Positions 1 through 64,000 of a stretch of 64,000 nucleotides of DNA are shown piece by piece (the first letter of the stretch is position 1; the number at the start of each line of letters is the position of its first letter). The position numbers were made by a program, and so were the translations under genes. This stretch comes from Sialis fuliginosa. Lineage: Eukaryota; Arthropoda; Insecta; Megaloptera; Sialidae. The stretch covers positions 24,682,151 through 24,746,150 of the forward strand of contig OY540814.1 of NCBI GenBank assembly GCA_961205875.1, in the 5' to 3' direction. Below the pieces are notes generated by a model. The model was not told the origin of the DNA, did not search any database, and saw only the letters and a list, made by a program, of their open reading frames with translations.

Positions 1-487
1 TGGAATCAGCGTGTCAAAATCTATATAATGACATGTATAATACCTTAAAACTCGAGAAAAAAAAATTCGCGAAAAATCGAAAAAATTCAAAGGGGTATAC
101 CTTAAAAAAATGTCGATTTTTGACCAAAATTTTTTTGTCGGATTTTAAAGTATTATACATGTCATTATATAGATTTTGACACGCTGATTCCAAATCCGTC
201 AACTAAAATCAATTCCGACCACCCGTTCAAAAGTTATGGCCTTTTTTCTCCAAAAATTTGAAAAAACAAAAACTTTGAGAGGCTATATCTCGAGAACGGT
301 TTAAGATACAGACCTGCGGTTTGAAACAAACAACTTTTCACGTCATTTTCTACACAATAGACATACTTTTAACGAAATCAAAAATTCTAAATTTTTTAGT
401 GAAATTTCCTGCAGTGAACTTCAACTCGTCATACAAATATCGACTCAAATATAAAAAAATAAGATGTAGAATCATTTAGTTACTACA
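1..487 (+). mobile_element. right half of a long palindromic (foldback-like) element
   Basis: Positions 1-60 pair with about 140-195 as inverted arms (GAATCAGCGTGTCAAAATCT against its complement), centred near 100. The outer right arm ends near 487 at TAGTTACTAC. The complete relative lies at 36940-37612. It has no coding capacity; apparent reading frames across the arms are artefacts. Left end is cut by the window edge. Confidence 0.75.
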
Positions 488-1203
488 TAAATACATAAGA
501 ATTTATTTAAAAAAGTAAAAACTTGAACTAAAGCTGTTTCATAACTAGTTTTTTTTTGTTAATAGGAGGGGGAAGATTGACAAAATATAGTTCCATTTTA
601 AAATTTTCACGCCTCGCCACTGGAACTTACATACATAGGTAACTACATACTGCCAAAATCAAAACCCTTCTTTTTCATCTCTAATGCATTCACACATGAT
701 TTATTTTGATGCAGTTATCCAAACAAAGCATTTGTCTGATTGTTAGAAACAGTTGAAGAGGTCCTCAACAGATGGTGCAACAGTTCTTCTATAACTCAGA
801 TTACTAATGTGTTATTGAGATTTCCCATAGTTTTTATCAACGGACATTAATTCCAGTGTTATCTTTATAAAATATGTCGCTAGATGTCGTTGAACACTTT
901 CTAATCGTTTCCAAGAGTGTAATTTGAATAACTTAATAAATATCAAAGGCAAATGGATGCACCATAATGCACTCTATGCGAGTGTGTTGTTTTTATAAAT
1001 AAATTTAAAATAATATATGTACATATTTGTATTTATTCTCTATTCAGTAGCGTAGATAGAATTTTTGGCTCTGGTATAGAAATAAAAACCACGAAAACCC
1101 AATTTACAATTGTAAGTATCTAAAATAAAACAGAAGGTCCTGTTCTGTTTTAAATCAATTTAAATTTCAAAATTCCCCCCCTTATATGATATTTACATAT
1201 GTA
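488..1203. other. AT-rich DNA, nothing recognised
   Basis: No exon-like unit, repeat arm or RNA gene that I can support. Confidence 0.5.
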
Positions 1204-1398
1204 TTATATATATACATATTAATATTATAAATGCGAAAGTAACTCTGTCTATCTGTCTGTCTGTTTATCTTTTCACGACTAAACCACTGAATCGATTTTG
1301 CATCTTGAGGAAGGATATAGGCTACTTTGTATCCTGAAAAATTGATTAGATAAAAAATACAAATTCTACACGGACGAAGTCGCGGGTAACAGCTAGTA
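1204..1398 (+). repeat. Helitron/SINE-like lepidopteran repeat (family C)
   Basis: Begins near TTATAAATGCGAAAGT, has a CTGTCTGTCTG run and the phrase AAACCACTGAATCGATTTTG, and ends CGCGGGTAACAGCTAGT. Relatives at 30488-30640, 32302-32558, 58034-58240 (minus), 61155-61270, and a weaker one at 19262-19610. The CTAGT end resembles Helitron CTRR-T ends; a SINE origin is also possible. Confidence 0.65.
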
Positions 1399-3544
1399 TA
1401 GAATATATATAAGCTTCTGATTGAAGCAATTTCAACAGCTGAAATTGGTATCAATTAATTACAACTAATTTTTTTAAACTTTAAACCCCAAATGTAATGA
1501 TTTATAATATTTTACCACACCCTCCTTCCCCATAAGCAATTAATGGACACTCCTTAATAAATTATCAAATTAGTTAAAATTATATATTTTAAACTTTATA
1601 TAATATAATATGTACATTGTAATGTACCTATATTAATTTTCCTAATACGGTGAACATTTTGAACATACAAAAAATGCCATTATGTAGTGAAGCCGTTCCT
1701 GATTAGACAGCAATAATTAAAATTACCCACAACCCCCCTCTCCCCTCCCCATCAGTCCGATAGATCAATAGATGCCTCGTTTAATTATTTTGCATATCAT
1801 GTACACCAATCATGGAATAGACATGAGATATAAATTTTCTAGCTCTTTAATTACGAATAACTACGGCGCTATCGGATAGAAATATCTTATTACTTAAATA
1901 TATATTTGTCTGCGTTCAATAAATTAATTTTCTGCTTAGTCAGTTTTCGATACTTTTTTCAGAGCCGGTATTGTAGAATTTCACAAAAATGCAGTCCTGA
2001 GATTTCAATTAAAAGTCAGTACTTACTAAATATCAATAGTTGTTGCATGAGTAATTTTTTTCCGACTTGCGTCACATTTTTCTTTACTGACTGATACATA
2101 AGGAACACGTTGGTGAAAGTTTTATCCAAATCTTCCTGCCAAATTTCATCAAGACCAGTTCAGCGATTTAGCCGTGAAAAGGTAACAAACAGACAACATT
2201 TTTGGATGTATTGATATAATATCATATTTAAAGGTTGATTTCTCATTTTTTATCAAATAATACGGGGCCTTAAGATACGATAGATTATCCACTGTATCGT
2301 ATGCTGAAACATCTCGGGCCTAAAAATGACTAAATCCATATCTGCATGTCATTATAAAACAAAGTTAATATGAAAGCAAAATTCAATTTATCTGCAGCAT
2401 TAAATAAATATAGTAAAACGTGCAATTAACTAATCATACTGTTTATGGTAGATATATTAACTGAACAAAACACGTTCTTGTATACAGGTTGTCCAATTTA
2501 ACATGACTACCATTATTATTATTAGGGTTAAAAAGTTTATCAAATGAATTTATATTTAAGTAGTATTTTTTGGTCATTATTTTTTTTATTTTCTGTCATT
2601 TTATTTGTTTCTCAAATGGGGCATTCTATATTTTTTATATATAAGATTATAATGAATAAGTCAGGTGCGGATCTAAATTTACAATTGAGGGGGAGATCAT
2701 AGTCCATGAAATATCAAGTTATATTTATTAAAGATTCAAAATCATAATTTCCAATTAAACAAATTCAAAAGAAAAAAAATTGTAGTCACGTTAAACTGCA
2801 CACCCTGTAAACTTAAATGTAGATAATTACATATAGGTAGTAAAAATTTTCTGATCAAAAATTGAATGTCAATTAAAAAATAAATTGTGAAATTAAGAGA
2901 TAATTTTTTTAGTATATTTTAATTTAATTGATCTTTAACTTGAAATTAATTTCATTTTAATTATAAATGATTATCAACATCTATTAAGTTTTTAATTAAA
3001 TTTAATCTTTCTATTAAAATGTTATATAATTATAAGAAAATTAAATTCGAAGTCCCTTATATCCTCAGGCTATTTCTCATCCAACCAGTAATCCAATTGA
3101 AAGGAATTGTATGTAGTTTATTTATTCTGTTAACGACTGAAGAGTTAGTTAAAATGAAGCTTTCGTGGTACGTATTTATTTGGAAAAGAAAACATTTGTA
3201 AAAAAGTATTTTGTTGTAATACAAAATGAAATTTATACTTTCTCGTATTCATTTTATAGAATATAAAACTTCAAAATGGTACTTTGTAAACTTTTTTTCT
3301 TTAAATGAAACTGTTATAGTTGTGCTGAGAAAACATTCTACATTTTTATTTTACAGCAAAACTTTTATGTATTCAATAAAACTGTCGCAATTTCTATTTT
3401 TGTGTAGAAATTTCTGTTACATTCACTTTTATACTGTCATTGTATATTATGCGAATCGAATCATGTGTATTTGTGTCCCGTACCGTACTGTTACTAATAA
3501 AACAAGTAACTCTTTATTTAATCAATTCAATTACCAAATTCCGC
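1399..3544. other. AT-rich DNA with pyrimidine tracts, nothing recognised
   Basis: Contains C-rich tracts near 1177 and 1734-1752. Long AT-rich reading frames around 3019-3552 have no motif, splice support or gene-like composition. Confidence 0.5.
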
Positions 3545-3945
3545 AAATATAGATTTTTTCTTAAATTATTTTTTCTCCAGTAATGGATAAAGTAAAACCA
3601 GTAATGATCACGCAGATATGGACACTTGCTAATGATACTACGTCACAAAAGATATAAAAGAAGGAATCGTCAAATTTGAAACAATGTAAAGCAGTTTCTA
3701 TGATAATATAATAATTAATTAATTAATTATAATAATAATTAGTTTCAATGTCCTTCATTTTGACACCTAATGACCGAATGGCATCAAATCACGCTGTAAG
3801 ACAGTTAAATGTATATAGATTAATATTCAAAAATGGTAGTAATCAAATATTAACAAATATTTCTAATTCACTACATTTAATTAAAAAAAAGCCATTACTG
3901 TACCTTAATTTGTCATCTGTTACTTCAAAATTTCAAACTTAAAAA
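3545..3945 (+). repeat. MITE family B, partial copy
   Basis: Shares TGGACACTTGCTAATGAT, AATTTGAAACAATGTAAAG and the closing TACATTTAATTAA with the complete copy at 7748-8156. The terminal TIRs are missing. Confidence 0.6.
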
Positions 3946-4470
3946 AATTAATAAAAAGCTTTCAGATCAAAGCAGGCTAGGCCCTTAAACGACTTGAAAC
4001 AAAACCATATTGACTTTACATTATTTAATTTACAACCGGCAGTTGTTGGATTTTGTCCCAAAGCCAACTAGATGCGACCCTTAGGCGACCACAACTAGAC
4101 CCACCCGCCTGAGAGCGAGTGTGTGTCAGTATGTTAAGTGGAGTATACATACACAGACCTGATTTAAAAGCTTGCGGTTTAAAGCTGTTACAACCCGTAG
4201 ATCGGATTATATAAAGTGCGGGTTAGTTAAGATAGTTTAAATTTTGTTTGGTAAAAGATAGGTTAAACTTTACACCCTTTTTTAGTGTACAGTGCCAAAC
4301 AGAACACTTCGATGTCTGTCCGTCGTGTCACAGGCGATTTTTTCTGAAACTATTTGACGTAAAAATTTGAAATTTTTAATTCTGGGTGTTAATTTCATAA
4401 TTGGGAAATGGAAAAAAAATCAAAAACCATCACTAAACTGGAAACGGATGTTTACTGATGTTAATTTTTA
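3946..4470. other. unique-looking sequence, nothing recognised
   Basis: The stretch 4035-4205 is more GC-rich than its surroundings but shows no reading frame or splice sites that I can support. Confidence 0.4.
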
Positions 4471-4740
4471 AATTTTTCGAATTATTTTTGAAACGGTGCG
4501 AAGTAGAAAAAAATGTTTTAGATTAAAGTTATAGAAAATACTCTTATCTATAATTTATGTTCTGTTCATTTTTCCCCCCAAAATTTTTTTTAGGAAATAA
4601 TCGATTTTCTTATATTTTTTAATTTTTCGAAGTATTTTTTTAAACGGTAAATCTTAGAAAAAAATGTTTTAGATACAAGTTATAGAGAATATTATTATCT
4701 TTAATTTATGCCCTATTATTTTTTTTGTATATTTATTGAA
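4471..4740 (+). repeat. two degenerate copies of a ~150-bp repeat
   Basis: Copies begin AATTTTTCGA at 4471 and about 4620; both contain AGAAAAAAATGTTTTAGAT and end near TAATTTATG. Fragments recur at 22920-22975 and 39860-39905. Confidence 0.55.
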
Positions 4741-5697
4741 TTGACTAAAAAATTAAAATAGCTGAAGGCGGTTACGAAGGTCTTCGGGCATTAGATAGTA
4801 TTAAAGATAATGGTGTAAGCTATATTTAAAAAAAAAAAACTGGAGTGTCCTCGATCGCCCCAAACTGACATATTAACTATTCAACTTATTTGTTAAATTT
4901 TCAATTTAAATTTCTTAATAATAACCGAAGGAGGTTACGAAGGTCTTCGGGCATTAGATAGTCTTAAAGATAATGGTGTAAGCTATATTATAAAAAAAAC
5001 TGGAGTCTCCTCGATCGCACCAAGCTGACATATGAACTATTCAACTTATTTGTTAAATTTTCAATTTAAATTTCTTAATAATAGCCGAAGGAGGTTACGA
5101 AGGTCTTCGGGCATTAGATAGTCTTAAAGATAATGGTGTAAGCTATATTTTAAAAAAAAAACTGGAGTCTCCTCGATCGCACCAAGCTGACATATTAACT
5201 ATTCAACTTATTTGTTAAATTTTCAATTTAAATTTCTTAATAATAGCCGAAGGAGCATACGAAGGTATTCGGGCATTAGATAGTCTTAAAGATAATGGTG
5301 TAAGCTATATTTAAAAAAAAAAAAAAACTGGAGTCTCCTCGATCGCCCCAAGCTGACATATTAACTATTCAACTTATTTGTTAAATTTTCAATTTAAATT
5401 TCTTAATAATTGCCGAAGGAGGTTACGAAGGTCTTCGGGCATTAGATAGTCTTAAAGATAATGGTGTAAGCTATATTTAAAAAAAACTGGAGTCTCTTCG
5501 ATCGCCCCAAGCTGACATATTAACTATTCAACTTATTTGTTAAATTTTCAATTTAAATTTCTTAATAATAGCCGAAGGCGGTTACGAAGGTCTTCGGGCA
5601 TTAGATAGTCTTAAAGATAATGGTGTAAGCTATATTTAAAAAAAACTGGAGTCTCCTCGATCGCGCCAAGCTGACATATTAACTATTCAACTTATTT
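4741..5697 (+). repeat. tandem array, six copies of a ~160-bp unit with a coding-like core
   Basis: Unit anchors (GAAGG..GTTACGAAGG) fall at 4764, 4927, 5087, 5249, 5415 and 5574. Spacing is 159-166 bp, varying mainly through an A-run of 6 to 14. Every unit can be read as GGYEGLRALDSLKDNG with conservative or silent changes (L to I, GGC/GGA). In the second unit the frame runs on through the A-run to IIKKTGVSSIAPS. The spacer is nearly as conserved as the core, so recent tandem duplication explains most of the similarity. No parent gene recognised. Confidence 0.85.
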
Positions 5698-6277
5698 GTC
5701 AAAATGACATTTAAAACGCCAAAATGACATTTAAAACGTCAAAATGACATTTAATATATCCAATCAAATATCAATTTAGAAGAACAAAACACGAATTTTT
5801 AAAATAAATTAAGATAAATCTTTGTAAGGGAATATTTTACAACAAACGTAGTAGACCCATATTATAGGAAATTTAATTCTCTACAAAAAATATTCTATAA
5901 AATTTTCTCGTAAAATGTGTCGTTCTTGAGATATCTTAAAAAAAGAAATATTTTGGGGTGTCACCCCTCTCCCTTACACACGATTTTGATGATTTTGAAA
6001 TGGGACCGTCCTCAAACCAAACCCAACCATCCGACCAAGTTTCAATAATATCGGTTTACTGGTTCATGAGTTATGCGTGTGACAAGGATTCAGGGGACGG
6101 ACGGACGGACAGACGGACGGACACACGGACAGACAGACAGACACGGAACGAAAAGTGTTTGTCTTGACGTGAAACGGATAAATCAATTTAAAATTTTGAA
6201 ATTGGAGAACTTTTTTTTTGTCTCAATCTGAAACGATCACATAGCTTCTCGTATCTTCGATATTGCGAGGAAGCAAT
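5698..6277 (+). repeat. interspersed repeat family A, long copy
   Basis: Starts with three copies of a 20-bp unit (TCAAAATGACATTTAAAACG), contains a GGACGGACGGAC run (6098-6125) and the phrase CGGAACGAAAAGTGTTTGTC, and ends ATATTGCGAGGAAGCAAT. Other copies: 11021-11609, 26838-27258, 53779-54491 and, reversed, 62461-62706. No ORF; class unknown. Confidence 0.8.
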
Positions 6278-7057
6278 TAAATTAATTTTAATAATATGTT
6301 TGAATAATCTAGTTACCTATGAAATTAAATGCATTTTTTCTTACAAAAATAAATATATAAAACGTGTTGAACTGTTGAAATATCAAACAAATAAGAAACC
6401 ATTGACAAAACAACATTTTTTTTAAACAGGAAAACTATTATAACGTAATAAAAACGTTTGAAATAAAATCACAGAATAGAATTAAATATATCTCGAACAT
6501 TAACAGAAACAACAATTAATGTAATGTAGTTAATTATGTATATTCAATTTCTTAGCAGAAAGTGTTAACTTATGTATAAAAAAGTCTTGTGCCGACCAGG
6601 GCAGTTTATTTTTTATTGCTATGAGAGAAAATTGGGGAAGGTAGGGGGAGAGGGGGGGGGGGTATTTCAAACCTTATCCCAGTTCTGGTACGTACACAGA
6701 AAGACATGGGTCGTATACAAGAGACACGCTGAAAGATTGATCACCAATGCGTTGGAAACTGGAGACCCAAGCTCTGCCTTGTCGTGTTCTTTACTTTCCT
6801 ACCAACGTGTCCCTGTTGTCCCGGCCGTAACCGATGTGTACACATGTCGTACGTGTGTGTGTGTGTGTGTGGCAATGGCGTCACCTCAAGGGGATTAAAG
6901 GGATTATGTGATTAGTTGTTGAGAAAAGTGTTTTGTATATAAGTAATTGGTGACCTGGATTATTTTTATCGACGCCTTTTTTTATTTTGAACGAAAATAC
7001 ACGACTTTTAAATGTTCTTTAGATAATTTATGTTTTGTGAATCAAGACTTTGTAATT
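6278..7057. other. no gene; G-run and GT microsatellite
   Basis: A G-run lies near 6650-6661 and (GT)n at 6853-6870. The reading frame spanning them owes its length to these simple repeats. Confidence 0.5.
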
Positions 7058-7212
7058 TGATGTAAAACTACGTCTTCCATGGTCGTGCTAAGGGGTAACC
7101 TCGGGGGCAGGAATGCAACGAAAATATGTCACGCTTTGAAAGTTTATATTTCCGGAACTAATAATCGTAGAGCAATAAATAGAACGCTAATACATAGCTT
7201 TTATAATCCCGT
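7058..7212 (+). repeat. dispersed repeat, inverted partner at 60372-60535
   Basis: Shares TAGGGGTAACCTCGGG-like sequence, AATATGTCAC, AACTAATAATCG and AGAGCAATA with the reverse complement of 60372-60535. No coding capacity. Confidence 0.7.
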
Positions 7213-7747
7213 TTATAATAAAATGAAAATTGTTTAAAATGGACAAATATTTTTAAAATTATTATTAGTATTTTTTCATGCGATGGACATCTTCATAGGT
7301 TAAATACATTATTAAAAAAAAAAAAAACACTAATATTTTTTATAAAATTAAGAGTCCTCTTAACTTTAGAAGCCATTAATACATTATTTTATATTTACTT
7401 GTGAAATAGGATATACAAACTTTGAGGCTTTCATGGTGTTCTTGATATGAATCTTGGCTTCTAGATATAAGCCAAAATTCATGTAAATATCTATTTTTGT
7501 CTATTTTCACTAAGCATTAAAAAAAAACTAAAAATGGTGGTCATCTTTCATTTCTGAAAAGCTCAGTTAGAGAGGGTCATTCCTCCCCCTCCATCAATTA
7601 TAGAACTAAAAAAATCTTCAATAATGAAAAACTATAAACCGCCCAAGAAATTTCAAATAATTAGTTTCATCAAAATCGGTTCAGTAGTTTTTGTGTCATT
7701 ACATTAAACATAAATAGAGCCTATATATTTATATATATGTATATAAG

Positions 7748-8156
7748 TAAAGTTCTGGTACCAGTCTTGGTCGTTTTAAGAGCAAGGTATACTATTTTTT
7801 GGGATTCATGGGTTTCTTTTTTTTAATTCACATGAGCTTTTTATTTTGTTTAGGTTTTTTCTCCATTAATTGACAAAGTAATGGGCATCCAGTGATGGAC
7901 ACTTGCTAATGATTACAAAATGATAAGTACTACAGCACAAAAGTTATAAATTAAATAATCATAAAATTTGAAACAATGTAATAATTAATAAATCGATTAC
8001 ATTTTGACATCCATTGGCCGATTGTCATCAAAATAAGCTTCATTATGATTCAGTTATGGCAGTAATAAAATATCAGCAAATATTTCTTATTAAGTACATT
8101 TAATTAAACAAGTGTCCAACGCTGGGGTACTGTCCAAGACTGGTGCCAGTACCTTA
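7748..8156 (+). mobile_element. MITE family B, complete copy
   Basis: Left end TAAAGTTCTGGTACCAGTCT and right end AGACTGGTGCCAGTACCTTA are imperfect terminal inverted repeats of about 20 bp. Internally AT-rich and noncoding, about 409 bp. Related copies: 3545-3945, 16119-16535, 28582-28722, 56140-56466 and 61310-61758. Confidence 0.75.
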
Positions 8157-9122
8157 TATTGATAAGGGCCTGCAAACTATGACTGTTTTGGGCTTCGTCT
8201 CACCTGATTGCAGATATTGTAAACTTTCTATTTACAATTTAAAAAATACCGCTACCAATAAATTGCATATCTTGCACTTAAAATCAATAAATAATTACCT
8301 TGCAAAGTTGGAAACGTCCACGCCCATGCTGGTTTTTGCGAGTCCGTGTTGTTGGTAACAGTTAGTTGAAAGTTTTTGTGACCGCCCGAAGCGGCGTATA
8401 ACTAATTTGATAATTTCTGACGGAAGGTACTTTGGCTTGACATTTTTTGTTTGTAAATGTGTGTGCATTATCTGGATGATTGAAAAGTTAACTCAAGGAT
8501 GTTAAAAGATAAGGGAAACGATTCTGGTAAAGATGACCGTGAAATTTTTGAAAAAGATTAAATTGTTTACAGGAAAAGTAAATTTTAAATGGCATATTTG
8601 TGTATTTTTGATGATTGATTTGGGTTTTTGAGTATATTATATTTTCTATGATTGTAGGACATTTTTACAATATCAAGTAAGGTGACGAGACTTTTGGTCT
8701 CAATCTCGTAGTGGGCATCATAACCGACAGTTTCGTTTTGTAAAAATTGAAGGCAGTCTCGTGTGGTGCTCTATCAATACATTTTATTAAAAATAAACAA
8801 CTTTTAGAATTAATTATATATATATATAGAAAATAACTTATTGTTATTCGTTTTGGTATTTGAAATTCCATTGAAATTACGACATTCTTTTTGCATTTAT
8901 AAATTTTTACCAAGAATGTTAGTAAAGTATACTTATACATTATTCTACGAACTGATAAAAATATTTTGTATTTATTTATTTAGGTATCAAAAACTATTAA
9001 TATTAACATATTATAAAAAATTACCGTTTCAAAAATATGAAGAAAAATAACATGTGGTTTTCTTTAAAATAAAGTTTGGGGTATTTTTTTTTTCAAAAAA
9101 GTGCGGATACTACAAAACCCCC
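8157..9122. other. AT-rich DNA, nothing recognised
   Basis: No supported exon or repeat. Confidence 0.45.
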
Positions 9123-9750
9123 ATCTCCCAAACTGCTTATTAAATATACTTAAGTTGCACTATAAATTGGTTCCGCACCCACCGTATCCTCCTGATTTTG
9201 CCCCCAGCGACTTCTACCTTTTTCGATAATTGAAAATGTGGCTCTCTGGCAAAAGATTTGACTCTAATGAAGAGGTCGAGTTGGAAACAAACGCCTATTT
9301 TGAGGGACTTGACGTGAACCACTATAAGACCGGTATCGAAATGTTAGAGGACCGTTGGAACAAGTGCATTACTCTAAATCAGCGGTCGGGAAACTTTTTT
9401 AACCATTACCCCAATTTTTTTTTTGCGTATGTCGATATTACCCCCTCATTTTGAAAAGGAGACAATCAATGTAAATTTAAATTAAACATTATTTATTGAA
9501 TTAATTTACAAGGAAAATAAAAAAAGTTGCATGAAAATAGTAAGTATGTAATAGACAAACAAAATAAAATTTTCATATTGGAATAAACAAAAATTAATTT
9601 AAAACTTTCATTTTTACCCCATTTGGGGTAATTTACCCCGGTTCCCCGACCGCTGCTCTATATCGAAGAATATAATTTAATTTTAAAAATCGTTTTTTCA
9701 TTGTTAGGCTAAAGACTTTTCAGCCCATTTAGTACACACGGTATATTATA
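9123..9750 (+). pseudogene. mariner transposase remnant, split by a MITE
   Basis: Frame from 9170 reads HPPYPPDFAPSDFYLF, the motif around the last catalytic aspartate of mariner transposases. It then has an in-frame stop at 9227-9229 and resumes KMWLSGKRFDSNEEV and later RWNKCITLN. The MITE at 9380-9655 cuts the gene here; beyond it the frame goes on with YIEE, as expected near a mariner C terminus, and a possible terminal repeat (ttttcagccca) follows at 9718. The N-terminal half and first two catalytic acids are absent. Inactive. Confidence 0.75.
9380..9655 (+). mobile_element. hAT-type MITE inserted in the mariner remnant
   Basis: Ends CAGCGGTCGGG and CCCCGACCGCTG are inverted repeats. 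Flanks CTCTAAAT (9372-9379) and CTCTATAT (9656-9663) are an 8-bp target duplication with one change, the hAT length. 276 bp, noncoding. Confidence 0.85.
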
Positions 9751-11020
9751 ATGTCTATGGCAAATAACAGGTTATTAGAGCGGACATATTTTAGTTTGGG
9801 CTGTCAATGGGTTATCATCAAAGTGTTGTGTGTAATTAGTTCCAAACGCCGAACCGTTTTCCAAATTAGATCACAGTATATGTTTATATTATATTTATCT
9901 TTATAATTATATTTTATTAAATCTGTGTGCAGTAAAATTCATTTAAGCTGTCCTAGAACAAAAAATTTGCATATTTTTTGTAGTTATTTTATTTTTGTAT
10001 GGCAAAATATTAAAAAATAAGTGGCATACAGCAAATTTGGGAGGGGTGATCACTGCTTCTCGTCACTAGATCAACTGAAATAAAAAAAAACAAAAGGGAT
10101 CAATAGCTAATGACATACTGCTCCGGATGAACAAAGGAATTTGAAAATTTTTGAATTTTCACAAAATGGCGGATATTGAAAGTCAAAGTTCTTTATTCGA
10201 CTAAAATTTCACTCGCATTTTCGGCTATAAAAAAATAATAATCCTCCAAAAAAATCCTTCGTCCATCCGGAGGACAATTATGTATAGAATAAGTGAGAAA
10301 AATTTCAAATCGATCGGCAAATCGAGAAAAACGCGTTTAAAGTTTTGAGTACGATTTGCATGCAGATAAAAAATTTATTTTGGAACTTACACTGAATCGT
10401 CTATGGACAGGACATTTGTCTGAAATTTTCAGAGAATACTTTTGAAATATTTTACTTTGAGAAAATGCAAAAAAAAAGATTTTTTTCAAAATTATAATTG
10501 GGTCTGCCCCCTTAAATTTTAACTATTTCTCGTGCCAATCAGATACCTGCCGTACATCCTAAACTAAAGGTAAACATCATATATCTATAGTAAATAGTTT
10601 AGATTACGTTAGAGATATAAATAGCAAAAATAGAACGTTCCTAAATGCAATCGGACGTAAGTAAATATTATTCGACTGTCACATGAAGACTTTGTTGTTT
10701 TTATTTCTCCCATGCACACACGTTTGTGTGTGTGTTGTTTTTCTGTCTCCAGAGACACAGCCACCCTCGTGTGTAGGTATGTGTTATGCGTGTGACGGAA
10801 TGCTACAGACCTTGCACAAAAAAATATGCATGTGTGAAGAGGACCAACAACCACTTCCTCTCCAGAACACGTTGTAGTGTTGGTGATTTTTTCGCGAGCC
10901 GGACACAGGGGTGTACATAAAGTAAAGTTAATATTACGCAATTTCAAATCATCACATTTTTGTTAAAAATAATCGTGTCAATTCAAAATTTATTTCGATA
11001 TGGAAAATATATAAAATATT
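9751..11020. other. no gene recognised
   Basis: 10130-10330 resembles generic interspersed repeat text but has no partner in the window that I could align. Microsatellite-like GT near 10720-10738. Confidence 0.4.
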
Positions 11021-11609
11021 AGTTCGAAATTTTTCTTAAAATGCACAATTTCAATCTAAATCTAAATTTTTGCAAACGTCAAAATGACATTTAAAACGCC
11101 AAAATTACATTTAGAACGTCAAAATGACATTTAATATGTCAATTTAGAAAAACAAAACACGAATTTTTAAAATAAACTGAGATAAATCTATATAAGGGAA
11201 TATTTTACAACAAACGTTGTAGATCCATATTATAGGAAATTTAATGCTCTACAAAAAATATTCTATAAAATTTTCACGTAACATGTGTCTTTATTGAGAT
11301 ATCTTGAAAAAATAAATATTTTGGAATGTCACCCTTCCCCCTTACATACGATTTTGATGATATTGAAATAGGACCGTCCTCAAGCCAGACCCAACCATCC
11401 GACCAAGTTTCAACAATATCAGTTCAGTGGTTCATGAGTTATGCGTGTGACAAGGATTCAGGGGACAGACAGACACGGAACGAAAAGTGTTTGTCTTTAC
11501 GTGAAACGGAAAGATCAATTTAAAATTTTGAAATCGGAGAACATTTTTTTTTCTCAATCTGAAACGATCACAAAGCTTCTCGTATCTTCGATATTGCGAG
11601 GAAGCAATA
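11021..11609 (+). repeat. interspersed repeat family A, second long copy
   Basis: Aligns with 53779-54491 from AGTTC.AAATTTTTCTTAAAA onward and ends ATATTGCGAGGAAGCAAT like the copy at 5698-6277. Confidence 0.8.
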
Positions 11610-11852
11610 CAAAGATACATTTCGTTATATTTGAAAATTAATGCATTCCATAAAATTACTACCTATAGTGTGCGTAAAATAGCTATGTGTAAGTTTTTCT
11701 GCTTTTATAGCTATAATTCTAATAACATAAATACTTGGGCAATAACATATTCTCGCCGAGTCATCAGTATTAGGTGATTACCGAAAAAACCTTTTAGTTT
11801 GAAAAAGTTTGAAGACGAAACAAAAAACGTAATAAAATAAAATCAGTGTAAC

Positions 11853-11978
11853 CAAGCTGTCCACTTTCTGGAAAGTCAGGGAAGCCTAAAGTGGTCAGGG
11901 AAAGTCAGGGAATTTATTTAAAATTCTGATCATGAAAAAGTAAGGGAATTTTATTTCCCAAAACCAGTGGACACCCTG
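11853..11978 (+). mobile_element. 126-bp TIR mini-element
   Basis: Ends CAAGCTGTCCACTTTCTGG and CCAGTGGACACCCTG are inverted repeats; the middle repeats AAAGTCAGGGAA. Both sides carry TAATAAAATAA at different distances, so the exact boundary is uncertain. Confidence 0.55.
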
Positions 11979-12618
11979 TAATAAAATAAGAATAACACAT
12001 ATTATTATAATTAAAACCATTGTATCATGTTTTGTTTTTATTTACAGTAGCACATCTCTTGTCATTATTATACAGTTGAACAAAACTTCGTGATGATGAT
12101 CAAGATAATAAATTCTTAGAGAAATTAATTTCACGATTAAGTAAAAACAGAACGAGAAATAATTTACGATTAGCGTTACGAACGTAAGCGAGAATATTTT
12201 TACGAGCACATAAATTTTAATACTTTTAAATTAATTATACATGTGAAAACAAACCTATAATTAGCGAGTTATTAACATAAACATGACGGCGCGGACGGGA
12301 AACTTCACCAATTTCACACACTCGTAGGGATGTACAAAGTATGTGCATATTAATATTATACAGGATGAACACAAAAAAAACTGCGGGTTAAAATCTTAAT
12401 TTTGTAGAAAAAAAATCATATAATTTTAAAAAAAGGAACGCCAGTTAATAATGTATGAGAGAAGGGGGTCTGTAAAATTTTACGAACCCTTGCATAGGGA
12501 AGGGGGTTCAAAGCGTTATGTACATTAGTTTTATTTACTTTAACTTAATGCTTTTTAAAGAAAAAATAACTTTTTTTCACTCTCTATTAAATTTAATGGT
12601 TGTTTTCTTTTTCTTATA

Positions 12619-12973
12619 CAGTGTATTCCAAATTGATTAAGACATAGGAAATTTAACATGGGTACAATTAGAAGTGTTGTAGTAACCTTTGGTCAAAAAC
12701 GATGTGTCATTGGTGCAATTTGAAATACCGCCTCGAAACTAACTGATAAATTTTAAATTAATCAACAGTATTTTGTTTTCAACTTCATTAAAAAATAAAA
12801 TACAATAATGAAATTAAAGTAAGCATCCTAGATAAAATTATAATATTAAATTTTGTGGCGGCATTTCAAAATGCACCAATCACACATCGTTAAATTTGAC
12901 CAATGGTTACTACAACATTTCTAATTGTCCCCATGTTAAATTTCCTATGTCTTAATCAACTTGAAATACACTG
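12619..12973 (+). mobile_element. MITE with ~115-bp terminal inverted repeats and TA flanks
   Basis: Left arm CAGTGTATTCC... pairs with right arm ...AATACACTG over about 115 bp (shared GATTAAGACATAGGAAATTT). TA on both sides (12617-12618, 12974-12975) suggests Tc1/mariner-type mobilisation. Noncoding. Confidence 0.8.
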
Positions 12974-12975
12974 TA

Positions 12976-14249
12976 TGAACCCTTATTTTTTATATCATTA
13001 ATTAATATAGTACTGTTTCCCATGCCTTCACCTTTGTTTATTTCGAAGACAGTTTTGTCATCGTGTAATAATTAAAATCTCATTTAAATCGGTTCAGTCG
13101 TAATTAATTGCTCAGCTCCTTGTAGTAGCCTAAACTAATTCTAGAATCTTAAGCAACAGTCAAACTATTATAGAAATCGGTTCAGTAGTTTTCGAATTAA
13201 GTCAAAAACTGAAAATGTTTTTATTATGTAAGTTTTGAAACCTCTGGTATTGTGTGTATTTAACTCAATTAAACTTGATGGCATGTTAATTAACTAACTG
13301 GATATGGAATAAAATCAAAAATAACGAATATTATTAAAGAATTATTCGCGGTTTAATAAATTCGCAAATTAGTATATCTGCTGTGTTTGTATAAACGAGT
13401 GAGCAATTACTGTAAAGTAGATTTTAATTCAGTGAGTAATCAAATACATCAACAAATATCAAAAACTAATTACTGAAACTTTATTGGGGGGTTCATTGAC
13501 TAGCCAAATTCATCCGTATCACAAATAATTGTAAATTATATATTATAGAACCTGTCAGGGGTTATTATAATGAAATTTTAGAGCTGCAGAATTTGAGCAA
13601 AAGTTATATTACCTGTAGAAAAAATAGAGGTGAAAATTAAAACTTTATATTTGAAATTTGAATGTGAAAACGAACATTATTGAACCAGTAACGGAATAAA
13701 ATCGTAAGTCGAGGATTAAAATATCTTTTAGTACTGCACAACTTAATTTTAGAACTGCACAAACAACCTTATTTATTTTTTATTTCTCCTCAAATGAACA
13801 AAAGTATGAATATCTTTTAGAACTGCACATTTGAATTTTAAAGCTGCACAAAAAATTTCTTCTCAAATGAACAAAAGTATATTAATTATATTTATTGAAT
13901 TATTTTAATAATAATGTAGATATAGTTTTTTTTATTATCATATCTGACAGGGGTCAGACGTTTTAGACCGCTATTAAGTATTTAATAATGAGTGTATCTA
14001 TTACAATAGTTTAATAAAAGGCCAGTCCATCCAAGCTATGTATACTGGTGAAACGTTCATCTAGAAATCCGTATTTTATATATTTTGTAACGAAGTATAT
14101 TTCTTATATTAAGAAAATATTATTTTCGTTATATTTATATAAAACAAGGATTCTTGGCCCAAGCTAATTTTTTACCTGTGTAGTAAGAATTAGTATACAA
14201 TACAATATAATACAAAATATTTATGCTTCATTTACCCATTCCATTCTAT
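12976..14249. other. no gene; short tandem duplication at 13710-13880
   Basis: Two copies of a ~95-bp unit contain ATCTTTTAG.ACTGCACA and TCAAATGAACAAAAGTAT. The phrase CTGACAGGGGTCA/CTGTCAGGGGTTA occurs on either side (13552, 13943). Otherwise AT-rich with nothing recognised. Confidence 0.45.
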
Positions 14250-15022
14250 GTAGGGTCAACTGGGGTAAAAGTGAAACAAAATACAAATCTTTAATGTTTT
14301 TTGACAGTTAACGATACAAATTCATACTAGATGCGCTTATGAATAACCATTTTAAATACTTACGTCATTTGAACTGTACGATACAACACGGACTTTTAAA
14401 ATGAAAAAAGTGTGTTTCATTTTTAACCTCTAATTTGGGAAAAAGTGAAACAGGTAAGGGAAAAAGTAAAGCAGGCCTCTGAAGAAAAGCTGCAAAGGTA
14501 ACTTTGATTTATCTTCTTTGTGACGAGTGTTTGTTATACAGAAAAAAATTTTAAGACTAATTTTTAATTATGATCAAAAAAAATCACTTAGAGGTATTTT
14601 TAAAACTAACAATTTATTAACTATTTATGGTATATATGCAACAGAATTATTAAAAAATATCAAAAGCAAAAAAGAAGAAAGGAAAATTGCAAATTATGAC
14701 TTTAGAGGTAGAATTCAAGAGATATACCATAAAACTACCTTTTATGAAAGATCTCCAGATTATATGTATAACAAACTTATAAACACTCTTCCTGGCATAT
14801 TAAAAACCTCAAAAACATACAAAATACATTTAAAGCAGTACTTCATAATGAAGGAACCATACAGCATTGCTGAGTGCTATTAGCTTAATTATTTTATATT
14901 GCAGTAAAAAAAAATGAAAAAGAATTTATATATTATGTATATATTTTTATTTATTTATGTATATTGTATACCACATATTGACGTTTTGTATACCTAACCA
15001 ATGGTCGAACATAACAAATAAA

Positions 15023-15073
<51 letters not shown>

Positions 15074-15242
15074 CAATGTGATATTTTAACTTTAATTAAT
15101 ATTTTCAGGTTGCTTTAACAAACCTTTAATGATGATGTCAGTTTTTATAATTCTCCTATAAGCAAATCAGTTTTTTAGTTTCAAGCTTGTTTCACTTTTA
15201 CCCCATTTTTTGGTGTTTAATATTTACCCCGCTCGACCCTAC
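14250..15242 (+). mobile_element. TIR element with a retrotransposon fragment inside
   Basis: Left end TAGGGTCAACTGGGGTAAAA followed by GTGAAACA, and right end TGTTTCACTTTTACCCC followed by CGCTCGACCCTA, are matching inverted ends. The interior is interrupted by the LINE fragment at 14518-15074. Confidence 0.6.
14518..15074 (+). pseudogene. 3' end of a non-LTR retrotransposon (CR1/Jockey-like reverse transcriptase C terminus)
   Basis: Open from 14527 to 14883, starting FVIQKKILRLIF, with FKTNNLLTIYGIYATELL and ending YSIAECY. This is the pattern (lQKkaiRiI ... iLTi..ly..EllkyLl) at the C terminus of many insect CR1/Jockey-clade ORF2 proteins. A 3' UTR with AATAAA leads into a (TTA)n tail at 15029-15074. 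Severely 5' truncated, as is typical of target-primed insertions. Clade assignment is tentative. Confidence 0.75.
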
Positions 15243-15439
15243 GTAATGTATTATTTTTTTTCTTCTAAAAACAATAAATTAGGAAATGTTATTGGACATG
15301 TGAAATTTACACTAAGGGCCACAAAATTTTCGAGTCCACCACTGGACACATTCATTTTACACGTAAATATTGATAAACCCATCTGTATCATCTCACATAT
15401 CCGTACATCAAACAAATAAATTGACCTGTCGTTCAGATT

Positions 15440-15770
15440 CCAGTCAGTTAATTACAGTCTTGTTAGCGAGCTAGCGAGTGGGCGGGGTTCTCATCCGTGG
15501 AAAAGAGGGGGCGGGGGTAAAGGGTTACACACACGCACTTACATACATATATACATACGTGCAAGTCAGATAGATGAACTGGAGTATTTGGACAGCGCGG
15601 GGGAAGACGGGGGTGATGGCGATTTCCGCTTCCACGTAAACAGACTCGCGACGGAAGTCAGCAGCAGCGCCGCCACGTGGCCGCTTGCGTCAACAAATCA
15701 TCGCACGGCAATAAAAAAAAACATCGTGCGTGTCTGGTACAGTGGTACAGTCCCATGCACATTTATATAA
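15440..15770 (+). promoter_or_regulatory. GC-rich patch, possible distal promoter or 5' exon
   Basis: Stands out by composition, with GC-rich runs such as GCGAGCTAGCGAGTGGGCGG and CAGCAGCGCCGCCACGTGG in surrounding AT-rich DNA. It contains TCAGTT (initiator-like, 15447) and a possible donor GGG|GTAAAG near 15514. It could be the fz2 promoter 26 kb upstream or a conserved enhancer. No protein supported. Confidence 0.3.
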
Positions 15771-15877
15771 ATGTATCATTTTATGTTGACAGTTTCACAA
15801 TAATTATTCATTTTTGAGACTTGTTTTTTACAATTTCTTACATTTTCAATATTATATATATTTATTACAATAATAAT

Positions 15878-16073
15878 TAGAGATTGGAAAAATAGTTGTT
15901 ATTTTCAATGAAATAGTTTACTACAGTAAAATAGTTGGAATAGTAGTTGCAAATAGTTGATTTCAAATTGTGTTCAATCAAACCAGTTTTCTGAAAACGG
16001 TGGAGATATGTAATAAAAATTACAATAAATGCATTTTTACGCAATAGTTGAAAAACTATTTTTCCAATCTCTA
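15878..16073 (+). mobile_element. hAT-type MITE family J, complete copy
   Basis: Ends TAGAGATTGGAAAAATAGTT and AACTATTTTTCCAATCTCTA are inverted repeats. ATAATAAT flanks both sides (15870-15877, 16074-16081), a perfect 8-bp duplication, though in low-complexity sequence. Second copy at 57489-57640. Confidence 0.8.
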
Positions 16074-16118
16074 ATAATAATATACTATATTTTTATTTAT
16101 TATATTACAATATTATAC

Positions 16119-16535
16119 TAAGACACTGATACCAGTCTTGGATATACCTCAGTGTTGGACACTTGTTTAATTAAATGTACTAAATCAGTAATATTTGTTG
16201 ATATTTGATTACTGCCAACACTAAAACTCTAAAACAGCTTAATTTGACGACAATCGGCCAATGGGTAAAATTGTGGACATTTAAACTAATTATTAGTGTA
16301 ATCTATTTGTTAATTATTTTGTTTCAAATAAGACTCTCTTTCTTTATTTTATAACTTTTTGTGTCATAGTACTTATCATTTTGCAATCGTTAGCAAGTGT
16401 CCATTACAGGTTTTACTTTATCCATTACTAGAGAAAAAACATAAACAAAATAAAATTAGGTACAAAAAATAATTTATGTAATAAAGAGGTACCTACTTGT
16501 TTTATGAGTAACATGAGTTCACGAGAATTACAAAA
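16119..16535 (-). repeat. MITE family B, reversed copy
   Basis: Opens TAAGACACTGATACCAGTCT and carries reversed family B landmarks such as GTACTTATCATTTTGCAATC and TTAGCAAGTGTCC. Right end is degenerate. Confidence 0.6.
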
Positions 16536-17909
16536 AAAGATGCCCATAATTTCCGAATTCTCGACAACTTTTTGGCAATTTGGGTAGACATTTTAAAAGG
16601 AATTCTGAAATATTATTGTAAAATAAACATTTTGATAAATGTTTCGATTTTATTAAATAATAATTAAATTCAATTTCAAACGGCTGTAATTTGTTTCCAC
16701 AAGGCCTATGGATGGGGACTTTTTTGTTCCTTTTTCCCTGCATTGCTTGGTTTCTTGGTTTATGCATTAATTTCTTCATTGTCTTTGGAAATATGCAACA
16801 AAATTGATTTTATTATTACAACAATTTATATTATATTATAATATATTAATATTATTTGTATTCGATCGATTTTTATATTATTATTGTAATTAGTTAATCG
16901 CTAAACCATATATTATATCTATACAATGTTAATTATAATGTTTTTCTATTGATTGAATAATAATTTTTTAAGGGGGTTCGTATTCCGGAAGTGATACTGT
17001 ATACGATACTGCTTTATTATGTTTACGTACGCACAATGTATGTAGGTATCCACTACTTGATAGTTGTGGTGAACGTGTTACTACTGCGGTTTTACGGCCA
17101 GTCTGTGTGTGTTTTCTTAAACACCAAATGCCTGCATTTGTTACAAATTAACAGTATTTCCCTGTTACCCAGATGTTCCTTGTTACTACAATAAAACTAG
17201 ATCATTTATTACGTCCAAAATCTGCTTGGTTTTATTTATATATGTTGTTATTAATTCCATTTATAAAGAGGTGAATGGTGCCCTAATTTCAGAAGAGACA
17301 TTAAAAAGGTGTGGGGAGGTATTTGACTCAGTTTAATTCCTCATTGCAATTTGACACTGATACCATATATTATTAATAACAGGGGTCAAAACTGATCAGT
17401 TTTGTCAGTTTTTTGGGTTTGGCACTCAAAGTTTTCACATTGGAGCCCTATTTATCGTGAAAAACTCACTATTTGACTTCAAAACGACACAATTACCGTG
17501 AAAAATATATTCAAATTATAAATAATGTTCTATTTTGTTTACTTATTTGTATTGTTTATTACCAACTTTTAGAAGATACTTTATGACATGATTGTAACGT
17601 ATGTATACGTGAACATATAAACAACATAATCTCACCCTAGCACTGGCTATGCCAAGTTCGGTGAGAAAAATTAACAAAAATTAACTGTAATGTTTGTTAC
17701 TTTTGTTATAAACATAATTAAAAGTGGGAAAGGGTTGGCTAGGGGGATGGTGGAGGCTAAAAATTATAAAAGTATTTTTTTAATACATAACACCTACATT
17801 TTTTAACTCGGTTCAAATAGTCAGTATTTTTAGATTTCTGTGTCAGTAAAATCAATATTTTTGAACACTATGTAATAATTATATTAATTTTAATTTATTT
17901 TTGTTACAG
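16536..17909. other. AT-rich DNA, nothing recognised
   Basis: No supported exon or repeat. Confidence 0.4.
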
Positions 17910-17938
17910 ATGATAGTATTGGAGTCATTTTAATTAAG
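17910..17938 (+). other. 29-nt exon-like unit, possibly untranslated
   Basis: A strong acceptor (tttatttttgttacag) is followed 29 nt later by a consensus donor AAG|GTGAGT. The insert begins ATG and reads MIVLESF before TAA, so as a 5' UTR exon it would add a short upstream ORF. It could belong to the fz2 leader. Confidence 0.25.
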
Positions 17939-17940
17939 GT

Positions 17941-18468
17941 GAGTTAAATTTCTAATATATTACATACTATTAAAAAAAACTCGTAAAATTTAACATATTT
18001 AATAAACAACCATAAAATATTTAATCTAAATACATTCTATAATCAATCAACAAACTCAAAAAGTAGTAGCGGTCTTCTTTAAGAATCAAAAAAATACCCA
18101 ATTTATTGATATTAACATTATCTTTAACTGCGAATAATAATTAATCGTATGCTATCAATTGAAAAATTCCTGAATATATTACATCGCAAATATAAATTTA
18201 GGTTATCAAAAACAACATACTTAAGTAGATTGCGACCAGTTTGGCTACAAGGTACTTAAGTACGGTGTGGGAGGAAGAAAAAGAATTCTACCTACTTATA
18301 GAGGCTGCTGCTAAATTTAACCTGAATAGTAAACAGAAAAAGTGTGACATGATAACGTGTCCATTTGTTTAGAGTCCGTGTCCTGATAAAAAAACTGGAT
18401 CGTTAAGCCAGTGTTTAAACAAACTTAATGAATATGTACAACCATAAAAAGTCGTCCGTTTGTTTAAC
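17941..18468. other. AT-rich DNA, nothing recognised
   Basis: No supported exon or repeat. Confidence 0.4.
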
Positions 18469-18469
18469 T

Positions 18470-19021
18470 GTAAGGCTAGTTTCACACGATTACTTACGTT
18501 TTACCTTTTAGACAATATTTAGTTACTAATACATTTTTCTTGATTCTTTATTATGAAATTAATTTTATTTTGCTAGAAAAAAGTTCAGTAGTTGTTGTAA
18601 AAATAATGGTACTATGGGTTTCAGAAGTCGTCTGTCACTTTGAAGGTAAGAATCGCTTACAACAGATTCAAAAATATTAAGACAAACATCATCGGTTATC
18701 TTTTTTTAGGGCGGAACTTTATTAATTAATTTTATATCAAGTTTAACATATTTAAATACTAAAATTCGGAATATCAAATATCTATTATCATAAAAGGAGC
18801 CTACTAAGTTTGTGATAAGCGAATTTGAATGAAAACTGGTCGACCACTTCTGCATGCGACTCTGCATATGTATTTTAGAAAAGTATTTATTTAAAGCATA
18901 GATAATAGATAGTATTGAAATTATTTATATTTATACTATTTAGAGTTATAAATCGAAAAAAAGATAAGAAACACGAGCTATTTAGTTGTTGCATTTTATG
19001 GTAGTGTGAAACCAGCCTAAG
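18470..19021 (+). mobile_element. TIR element, ~550 bp
   Basis: Ends AAGGCTAGTTTCACAC (18472) and GTGTGAAACCAGCCTAAG are inverted repeats of about 16 bp. The interior is noncoding; an ATG-initiated stretch at 18605-18647 (MVLWVSEVVCHFEG) ends in a donor-like GTAAGA but lies wholly within the element. Confidence 0.65.
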
Positions 19022-19261
19022 AATGCGACAAGAGTGTGTATGTATGTGAAAGACAGGATGTTTTTAAATTTTATTAACGTTGGTGAACTTTTATGGGGAA
19101 TTTTTATGTTTTACATAATATAATTAGCATATTTTATTACGGCCTTTTTGTCAATTAATTCTAATATGACATGTTGCTTATCTTAAATGGTTTATTTAAT
19201 AAATTAAGATATTAATTTTATTAAATATATATTTTATACAAAATAAAATAATAATTCTTCT

Positions 19262-19610
19262 TATCCACATACTAATACAAAAATAACTATGTATGTCTAT
19301 TTGTTACCTTTTCACCAATACTGATGAAATTCGACAGGGAGATAGCTTCTTTAAAGCCCCCTGCAGGCGCCATTTTTTATTTAGAAAAAAATAAGAAAGA
19401 GGGTCAAATTCCGCTAGTTTGGTTATATATTTTGTCATGCCACATACCTTGGTATAAAAAAAATATTCTTTTTTACCTAGTTTTAGCTTCTTTGCGCCCA
19501 CCTAAAAAATTATTTTTTCAACAAATTTGTACATCATTTTACATGTTCAGTAAAAATTTTTGCTTTGGGTGAATAACACGGACGGACGGACAGACGACAA
19601 AGTAAGATTA
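19262..19610 (+). repeat. divergent family C repeat
   Basis: Contains ACCTTTTCACCAATACTGAT and GAAATTCGACAGGGAGATAG, resembling the core of other family C copies, and ends in CACGGACGGACGGACAGACG. Confidence 0.45.
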
Positions 19611-19665
19611 ATAGGGTTACTTCTGCATCTCTTATAAATTTTCCTTTACTATTAATTTAAAACAC

Positions 19666-19893
19666 TTATCAATATTTTAACTACTTGACATAATATACGC
19701 AAAAAATGGCAATCTTTCTTAAAAAACTTAAAACTGATCATATATTCATAATATATTAAAAATGTACCAATCTGATTTCCAAGTAATTATCAATATTTTA
19801 ACTATTTGGCATAATATACGCAAAAAATGGCAACCTTGCTTAAAACTGTTCATATAATATATTAAAAATGTACCAATCTGATTTCCAAGTAAA
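19666..19893 (+). repeat. two-copy tandem duplication, ~115 bp
   Basis: Units share TTATCAATATTTTAACTA, ATAATATACGCAAAAAATGG and ATGTACCAATCTGATTTCCA. Confidence 0.75.
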
Positions 19894-20060
19894 GATAATT
19901 TCGCCACCAGTCGTCTGTGTGTTTTTTACAAAATGAAATATCGCACGTTCTAAATGACAGTCGGGTATTTATTGTTCTCGTACAGCTCGCAAAACATATA
20001 TGTATCTGCAGATGCAGTTCGCAACTTCAACCTTGCATCTTGGAAAGAGTCATCCGTGCC

Positions 20061-20755
20061 ACTACCATAGAGTACGTTTACACAGCGCCGTTATACCGGT
20101 TTTACTATAACCGATGTAGTTAAACCGTTTCAAGTGGTGCTGTTTACACATACGAGAATAAGTGACGCCATTTTGAAATATTGATATACCAAATCGAAAG
20201 TAGTGAATAATCACAATCTGATAAAAAATAAATACTATGAATATATTCACCTTATTGTTAGTTGGATGTTGAAAAATACTCACTTTATAATCATTTAAAC
20301 AAAACACAAAAACTTATCTGAAAAGTAGAAATTTCGTTTTTCGGTCACAGTCAGTCACAGAGTACGTTTACACAGCGCCGTTATTCCGGTTTTATTATAA
20401 CCGATGTAGTTAAACCGTTTCAAGTGGTGCTGTTTACACATACGAGAATAAGTGACGTCAGCTGGAATTATAATTTCGATTTGAAATACGCTATAAGTTC
20501 GATGGTGTACCAACAAGAAATCTCAAAAATATTTCGTCTCTTTTATGTCCCACGAATCACGTTTCTTTTGTTTTCCATCTCTTCGTCTCAGGTGTTTTAA
20601 CCATACATATTTTAACTGACGACGCTTTTTCAAATGTTAATGCGAAGTACATTACGATGAAATCCCTATACTTATATTTTTTGAGGTTGGCTAAAAAGGT
20701 ATAACTATGTCCATGCAGTTTACACGCATTTTTATTCCTGCTCTATTCCGGTTTT
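20061..20755 (+). mobile_element. composite TIR element family E (inverted partner at 50170-50882)
   Basis: AGAGTACGTTTACACAGCGC occurs at 20070 and again at 20358, both followed by CCGGTTTTA.TATAACCGAT. The span from CATTTTGAAATATTGATATA through CTATTCCGG is the reverse complement of 50303-50882. Noncoding; class not recognised. Confidence 0.75.
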
Positions 20756-22029
20756 TTTATCACTAATAATGCAATTATTAACGTAGAAATCAAGGAAGAA
20801 ATATGTATGTTTATGGCTATTTTTGAAAAAATATCGTAGAGTAAATTCTATTATTTTTTTTATTGTAGATTTTTTTACGTACTTTCTTTTTAAACATACA
20901 CCAAAATCTGTTAAAAGTTAATTTTTGGGTACTGATTATACATTGTTAATGATAATTAATAATTTTACTATACGAATTTGGAGAGTTTGAAAGTTACATA
21001 CTTTAAAAAATATATAGGGTGTTTCAAAAAAAAATTATTATTTATTACAGCAATAATGAGGGTTCTACTAGTGTACTCTCTACTTCATTCTATGTATCTT
21101 GACCACGACATTCTTTTGCATCTATTTTCTGTGTGCAACAGTAGCACTAAGGTCTGCGGTCAAGTCGACGGGGGAGAATATTTATGTGCACGATGGCCAG
21201 ACAGATAAGGTCCGGGCATTGTCGCACACATGAAACGGGATTCTGCAAATCCGTGGGGTACTGAGATAACACACATATACACACACGCACAGCAAGAAAG
21301 ATTGTTATTGTTGTCCACTGTAGCTTTTATTTACTAAAGCGATTTGTTGCAACGTAATGGAGATTGAAATTAATGTGCTTTATCGGAATACTTATTAAAT
21401 GGCCCGTATTATGTTTTATTTGTGGCTCGTGTTTATTTTAAAAACTGCCAACTTTGAATTTTTGTATTTATAAGTATCAATAATTTTCAATTATTATGTA
21501 AAATAATAATAACTGTACAAAAACCATTATTTGATTCTAGAGTCGAAATCGCTACCTTTAAACCCAAAATTGGTGCGATTCCACAGCCCTGCCTTCTATA
21601 AAAACCAATATATTTAAAAATGTAAAGTAATTATAAGAATAAATATTTATCCAGCCCTCTTAAAAAAAATACAGATCACAAATCTCTTCTTTCTGTAAAT
21701 AACATCAAAAATCCCGACATTATCTGTTGTGTTTAATGAAAATATATAACAAAATGATTTCACCGAACGTATTTAAAAAGGGGGGAGGTAATGAAGCATT
21801 AAATCCACCCTCGCAGATGTAAAAATCTGATGTATAAGTGCATTTTGATGCACTTATCAAAGTGTGACTACTTCATATTGATGCTACACCACTACAGACG
21901 AATCGAAGAAGATGTGGTGGTGTGTGGGGTGGATGGGTGAACGGGGGTCTACACAAATATGCCTCGAGCTGTATGAATCAGTGGTGGTTCTGGTTGTTTG
22001 AGTTTTATTCCGATATATTTTATATCTAT
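20756..22029. other. no gene recognised
   Basis: Mixed composition with an AC-rich tract at 21270-21290; no splice-supported reading frame. Confidence 0.4.
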
Positions 22030-22170
22030 ACATAGTATAAAACAATCTCTCGCCGCGTCTGTCTGTCTATGTACTATTTTCTCAGTAACTACTGAACGGA
22101 TTTTATTCCGGTTTTCACTAATGGATAGAGTGTTTCACGAAGAAGGTTTAGATGTACATATATATAATAG
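22030..22170 (+). repeat. short interspersed repeat family D
   Basis: TTTCTCAGTAACTACTGAAC, GGATTTTATTCCGGTTTTCA and GAAGGTTTAGATGTA recur at 30133-30225 and, reversed, at 38565-38700. Confidence 0.65.
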
Positions 22171-24400
22171 ATACAGTAGAACTTCTTGAAATCGACCAGC
22201 TATGGTTACTAAAAAACTGGTCAGTTACTATGTAAATGGTATTTTAGCAAAAAAAAAAAAATTATGTTACGGACCGACACTGGATCCGAATCCTTACGAG
22301 TGTTTGATGACTAATGCTCCGGCCCCCCATTTCTCAAATAAATTTCACACTAATTGACGTTGAACCCCCTCGGGATTACTCGAGTTGTTTCGGGGTGGGG
22401 GCAGCGCTCGTCTTCGCGAACTAGATCAAAGGTGACTTGATGAGTTAGGGCAAATCCTATTTCGTATTTTGTGGGAGATTTGTTACTTATTCCCGAGAAA
22501 GAAATGCTACTTTTAGGAAGAGAGAATCCTGTGTAGGCTCGTCAACTTAAAAGATTAAATGAATATTTTATATATGATGTGGATAAAATTAAGTATTGGA
22601 AACAGTATTTACTCTAGAAGGGGGAGGGACTTACCGTATTTCTTTGATTTCTCCTCTGTTTTAATAGAGAGATAAAATTTCAATGTAACGGGTAAAAATG
22701 CAAATTATAAAATTAAATTTTAGTTCCAAAAAAAGGTGTAGATAAAATAAATTAGATTTTTATTTATGTATACTAAAATATCCATTTTGACCATGATGTC
22801 TGTGTGTCTGTCTATCGATCTGTAGACTCAAAAACGATAAATCATGGAAGGTTGCGAAATTTTTATTTTCTTCTGGGAAGAAAACCTACTATTTTTGAAA
22901 TGATGGTGATGCGAATTAGAGAAAAATGTTTTAGATAAAAATTGTAAAGAATATGTAATTTATGTCCCGTTCATTTTATTCTATCTTTTATCATTTAGCC
23001 ATTTTTATATAGAAGCACATAGTACGTATAAGAAAGTCTCATGTAAGCGTTTTTGATGGAATAACCCATTTATGTCTACCTTAAACCTAAAATTACATCA
23101 ATCATAATATATAATACGTTATTTTTGACGGAATAATCCACGTATTTTACAAAACAACCAATAAAACATAAATTAATAAAAAAAATCAATTTCATAGAAA
23201 ACCCTTTGCGATAAAAATATTTCATAAACTCCGTTTTGAAGGTCTGTTCGTTGTATCCGTTAATCCGGTCAGGTCTGTTCCGCGATACGGGGATTAACAG
23301 CTCAGAGTGCGCTGTAATTACTGTGATGCGTCGCTCGCCGCAAAACTTCTTCTCAATGGGGCGAAATGAGCCGTGCTTAATTGGATTTTAAATTAAACTA
23401 TTTTTAATAAACACGAGCGAACACATAATGTCACCATTATGCGTCAAGAAAGAGTTGGGGAAAGGAGGGGGGGGGGGCAGTAAAAACAGGGCTGTACTCT
23501 GTTTATGATTGGTATACGGAATTTTTAATCTACGAAGGGTTATACGTTTGGCATGTACACTTGTATGTGTGTTTGTTTGTTACCTCGTATCTCACTCTCT
23601 TAATTTTACTCAGAGATGTTTATGTACTTTATTTTAATGGCTGTAATTACAAAAAATTTCAATAATTGAAAATTAAACTGCTAACAAAAAAATTTACTCA
23701 TTCAGAGGAGGTAATATTATGATATTTTTTGTATCTCTATAATTTTCCAATTAATATTTAATTTTTATAAATTTAACTAATCTTAATTTTTGACCAGTTT
23801 CACGAAAGATAGTTACCTACAGTTTATCTCTTCTTTCAGAACATAAAACAAGTAAAATTTATTTCTATAAAAAAACTTTTAAAAAAACATATATTCCCAT
23901 AATTAAGATAAGTTTATGAAAACACATCTTAAATAAACTTGACGGATATACAGATTGCGTAAACAGAAGCGAAGAGACCTTTCATAGGAGGGATGCATTT
24001 GACATATTTTAATTACGGAAGCGGTAATTAAAGTTTTATAAGATTTTATCAAAAGAAATTAAATTCCTCGTGTATAAATGAATGGTCGCGTAATTATAGG
24101 GACAATGGGGATTATAGAAATATGGAAATTACATTTCTTTTGTCGCACGTTTTGAGTGAATTTATATAACGAAATATGAACGCTTAGTTTGTTGTGAAAT
24201 TATGTGGTCTGATGGTTGTGAAAAGGAAAAAAGGATCTGTGACAGATTATTTTATTATTTAAAATGAATCCATGGGCTTTAGGGGAAGGGAGGGGGGGAG
24301 ATCCATTTAGGCAGCCGAAATTAAACGAATTTTAAAGATTTTTTAAATTTTATGTGCATAATAATATGTTTGTTATAATTTTCAAAAATATTTTTTTATT
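22171..24400. other. no gene; one complex-sequence patch
   Basis: Begins with a pogo-like end (CAGTAGAACTTCTTGAAATC at 22182). 22270-22510 and 23210-23420 are more complex and GC-richer than average and could be conserved noncoding DNA; G-runs near 23465 and 24292. Confidence 0.35.
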
Positions 24401-24700
24401 GTCCGGTATTAAAAAAGGAGCTAGCAAATTTGCTAGCTAGCAAGCACTTTCAAATGGGGTATTAATTCTGTGATAGTATCTATGGATTAGCTATGGAATT
24501 TAGAGCAGTGACACTTCAACGTATTGTAACACAGTTGACGATTCTGACCGTACAAAATAATTTTCATAATATCGCCAATGTTTTAATAAAATTGTCCAAC
24601 AAATCATGAAACTAAAAGAGAACTGTCAGATAGGTTAGAAACCTCATTTTAAAGTGCTTGCTAGCTAGCAAATTTTGCTAGCTCGTTTATAATACCGGAC
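24401..24700 (+). mobile_element. 300-bp MITE with palindrome-rich TIRs (family I)
   Basis: Starts GTCCGGTATT and ends AATACCGGAC, with about 49-bp arms containing TTGCTAGCTAGCAAGCACTT, itself partly palindromic. A degenerate relative lies at 59838-59930. Confidence 0.8.
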
Positions 24701-26077
24701 ATATTTCTTTTTTTCTTTTTAAAAATGGCGGCTGTACGACAGTTGCTTTAGAGACGATTGCTAAAAGTCCAAAAATCGACATTTTTTCAGGTGGTCTTAA
24801 ACTTCTGCAGGGTAGTGAAAATTCTATAAATAGTACGTGTTTGAAAAAAAAAACGTTCGATTTTTAATTAAATTTTTACTATATTTGTTAGTGAAAATTT
24901 GGCTCTCTCCCTCTAAAAAAAAATCCTGATTACGCGACTGTTGAAATTGTATTTTACTGATTGACCATTGTATATTTGTGTATGCAAAGACACATTTAGA
25001 CAGATTGCCGGTAAAACATGATTCCATGAGTGCACATATGTATTTATCCAGAGTCACGTTACTGAAATACTTAAACAAACACGTCTAAACATGCTTTTAG
25101 TGCATGAATCACGTTCTGTTGTAACTCGATCAAACGGCGATGGGACAATAACACGTGTTCCTTTTCTCGCGAAACAATCACTACAGGGTTGAATACAAAC
25201 GTGTTTAATAAGTGCATTCATCCCCCTTATTAAAAATACTACTTCAATTTAAAAAAAAAAAATGTCAAGTGCGAGACGAGTTTTGCGTATTAGTGTTCCG
25301 TACAGTAGAGTTTTTCAATTTATTGATTTTTTTTATTTTGAATGGCACTTGTGAGTAGGATGGTCTCAGGTTTTCACCCGGAGTTTCGAGTTTCGGTGTA
25401 ATTTTTTCGGATTTTGTAATAATGATGACGACTAAAACAAAAGATCGTCAAAAAATAGCAGGGGGCGCAATAGTGACGATTAGGAATTTAAAACAAAAAT
25501 AAAAAAGATAAAATTTAAAAAAAGGGGTATTCATTTTATTGTCAGGGTTTACAAAAAACTAAAATCTGGTCACCCTACTCATGAGATTAGATAACACAAA
25601 ATTCACAGTTTACAAATTCAGCAAACGATTCTAATTTTGTATTACCTACGTACATAGATTATAATTTTAAACTATTTTTACAAAAAAAGTTTTTTTTTTT
25701 AATATTTTTCTTACTGTTACTTTCGAAAATATGGAGAGAGAATAAAATATTTTCATTTTTTTTTTTAATTTGTTAAAAAGACAGATTTATTATTTTAATG
25801 ATAGAATTGACAGTATATTATTTGATAACGTCTTTCCATTCAATTTACAACCTATTTGGCGACATTCCGGCATCCGTCGGTGACTACATACTTCAATAAT
25901 TGATTTTCTTATTATTAAATAATTGATAAGTGAAAAATCAGTTGAGAAATAAAATACGCACACAAAAATATTTATTTATTTATTTTAATAAGTACCCAGA
26001 AATCTGCGACCTATCTATTCTAGATTTTTTTGTATTACTTCCCCGATAATTTCGACAGCAACGCCCTTTACAATACC
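24701..26077. other. AT-rich DNA, nothing recognised
   Basis: No supported exon or repeat. Confidence 0.4.
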
Positions 26078-26326
26078 AAGCTTGTCCAACCCGCAGCCCG
26101 CGAGGATAATTAAAAAAATAATAATAATAATTTTATAGTAATAAACATGCATTGAAATTAGTGCGACTAAAAAAAAAAGGTCTTCAGTTTTTATTTTCCT
26201 AATCTAACTTTATTTATTATTAAGAATTGAAATTGACACGGCCAAAAAAAAATTATTTTTGCGGCCCTTAGTAAATTGGGTTTACGCTATGCGGCCCAGA
26301 AGGTTCAAAAGATTGGACACCTATGG
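26078..26326 (+). mobile_element. hAT-like non-autonomous element
   Basis: Left CAAGCTTGTCCAACC and right GATTGGACACCTATG are imperfect inverted repeats; GCGGCCC-type sequence lies inside both ends. No clear target duplication. Confidence 0.5.
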
Positions 26327-26837
26327 ACTATAGTGCCATTAAAAAATTCCCTTACCCACATGTCTTTAAAACTTAGTGTTTCATCGAAACAGTGACAAAA
26401 ATTAAACGTACAATGACACTATCTATTATTGGGATCTACAATCATTGTACAACCCTGACATACACACGCACACATTCATGTGCACGTGCGAGGGATTTCA
26501 GGACGCAGGAAAGACAATTCGGATTTAGTGAGTGACACATACTTCGATGCCGATGCAACAACCCCTTTGAGAGCCAGCCATAAGGGGGGGGGGGGGGATG
26601 TGTGTGTGTGTGAATGTTGCATATGGCTCGTTTTCTATCTTCAGGATTAATTGCGAAACGTGAAACGTTGATATTAATGACGGAAGTGCATGTGAACTTG
26701 CAATTTTTCATTAGTTACAAACTGTGCTTAAATTCGTAAAAATATTTTGAAATTTTCACAGATAAAATAAAAATAATTCACCAAAGGTAGTTAATTATCG
26801 AACAATTTAAATAAAAACCGATCAAGTGTTCAGATAC
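26327..26837. other. no gene; G-run with GT repeat
   Basis: A run of about 13 G at 26585-26597 adjoins (TG)n. No supported exon. Confidence 0.4.
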
Positions 26838-27258
26838 ATTTTTATACAATTTTACTAAGAAATACACACCTATATTATAGGAAATTGAATGCTCTACAAA
26901 CATTTGTTTATAAAATTTTCAGGTAACATGTGTCGTTCTTAAGATATCTTAAAAAAATAAATATTTTGGGATGACAACTCTCCCCCTGGCACACGATTTG
27001 AAAATGGGACAGTCCTCAAGCCAGACCCAACCAACCAATCAAGTTTCATTAATATCGGTTCAGTGGTTCATGAGTTATGCGTGTGCCAAGGATTCATAGG
27101 ACAGACAGACACACGCACAGACATAGACAGACAAACACGGAACGAAAAGTGTTTGTCTTGACCTGAATTAAAACTTTTGAAATCGGAGAATAATTTTTTT
27201 GTCTCATCCTAAAACGATCACAAAGTTTCTCGTATCTTCGATATTGCGAGGAAACAAT
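26838..27258 (+). repeat. interspersed repeat family A, shorter copy
   Basis: Aligns with 53779-54491 except for an internal loss of the TCAAAATGACATT units, ending ATATTGCGAGGAAACAAT. Confidence 0.75.
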
Positions 27259-28581
27259 ATTTTTTTCTTCACACACTTCCCGAATAGATAAAATTGTCTG
27301 TAATAGCTTTTTCATGATTTTGCAATATCGAATTTGTACTTCTTTGATTGTATATGTTGTTAAAATATCAAAAAAGACAATAATAAATAAATGATTTCTT
27401 GTAATTGATATTCTATTATACATTTATAACATTTGAATGACGTCAATTTCCGCACCAACGCGGATTGGTCAAGGATCTATACATAACTTGGAGGGAGCCC
27501 CTCTCGACTTCGAATAAACGCGACTTCCTCGATTCAAAACGATTCAGAAGGCTTCAAATAAACGAGTCCCGATAGTCTGGACCGACCCTTAAGTAGTTTA
27601 TTTTTACTTAAAACAATAAATAATTCAAAAGGTTGTTTAAAAAATGCTTTACATAAAAAAACAAATTTTAAAATGGCGTAATATTAATAACAAAAATACA
27701 CACAAATCTTGATTTTCAATATCGAAATTCAACAGCGATGTTTTCAAACCCGAAGATAAATAATCGTTTGGCATTGCGGAGTTTCTTCTTCTCTCATCGG
27801 ATCTGCGCCGCGAACGTGAATGATTTTCAAATACCCGGGAATTCAATAGAGATGCATATTGCGGAAACCGTCGAACAAATTTATTAAAATACGTGCCTCA
27901 TAATATATGTATTAGCAGAACCGCATTTTACAAATTTTAAAATAATTTTCTAATTTTGTTGCACTAAATAAACTGTTAATGCTCAGTTATTTTAATAGAT
28001 ATACTCTAAACTAATTATAAAGCTTTCCAATAGTGAAAGTCGCACCAAAATCGATTCAGTAGTTTTAGCGCTTACTTGAAACATACAAATAAACAAACAC
28101 AAGAGCCATTATTCTAAGAAGAGAAGATTTTTCTGGGTTTCAAACCTCGACGTCTTCTGACAGGTCATAACTCACTGTACTAAAAACATTGGATTCGAAC
28201 GATTTGGTGGTAACCATGGCAACAACTTAAGTATGTTTAATTTTGGAGACTAGTTCGAGACAAGAAAATACAAAGGACAATAACACATTACCTAGCGTTG
28301 TTACCATATCGCTCCACGAGTCATTGGCGTATTATTCAGATTTTAAAATAAATACCAATTGTTTTGAATTATAAAATGAATAAATATTAATGCTTTATAT
28401 TGTCTTGAAAAGTATTTCAGTGATAATTGATTAACAGAGAAACTTTTATTTAGAACTATCATCTCTCATACATACCAAATTCATTTGTAATTTAAAACAT
28501 ATTTGTATATTATAAATTTTCAACTGACGCCTCTGGAATAATATGCAACTTAACTGTTTTATTGCTTAAAAAAATAGTTTG
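27259..28581. other. no gene recognised
   Basis: 28020-28100 has generic repeat text (CAAAATCGATTCAGTAGTTT). No splice-supported frame. Confidence 0.4.
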
Positions 28582-28722
28582 AATGTCCACATTTTTACAG
28601 CTAAGTGTCTATAGATGATTCAGTATTGGCAATCAAATATCAAGAAATATTTCTATTTTAGTACATTTTATTAAACATGTGTCAAACAGAGAATATTGCC
28701 CAAAACTAGTGCCAGTACCTTA
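28582..28722 (+). repeat. MITE family B, right-end fragment
   Basis: Ends CTAGTGCCAGTACCTTA and carries TACATTTTATTAAACATGTG, matching 8040-8156. Confidence 0.6.
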
Positions 28723-29251
28723 TATGGTCCCTGTATGTTTCAAGCACGTACAAACCTATAACTAACTTCATGACAATACCTCACTGCTCATTGCTATAAC
28801 CAATCAACTGTCAATCATTGGTATATACTCACTGCAGCTTGCACTTGAAGGGGAGGGGGAGGGTAAATACAATGTGACATGCCCCATAGGTACGTGTGGT
28901 ATCCCCCTAGATATCTCACTCCCCCTGAGTATATGTGTAAGTATTGTTGATGACCAGGAAGCTGTGATGTAGTGGATGTTTCAAGATGATACTTCAGTTA
29001 GTTGCCAAATTATTTTTATTGGGATAATTTTGTATATGTAGTCTTGAAGCGGGAAGTGATTTTAGTTTGCTTGAAACACTTGTGTAATGTATAATCATGT
29101 ATGAAGACTAATTCTTACTACAGTAATACCTCCATTTACGCAGTTATTTGGTTTCAAAATTTCAAAAACACAGCGTGTAAAAAAACGCCCCGTAAAAATT
29201 GGTATTTGTTTCATATTTTCAAGTATTATACTCTTGATGAGATATACTTTT

Positions 29252-29690
29252 AGGGTTCCGTAGAAAACTAATATTAGGAATCCTTATAGTTTCGCCTTAG
29301 TTTGTCTATATAAATTTTATACCGATTACGATGAAATTTGATGAACGGACGTAGATCGATAACCCAAAAACAAAAATGATGAGATTTTTGAAAAACTTAT
29401 CCCATTAAGTGGGGTGTCATTAGATAGGTCTCCAAAAATGCAACAAAAAATGTCAACTGACCTTTTAATTTTACCCTTCAGTCACGATATATTTGCTCTT
29501 CAATGTGATTATCAGAAAAAAAATAATTTTTTTCAGAATGTAGTTTTTAATTAGTACTTTCAATAAACGAACATCATAGCAAAAATAGTTTATGAAACAT
29601 TTTGGAATAACTCTTATATTTATTATTATATTCATATTATATTTAATAACCCTATCATGTGCGTGCCCAACACGCACTTGGCCGTTTAAT
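29252..29690 (+). repeat. lepidopteran-type repeat starting GGGTTCCGTAG
   Basis: Opens TAGGGTTCCGTAGAAAACTA, passes CTTATAGTTTCGCC and ends near CCAACACGCACTTGGCCG. From memory this start and end match a repeat common in moth and butterfly genomes. Confidence 0.6.
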
Positions 29691-30132
29691 TTGAAATAAA
29701 ATTTAACAGGTTTCTGATAACAACAAAAAAAAATCGGCTTTAAAGTTTGCCGACCCTTGAATCTATGCAAAGGTGAATAATCCTTAATTGAGATAGATCG
29801 CAGTATAAACTTGCGCAATCACATTGTAAATAGTGCACTGGTAATTCAGCTGCATTACGTTCAGTTAGTAACGCTACTCCCGCGCCATTGTTGACTGTTT
29901 TAACGCACTCCTAACCTTTTGTTTAGGTTATATGGTGTGTGTACTTTATAGGTTCTTTATTTTTTTTAATTACACGAGTCGGTTTTGTAAAGAACTATAC
30001 CGATACAGTTTGAACTGCAAGTGTAAATGTTTGGTCACGCTTAAATGAAGGCTCGTTTATGCAAATATGTTATTAAGTTTTTCTTACGTGTTTTATTGAA
30101 CAAAAGAATTAAGTTTGTGTTTTTACTTAACT

Positions 30133-30225
30133 TGATTTTCTCAGTAACTACTGAACGGATTTTATTCCGGTTTTCATTAATGGGTAGAGTATTTCACTGG
30201 GAAGGTTTAGGTGGATATTTTGTAT
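30133..30225 (+). repeat. interspersed repeat family D, second copy
   Basis: Nearly identical to 22078-22160 through TTTTATTCCGGTTTTCA.TA. Confidence 0.7.
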
Positions 30226-30487
30226 AAATTTTATGAAGTCGGAAAAAACAATCGTCGGAGAGGTATCTAGTTAGCGATAAGTGAAAATTTGAATTTCTTT
30301 GAATCTATTCTAACTATTTTCGCTATGATGCATGTCTGTCTGTAGAAGCTGTAACTCAAAAACGACAAAACACACAACCACTCCAACAATTTATATTAAA
30401 TAATTAAGAAATATGTACAATTGATTATTGTTTTAGTTTTATTTTTTATAACCAAAATGTATAAATGTGAAAACCGCAGTAAAAAAC

Positions 30488-30640
30488 CATACTAATGTTA
30501 TAAATGCGAAGGTGTGTCTGTCACTCTTTCTATCTATCGTTTTTTCGGCTAAACCGCTGAACCGATCTTGATGAAATCTGGCAGGGAAATAGCTTGCATC
30601 CTGAGAAAAGACAAAAATTTATTAGATTTAATAATTCATA
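30488..30640 (+). repeat. Helitron/SINE-like repeat family C, 5' part
   Basis: ATACTAATGTTATAAATGCG, CTAAACCGCTGAACCGATCT and GGCAGGGAAATAGCTTGCAT; the right end is missing. Confidence 0.65.
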
Positions 30641-30689
30641 AAAAATGATCCAGGTAATATCTAAAGAGTTATTTCGTCAAAATTGTTTT

Positions 30690-30765
30690 GGGCACCCCAG
30701 ATGACGTATTTTCCCCCTCTCCACATTTGGGCACCGCAGATGACGTGTTTCCCTCTCTCTTGCTG
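30690..30765 (+). repeat. two-copy ~40-bp tandem duplication
   Basis: GGGCACCCCAGATGACGTAT and GGGCACCGCAGATGACGTGT, each followed by a C/T-rich tract. Confidence 0.7.
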
Positions 30766-32301
30766 AGCTACTGAGGCTACCTTGTACTTTAAATACCTTG
30801 TTTTTTTTTTAAATAAATCTTCGCATACAATTGTGTACGCACAGGGCCCCCTACCTTCAAAAGTACCCATATTATTTTGTGTCTATTTTCTAAAAGAACA
30901 ACAAAATCTTATTGTCAATCAAAATAGAAATCATGTACAATCTACATCACCCGTTTACCATTCAACTCATCTCACACATATATGTATGTACATCCACATG
31001 TTAGCACTCTATCCAGCGTGTGTGGCCTAGCTCTGTTAACTGTACCCCCTTTTCCCCTTTACCCAAACGTCACTGTATATATGCAGGCCGTGCACCCTCT
31101 TGTTGCAGTTTTATCGCTGCCACACTCGCTTCCGCTGTAAAAATCACATTAGACTGTCAGTCATCCGACGCGACGCTAGCTTGTGTATTAAGTTTAACAA
31201 TTTGTGTCGATCCTAATGATTTGTACAATTGGATTTATTTTCAGTATGAATCAGTAGAAAATGTTTATTGTTGAGAGGTCTTTTTTGTTTGTAGAAAATT
31301 TCTTAACTTTATGAGAATATAATTTTTTTTATAATAATTTCTCTAATTTATTTTAATCGATCAATATCAAATTGTGTGTATTATTTTAGCAAATTATCAT
31401 GCTGATTTTATGAAAAGGATACCGTACTGTTTCTTTTGTAAAATAGGTCCCGACCATTTTTTTTTTCATAGTTAAAAAAAACACTTTTTTCGCAATTTTT
31501 CAACACAAATAATTTTTTTTTATTTTCATGATTTTTTTACTCAGAAACTATCAACGTAAGACAAAAAGTACAAAGGCCAAAACATGTTTATTTTGATCTC
31601 ATAAAACTGGGAAAATAATTTTGATTTTTTTTAACTTTTTTGCCATTTAATTTATTTAAGCAAAAAAATATATAAATTAAAAATAATTTTCTGTGTTATT
31701 AGATCAAAATAAACATTTTTTGTTATTTTCACTTTTTCACTCAAGTTGATGGTTTCTGAGTTAAAAATTCTTGAAAATCAAAATTGTGAAAAAAGTGACT
31801 TTTTTAAATATGAAAATATTTAAAATGGATGTTATATAATTCAGGAATTAGATATCTACATATGCTATGAATTAGTAGTATTCTTAGGCTTCTTGGTATA
31901 AGCCGCGTTACTTATGTCATTACCTCAACCAACGTTTTTTACGCATTGCAGTTTTATCTATGTTTAAAATTTATGAAATGTATAAACAGCTTCTTAAAAA
32001 TGCTTTGGTAATTTTTTGTCCGCCACACATCTATTATTAATTAGTATTAACAGGGTAGCTGCTTGGGTACCCTCGTGTCTTTGCCGGCATGTTAAGTGGT
32101 TTTATACGAGCGTGTTTAAATGCCAGTAAATTCATTCCTGTCAAATTTTTACGAGAGTTTTTCAGAGTTTCGCGTGATTTATGCCCCCCGGTAACCCCCG
32201 TGAAATACGAGTTCAAAATTTTAACGCAGTAAACTTCTGTATTTGGTTTTGTATATTTTATTATCGAATGTTATTTTTTTTTTTACATTTTATGTAAATT
32301 C
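30766..32301. other. no gene; imperfect palindrome at 31410-31830
   Basis: 31020-31250 is GC-richer but without a credible frame. Around 31640 the flanks form a loose inverted repeat (CTCAGAAACTATCAAC against GTTGATGGTTTCTGAG), probably a decayed TIR element. Confidence 0.45.
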
Positions 32302-32558
32302 ATACTAATATTTATAAATGCGAAAGTGTCTCTATTTATTTGATACCCTTCCATGGCTAAACCGCTGAACCGATCTTGATGAAATTTTGCAGAGAAAAAC
32401 ATACTATTTTGTATCTCGATAGATAAAAAAAATGTGTGTGTGTGATATTTTAACACATTATAGGTTATACTTTTTTGCGAAACTAAAAACCTATTTTATC
32501 GACTATCATAACAGAAATCTGTATTACCACGCGGATGAAGTCACGGGTAACAGCTAGT
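32302..32558 (+). repeat. Helitron/SINE-like repeat family C, full-length copy
   Basis: Runs from ATACTAATATTTATAAATGC to GTCACGGGTAACAGCTAGT, about 257 bp, with a GTGTGTGTG insertion; the best guide to the family's full extent in this window. Confidence 0.75.
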
Positions 32559-35500
32559 TTTACATATTTTGTTTGCAGTGTTAACAGCTTAAATGTTAGA
32601 ATGATTGAGTCCAAGTAATTAATAGTGAATGCCACGAATTTAGAACCACTTTTTTTGAAAATAAATTTTGTAAATAGAAATATTAAATTGTTTTCTTCGT
32701 GGTGCTAAAATTAACAAATCAGTCAATGTACTACCTTTATAATAAAATTATAATAATAGATTAAACTTATTGATATTGTATTAAGAATTTCATATAAAAA
32801 CAAAGTTTTTAAGTTTGAAAAAAAAAACAGTAAAATTATTATCTTTTAAATATCAAATATCCAAGGCAATAAAATGGGAATAATGAATTTTCGAAATAAA
32901 AATCACAACACATACCAAAAGCGAATTTTTCAAAAGTAATATTTCAGTCAATACCATCTGTTTCAATCGTTGTCACATATTTTAGATAATTTCTTAGAAT
33001 TGTGCAATGAAAAATAGACAACGAAATTTATGTTAAAACGTTTAACAATAAATTGTCAAGGTTTTTTAACCATTTACATCACAGAAGAAAATCTAAATTG
33101 CGTCAAAGAATTAATACTTTTTTTAGTTAGTCGTTTTAGCTTGTGAAAAGAATATAAATAAAATCACTATTTTTGAAAACATTTCTAAGTAGAAACTGAA
33201 AAGTATCCCCATTCTTTTAAAACCAACAGCTTAAAAGTTTTTATCCAAAATCAAACTGAAAAAAGTTTTATCTTATTTGTTTTTCAATTACAGAAACAAT
33301 TTGAATATTTAGGTAAAAGTATTCATTATTCGGAAGAAAAAGTCTCTTTAAAATTCTATTTCTCGGTGGCCTTTACAGAAGTTGTTTTGTAGCAGTGGCG
33401 TAGCTACATATTTTACAATTTTATTTATTATTTTTAACACTTATAAAACTATAAACATAAAACTAAAAATAACATAAAAAATAAAATTGTGTTTTAAAGA
33501 TTAAAATCTCTTATTTTTGGTGCCTTTTACAAATTGAAATTTTATTTTTTATTTTTTTTACAGAATTATAGGATTTTAAAGCAAGCAAAACATTATTTTG
33601 TAAAAAATTACTAAAAGATAAATTTGAAAAAATTACTATAAAGTACTGATTCCAATCTTAAATTAGGATTAACAGAGAGCTTTAAAAGTTGTCAATTTTC
33701 TGCAAAAATATTTTCATCCCTTAATTAAACTAAGGTGCGTAAACATTTTTTTATTTATATGTTCTAATTTGACACAAAAACTACTGAACCGATTTTGATG
33801 GAACTTTCACTGTTCGAAGAATATTTTCTTATTAAATATTTTGATTTTAAAATAAATGCAAAAAATATCGTCCCATCCATCAGAGAGCGCCTTTTCGGCT
33901 AGTTGATCAATGAAATTTCTGCAGTACTGCCAACTTATTGATAGAAAAAACGTTCGATGGCGGGATTTCGAAAACAAAATAATCGAGCATCCGATATTAG
34001 GGTCCGTTCTCCTACCCCATAAAGGGAATATGATTTGCATTCGTTATTAATTACAAATTAAGTCGAATTTGTAATTAGGTGTTGAGAACAAGAACAATTT
34101 AAATCAAGAAGTATATTTATGAAGTAAAACCATGAATATGTCATCATTAACAACACCGGCTCTATATTTCTGCGTGCTTATAGAGCAACCTTGTTACTCT
34201 ATCTACGCTGCTTGCACATGACTACGCCTCTGCCTTATGCTGCTTATTCAAATTTATTGCGACATTACGAAACTGCAACGGGGTTCTAGGAAATGCCGCA
34301 TATAAATTAGAATATTCACCGTCGACCACGCAAATTAGTTTCTGATTTACTGCTAGGTTTTATAACGTACGTGTGTGTCTGTGTGTCTGTCTGTAGTCTG
34401 TAGAACACATTAAACTGGCTTCTTCCACACTCTGCTGTATATTAGTGTGTTGTATATTGTTTAAAGAATAAATAGACTGAAATTGTGAAGTTTGTGAACA
34501 TAACTGATTTAATTGGTTGTTATTTGTACGTATTAAGGCGCGTCGTTTTTACCCCACACCCCACCCACCCCCCACCTACGATTAAATGCTTCATATTTCA
34601 TATACACATTAGTCAATTATGAAATTATACTATGTACTTCTTGTACGCTTAATGGTTGATTCGAATTTATTTTTATTTATACACAGGGGTATCTACATAG
34701 TTTGTGAGGGGGGGGGGGGGGTAGAGATATCATTTTTTTCTTTTAGTTTAAAATCATAAATACATTATTATTAATAGCTTAATTTTAGGGAAATTCAATG
34801 CTTTATATCCGAGATCATTATCTTACTCAAAAAAATGCGCCGGCTTACAAATCTGCTTGTATTTTTTAAGCCGAATAAAATAAAAATAATGTGGAATGGG
34901 TTTTGAACTACCAATTAATAAGGTATTAAATAATCAATATGCAAAACAGGGCCGTAACTAACACCGCGGCATCCCAGGCTAGGGGGAGAGGGGGGCACAG
35001 CGTAAAAATTGAAGTAAGTAAGTAAATAGGAAAAATTGTGTATGTTAGGAGCAAAAAAAAAAGGTCTTCAATTATTACTAATTTTGAATTAAATGACCTT
35101 TTTTTACTAATAAGGAGTAGATTACAGTTTGTTAGCTATACTCAAAAAAAAATAAAAAGGTTTTCAATTTTTCCTTTTGCATATTTTAGGGGCCCCTCGG
35201 TCACCTCTTGCTCCGGGACCCTCGAGATTCTAGTTACGGCCCTGATGCAAAATATAAAGATCATTTGACTAGTACTTTTAGTCCTCCCCTCCCCATCCGC
35301 CACACTGCAATATTTGAAGTAATGTTTTGCAGAAATATGATTCAAACTCGACTTTTCTTATAAACGTCATCGATCCCATTATTCTTTAAAATTTATCTAT
35401 TCTATTTAAAACAACCAGTTATAGATATCTGAATGTCGTTAACAACGATATTACTAACTACCTGCGCAAGTACAATTACAATTACGGTTTAATAGACATT

Positions 35501-35760
35501 CGTATATAACCTATGAGGTGTTACATTAATAGTCACCATAGATTAAACAGAGTTATAACTGTTTTATTGCTCAATAAAACGGCGTGTGTGGTCGATGCTG
35601 TTACATTTTTAACAATTAAACTATAATTTTTTATTGCTTCTGAAAGGACATTAAATTATGATGGTTATGAATGCAAACCGATTAAATAAAAAAATATGTA
35701 GGTATTAGAAATAATAATATAATACCTATAGTGAAGTATATTTGAGATTTCTCATATTTT
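32559..35760. other. AT-rich DNA, nothing recognised
   Basis: G-run near 34709-34721; CGTACGTGTGTGTCTG near 34370. No supported exon. Confidence 0.4.
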
Positions 35761-35776
35761 TTTTCCTTCTGAAAGC

Positions 35777-35801
35777 CTGACGATGATTCTGTGAATCGAA
35801 A
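35777..35801 (+). ncRNA. hammerhead-like core motif
   Basis: CTGACGA, a GATTC/GAATC stem with TGT loop, then GAAA: the CUGANGA-stem II-GAAA core of hammerhead ribozymes. Stems I and III are not clear. Such cores occur in Penelope-like retroelement remnants. Weaker look-alikes at 50033-50060 and, reversed, 57378-57412. Confidence 0.3.
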
Positions 35802-36529
35802 GCTTGCGAATACTTTTTCTTTAATAAATTTGACGTTTAAACAATTAATTTGTTATCATTTGGTATTAGAAATATATAGAACAAAATATTTATTAAAGTT
35901 AAATTTTGTAACTTATTGTTGCAAAATTCAATGTGATTGATACTATTGATACAATTGATACCCCGCCCGCCCCGCCCCCCAAATTTCTAATTTACATTAT
36001 GTAACTTAACAATCAAGTGATATAAATAAATAAAAATTATATATAATTACAAAAAAATAAGCCCTCCTAAAAAAATGGGTGTTTTAAAAAAAAATTTTTT
36101 AGACAATATAATCTATTTTGTAATTTTTTAGTGTGTTTGTCTGTATGTCTTTGTTTCGACGTGGTACAAAAACTTTGAACCGATTTTTATAGAACTTTCA
36201 CTGCTAGTAAGTCTTAAATCCTTAGAAAAATCGAACAAGACGATATGAAATAACAAAATGAAACCGAGACGATATTATCTTTAATTATAATAATAATTTT
36301 ATATTAATCTTCAAATGAATAATTAATTAAAAATATATACCTAAGATTCGTTATATTTAAAAAAATTGTTCATGACATATGAATAAAAAATAAATAAAAA
36401 TTTTAACTCACTCAAGACCGAGATTATTCTCGATCTCGTGTACGAGACGAGACCGAGACAAGACTTACCTGACTCTCGTCTCTTATTTTTTTAAATAAAA
36501 ATGTATAAATAATTGAAAAGGTACTGTTT

Positions 36530-36795
36530 GGCTTCTGAGGTCAGAACAAAATAAAATCTGTAATCGGACAAAGCACTAGGACAATAAGAAGAAGAATAGA
36601 CGTGAAGTATATAGCAATTACGTGAGCGACATGTGTGATTAGGCGCTAATAGGCGTCACGTCTCGATTAGAGAGCGCTGGAAATAGCCCCACAGAGATTA
36701 AGATTGACACCGTCAGCTGGGGCCCGAACTCATGACCCTGGTATGATGGCGAGTGCTCTGGTCAATGCATCATCATTAACAGCAACTGTGTCAAG
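36530..36795 (-). repeat. probable tRNA-derived SINE
   Basis: On the minus strand, AGAGCACTCGCCATCATACC is followed by a B-box-like GAGTTCGGGCCCC, resembling a tRNA head. The body continues to about 36530. A-box is poor, so the call rests on the B-box region. Confidence 0.45.
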
Positions 36796-36939
36796 TATTT
36801 AAATCAAATCGGTTTCAATTTAGTATTAGTTTAGTGTTAATTATATATTTTAAACGAATGACTTGAAAAAAATGTTAGATTTAATCAATTTTGTGGTAAA
36901 AACAAATAAAATTGTTTAATTTACTTTTCTAAAAACAGA

Positions 36940-37612
36940 TATTTATATATTTATATAGTAACTAAATGATTCTACGTCTTATTTTCTTGTATTTTAGTCG
37001 ATATTTGTATGACGAGTTGAAGTTCACTGCAAGAAATTTCACTAAAAAATTTCGAATTTTTTATTTCGTTAAAAGTATGTTTATTGTATAGAAAATGACG
37101 TGAAAAGTTGTTTGTTTCAAACCGCAGGTCTGTATCTCAAACCGTTCTCGAGATATAGCCTCTCAAAGTTTCAGTTTTTTCAAAATTTTGAAGAAAAATG
37201 GCTCTAACTTTTGAACGCGTAGCCGGAATTGAATTTAGTTGACGGATTTGGAATCAGCGTGTCAAAATCTGTATAATGCCATGTAAAATACCTTGAAACT
37301 CGAAAAAAAAAATTCACGAAAAATCGAAAAAAATCAAAGGGGTATACCTTAAAAAAATGTCGATTTTTGGCCAAAATTTTTTTGTCGGATTTTAAAGTAT
37401 TATACATGTCATTATATAGATTTTGACACGCTGATTTTAAATCCGTCAACTAAAATCAATTCCGACCACGCGTTCAAAAGTTATGGCCTTTTTTCTCAAA
37501 AAATTTGAAAAAACTAAAACTTTGAGAGGCTATATCTCGAGAACGGTTTGAGATACAGACCTGCGGTTTCAAAATTTCAACTTTTCACGTCATTTTCAAT
37601 ACAATAAACATA
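36940..37612 (+). mobile_element. long palindromic element, near-complete copy
   Basis: The left arm (36957-37330) and right arm (37360-37612) are inverted repeats around 37345, matching the partial copy at 1-487. The last ~120 bp of the right arm is missing after ACATAT. A transcript through it would fold into a hairpin with arms of more than 250 bp. Confidence 0.85.
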
Positions 37613-38564
37613 TCTGGAAAATGGAAAAATGGTAAAAACATAACTTAAAGATATTTTATTTAAAACATTTTTTTCTATACGAATCATTTCAAAAATGTCA
37701 TTTTTAAATTTCATATTATCAGACAGTGTGATTTTTTTCGTAATAACTATATTTTACTTGCAGTTTTTCGCGGCTTCACCGTGTTTTTTTATTCGAAATT
37801 AAATATTTTTTCTTTTATATACATCTTATTAAAAATATCAACTATATCTTGTTTTCTTAATACGGGTCTACCTAATTCTATTATGAGACACAGTCTAAAC
37901 TAATTCTAGGGATTTTAGCTTTCGAATTATGATATCCTAATCAAAATCGGTTGAGTAGTTTTTACGTCAAGTTGAAACAAAAAAAACTTTCAAAATTCTT
38001 AAAATGGACTCAAAATTCATCACAATTTAATTCTACAGACATATTTATATATTATATAATAATAGTATTGTTTATACAGTGCATTTTAAGTTCTAAACAA
38101 TTATTAAAAATTAACATAAATTACTGTAAACTTTGCCCCATATAAATAACCCCTAATTACTTTAATTAATCAGAAACGGTTACAAATTTGATCGCATTAC
38201 AAATATTTGCTACATTTAATTATAGTTGTTTAGAATCCGACCGTTTATTTATGTATTTTATGCTTGGCATGTCAAAACTGAAAGTTTTTAATTATGATTA
38301 CATTGTTTTGTTACATAATAATGATTATCGTGCACGTAAACTATGTATAACAATGAAAATATACATAAATAGGTATTAATTCTTACTTCAACACTGTGAC
38401 TACCGTTTTAGATAGATTTAATTATTTGGAAGAATCTTTTTCACATGCAATAGCATACCGATATCTTCCTATGAGGTTTTTCTAGTTTAATTGGCATGTC
38501 AAAACTATTATATTTATTTATTATGTCAAAAATGTAACATGTAGTTGATTTTATAAATTACTAG
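37613..38564. other. AT-rich DNA, nothing recognised
   Basis: No supported exon or repeat. Confidence 0.4.
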
Positions 38565-38700
38565 CGCCTTGGACCCGGTGTTACCCGGGTTAATATCCAC
38601 AAATTATACATCTAAACCTTCCTCGTGAAACGCTCTATCCATTAGTGAAAACTGAAATAAAATCCATTCAGTAGTTTCCGAGTCATTTTTATAGAGATAA
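38565..38700 (-). repeat. interspersed repeat family D, reversed
   Basis: CATCTAAACCTTCCTCGTGA and CTATCCATTAGTGAAAACTG are the reverse of the family D core; the outer end GCGCCTTGGACCCGGTGTTA is visible here. Confidence 0.65.
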
Positions 38701-40299
38701 ATATAATATATTTTTTCCAAAAGATGCCAAATTTCTAGTAAAAAATATTAATTTTCTTAACATCACTAATTGTAAACTTCATTAACGAAACATAAATCAA
38801 TAAAAACCTTTTTTTGCTCGCTGAAATTTTCATCAATATCATTGATAAAATATATGGAATATTAAATTATATAATTTTAATTTTCTGCACTATTTCGTTT
38901 AACAATTATATTAGTTACATAATGGCTTAATTTGCATACCGTTATTCGATGTAGTTAATATTGATTGAGCTACAAATTGAAGCCAAATACAATACCCAAG
39001 GTAGGGACCTGTTGTTGATTATGCATTGAATCATGAACATCTTGTAATATTAGAATAGAATCAGTTCTAATCTGTACTACAATGATTGAAATTTAATAGA
39101 TCAATTTTATCTATGTAATAAATGCATTATCTTTATCTTTGCGAGTGCAAAGGGCTAAAAATTGAAATTGTTAAATAAATCAATAACCTCTATTACAGAA
39201 GGTACTTTCAATATATTTTTACCCTCTATAACTCGAATTAATTAATCTGTTATTTTTATGATCTTTGCTAGTCGAACTGTAACCGATTTTTTAACGTTTC
39301 TCTTGAACTTCGACTTATAGAGGATCTACTGTATTTTATATTTTATTAACATAGTCATTGTCTTTAAAGCATTTAATAAAAAAAATGGCAATTCTATTTG
39401 TAACTGCATATATATTTAGTTAGTAAAATAAAACAACTTGAAAAGACTAGTAAGTATTCCCTATTCTCAAAACAACAAGAAAAACAATGGCTGTGAGTAT
39501 TTGATCGATACTAAATACTTTTACAACTGCTTTGTGTCTCCTTTGAGAGTAAGCAATGCAAAGAAAAACTGCAAGACAAATTGATAAAAAGAATAACAAC
39601 AAAGAGTTGTGTTCTTTGCTGAACTATATTTAGCAGTAAATTCATTTAAAACGTGATCTTTACATTGAACTTGTGTTCTTAATCTTTATTGCTGCTATTT
39701 GACCTATTTTAACCTGTGTTGATTTTTTTATGAATTATTTTTATTGCTCCAATTGGAATGTATTCAATTTGATATATGAAACGGTCAAAATAGTTAAAAT
39801 ATTTTATATGTGATAGAAAAAATTGATATTTTATTAAAGTAGGTACATATTAAGCCTTAATAGATAAAAGCTGTAAAGAATATTCTTATCTGTAATTTAT
39901 GTACTATAAATTTTTTTGAAAAAAAAAAGTTTTAAGAAAATATTGAATTTTAAAATTACATTTGAAAAGATACATAACAGAAAAGAATGTTAATAAAATT
40001 TATTTTCTATAATTTATGGTACTTTCATTTGTTCTTATATTTTTTCAATTAGCAGTTATAAGTAAATTCACGTATACCTACAGTATTACGTATAAGAAAG
40101 TTTTGGAATATTATATTCAAATATTAAAATAATTTAACTGAAAAAGAGATTATATTTTTTTATAATTCATATTTCTTATACGCAAGCAAACCCAGGTTAT
40201 ACCAGCTAGTCAAGTCAACTATAAAAATTTCACATTTTTTATTAATATTATTATATAGGTATGTATATTAATAATACCGACCTTACCAAAAATAATCTG
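38701..40299. other. no gene; pogo-like end at 39312-39334
   Basis: On the minus strand TACAGTAGATCCTCTATAAG resembles pogo/Tigger inverted ends; its partner was not found. Confidence 0.35.
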
Positions 40300-40305
40300 T
40301 TTATT
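40300..40305 (-). terminator. AATAAA polyadenylation signal of the minus-strand gene
   Basis: TTTATT on the + strand reads AATAAA on the minus strand, 16 nt after the TAA at 40321-40323. A very short 3' UTR is usual for compact insect genes and supports the terminal exon call. Confidence 0.4.
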
Positions 40306-40320
40306 TTCTTATAATTATTT

Positions 40321-40625
40321 TTACCCGACGTAAACAAACGAAATAATCATTAACAAATAATAAGATGAATGAGATGCAATACTACACACGGTAGCGCTGT
40401 CTCTGTCACATCCGATGTTCGGAGTCATTAGGAGCGAAACGACTAAAACAATCCCACAGCACGCTATTATTAGAACGAGAAACCAGCGTTCTTTCAGCAG
40501 ATCTGTATTGGACAAAAAATGTATAAAGAAAAATATACATTAATACATAATACAATAATATTAAACTTAAGACAATGACTTGCTTTCTAAGGCTTCCGCT
40601 GTAGTCTTGGGGTGATTCGTGGCTT
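40321..40625 (-). CDS. 3' end of an unrecognised membrane-protein gene (two exons visible)
   Basis: Reading the minus strand, an exon at 40625-40584 (acceptor cgtacacag) and a terminal exon at 40502-40321 (acceptor gtccaatacag) are separated by an 81-nt intron with a GC donor (A|GCAAGT). Both acceptors leave phase 1, and joining gives an open frame of 73 residues: a hydrophilic piece ATNHPKTTAEALEN, then LLKER, a clear membrane segment (WFLVLIIACCGIVLVVSLLM), a loop with two cysteines, and a second hydrophobic stretch ending YVG before TAA. A minus-strand AATAAA lies 16 nt beyond the stop. I do not recognise the family. Upstream exons would lie at higher coordinates, inside or beyond fz2, and I could not identify them. 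It is antisense to fz2 and in its presumed intron. Confidence 0.42.
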
Positions 40626-41900
40626 CTGTGTACGATCATAAAGACGTATCTTACACACTTTTTGTTTGCGTTAAATATATCCAAAAAAAAAATTAATAAA
40701 AAAGCAAAATTCAAATAATCGAATCTTTTTAAAAAATACTTGTAAATCAATCATTGAAAATGTATTTTGAAGCTTGTAATTTCTACTTTTTAATGTTTTT
40801 ATGCAATTTGAATTAAATCGATTTTTAATTTTGTCTATCTCTCTCGATTTTTTGGTTTACGATTTTTTTTCGCTTTATTCATGCAAAAACCATACATTAC
40901 CTTAACAAGCATAAAAAATAATACATTCAAAAAAATTTAAAATGCAATTATTTCCAAAAATACCTTACTTTACATAAAATTTATAATTAACAATATTTTT
41001 TAACAAATCAAAAAGCCCTGATACGGTTCTGTCTTCGACAGCGAACGACCACCACAAACATTTACTGGTTTCTTCTGTTTTGTAGATTGATTGATGCTTG
41101 AGAAGATGTTTGTATTTAAAACACGTTCCTCTAATTTAATTTTTGATGTTTACGCCTATTTTTATAGAAGAAAATCTTAACGCAGTGATTTTAGTTATTT
41201 ATGTTTTGGCATCACTGCGCATAATTCACCAGAGTGGTGTCAAAAGATGTATTTTTGTTATATCGAATATACGTACACAATTAATTATTAGGTACGATAA
41301 ACAGTTTGGGAGATTCTTCAAAGAGTGTTTTTCATCAAAACGTTTTCCTACAGATAAATATTGAATGATGAAGTTGTAAATCTTGTTTTTTGATTTAGTA
41401 AAGCGACGTTACAAGGTCTGTTTTTATTTTTTCAAAAGTGTTGTAATGACAGATCGGATCGTTGAGTTTATTTTTATTTTGAAATATATTGAAGTTCTTT
41501 TTATCTTTTTTCATGCAGTGATTATTTTTGGTATATATGTTTTATTTGATATTTGAACGGTTCGGAAGTTAAGGAGGTTAGCTAGACTCTTCAAGGGGTA
41601 GGCGATTAGAGGGGATCGCCTATGCTCAAGTATATATACATACATACTCACACACAAATCTTAAGTGCCAGAACTATGCAGCGTCGCCACTCTTCTGAAA
41701 CCACAGATTAATCTAAAGTTTTTAATAAATATTTTTGAAGGGAAAAATAAAAAATGCTATTCCATTGTTCATCGTTATATGAGCCTATGTTTAAGAAACC
41801 AACTTTAATTTTTAATTACTTAAAAACGGGACACAGGAAAATTTTGAAAAAATTTCCACATATTCTCATTAGAATCTACAACATTATTTTTCTTTTTCAG
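40626..41900. other. presumed fz2 intron, nothing firm
   Basis: AT-rich. No upstream exon of the minus-strand gene could be fixed here. A minus-strand stretch at 41012-41085 reads KKPVNVCGGRSLSKTEPYQ after an acceptor-like CAG but lacks a good donor. Confidence 0.35.
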
Positions 41901-42065
41901 ATGTCCTCTAAACCTCACTCATCTATCTACAAGATTTAATCACTCCAATGGTAATTCTTCAGTACCAGTTTCTTCAATTTCCGATTCACCACATATTCAA
42001 AATGAAGCTTTCGGATCTGTAAAATAAATCTTGAGATTCGCAAACGCAAAATAATCTTCACCAAG
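41901..42065 (+). other. fz2: 5' untranslated part of the fz2 first coding exon, with two short upstream ORFs
   Basis: A pyrimidine-rich acceptor (ttctttttcag, AG at 41899-41900) opens an exon that runs into the fz2 start. Before the main ATG are two complete upstream ORFs: 41901-41939 (12 codons, its ATG being the first bases of the exon) and 41948-42022 (24 codons, with a second in-frame ATG). An in-frame stop at 42003-42005 rules out a longer N terminus. The acceptor is inferred from sequence; upstream exons must carry the promoter. Confidence 0.6.
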
Positions 42066-44123
42066 ATGTCTGCTCTACTCTTCTACACAATAACCTTTAC
42101 ACTGTTCAACTTCGGTCGATCGGACATGAGTTTGCAAGGTCTACTCGAACCAAACCGACCTCGATGCGAAGAAATCACCATACCCATGTGTCGAGGGATT
42201 GGATACAATCTAACTTCAATGCCAAACGAACTGAACCACGAAACCCAGGAAGAGGCTGGACTGGAAGTCCACCAGTTCTGGCCGTTGGTGGAGATAAACT
42301 GCTCGCATGATCTCAAGTTCTTTCTGTGCTCGATATACGCTCCAATTTGCTTGGAGGAGTATCTAAAACCTTTGAGGGTTTGCAGGAGTGTTTGCGAGAG
42401 GGCAAAACATGGATGCGAGCCGATAATGAAACAGTACGGGTTCAATTGGCCGGAGAGGATGAACTGTGATCTGTTACCGGTCATGGGGGAGGACCCAGAG
42501 AATATTTGCATGGATAATCATGCAGGAGGTGGGACGAGCGATAGTAAACCAGCATCAGGTAAATAAAACTTTCTGAATTATTTAAAATAATTTCTTACAT
42601 TATTTTGAAAGCAAGTAATTTATATGTATTTTTTCTTTCCAGGAACACCAAAGGCAACCAAAAAGCCCACCGGTCTCAACAAATGCAAAGGAAAGAACTC
42701 AAAAAACTGCAAAGAGACCCCGTCAATGGGGGCGGGGTCAACAGAGGGGGTGGGCCGGGAGGCGTGTCAGTGTCGGTGTCGTCCTCCGCTGATTCCACTG
42801 CTATCACAGAACCGCACCAGTGTCGTGGGCGGGGGCGTAAGAGGGGCGGAAACAGAGGCGTGGCCAAGAGAAATAGGCGGCGCCAAAACGATACAGGAAG
42901 CGTGGTCAAGAGACAACAAGGAAGTAAGCATACGAGAAGGGATGGAGACGACAAAACTGTTCCAGTCGATCGGGGGAGTGTCTAGTTGTGCATATCCCTG
43001 CCGAGGGGCGTTCTTCGCGAATGAAGAAAGGGAGTTTGCAGCTGCGTGGGTGGTCCTGTGGGCGGGGCTTTGCGCGGCTTGTACTCTGATGACACTCACA
43101 ACTTTCTTAATCGACACGGAACGCTTTAAATATCCTGAAAGACCTATTGTCTTCTTATCAGCATGCTACTTCCTGGTTGCTTCCGGGTACCTTACGCGGG
43201 TTATCATTGGACACGAAGCAGTAGCTTGTGACGGAAAAATACTACGAAGAGATGCGACTGGACCAGGAACTTGCACTCTTGTATTCTTACTTGTATACTT
43301 CTTCGGGATGGCATCATCAATCTGGTGGGTTGTACTCTCATTCACGTGGTTCTTAGCTGCCGGTTTGAAATGGGGAAATGAAGCGATCTCTAACTACGCG
43401 CAGTACTTCCATCTTCTAGCATGGCTTGTGCCGACTGCCCAAACCGTAGCAGTCATCCTAGCTAACGGTGTCGAAGGCGATCCAGTAGCTGGTATTTGCT
43501 ACGTAGGAACCACACAAGTCGACCATTTGAAAATGTACGTGTTGGCACCACTTCTAGTGTACTTACTGCTCGGAACAAGCTTTCTATTCGCCGGGTTTGT
43601 GTCTCTATTCCGAATACGTAGCGCGATAAAGCGACAAGGAGGTGCTGGGGCTGGATCTAAAGCAGACAAATTGGAGAAACTCATGATACGTATTGGAATA
43701 TTCAGTGTTCTTTACACAGTTCCCGCAACGGTCGTTATCGGATGTCACTTATACGAAGCAGCTAATCACGAATATTGGGAGACAGGTTTGACTTGCCCGT
43801 GCCAACCACGTATGCGTCCTTTGTACTCAGTAGTCATGCTCAAATACTTCATGGCATTGGCAGTCGGTATAACCTCAGGAGTTTGGATTTGGTCCGGAAA
43901 GACTTTGGACTCTTGGCGTAGATTCTGGAGACGGTTGTGCGGAGGTAGCTCGACCATTCGCGACCCGACCGGCGCCGGGACTGCCCTGATCAAGCCACCG
44001 CCTCCTCCTTTAGGATACACGCCCACTCTGAACCCCGCTCCTGGCAGTGTGGCCAGTGCAAGCCACCACCACTTGCACCATCACCATCATATGTTGAAGC
44101 AGCCGCCGTTGAGCCACGTATGA
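42066..44123 (+). CDS. fz2: Frizzled-2 class Wnt receptor, two coding exons
   Basis: Coding sequence is join(42066..42558, 42643..44123), 657 residues. Residues 1-20 form a signal peptide. The CRD spans C34 to C148 with all ten cysteines (34, 42, 79, 88, 95, 106, 110, 117, 134, 148) and sequons at N48 and N78. A linker with paired cysteines (179/187, 206/208/210, 280/284) leads to seven membrane segments near 297-319, 332-354, 375-405, 418-439, 462-487, 511-535 and 559-582. KTLDSW (584-589) is the Dishevelled-binding KTxxxW motif. The tail has five prolines (616-620), a His run (639-647) and ends PLSHV, a PDZ-ligand end shared with the FZD5/8/Fz2 branch, which is why fz2 is chosen over fz. 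The CRD residues after C34 (EEITIPMCRGIGYN) also fit Fz2. The start follows an in-frame stop at 42003 and sits in CACCAAGATG. Known role: plasma-membrane receptor for Wnt ligands; Fz2 has been reported to receive WntA in butterfly wings. Confidence 0.98.
42559..42642 (+). other. fz2: fz2 intron, 84 nt, between CRD and linker
   Basis: Donor GTAAAT at 42559 follows the first base of codon 165, and acceptor ttttctttccag ends at 42642; joining gives Gly165 and keeps the Frizzled frame open into the conserved linker cysteines. If the intron is retained the frame reads Gly-Lys and stops at 42564-42566, leaving a 166-residue protein with signal peptide and whole CRD but no membrane segment. Confidence 0.9.
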
Positions 44124-44270
44124 CAAGATACCGCGTCGAGCACGATGCTGGTTACAGCTCCAAGTGTCCAAGGTACAACGGCTATGAATGTCCATACTAA
44201 CGTGCACAATACTCACGCCCACACTAACGCGTCGTCTCAGCCTGCCCTGAGCAACTATGGACCTATCTAA
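44124..44270 (+). CDS. fz2: possible stop-codon readthrough extension of fz2
   Basis: Directly after the TGA at 44121-44123 the same frame continues for 48 sense codons and ends at TAA 44268-44270. The residues are rich in Thr, Ala, Asn, His and Ser, begin QDTASSTMLV and end SNYGPI. Base composition stays like the coding exon (many C/G third positions) and falls to AT-rich right after the TAA. TGA followed by C is a leaky stop context in insects. Readthrough would bury the PLSHV end and so could switch off PDZ binding. Alternatives are a recent stop mutation, a sequencing error, or chance. The conserved-looking PLSHV before TGA argues that the short form is also real. Confidence 0.5.
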   Translation, partial: QDTASSTMLVTAPSVQGTTAMNVHTNVHNTHAHTNASSQPALSNYGPI

Positions 44271-44678
44271 GAAATGAATATACACTTGGTGCATACACGG
44301 TTGTGTCGGGTCAGGGAGATTTAACCGAGACAGTTGATCGAGTCATTAGTATTTGGAAAATATCTACAAGATGTCCCAGTTTAGAAGGTTTACAGTAGTT
44401 TACACAAATGACATTTTTCAAAGGTTTTGTCCTAATAATGACGTTTAACAAGACTACTATATTTTGTTTAAATTGCAACATTTTACACCTCTAAATACTA
44501 ATTTTATGTCGAATACAAATGCTATACAATTCGGTTTTATATCGTTTTCTAACAACGGAACTATAATCATCTAGGATTTCACAAAAAATTGTTTTTATCT
44601 CAATGATATGTAAAAAGTATTAAGAAATGCAATTGATCCTGCTGTTAAACGCCTCAAAAAATATTCATATGCATCACC

Positions 44679-44684
44679 AATAAA
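44679..44684 (+). terminator. fz2: candidate fz2 polyadenylation signal AATAAA
   Basis: First canonical AATAAA after the fz2 stop, giving a 3' UTR of roughly 570-580 nt. A second AATAAA lies at 44828-44833. The sequence between stop and signal holds no repeats that I recognise. Confidence 0.5.
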
Positions 44685-44938
44685 AGGAAAAAAACATAAA
44701 GTTGAATTTGTATGAGCTGTCTAAACCATTTTCGAAAAAGTCTCAATTCTTCGAAGCTGTGACATACTGTATATTTTTAAATTGTCAAATTTAACGATTA
44801 TATACCGAAATTTGGGATACTACATTAAATAAAAAAGGAGTTGATCATTTTTTTGATCAATTGTATTCGATAAATTTTCCGGACTACGATAATACAATGT
44901 GAGTGAAGTTAGTAACAAACTGTGTTGTTTTGTGTACA

Positions 44939-44995
44939 GTTATTCTGACAGAAAACCAACATTGCTTGGTCCTGGTAGATTTTGTGTTCCATCGT
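44939..44995 (+). other. exon-like unit downstream of fz2
   Basis: Acceptor gttttgtgtacag and donor C|GTAAGT bound about 55 nt that stay open in one frame (VILTENQHCLVLVDFVFH), phase 1 at both ends. It lies beyond the fz2 poly(A) signals, so it could be a separate transcript or chance. Confidence 0.2.
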
Positions 44996-47334
44996 AAGTA
45001 ACCTTTTTCTAATCTAGTCTACGTAAAGCCATGTAAAGCTATTATTATTGACTGAACATTTATTTTATACATAATGTGCACATCAAAATTATTATAAAAC
45101 ATACAATATATATTATTATTACTATTCGAAATATGCCATTCTCATTTTGTTAATTCGGATTTTTGTGTTGGTTATTGCAATTTTCTTTTTAATTTTAGTT
45201 TATTTATTTCTTTAAAATATTTAAATGCTAATGATCAAATTTTTATACATTATATTATAATTAGTTTAAATAAAGACATATTCACAGGAAGAGGGGGGGG
45301 GGTAAGAGAGACATGACACGCTTCGAAATGTTCGCACGCGTTGTATTCGATTATTATTTATTATTTTTATTTTAAATTTCGACAGAAATTCAACTTTATA
45401 ATGAACGCAGTTATGTAGATAAAATTATTAAAATAAAAAATTAATAACCCTTTCCCTCTTAGGGGTTGAATTTAAGAAAATCCGTTCTTAATGGGTACTT
45501 AAGTCATAAAAGGAAAATTCCAAAAATTTCATGTTTTTGGTCCCGCGCAATTTTTTCCAGAGAGATTTACCTTATAATTTTAATAATCGAAAGAATTGCC
45601 GTCCCATGATTGGCTGAAAAAAATTAATACATAATTTTCGGAAGAAATTAATTATTTCATACTAATATTTTAATTTTGAAAAAATAATTATAAATTTAAG
45701 TTGGAAAATTTAGGGGGGTGAGGTATATAAAAATATATAAGTATATAAAAGTACGCCAAAAAATTCACCTTAAATAAACATTTTAAAAGAATATGACAGT
45801 TGAAATATTTTTTTATATAATTAAAAAAAAGTAAACACGTCAAAAATAAATTGAAGTATAAACCACATTTTTACTTTTTTTTCCACATCATATGTTGGAC
45901 ATGACAATAAAATCCTACGTGTGTAATATTTACATTTAACTTCGTCCACTTATTTCTTTCGTTCCATCTGAATGGTCCTCGAGAAATACTGAAATTATGT
46001 TTTTGTTATCGTCACCTGTGGAACCTCTCAAGTATCACGGTTCTACAGGTAAAGAAAAAACTCAGGAATTGTTATTTATTCATATTGCCATTGAATGTAT
46101 CACATATTAAGAAAAGAACAAATACGAAACTTGTCATGTTTCATTTTTTATTATTGTTTGAAATTTTTTTAAAAAGCTGCAATGGAAGTTTCGCAGTGGC
46201 GCACCCAGAAAAAATTTCCGGGGGTGGGGTATTTTTTCTATAATAAAAATAATGTATATTGACAAATTCGGAGGGAGTGGGGGGGGGAGGGGTTACTAAA
46301 TATCACAATCAAATCTAGAAGTTAGTTTGAAATATTTTAAAAAGAAATTGATCTCAAAAAAATATTTTTTTTTTCATATCCTTAAAATTTTTCAATAACC
46401 AACACAAAATACTATTATATAAATAAATAAATAAATAATATAATATTAAACATTTTAATTAAAAAACACATTGATAAGTGAACAAATAAATAACGTTTTA
46501 CAATTTTGACCAATTTAGAATTAAATATAGGTATTTGTTTAAATGTATATACAATATATAGATTGTCTATTACATTATTCCATCTTTAAAAAAAAGAAAA
46601 TAAATTGATTAATGCAACATAATCAGTTTATACTTTTTGAAATTTAAAATTATTTTTGAATGATCGTCTAATAATAAAAAGGGAACATTCTTTTTTTATA
46701 ATATTTATAATTATTAGATTTAGTTGTTTAAGAATTAATAAAAATAAATAAACGTGTATAATATTTTGTAAATATCGTCGCACAACTAATTACCCAATAA
46801 TTAAGGATAATAGATCTATAATAACTGAATAATATTCATTATTATATAATATTTAAAAAACATAATTTATGTTTGTTGATTTGTAAAAAAAAATGTAATT
46901 GTTTCGCTTAACATGTACATATACATATATATATTTTTAAATGGGTGCTCTGAGAAATATTTTTTAATTTCTGGATATTAAATATAATATATATGTATAA
47001 GAAAAATATAAATTATATTCAGAAATTATCGCAGGGCAATTAAGATTTTGGCGTGCTGATACCAATTTTGTTTCCCAAATTCTTCCATTATCTCAGATTT
47101 TCAAGATATTTTAACCAAAAATTACCAAAAATAACGATTTTGGCCATGTATCTTCAAATTAGTATATCTCAGAGAAAAAAAATCGTACAGAGAAAAGTAA
47201 ACATTCATTTTAAAGAGGAAAGATAGTACTTTTTGTTACCATGAACGCAAACTTAAAAAGAAATTCTTACTTTGTAATATATTCATAAACATAGACATAG
47301 AAATATGGACTGTGCATTCTGTATTACCGTAATG
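44996..47334. other. AT-rich DNA, nothing recognised
   Basis: G-runs near 45291-45302 and 46279-46290. No supported exon. Confidence 0.4.
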
Positions 47335-47582
47335 CAGCGATTCTCAACCAGAAAAAATATTAAATTAAATTTTAAAAACATTTATGTATTATGTATTTAA
47401 CAATTAACTTATCAATATTAAATTAAAAACAAGATTAATAATTATTAGTGACTCCCTTGGGCCTGTCTTTCAGAGCAAAGTTTTTCGAAAGAAGTTATAA
47501 TAAAATTATTGTATGAGGGGTGAGGGGATGAGAATTGTGATTGAAAATTGGGTCGCAAATACAAAAAAGTTGAGAAACGCTG
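47335..47582 (+). mobile_element. hAT-type MITE family G
   Basis: Ends CAGCGATTCTCAACC and GTTGAGAAACGCTG are hAT-style inverted repeats. Flanks CCGTAATG (47327-47334) and CCATAATG (47583-47590) are an 8-bp duplication with one change. 248 bp. Longer relative at 55720-56130. Confidence 0.85.
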
Positions 47583-48396
47583 CCATAATGTGTAAAATTT
47601 GGTTCACATAAGTGAAGATAGAGATATAACCCAACCAATACTCATGTTTAAATAAAGATAAGCATAGATCCAACGTAAGCTTATCTCTTTTTTGTAAAGG
47701 TTCGATTTTCGAATTAGATGCACAGTTTATATTCATAAATATAGCCAAAATCGTCATTTTTAAGTTGGTATATATCGATAACTTGGCATGGTGGAACAAT
47801 TGGTTCAAACGGTTCAGATCTCTAAGATAAAAATGATATTGGCCTGTGTTATTTATGTAATAAACACCTATTTAATAATTTGTACTAAAAGCGAATGATA
47901 TTTATATATATAAATAAAAACAATTATATTGACTAAACTTTTGTACATGACATAGCAATTATTTTAAAAGAAAAATTTAATAGAGCAGCATTTGTATATA
48001 TAAAAATATAATTTGTCCAATGTAAAACATTTTTTTTATTTATACGACTCAAATTTTCTTTTATAAGATTTAATAACAAAAGTATAACATTATCGAGGTA
48101 GTTTTTTTTACGTTGGACAAATTAAATGGTAGCTATTTGTAAATAAATATGTATTAAAATTATTTAAGAATATAATAATATAATATAAGACGGTTGTCAG
48201 TGATGATTCGTATCCAAATATATTATCGATTAAGAATAGTATAAAATGTATATAAAAAAAACACTTGATACCATTTTCCGTATATATTTTGTATAAAACA
48301 TATCAAATTTGGATTTCAATACATTTATTATAAATGAATTGCATTTTGTGAACCTAAAATTTATATAGTCTAAATTGATATCTAAAGAGATTCGAA
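47583..48396. other. no gene; older repeat split by the MITE
   Basis: 47610-47720 shares GAGATATAACCCAA.CAATAC and ATTTTC/GGAATTAGATGCACA-like text with 56466-56570, so an older repeat surrounds the MITE. Confidence 0.4.
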
Positions 48397-48790
48397 TTGA
48401 ACCGGTTTTATTTTATAAACTCTTTATGAAGACACAAAGAAATTATAATGAACCGGTAAATAAATAACTGAACCGGTTTTCTTGTAAAAGTTCTTTATGA
48501 AGAAATGAACAAATTCTATTGAACCGGTAAATAAATAACTGAACCGGTTTTCTTTTAAAAGTTCTTTATGAAGAAATGAACAAATTCTATTGAACCGGTA
48601 AATAAATAACTGAACCGGTTTTCTTTTAAAAGTTCTTTATGAAGAAACGAACAAATTCTATTGAACCGCTTTTATTTAGATGTGTTGTTATAGAGAAAAT
48701 CAACAAATTTTAATTATTAAAATAAACCAGTTTGAACGAAAACGTATTCTATACAAATTGTAATCTGAATTGAACCGGTATTTCTTACGG
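48397..48790 (+). repeat. ~71-bp tandem repeat carrying eight AACCGGT motifs
   Basis: Units contain GAACCGGTTTTCTTTTAAAA, TTCTTTATGAAGAAATGAAC and GAACCGGTAAATAAATAACT. AACCGGT occurs at 48400, 48451, 48471, 48522, 48542, 48593, 48613 and 48773. AACCGGTT is the consensus core for Grainyhead. It lies about 4.3 kb after the fz2 stop. Confidence 0.85.
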
Positions 48791-49670
48791 TTCAAGTCGC
48801 TGTTTAAATATAAAAATAATTTTTATCAATATAGACTATAAACAATTAGAATTTACAAAAAAATTATTGTGTACAGTCTGGTTAAAAAATTTGATTTTTT
48901 TAAAAGGTCGAAAAAATGATAATTAAAGAAAAAAAACCCAATATGCATTAAATTTAATTATTGAAAGCAATAATAACATAAATAAGAAAAAAATTGCTCA
49001 AAATTATTGATGATCAATTTACATTTAGTTGTTTCATTAGCAACTTCCCCATTGAAGAACACAGGTATTAAATATGATACAGTGAATAAATAAAGGTGAC
49101 AAACTTTTTGACCAGCCTGTAGTTTCTTGTGCTATCGTTTAGTATATCTATATGTACAATGTGTCTGATGTAACCTCGTTTAGTTTAGCATCGTAGTAAA
49201 CGTTTTAGAATCACTGGTGTATTATGACATGGACCTAACAACATTGTCTGTCGAATCATGAAGTAAACAATGACACTTGGCGGCCTAACTTCATATGAAA
49301 CACATTATCTAGCCGATTTAAACTTGTCGATAACTTAAAGAACTTTTTTATTTGGTGATTCGGCAAAAGCCGAATGAATACGATCTAATTGTAAGCCAAT
49401 TCATGTGAAGTTAAGTGGCCAGATGTCATTAAAATAAAGTAAGATGCTAATGTAAAATTAGCAAGAAAATGAAGAATATAATAAGTTAATTGTGATTTCG
49501 CAGACGATTGATTCTCGACAAAAATATAAATTATAATATGATATTATTATTATATATCATGTATACGATTTTTATCTCAGCTATAATATTTTTGTTTAAA
49601 TTATTTGTAATAAATTGTTTTTTATATACAGTATTTTAATTATTTCAATTAATTAATTCACATTTTCAGA
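48791..49670. other. AT-rich DNA, nothing recognised
   Basis: No supported exon or repeat. Confidence 0.4.
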
Positions 49671-49731
49671 GTTATGTCGTCAAATTAAATAGCAAAAGCC
49701 GATCGTAAGTATATAATAAGAACATTGAAGG
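49671..49731 (+). other. exon-like unit with two donors
   Basis: Acceptor ttcacattttcag is followed by donors C|GTAAGT (49705) and AAG|GTAAGT (49732). The sequence has an early stop, so an untranslated or noncoding exon is the only option. Confidence 0.2.
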
Positions 49732-50169
49732 TAAGTATTTTTTTTATTTTTTTTCGTAATACCTAATTGGCAAATATCCATTGTTTACTTTCTTTTATTT
49801 TTATTTGTTCAATATTTCCCAATCGAGAACAATTATACTAAAAACCATTTTGCAAAATCATTCTTTCGGGGAGCACATATAGGATTTCACACGAACGTGA
49901 AGGGTTGATCGAGTAGGGTAGAATATAGTCAGTGGCGCGGCGTATTGAAAAATAAGTTATAACATTAACGGTCAATAAATAAAACCATGTAAATACATTG
50001 TATAATCATTAATCTGATATTATTTGCCTCCTGATGAGGAACTATTGTGAAGTCGAAACACTTGTCGAGTGATGACATTAGTTTACTGTGTAAGGGAGGT
50101 TGCCCACCTTGACATTTGTATGTTGTTGTATTCGTAACGTGCTTAAACTTCTGTCGATAGTAACATAGA

Positions 50170-50882
50170 CTCTGTGAGTACGTTTTAACTATAACCGATG
50201 TAATAAAACCGGGTGTAAAAGTCCGTGTAAACGGCACTTTACACCCGACATAACTAATCGAGTTTAGTTATGCTATTCCTCTTGGTCTGCGGGAAGCATA
50301 AGTAAACAGGAATAGAGCAAGAATAAAAATGCGTGTAAACTGCATGGACATAGTTATACCTATTTAGCCAACCTCAAAAAATATAAGTATCTTATATGGA
50401 TTTCATCGTAATGCACTTCGCATTAACATTTGAAAAAGCGTCGTCAGTTAAAATATGGTTAAAACACCTGAGACGAAGAGATGGAAAACAAAAGAAACAT
50501 AATTTGTGGGACATAAAAGAAGCGAAATATTTTTGAGATTTCGTGTTGGTACACCATTAAACTTATAGCGTATTTCAAATCGGAATTATAATTCCAGCTG
50601 ACGTCACTTATTCTCGTATGTGTAAACAGCACCACTTGAAACGGTTTAACTACATCGGTTGTAATAAAACCGGAATAACGGCGCTGTGTAAAGACTCTGT
50701 GACTGACTGTGACCGAAAAACGAAATTTCTACTTTTCAGATAAGTTTTTGTGATGATTATAAAGTGAGTATTTTTCAACATCCAACTAACAATAAGGTGA
50801 ATATATTCATAGTATTTATTTTTTATCAGATTGTGATTATTCACTACTTTCGATTTGGTATATCAATATTTCAAAATGGCGG
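50170..50882 (-). mobile_element. composite TIR element family E, inverted copy
   Basis: Inner ends GACTCTGTGAGTACGTTTTA (50168) and GCGCTGTGTAAAGACTCTGT (near 50700) are inverted repeats. 50303-50882 is the reverse complement of 20163-20755, 30 kb away on the other side of fz2. Confidence 0.8.
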
Positions 50883-51498
50883 ACCTGTCCAACATTGGAC
50901 CACATTGTCTGTCCTGTGCATTTGAAGTGTGCAAACATTCAAAACAGCTACTTCACTTGCATCCATTGTGAATCAGAAGTTTCGGAAGGGAAAGAACCAT
51001 AATTTTCCACTTTCTTTGTTCTTTTCGTTTTTAATTAATTTCAATAAAAAATGACGTATTAAGAACGAAATTATGATTTGGTATCGTAGTATGTATGTAT
51101 GTGGAGATAGAGTATAGGTATGTGTGATTTTTACTTTTTTTGGAAAATCTTATATAACTCCCATAAAATTCACGAAAAATATCGTTTCGGTATGCAGTAA
51201 AAAGATCTTACTTTTTGGTTTACATTAAAATTTCAAACAATTTCTATTTAAAAATTATAAATAAACATGTGTTCCACCACTGTCAGGGTGAATTAATACA
51301 AAGTGGATGAGGGGTGGAGGGGAGGGGAGAGGAGTACGTCCTGTTACACACACACACATACACCGAGTGCAATAAGTGTTGTGGCGGTTTGACACGTCGC
51401 TAATTAAAAATCAGCTTGAATTATCGAATCGTAAAATAAACACAGAATGCGAATCGAATCCGCGCAGCGTACATTTATATAACACAAAACAACACCAT

Positions 51499-51535
<37 letters not shown>

Positions 51536-51876
51536 ATGTCTGTCCAGTCGGGTGTGTTGTTGAAACCTGCAGGACCGTACCGGGGCGATTTATTTTTTAA
51601 TAAATTAAATGTAAAAAAATACTTTTTACAAACAAATTTTTATTATTTAAAACCCCTTTCGTTTGATACCCATGTCAAAGGGGTTGTGAAGGAAAAGGTT
51701 ATCTATTGTCACACGTGTGTAAAATTTCAAATATCTGGCTTAATTAATTAGGACTAGTCAAAATTTCGATTGCAATATTTGACCTAAACAAAGTAAAGCT
51801 TGTACAGGCTGTATAAGAAAGTAATATAGGTAAAAACAAATAATAAATATGATGATATTACTCACTAGAAACTAAG
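50883..51876. other. no gene; (CA)n microsatellite at 51498-51532
   Basis: G-rich tract at 51305-51335 (GAGGGGTGGAGGGGAGGGG). Reading frames across the (CA)n are artefacts of the repeat. Confidence 0.6.
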
Positions 51877-52263
51877 CAGGGTTTCGAACCGTTATTTTTT
51901 TCGTTTCGGTTTTCGTTCCGGTTCGAGCAAAAAAATATATTTCGGTTCGGTTCCGGTTTTCGTTCCGCAAAAAATAACGGTTTTTTCTGTTTTCGGTTCA
52001 GCTCCGAGTGATTTATTTTAAAAAAAATTTTCTATATTTAAAATGTTCTACCGTAATTTAGAATATTTTATATAATTTTTTTTTTGATAGTCCGAACGAC
52101 AATTATTGAAGTGCATGGGAAATAAGATCATGTTAACGCGCGTATTTTAACATGTACTGAACCGTAAAAACCGATATTTTTATTTCGGTTCTGTTCCGGT
52201 TTTCGTTCCGGCAAAAAATAACGGTTTTTCCGGTTTTCGGTTCAGTTCCGGTTCGAAGCCCTG
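51877..52263 (+). mobile_element. hAT-type MITE family L, copy 1
   Basis: Ends CAGGGTTTCGAACCG and CGGTTCGAAGCCCTG are inverted repeats; AAACTAAG flanks both sides exactly (51869-51876, 52264-52271). 387 bp, with many GGTTCGGTTCCGG-type subrepeats. It ends about 400 bp before the Kazal-gene TATA box. Confidence 0.92.
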
Positions 52264-52661
52264 AAACTAAGTAACTTTTGTCTGTTTTTCTAAATATTTT
52301 AATGCATTTTTTTTTAATTTTCTTTACATATCATATCTTAAGTTATTTTTTTTATGGAGTTACTCGTTTTGACCTCTGAACAGTTCACATAATAATAATT
52401 AACTGTTATCTTAATGAAAGTACTATTTTTTTTAATCTTTAAATATTAAATTTTATTCTATTCCAAATTATTTATTTTAATAACCTTTATAACAATTAGA
52501 ATGTTTTTTTCATAATAATGTAATTAATTTGACCATTTTCTAATTTTTAATGAATTTTCAAGCAATTAAAAAGATACTGAGCTATTAAATAAAGAATTAA
52601 AGAGTTTCTGATAATACCTACTATTAATGTTTGACATTCGATTACCCTTATATAGATATAC

Positions 52662-52738
52662 TATATATATCAAGGTATAGGTACATACGAATCAGACAAA
52701 GTTCTTGTGTTGAAATTAGAAAATTACAAGAAATTAAA
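52662..52738 (+). promoter_or_regulatory. core promoter and 5' UTR of the Kazal-like gene
   Basis: TATATATA at 52662-52669 lies 32 bp before the A of an initiator-like TCAGAC (52692-52697), a textbook TATA-Inr spacing. A 45-nt leader then reaches AAAATG at 52739. The combination supports the first exon despite its odd peptide. Confidence 0.45.
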
Positions 52739-55468
52739 ATGAATCCGAGTTACTTTTATTACTACTTATGTAAGTATCAATTATATTAAAATTTATAAAA
52801 TGGGTGGACCTAATTATTATTCAGACATACATATATTTAAATACTTTATTAAATACAAGTACTTGTACGCAGGGCTTCGAACCGGAAATGAACCGAAAAC
52901 CGGAAAAACCGTTATTTTTCGCCGGAACGAAAACCGGAACAGAACCGAAATAAATATAACGGTTTTTTCGGTTCAATACATATTAAAATACGTGCGTTAA
53001 CATGATCTTATTTCCCACTTCAATTGTCGTTCGGACTATCATACAAGTACCATAAAATATTCTAAATTATGGTAGAAAAAACTTTTTTAATACAAATAAT
53101 TTTTTTTTTAATTATTCACTCGGAGCTGAACCGAAAACCGAAAAACCCGTTATTTTTTGCGGAACGAATACCGGAACCGAACCGAAATATATTATTTTAC
53201 TCGAACCGGAACGAAAACCGAAACGAAAAAAATAACGGTTCGAAGCCCTGCTTGTACGTATTACTTAGTACCTAATTGTTATTGTACTTAAAATATAATT
53301 AGGTTATTTCTTTTATTTTTAAACGTGAAAAAATGGTTGTTACGAGGCAGTTTTTTTTTATTAACCGACTTAAAAAAAAAGGAGGTTCTGAAATCGGGTG
53401 TATATAGTTTTATGTACATATGTTCAGGCATAACATCGACAAATATGCATCAATTTGGACGATTTTTTGTTTGTTTGAAAGAGTATAATCCCGAGATGGT
53501 CCCATATAAATTCGAAATCAAAAGGGAAAAATAAAATAACTGACTTAAAAAAATCCTACAAAAACTTAAAAATATACCTAATAATTAAATTTAATAGTTT
53601 TTGAAGTCGGTGCCAATGCTGATAAAAAAACTTTTTTTTAAAGAAAAAAAGAAAACTGAAATAAACTGTTAAATTTAATTATTAGATATAAACTTTTAAG
53701 TGTTTTTAGGGTTTTTTGAAGTTGTTTTTTCTGTTTATTAATTTTAAGATAAATTGCCTGGCATTGGTTAACCATTTAATTTTTATACAAATTTTACCAA
53801 AAAATCTTAGTTCAAAATTTTTCTTAAAACGCACCTGAATATTTTTTCATATATTTTTAATTTTTTGACAATTTCAATCTAAATCTAAATTTATGTAAAT
53901 GTCAAAATGGCATTTAAAACGTCAAAGTGACATTTAAAACGCCAAAATGACATTTAAAACGTCAAAATGACATTTAATTATACAATCAAATATCAATTAA
54001 GAAAAACAAAACACGAATTTTTAAAATAAATTGAGATAAATCTTTGTAAGGGAATATTTTACAACAAACGTAGTAGACCCATATTATAGAAAATTTAATG
54101 CTCTACAAAAAATATTCTATACAATTTTCTCGTAACATGTGTCGTTCTCGAGATATCTTGAAAAAAGGAATATTTTAGGGTGTCACCCCTCCCCTTTACA
54201 CACGATTTTGATGATTTTGAAATGGAACCGTCCTCAAACCAAACCCAACCATCGGACCAAGTTTCAATAATATCGGTTCAGTGGTTCATGAATTATGCGT
54301 GTGACAAGGATTCAGGGGACAGACGGACGGACGGACACACGGTCAGACAGACAGACACGGAACGAAAAGTGTTTGTCTTGACGTGAAACGGATAAATCAA
54401 TTTAAAATTTTGAAATCGGAGAACATTTTTTTTGTCTTAATCTGAAACGATCACATAGCTTCTCGTATTTTCGATATTGCGAGGAAGCAATAATATAAAT
54501 TTTGCGACATAAGGGAAATTATTTTGAAAACATAATACATACATATGTATATGTATAGTTTTTTTGCCGAGGTTCAGTCATGACCATCTCGATCTCGTTC
54601 TCGGTATGTAGCTCTAATAATAATTTCAATTTCAGATTATTTATTTGGAGGTACTTGCGATCTAAGCAAATGTTCGAACGAGAAAGAGTATATTTGTGGA
54701 ATATACAGTTCTACTTATAGAGAACTTTACGAAAGCGAATGTTTATTCGAAAAATACAGATGCGTGTATCCTAGCAATTGTAAGTATCACCACCCCACAC
54801 TCAAAATAATAAAAGGATCATTCTTACTGTTAATCAACTCAGAGAAAAACACTACTTTTTTACGAATTTCATTTCGCAATTTTTTTTAAATAACACATAT
54901 GGGCGTAGTAAGGAGGGGGTTTTTTTTTTTAAACTGGTTTAATCGGGTGTTGAAGAGCAAAAAAAAAGCTCCCACACATTTTATTTCTGTAATAAATAAT
55001 CTTTTCAATGGACCACAAAGTTTTTGGCGCCTCGGGCTTAGAAATGTGCATTATTGAAAAAAATTGTATTTTTTCCTATTTTTCTTAAATATTCTATCGT
55101 TCCGGTGTTTTACTTCGACGCGTGGTTACAACTTACATTTAGAACATTTGTTCGTGAAATTCCGTGATTTTCAATAAATCAATAAATCAGTTGTTCGATG
55201 TATTCTGGATTATTAAATTAACGAATTGCAGTAATATAGACATTTCGAAGAATTGTAAAAATGCTATGAAAATGATTTGTCATTTTCATTATTTATACAG
55301 GATGTGTAAATACATATATTTCCTTTCTTGCCTGTACATTTATATGTATGTATTTTAGCTTGGAAGGTAAAGAAGTGTACTGAATATCCCCCAAGATGTT
55401 GTTCTAGACAGCGCTTTAGAGGCAAGCTCGCTACAGCTAGCAATCCATACAGGGAGCATGCAGGATAA
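52739..55468 (+). CDS. small cysteine-rich Kazal-like protein, three exons
   Basis: Model join(52739..52769, 54636..54779, 55359..55468), 94 residues. Donors are T|GTAAGT (52770 and 54780) and acceptors aatttcag (54635) and gtattttag (55358). Every junction is phase 1, the usual pattern of extracellular modules. Exon 2 carries the Kazal-like signature: C18, C23, ICG with C31, TY at 37-38 in the normal CGxxxxTY spacing, then C46 and C53, although the TY-to-C46 gap is about four residues longer than in classic Kazal domains. Exon 3 adds C65 and a C72-C73 pair and ends REHAG before TAA. Kazal domains often inhibit serine proteases; this one is too divergent to assign a target. The N terminus (MNPSYFYYYL, then YYLFGG) is aromatic and a poor signal peptide, so exon 1 may be wrong or an exon may be missing. 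Exons 2 and 3 are the firm part. Confidence 0.62.
52870..53250 (-). mobile_element. hAT-type MITE family L, copy 2 (inverted)
   Basis: Ends CAGGGCTTCGAACCG and CGGTTCGAAGCCCTG; perfect 8-bp duplication CTTGTACG (52862-52869, 53251-53258). 381 bp, opposite orientation to copy 1, inside the first intron of the Kazal-like gene. Confidence 0.92.
53348..53612 (+). repeat. lepidopteran-type repeat, ACCGACTT ... GAAGTCGG
   Basis: Starts AACCGACTTAAAAAAAAAGG followed by AGG, and ends GTTTTTGAAGTCGGTG. From memory this is a very common repeat of moth and butterfly introns. It lies in the first intron of the Kazal-like gene. Confidence 0.65.
53779..54491 (+). repeat. interspersed repeat family A, long copy
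   Basis: The most complete copy: four 20-bp TCAAAATGACATTTAAAACG units, a GGACGGACGGAC run and the GCGAGGAAGCAAT end. It sits in the first intron of the Kazal-like gene, 145 bp before exon 2. Confidence 0.8.
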
Positions 55469-55530
55469 TGTACATTGGACTTTAGTGTAACGGCTCCGTT
55501 TCAAACCACTGGACCGCGGAAGCCTTAAAC

Positions 55531-55592
55531 ATTAAATGTAAACTGTATTATGATAAAATTGTAAATATACAGTCTGGATAAATGTGTTGTTT
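55531..55592 (+). terminator. candidate poly(A) site of the Kazal-like gene
   Basis: ATTAAA at 55531-55536 lies 63 nt after the stop, and a GU-rich stretch TGTGTTGTTT at 55583-55592 follows. Together they fit a weak insect polyadenylation site. Confidence 0.35.
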
Positions 55593-55719
55593 ATTATTAA
55601 ATCTTCTGTTTTCAAATATCACAATAATTTACCTATACGTAGTAAATAATATAATTAAAATAGTTCATTGCGTTACAAGGTTTTCATTATATTCTCAATA
55701 ATGTTACTAAGTTAGCGTT

Positions 55720-56130
55720 TCTCAACCTTTTAGTATTTGCAACCCAATTTTCAATCACAATTCTCATCCCCCCACACTCATACAATAATTTTATTAAACC
55801 TTCTTTCGAAAAACTTTGCTCCTCAAGACAGGCCCAAGGGAGTCACTAATAATTATTAATCTTGTTTTTAATTTAATTTGATAAGTTAATTATTAAATAC
55901 ATTGTGCAGTACTGATACAATCTTATTTATAAGTGTATTATATCAGTGTAAATGTAAACGTGTATTTTATTTTTTATTATGTCAGAATGTTTTTTATTGC
56001 TTTTCTTTCAGTAAATTAAATAAATTTTTTAATAATATTTTTTCTAATTTTTTTTCGATTTGCTCGCGCCCCCCATTTAGTTTTATCACGGCCCTCTAGG
56101 GAGGTGCGCCCCTCAGGTTGAGAATCGCTG
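55720..56130 (+). mobile_element. hAT-type element family G, longer copy
   Basis: Ends TAGCGTTTCTCAACC and GGTTGAGAATCGCTG are inverted repeats. The left part (to about 55900) matches the reverse of 47335-47582; the rest is additional internal sequence. Confidence 0.75.
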
Positions 56131-56466
56131 ATTTATTTAATAATTATATTATCATAGCAACTGCTTTATATAGTTTCAAATTTGACGATTCTTTCTTTTA
56201 TATCTTTTGTGTCGTAGTACTTATCATTTTGTAATCATTAGCAAGTGTCCATCACTGCGTGCTCATTACTGGTTTTACTTTATCCATTACTAAAGAAAAA
56301 CATAAACAAAATATAAGGCCATAATTTAAAAAAAATTATTTGCGGACTTTGGTAATTAATATGATTAAATAAAGAGTTACTTGTTTTATTAGTAAGTGAA
56401 AAGCCCGGCAATTACAAAAACAGTAAACCTTGCTCTTATAGCGACCATAATGGTGCCAGTACCTTA
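56131..56466 (-). repeat. MITE family B, reversed partial copy
   Basis: GTACTTATCATTTTGTAATC, TTAGCAAGTGTCCATCACTG and the end TGGTGCCAGTACCTTA. It begins directly at the end of the family G element. Confidence 0.65.
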
Positions 56467-57488
56467 TATAGAGATATAACCCAAGCAATACTTTCAATCA
56501 TCTTTTGCGCACTTATGTTTAAATAAAAAAAAGACTCGATTTTGGAATCAGATGCACAATTCTTGTCTATTCCAAAGTTATAGATTCCTAATTTTACCGT
56601 TAAATCGGGGGGGGGGGCATGACCCCCCTAATCTCCTTTAAGCCCACCACTGTCTGAGATACCAAATGAGAAAATCTACGAAAAATGAATTTACTAACTT
56701 TAGGCTGTTAATTTAGTGACATTATTAATTATGACATCGTATTTAACATCAAATGACAATATTTTCATGCTTACTCTTCACCAAGGTGGTCTCCAGTAGC
56801 TTGTTATACACACACACACACACACATGTAAATTTAAACATCAACATTAAATATTGACTTAGTTGTTTAGGTATCTGGTGTGACGTTTGTAAAACATAGA
56901 AATAAAATATAGCTGGAACACTCACCCAATGTAAAAAATAGATATACCAAGGACCACTCTCGACAAGGCTGTGATTATGATATTTAGAAAAATTCTGAAA
57001 ACAGATTTTAAAAATGTATCTACGCTATAGAGGGGCCATTGGGGCACTTACTTCCTCCCCCTGGGGACTAGTGAATTAATGAAATTCCGTATTTTATAAC
57101 AAAAAAATAAATAAATAATTGATGTAAATATTTGTCTACAAGTCTAAGGACAGCCCTGCACGCTACCGATTTTATATTATATTTATTACTTTATTGTTCT
57201 AATACCCAAATTTGACTAAAATCGGTTCAGTAGCAATTCACTGATTTTCTGTAAGTGTTTAATTTAGGCTTCCAAATAGTGGAAACCATATCTAAATCTG
57301 TTCAGTAATAATTCACTAATTCTTCTTGGGTATGAGGGGTTGAGCAAATATATATAAATATATTATATGCGTTCTGCGTTGTCTTCTTGACGACGTTTCG
57401 GTCATCTTCAGGTTTGATCTGAACTTAGTTCTTTGAACTTCGTTTAATAATAATTAGTGCAAACGAAGCAGTAAAAAGTGTTGCAAAT
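56467..57488. other. no gene recognised
   Basis: 56466-56570 echoes 47610-47720. (CA)n at 56811-56826. A hammerhead-like text CCTGAAGATGACCGAAAC on the minus strand at 57378-57412. Confidence 0.4.
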
Positions 57489-57640
57489 AGTTTTAAAATA
57501 GTTGGAAAGGTAGTCGCAAATAGTTGATTTCAAATTGTGTTCAATCAAACCAGTTTTCTGAAAACGGTGGAGATATGTAATAAAAATTACAATTAATGCA
57601 TTTTTACGCTATAGTTGAAAAACTATTTTTCCAATCTCTA
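57489..57640 (+). mobile_element. hAT-type MITE family J, left-truncated copy
   Basis: Matches 15930-16073 closely, ending ACTATTTTTCCAATCTCTA. Confidence 0.75.
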
Positions 57641-57794
57641 ATTATATATAAAAAATATACAAGCAATAACATTGCTCAACAAAAAACAGACAAAAATTCT
57701 ATCTATATAGGAAAAATAGCTGACAATGAGTAAAAAATAAAATTTTAAAATTAGTTTAATTTCCCTTAGCCTTTCCTTTTGGTTCCATCTATAG

Positions 57795-58000
57795 ATATAT
57801 TATAGTTCTATGTTAGTGACGTCACTCGGTGTGTCCAGCGCCGCCTGGTGGCGATTGTCGTAATCATCATCATCGCCGTCTCTCTAAATTACATTCACAA
57901 ACACGCGTAATTGAAAAAACAACTTTCAGAATTCCAGACGACGTTTAATTCGTTGTAATTGTGTCATTTGGAGACACGAAGTTTAAGGGTTTCGTTTGAT
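57795..58000. promoter_or_regulatory. complex patch with a CTCF-like sequence
   Basis: CCAGCGCCGCCTGGTGGCGA at 57835-57854 resembles CTCF-type sites on either strand (AGGCGGCGCTGG on minus), each with a mismatch; a TGACGTCA CRE palindrome lies at 57818-57825. Speculative. Confidence 0.2.
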
Positions 58001-58033
58001 GTCTAGTTTTTGTTGATTTAAAAATTATTTATT

Positions 58034-58240
58034 AGTAGCTGTTACCCGCGACTTCGTTCGCGTGGAATTTAGGTTAGATAGGAGCTATCGGAAAAGGAGA
58101 AACTCAAGAAAGTTAGGTAATACAGATTTCTGTTATGATAGTCGATAAAACAGGTCGCACGTACAAATGTCACATTATAATTTATAGTAATAAATTTTTC
58201 GGGATACAAAGTAGCCTATATTCTTCCTCAGAGATCGGTT
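58034..58240 (-). repeat. Helitron/SINE-like repeat family C, reversed
   Basis: Starts TAGTAGCTGTTACCCGCGAC and shares ACAGATTTCTGTTATGATAG and TCGATAAAACAGG with the reverse of 32400-32558. Confidence 0.7.
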
Positions 58241-58743
58241 CTTCTTCTGCGAACGATTTCTTTTTTTCGAATTGTTAATAAAAATAAAACAGACGTAAAA
58301 CAACCCAAATCATTTCGTTTTCTGTATTTTAATAATAACACAGTCTAACAAAGAAAATAAATAGTCTTGCACTTTTAATCGGACTATGTTTTTGTACTTG
58401 ACAATAAAAAACTCGCTTGTTATCTTCAAAAAATAACCAAAAAAAATATTTATACTTATCAATTTCGAGAGCCTCATTAATCCTTATCGAAATAAATTAT
58501 TTCATCGTCATAAGTACTTAAAGTAGATATAATTTGCCCTTTACAGCATCCAATTTGGTCGTACAGTTTAGAAAATATCGAAATATACATACGGGAACAT
58601 ATAATACGCACGATGGCGACCCGTGTCGCGGCGTGCGGCAAGGAGGGAGCGAGCCAAGTAGACGCAGGGCAGAAAAAATGATCACAGTCCGGCATTCTTT
58701 TGATTGTCAATTGTTTATTTTGTTTTCAATAATTAACTTTTAA
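58241..58743. other. no gene; GC-rich patch near 58610-58690
   Basis: CGACCCGTGTCGCGGCGTGC and neighbours are GC-rich but give no splice-supported frame on either strand. Confidence 0.35.
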
Positions 58744-59486
58744 AGGACCCCGCAGTTTTTGATAGGGAAATGGCTTTCAGTCAATCTCTTTAAAATCAAC
58801 TGGAAAATATTCTCTAAATCATCCCGATTAAAAGTCTCAATGGTCGCAACCGCCTAAGTTCCCGAGGTCTCGCGCAAAAAGCTGTTTTGTACCTAATACT
58901 GCAATAAAAAAATCGATATAGTACAGGATTTTCCCAAGTTCAATATTTAATTTATTATAACAAATGGAAGAAAACTTTAAATACAAAAGTTGTCAGGCTA
59001 GACAAGTAGCATATTTTTAAAATAGTTACATTTATATAAGGTGTCCCATAAGTGTGTTACAAATCAAAGTTATATTTTTATGACAACTAATTTTCTATTG
59101 TTTTTATTTTACAATTTAATATTTTTAATACTATCGCTAGTAGCTGGCGCTGGCGGCACTACACATACATTAACATGTTTTATAAAAACTTTATTATAAT
59201 CCATAAAATAATTTGCTAGAACTTGAAAACTTTAATAAAATAAAAATTTAGAAATTAAATAAACAAAACGATACATAAAAATTAATTTCTTTGTTCAAAA
59301 TTTCCTGTACTATATCGATTTTTTATTGCATTATTAGGTACAAAACAGCTCTTTGCGCGAGACCTCGGGAACTTAAGCGGTTGCGACCATTGAGACTTTT
59401 AATCGGAATGATTTAGAGAATATTTTCCAGTTGGTTTCAAAGAAATTGACTGAAAGCCATTTCCCTATCAAAAACTGCGGGGTCCT
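58744..59486 (+). mobile_element. 743-bp element with ~200-bp inverted arms and TTAA flanks
   Basis: Starts AGGACCCCGCAG and ends CTGCGGGGTCCT; TTAA on both sides (58740-58743, 59487-59490), the piggyBac target site. Arms run inward to ATATCGATTTTTT. Interior AT-rich and noncoding. Terminal bases differ from canonical piggyBac CCC ends, so the family is uncertain. Confidence 0.85.
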
Positions 59487-59837
59487 TTAAATAGAATAAA
59501 AATTTAAATCCTAAACAATAATTCCGTAGTCCTCGCGAGCGAAACCGCGCGGGCCCAGCTAGTCTAAAATAATATTGACATCCCTACGAACTTCAGCAGT
59601 ACCCGGTATGAAAGAGTTATTTTTCCATATACTTATTTAATACCATTAATGAGCATAAGTTAGAGAGTGTTCAAACTTGTCGCTTGTTTGGTGCAAGCGC
59701 TTTGTTGAACCAATCAATCATTGTGACGCGACGTGTGCTAATGCTTTTGTTTTTCTGTTCACACTTACTCTCTCTCTCTCTCACACACACACATAATAGT
59801 TATTGAGCTTCGTTAGTTGTTAATTTAGTTGATTATT

Positions 59838-59930
59838 GTCCAGTATTAAAAAGAAGCTTGCACAATTTGTAAGCTAACAAATGAGGTATCAAATCTATAT
59901 GACAGTTTACCTTGAAGTTTCATGAAGTAT
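59838..59930 (+). repeat. degenerate family I MITE end
   Basis: ATTGTCCAGTATTAAAAAGA and AGCTTGCACAATTTGTAAGC mirror the left end of 24401-24700. Confidence 0.5.
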
Positions 59931-60371
59931 TTCTCGCACGCGCGGTAAGTAAACACCAATGCTATTGAAACAGTGGTTTGTTTTATTTTTTTTATTTTTT
60001 TCTTCAAAAATTCATAAAAATTACTTTATGAGAATCCTTGCTTTTTTCCTCTTGTGATTTTTCTTAAAAATGTATAGTTTTCGAGTAAAAAATTATTGAA
60101 TATCCAGAAATTTCTTTTTGTTTTGCTCCATATCATAAGAAATTGACATTTTCAGAAAAAATGTTTCAGGTAAAAATTGCTTATTGTTCCTCGTAAATTA
60201 CGAATCTGCAACAAAAAATATAAGTTTAGATTTGAAAAAGAAAGGTTGACCCTGAAAACCCATATTGTCAGTACTGAGCCCCCTCGAAACCATGAAACTT
60301 TTGTATGAAACATTTTCTCTGAAAATTCGTTATTTTGGAAATAATCCACTGGAAAGTCTTTAAAAAAACAC
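59931..60371. other. AT-rich DNA, nothing recognised
   Basis: No supported exon or repeat. Confidence 0.4.
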
Positions 60372-60535
60372 CCGGTATAAGCTATCTATTGGCGTTTTAT
60401 ATATTGCTCTGCGATTATTAGTTCTGAGGATATAAACTCTCAAAGTGTGACATATTTCGTTGTATTTGTACTCCCGAGGTTACCCCTAAGTACCGCCGGG
60501 GAAGACATAGTTCTACGTCAAAATTGTCTTAAATA
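60372..60535 (-). repeat. dispersed repeat, partner of 7058-7212
   Basis: Reverse complement aligns with 7058-7212 through GGGGTAACCTCGGG and ATATGTCACACTTTGAGAGT. Confidence 0.7.
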
Positions 60536-60908
60536 ATAAATATAAACTGCTTTTATACATTAAAATATTTTCATGTGTAATTTTTTTACTAAATATTTTT
60601 TGCTATATAAATATACATATATCTAAAATCAAAACATGAATTGTTAAAAATGTTAAAATAAATTTCCTAGAAGTGAACATTGGCCGAAAGAAGTCAGCGG
60701 TGTATGTTGTACAATAAAATACCTACGCGAATAATATATCAAATAACCTAACTAGAATAGTAACGTCAGATAGACATTTGGTCCTTGTTCGCGGCAATAA
60801 CAAACAATTACTGTCCGGTTATAAATGGTTATATCTATCGTTAAATATCTATATACAACAGGGGCGTACATATCGTCAGACATTTTGAATAAGTCACCAA
60901 AATTATAT

Positions 60909-61151
60909 CGGGTTACTGCAAAAACCAGATAACTCCACTATTTACATTTTTTTAGTTAAGTACATTTCTACACTTAAAAATTTTACCTACGTCTACTGTA
61001 AAAACACGATAAAGATGATAAATCTCTTACAGATATAAAGGGTCAGTACGCATGTGCAAAAATAAGTCCATTTTGACCAAAATTTAACCAGTTAAAATCA
61101 GATATCTTAGAAACTATAAAATGTGACTTATCTCGTTTTTGCAGTAACCCG
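60909..61151 (+). mobile_element. 243-bp TIR MITE
   Basis: Ends CGGGTTACTGCAAAAACCAG and TCGTTTTTGCAGTAACCCG are inverted repeats, continuing for about 25 bp. Confidence 0.75.
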
Positions 61152-61154
61152 ACG

Positions 61155-61270
61155 ATATTATAAAATTAACTCTGTCTCTTTGTTACATGTTCACGGATAA
61201 ACCGCTGAACCGATCTTGATGAAATTTGGTAGGGAGATAGGTTGCATCTCGTATTATGGCTGGATCCAAG
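61155..61270 (+). repeat. Helitron/SINE-like repeat family C, partial
   Basis: AACTCTGTCTCTTTGTTACA, GATAAACCGCTGAACCGATC and GGTAGGGAGATAGG directly after the MITE at 60909-61151, which may have cut its left end. Confidence 0.6.
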
Positions 61271-61309
61271 AAATCAGAAGGCGTTGTGGGTGATTTTTTC
61301 GCCCAATGT

Positions 61310-61758
61310 GCGTTAATTAAATATACTAAATTAGAAATATTTGTTGTTATTTGATTACTTCCATTACTCAGTTATAATCTATGGACACTTAACTATAAAA
61401 CAGCTTAATTTGATGAAATTAATTATTAGTGTAATCTATTTATTAATTATTATTATATTATCATAGCATCTGCTTTACATTGTTTCAAATTTTACGAATC
61501 TTCATTTAATAACTTGTGTCGTAAGTACTTATCATTTTAGGTGCCCATTACTGGTTCTACTTTGTCCATTACTGGAATAAATAAATAAATAAATAAAAGG
61601 CTATAATTAAAAAAAACTATAATTGCGAACTTTGGTTTAATAAAGAGGAACTTATTTTATTAATAAGATGAAAAAAGAAGCCCATCAATTCCAAAAAACA
61701 GTATAAGTACCTTGTTCTTAAAGCGGCCAAGACTGGTGCCAATACCTTATATACAATA
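61310..61758 (-). repeat. MITE family B, long reversed copy
   Basis: TTAAATATACTAAATTAGAA through GTGTCGTAAGTACTTATCAT to CAAGACTGGTGCCAATACCT; only the right TIR is clear. Confidence 0.65.
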
Positions 61759-62460
61759 TAATGTACAAGTATATATATAATAAAATATCATAATGCGGTA
61801 TCTGTCAGTGCAGCGTTCAATAATCATTAATTACAATAACCGTGTACAGATGGAGCTGGTGTCGTTATGTCTGTGTGTGTGTGTGTGTGGGAGGGCTCGC
61901 CACCGCCACCTCGTCGGAGTAATCAATCTTAGTTGTGACAAGAAGTGTCGCGAGGTATCGGGTGTGTCCCATCATACCCCCCCCCCACCCCCACCCCCTC
62001 CCTTCCCCTCTCAGAAATGCCGCGTAACGTTTACCGTTCACAGGATATTCGTGTAAATAATATGAAATGTCAACCGCATTTATTTTAATTAAACTAAAAA
62101 AATTATCTATTTTTGATATAAGTTTCAGAATTACCATAACTGTTTTTACAAGTGATGTAGAACATATATGTATGTGTCCAACCTTTTGAACTTTCTGAAT
62201 ATAATACAAAATTAAAAACTGAGGACCTTTTTTTTAGTCAATGCAGGTTTATTTTTATTATCCTAACTATAAACTAAAAAGTTGTATTCTCCCAGTATCT
62301 GCCGCCCCCCAAAATTGTGCAGTAGCCCATGTTACCCATGCCTAAATCCGTCACTGCAGTATAAATGCTTGTAAGAAACTAGATTGGTTATTATATATAG
62401 TTTAACCGTTCCCCCTATCTAATATTAATGCGGTGCACCCGAGATTTAATTTTTTTATTT
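61759..62460. other. no gene; GT microsatellite and C-run
   Basis: (GT)n at 61872-61889 and a C-rich tract at 61977-62000. Reading frames on both strands here are simple-sequence artefacts. Confidence 0.5.
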
Positions 62461-62706
62461 ATTGCTTCCTCGTCATATCGAAGATACGAGAAATTTAGTG
62501 ATCAATGAAAAAAAAATGTTATCCGATTTCAAAATTTTAACTTTGATCTTTCCGTTTCAGGTCAAGACAAACACTTTTCGTTCCGTGTATGTCTGTACCC
62601 TGAATCCTTGTCACACGCATAACTCATGATCCATCGATAATTATAAAAATTGGTTACTTGGTGGGGTCTGGCTTGAGAACGGTCCGATTTCAAAATCATC
62701 AAAATT
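62461..62706 (-). repeat. interspersed repeat family A, reversed partial copy
   Basis: Starts ATTGCTTCCTCG and contains GACAAACACTTTTCGTTCCG, the reverse of the family A end; lost beyond CAAAATCATCAAAATTT. Confidence 0.75.
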
Positions 62707-64000
62707 TGAATTAGTTGATTTATTACCTACATCAACTCTCTTTGATTTTTATTGACATTTATACATATTTTTATCAATTACAAAATATTACTTTATACAA
62801 GCCTATAAATAACCTATATAACTAATTCTTCGAACAGTGAACGCCTCATCAAAATCTGTTAAGCAGATCGATCTAAATTTGTAATGGGTAAAACAGTTTT
62901 AAACAAAAAGAACTTAAGTGTATTAAATTAATAAAGGAGGGAGTGTGAAATTAATCACTTTATAAAAAGGTGAAGTTTGCAAGTTATATTGTAACTCAAT
63001 GTCTAGTATATTATAAAGCATTTTGTTTAGACCCAAGTCTTTTTTCCGGGCAATGCCTAATAACTCCGGGTTATCTAAAATAGAACAAATACTATTTTGA
63101 TTTATAATTTTATGATACACCTACATTATAAGCGAGCCTGACATTTTATATTAAGATAGATGAGTTCTATGAGTAATTAAGAATCAATTATTCAAACTAC
63201 ACCGCAGATATTTTAACATCTATAATCTACAAGATGGTAGCATGGCAATGATAGATATGGAAATAATTACCTATATTATTTAATTTGTACATAAATACAT
63301 GTGATAAGGGAACGTCTATTTCTTACGAGGTGATATATAGTGGAGTGGGGGGGCAGGGGTTCGTAAAATCTTACGAATCCAAAGCGTTTCATTCTACGTA
63401 TGTTTTCTTTTTCTAATTATTTTTTTAAGGAGTTACATACCTCCAGCTTTGGTGAAAATTAATATTTTAGAGTTGTATATCGATAAATGCAAACAATTAT
63501 CCATATCTTGAAGCTGTTATAATTAAATTCCAGTTGATCCAGTGGCATACGTCGGAAATATATACAAAAAATATTAATTTATGCAATTTTAACTTTTAAA
63601 TAATATTACAGAAATATCACAGTGGTTTTAAAAAGTTTAATAATACACAGTTACGTATTTGTTAACTGTGCAATCTTGGGCAAAAATAATTATTTCCCGC
63701 CCCATTTTCGGAGTACTTTATAATAAAATACAATATAAAAATCGATTGTCTCAGGCGGTAACTATACCCGTGATTTTTTTTATTGATAGAATTTATCTTT
63801 TTTTAGTTTTAGTTTATTTATAAGTCTAGAGGTTTTAAAAATAGAGTTGGGTTTAAATTTTTAAAAAAATTAAAAATACAAGCCTCCGCCCATGGATAAA
63901 ACTGCTGCAGCAAATATCCATAGCCACGTTGATGCGAATGCGACTGATTTGTTTTACAAAACGCAAATTGATTGAATGCCGCGTTTCACTTGATTATAAA
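62707..64000. other. AT-rich DNA, nothing recognised
   Basis: No supported exon, repeat arm or RNA gene. Confidence 0.4.

What the first reader, a model, noticed from the sequence alone, without database searches (positions are those of the whole stretch)
44121..44270. In-frame 48-codon extension after the fz2 TGA stop: candidate translational readthrough of a Wnt receptor
Seen: TGA at 44121-44123 is followed by C, then 48 sense codons in the same frame with coding-like composition, ending at TAA 44268. The composition turns AT-rich only after that TAA. Known: TGA-C is a leaky stop context and insects have many readthrough genes. The PLSHV end before TGA is the PDZ-ligand end of the FZD5/8/Fz2 branch, so the short form looks functional. 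Inference: readthrough gives a receptor pool whose PDZ ligand is masked and whose tail carries a Thr/His/Asn-rich extension.
Basis: partly seen in the sequence, partly recalled or inferred. Interest (0 to 1): 0.85.

Follow-up and report, generated by a model that had tools for sequence, protein, structure and literature searches.

The report
Possible readthrough extension of Frizzled-2
After the stop codon of a Wnt-receptor gene (frizzled 2) in an arthropod genome, the same reading frame stays open and protein-like for 48 more codons, so ribosomes may sometimes run through the stop and make a receptor with a longer tail; this is likely but unproven, because no relatives were available for comparison.

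Summary
fz2 (657 codons, two exons) ends at TGA-C (44121-44124); 48 in-frame sense codons and TAA (44268-44270) follow. The extension's GC is 0.53, like fz2 exon 2 (0.52), against 0.37 in the next 150 bases. It is three-periodic in frame (p=0.003 and 0.0013, 20,000 shuffles); 1 of 122,684 noncoding frames of the window is both open and as RNY-rich. Against it: a codon-usage score is not frame-specific, fz2's own codons are not RNY-rich, no unusual RNA structure was found, and no relative could be compared. The PLSHV end resembles human FZD5/FZD8 ends (recalled), which favours an old, real stop.

Best reading: low-level UGA-C readthrough, as catalogued in Drosophila and Anopheles, giving a minority Fz2 whose PDZ ligand is buried. 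One assumption fails: the genome is very probably not lepidopteran, since it has an intact tRNA-Sec, SepSecS matches and the mitochondrial order I-Q-M-nad2. As it may make selenocysteine, that route was tested; no SECIS was found. New member of a known kind, unproven.

The parts
42066..42558 (+). fz2 exon 1: start codon, signal-like N terminus, Fz (cysteine-rich) domain
   Evidence: ORF and GT donor; Pfam PF01392 E 8.6e-35
42559..42642 (+). 84-base GT..AG intron that keeps the frame open
   Evidence: splice choice tested; not checked against RNA
42643..44123 (+). fz2 exon 2 with its TGA stop: membrane region and cytoplasmic tail
   Evidence: Pfam PF01534 E 5.1e-126; PDB relatives
43899..43916 (+). 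KTLDSW after the last membrane helix (frizzled KTxxxW motif; motif name recalled)
   Evidence: translation
44106..44120 (+). PLSHV, the C-terminal PDZ-ligand-like end of the short form
   Evidence: translation; likeness to FZD5/FZD8 ends is recalled, paper search found nothing
44121..44124 (+). TGA-C, the candidate leaky stop; next six bases CAAGAT
44124..44267 (+). 48-codon in-frame extension, Thr/Ala/Ser/Asn/His-rich
44268..44270 (+). TAA ending the extension; 17 codons later the frame stops again

Best explanation
The stop of fz2 is a leaky UGA-C. Most ribosomes terminate and make the 657-residue receptor that ends in the PDZ ligand PLSHV. A minority let a near-cognate tRNA read UGA and go on for one residue plus 48 more to UAA. 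Shown here: the open frame, the TGA-C context, coding-like GC and three-base periodicity, and no SECIS found. Inferred: that readthrough happens, that it is under selection, and that the long form cannot use its PDZ ligand and carries a changed Fz2 C-terminal fragment.
For: Open 48 codons in frame with GC 0.528 against 0.517 in exon 2 and 0.373 in 44271-44420. Periodicity p=0.003 and RNY p=0.0013 over 20,000 shuffles; 4 of 2,556 noncoding windows are as periodic and 7 of 2,556 as GC-rich; 1 of 122,684 noncoding frames is open and as RNY-rich. Kinase-trained phase score +2.8 in frame, -6.1 and -4.1 out of frame. Kinase-trained codon score 11.0 bits, within the range of 13 fz2 pieces (4.5-18.3), against -0.1 and -14.7 in the next two UTR pieces. 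Control: of 24 kinase frames followed past their stop, 1 stays open 48 codons or more, 1 has GC>=0.5, 0 have both; three frizzled-family gene ends stop again after 21, 18 and 3 codons at GC 0.34, 0.17, 0.35. In Anopheles and Drosophila candidates TGA is 61-76% and a following C 49-63% of the groups compared (PMC5100048, passages); TGA-C was the leakiest of three contexts in yeast (PMC3609751, passage).
Against: One genome only. The codon score is 12.4 bits in a wrong frame; it is also beaten by another forward frame in 6 of 13 true fz2 pieces, so it cannot name the frame. The extension's RNY level exceeds true coding pieces (fz2 median 0.23; 0 of 102 kinase pieces reach 0.45), so the signal comes from an unusual peptide, not from typical codon use. 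2.2% of 15,336 noncoding frames reach the phase score, and 83 of 5,094 open noncoding frames reach the codon score. Folding after the stop is ordinary (z +0.27; z -1.30; one of 34 windows below -2). The motif CAGCAGCA is absent. GC stays at 0.40-0.50 for 60 bases past TAA. By the authors' definition Tribolium and honeybee lack abundant readthrough (PMC5100048 section 17).
Confidence: 0.58

Rival explanations
1. It is ordinary 3' UTR. The DNA next to the coding region happens to be GC-rich and open, and any readthrough is noise without use.
For: Under its own composition 12-16% of stretches would be open; GC declines gradually past TAA; codon score not frame-specific; no marked RNA structure.
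Against: Frame-specific periodicity and its rarity in the window's noncoding DNA; other gene ends looked at turn AT-rich or close quickly.
Confidence: 0.28
2. The extension is translated by another route: splicing around TGA, A-to-I editing of TGA to TGG, a nonsense allele, or an assembly error.
For: Donor-like and acceptor-like sites lie on both sides of the stop; one weak pair (GT at 44047, AG ending at 44157) would remove TGA and keep the frame (site list, pairing is my reading). Only one assembly was seen.
Against: The donor-like site at the stop itself (44118) paired with the same acceptor would remove 40 bases and break the frame (my reading). The end PLSHV looks like an old, real C terminus (recalled). 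The window matches its own assembly at one place only.
Confidence: 0.1
3. UGA is read as selenocysteine by the organism's Sec machinery.
For: Intact tRNA-Sec and SepSecS matches, so the pathway is probably present; eEFSec and SBP2 were not sought.
Against: No SECIS family match at E<=5 in 43900-45400, at E<=10 in 44121-47500, or at gathering score in the window. Of 7 loose core-pattern hits in 44121-47500 one (44408) folds below -12 kcal/mol, and on my reading its upper helix is broken. A tail Sec in a frizzled has no precedent known to me.
Confidence: 0.02

Closest known systems
Abundant stop-codon readthrough of Drosophila and Anopheles (Jungreis et al. 2016, PMC5100048, sections and passages; Dunn et al. 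2013, PMC3840789, passages; Jungreis et al. 2011 not held)
   Same: TGA first stop, C after it, second ORF of middling length with a coding-like signature, low coding score after the second stop, not selenocysteine as far as tested.
   Different: Their candidates rest on multi-species alignment, ribosome profiling or reporters; here there is one genome. No enriched CAGCAGCA and no marked RNA structure, but most of their candidates lack these too.
FZD5/8-type frizzled receptors, insect Fz2
   Same: Fz and Frizzled domains, Frizzled-5 first among PDB matches, LSHV-type end (likeness recalled). In flies the Fz2 C-terminal part is cleaved and enters the nucleus (PMC3820263 and PMC7397595, passages); a reference title there ties this to the PDZ protein dGRIP (that paper not held).
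   Different: No held paper found that joins readthrough with fz2 or 'frizzled 2' (0 papers; 5 papers for frizzled, not opened). A longer tail in this pathway is my inference.

Membership tests
Insect-type functional stop-codon readthrough | Protein-coding evolutionary signature of the second ORF across species | not testable with these tools
   No relative found in viral contigs or genome contigs; the genome has no relatives held
Insect-type functional stop-codon readthrough | Leaky context, usually TGA and often C after it | tested here: met
   TGAC; shares among candidates from PMC5100048
Insect-type functional stop-codon readthrough | Coding-like second ORF in frame 0 more than in other frames | tested here: inconclusive
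   Periodicity and RNY in favour; codon score not frame-specific
[quoted passage not shown]
   Codon score -0.1 then -14.7 bits; next stop after 17 codons; but GC 0.40-0.50 for 60 bases
Insect-type functional stop-codon readthrough | Not due to selenocysteine | tested here: met
   No SECIS by Rfam or convincing pattern hit, although the genome has tRNA-Sec
Insect-type functional stop-codon readthrough | Not a recent nonsense change, splicing or editing | tested here: inconclusive
   PLSHV end argues against a new stop (recalled); splice-like sites exist; no RNA data
Insect-type functional stop-codon readthrough | Measured readthrough product | not testable with these tools
   No ribosome profiling or peptide data offered
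FZD5/8 (Fz2) frizzled receptor | Fz domain and Frizzled membrane domain in one gene, nearest to FZD5/8 | tested here: met
   Frizzled-5 first of 27 PDB sequences; no tree built
Selenoprotein | SECIS element in the 3' UTR | tested here: not met

The most novel reading that the evidence does not exclude
Readthrough is a regulated switch on a Wnt receptor: it turns a PDZ-anchored Fz2 into a PDZ-blind Fz2 with a Thr/His/Asn-rich tail, and so sets up a second receptor pool that differs in scaffolding, trafficking or nuclear Fz2-C signalling.
Probability: 0.2. Interest if true: 0.65.

Novelty: new member of a known kind. Interest (0 to 1): 0.42.

Why it matters
If true, a core Wnt receptor makes two C termini from one mRNA by leaky termination, with a clear prediction: the long form loses PDZ binding. 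That would make the function of a readthrough extension directly testable. As an example of arthropod readthrough it adds one gene to several hundred predicted ones.

Tried and rejected
Relatives: fz2 exon 2 against viral contigs and genome contigs gave 8 and 43 pattern hits, none a relative. Papers joining fz2 or 'frizzled 2' with readthrough: 0 and 0; frizzled with readthrough: 5 listed, none opened. Two butterfly Wnt papers were searched for passages only and did not help. Jungreis 2011 and the dGRIP paper are not held. LSHV with frizzled and PDZ: 0 papers, so the FZD5/8 likeness rests on recall.

Statistics: synonymous usage trained on fz2 alone was uninformative; the kinase-trained codon score follows GC more than frame. 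RNA structure after the stop was considered and dropped. Repeats in the tail are short, two copies each. A bacterial promoter/terminator scan does not apply. Rows dropped: 6 of the 30 kinase loci (stops inside the match) were left out of training and controls; L033 and L034 are inner exons and not counted as gene ends. Some of the 24 kinase frames end in introns rather than at true stops. One search read minus-strand loci the wrong way round and is replaced. In one search locus L037 is labelled fz4, but its long tail reads like Smoothened (not tested). One search failed on a frame slip and was redone.

Full report
What is there. fz2 lies on the + strand: exon 1 42066-42558, a GT..AG intron 42559-42642, exon 2 42643-44123, 657 codons plus stop. 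Pfam finds the Fz domain (E 8.6e-35) and the Frizzled membrane domain (E 5.1e-126). Of 27 distinct PDB sequences matched at E<=0.001, Frizzled-5 is first (E 7.9e-124). The protein ends LKQPPLSHV; from memory, human FZD5 and FZD8 end in similar LSHV and LSQV ligands. A paper search for this found nothing.

The extension. After TGA comes C, then 48 sense codons and TAA. GC is 0.528 in the extension, 0.517 in exon 2, 0.373 in 44271-44420 and 0.269 in 44420-44720. In 30-base steps the fall past TAA is gradual: 0.40, 0.50, 0.33, 0.37, 0.27, so the statement that the composition turns only after TAA is right but not sharp. No Pfam family matches the extension at E<=1.

Chance. Openness alone is weak: 0.016 under UTR composition, 0.12-0.16 under its own. 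Periodicity is better: base-by-phase G is 21.5 against a shuffle mean of 6.7 (0.31% of 20,000 reach it); RNY codons are 0.46 in frame and 0.06 and 0.23 out of frame (0.13% of shuffles). In the window's noncoding DNA, both strands, 122,684 frames of 144 bases were tested: 5,091 open; 286 open with GC>=0.5; 1 open and as RNY-rich; 0 of these also with GC>=0.5 or as periodic. I tried several statistics and they do not all agree. The codon score trained on 5,459 kinase codons from 24 loci gives 11.0 bits in frame, within the 4.5-18.3 of 13 fz2 pieces, but 12.4 bits in a frame with two stops; in 6 of 13 fz2 pieces too another forward frame scores higher, and 83 of 5,094 open noncoding frames reach 11.0. 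A kinase-trained phase score is +2.8 in frame and -6.1 and -4.1 out of frame; 2.2% of 15,336 noncoding frames reach it. RNY-rich codons are no habit of the genes looked at (fz2 median 0.23; 0 of 102 kinase pieces reach 0.45), so the signal comes from the Thr/Ala/Asn/Ser-rich peptide.

Controls within the genome. The window is C6:24682151-24746150 of a 392 Mb assembly in 20 contigs, and the stop region matches there once. Of 30 kinase loci, 24 without stops in the match were followed past their stop: 1 stays open 48 codons or more (GC 0.38), 1 has GC>=0.5, none both, none has TGA-C; some of these frames end in introns. Three frizzled-family gene ends (L035, L036, L037) stop again after 21, 18 and 3 codons with GC 0.34, 0.17 and 0.35.

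Mechanism. In the candidate groups compared in Anopheles and Drosophila, TGA is 61-76% and a following C 49-63%; both are said to raise leakage, and conserved RNA structures mark only 9% of the candidates (PMC5100048, passages). TGA-C was the leakiest of three contexts in yeast (PMC3609751, passage). Abundant readthrough was reported for most tested insects and a crustacean, but not, by the authors' definition, for Tribolium, honeybee or a centipede (PMC5100048 section 17). Here RNA folding near the stop is ordinary (1 of 34 windows below z -2), so the stop context would have to do the work. The expected result is a minority long form. Its end, NYGPI, has Gly at -2 and is not a class I PDZ ligand (rule recalled). 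In flies the Fz2 C-terminal part is cleaved and imported into the nucleus (PMC3820263, passages), so a longer tail could matter there too; that is inference.

Selenocysteine and the organism. A check meant to dismiss selenocysteine gave a surprise: the genome has an intact tRNA-Sec (74.2 bits, gathering 47, anticodon TCA) and five SepSecS matches covering profile positions 21-388 of 389 within 1.6 kb, two of them with stops inside, as introns would give. No known lepidopteran encodes selenoproteins (PMC5330540, passages; see also PMC2500217, passages). Contig C20 (15,590 bases) is the mitochondrial genome (cox1, cox2 and nad2 recognised by eye); its tRNAs run Ile, Gln, Met before nad2, and Leu(taa) lies at the cox1-cox2 junction. 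That is the ancestral insect order, not the Met-Ile-Gln order of ditrysian Lepidoptera (both recalled). So the genome is probably an insect or near kin, very probably not a lepidopteran; its order was not determined. Sec decoding of this UGA remains unlikely, since no SECIS was found.

Verdict. Ordinary UTR is the main rival (0.28). It is a candidate new member of a known class.

Noticed in passing
L041:1501-1586 (G000:C3:23371793-23371878) and L048-L052 (G000:C12:18529014-18530567): An intact selenocysteine tRNA gene and SepSecS matches: the host genome probably makes selenoproteins, which does not fit a lepidopteran.
   Followed up: partly
L053 and L054 (G000:C20, 15,590 bases): Mitochondrial contig with the tRNA order Ile-Gln-Met-nad2 and GC 0.21; its cox1 protein could name the order of the organism.
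   Followed up: partly
L037 (G000:C1:19237462-19237848, minus strand, and downstream): A frizzled-family gene, Smoothened-like by its long tail, also ends in TGA-C, but the frame closes after 3 codons.
   Followed up: no
window 44408-44450: A long imperfect hairpin with UGA on both arms, faintly SECIS-like, in the fz2 3' UTR; judged not a SECIS because the upper helix is broken and Rfam gives no match.
   Followed up: partly
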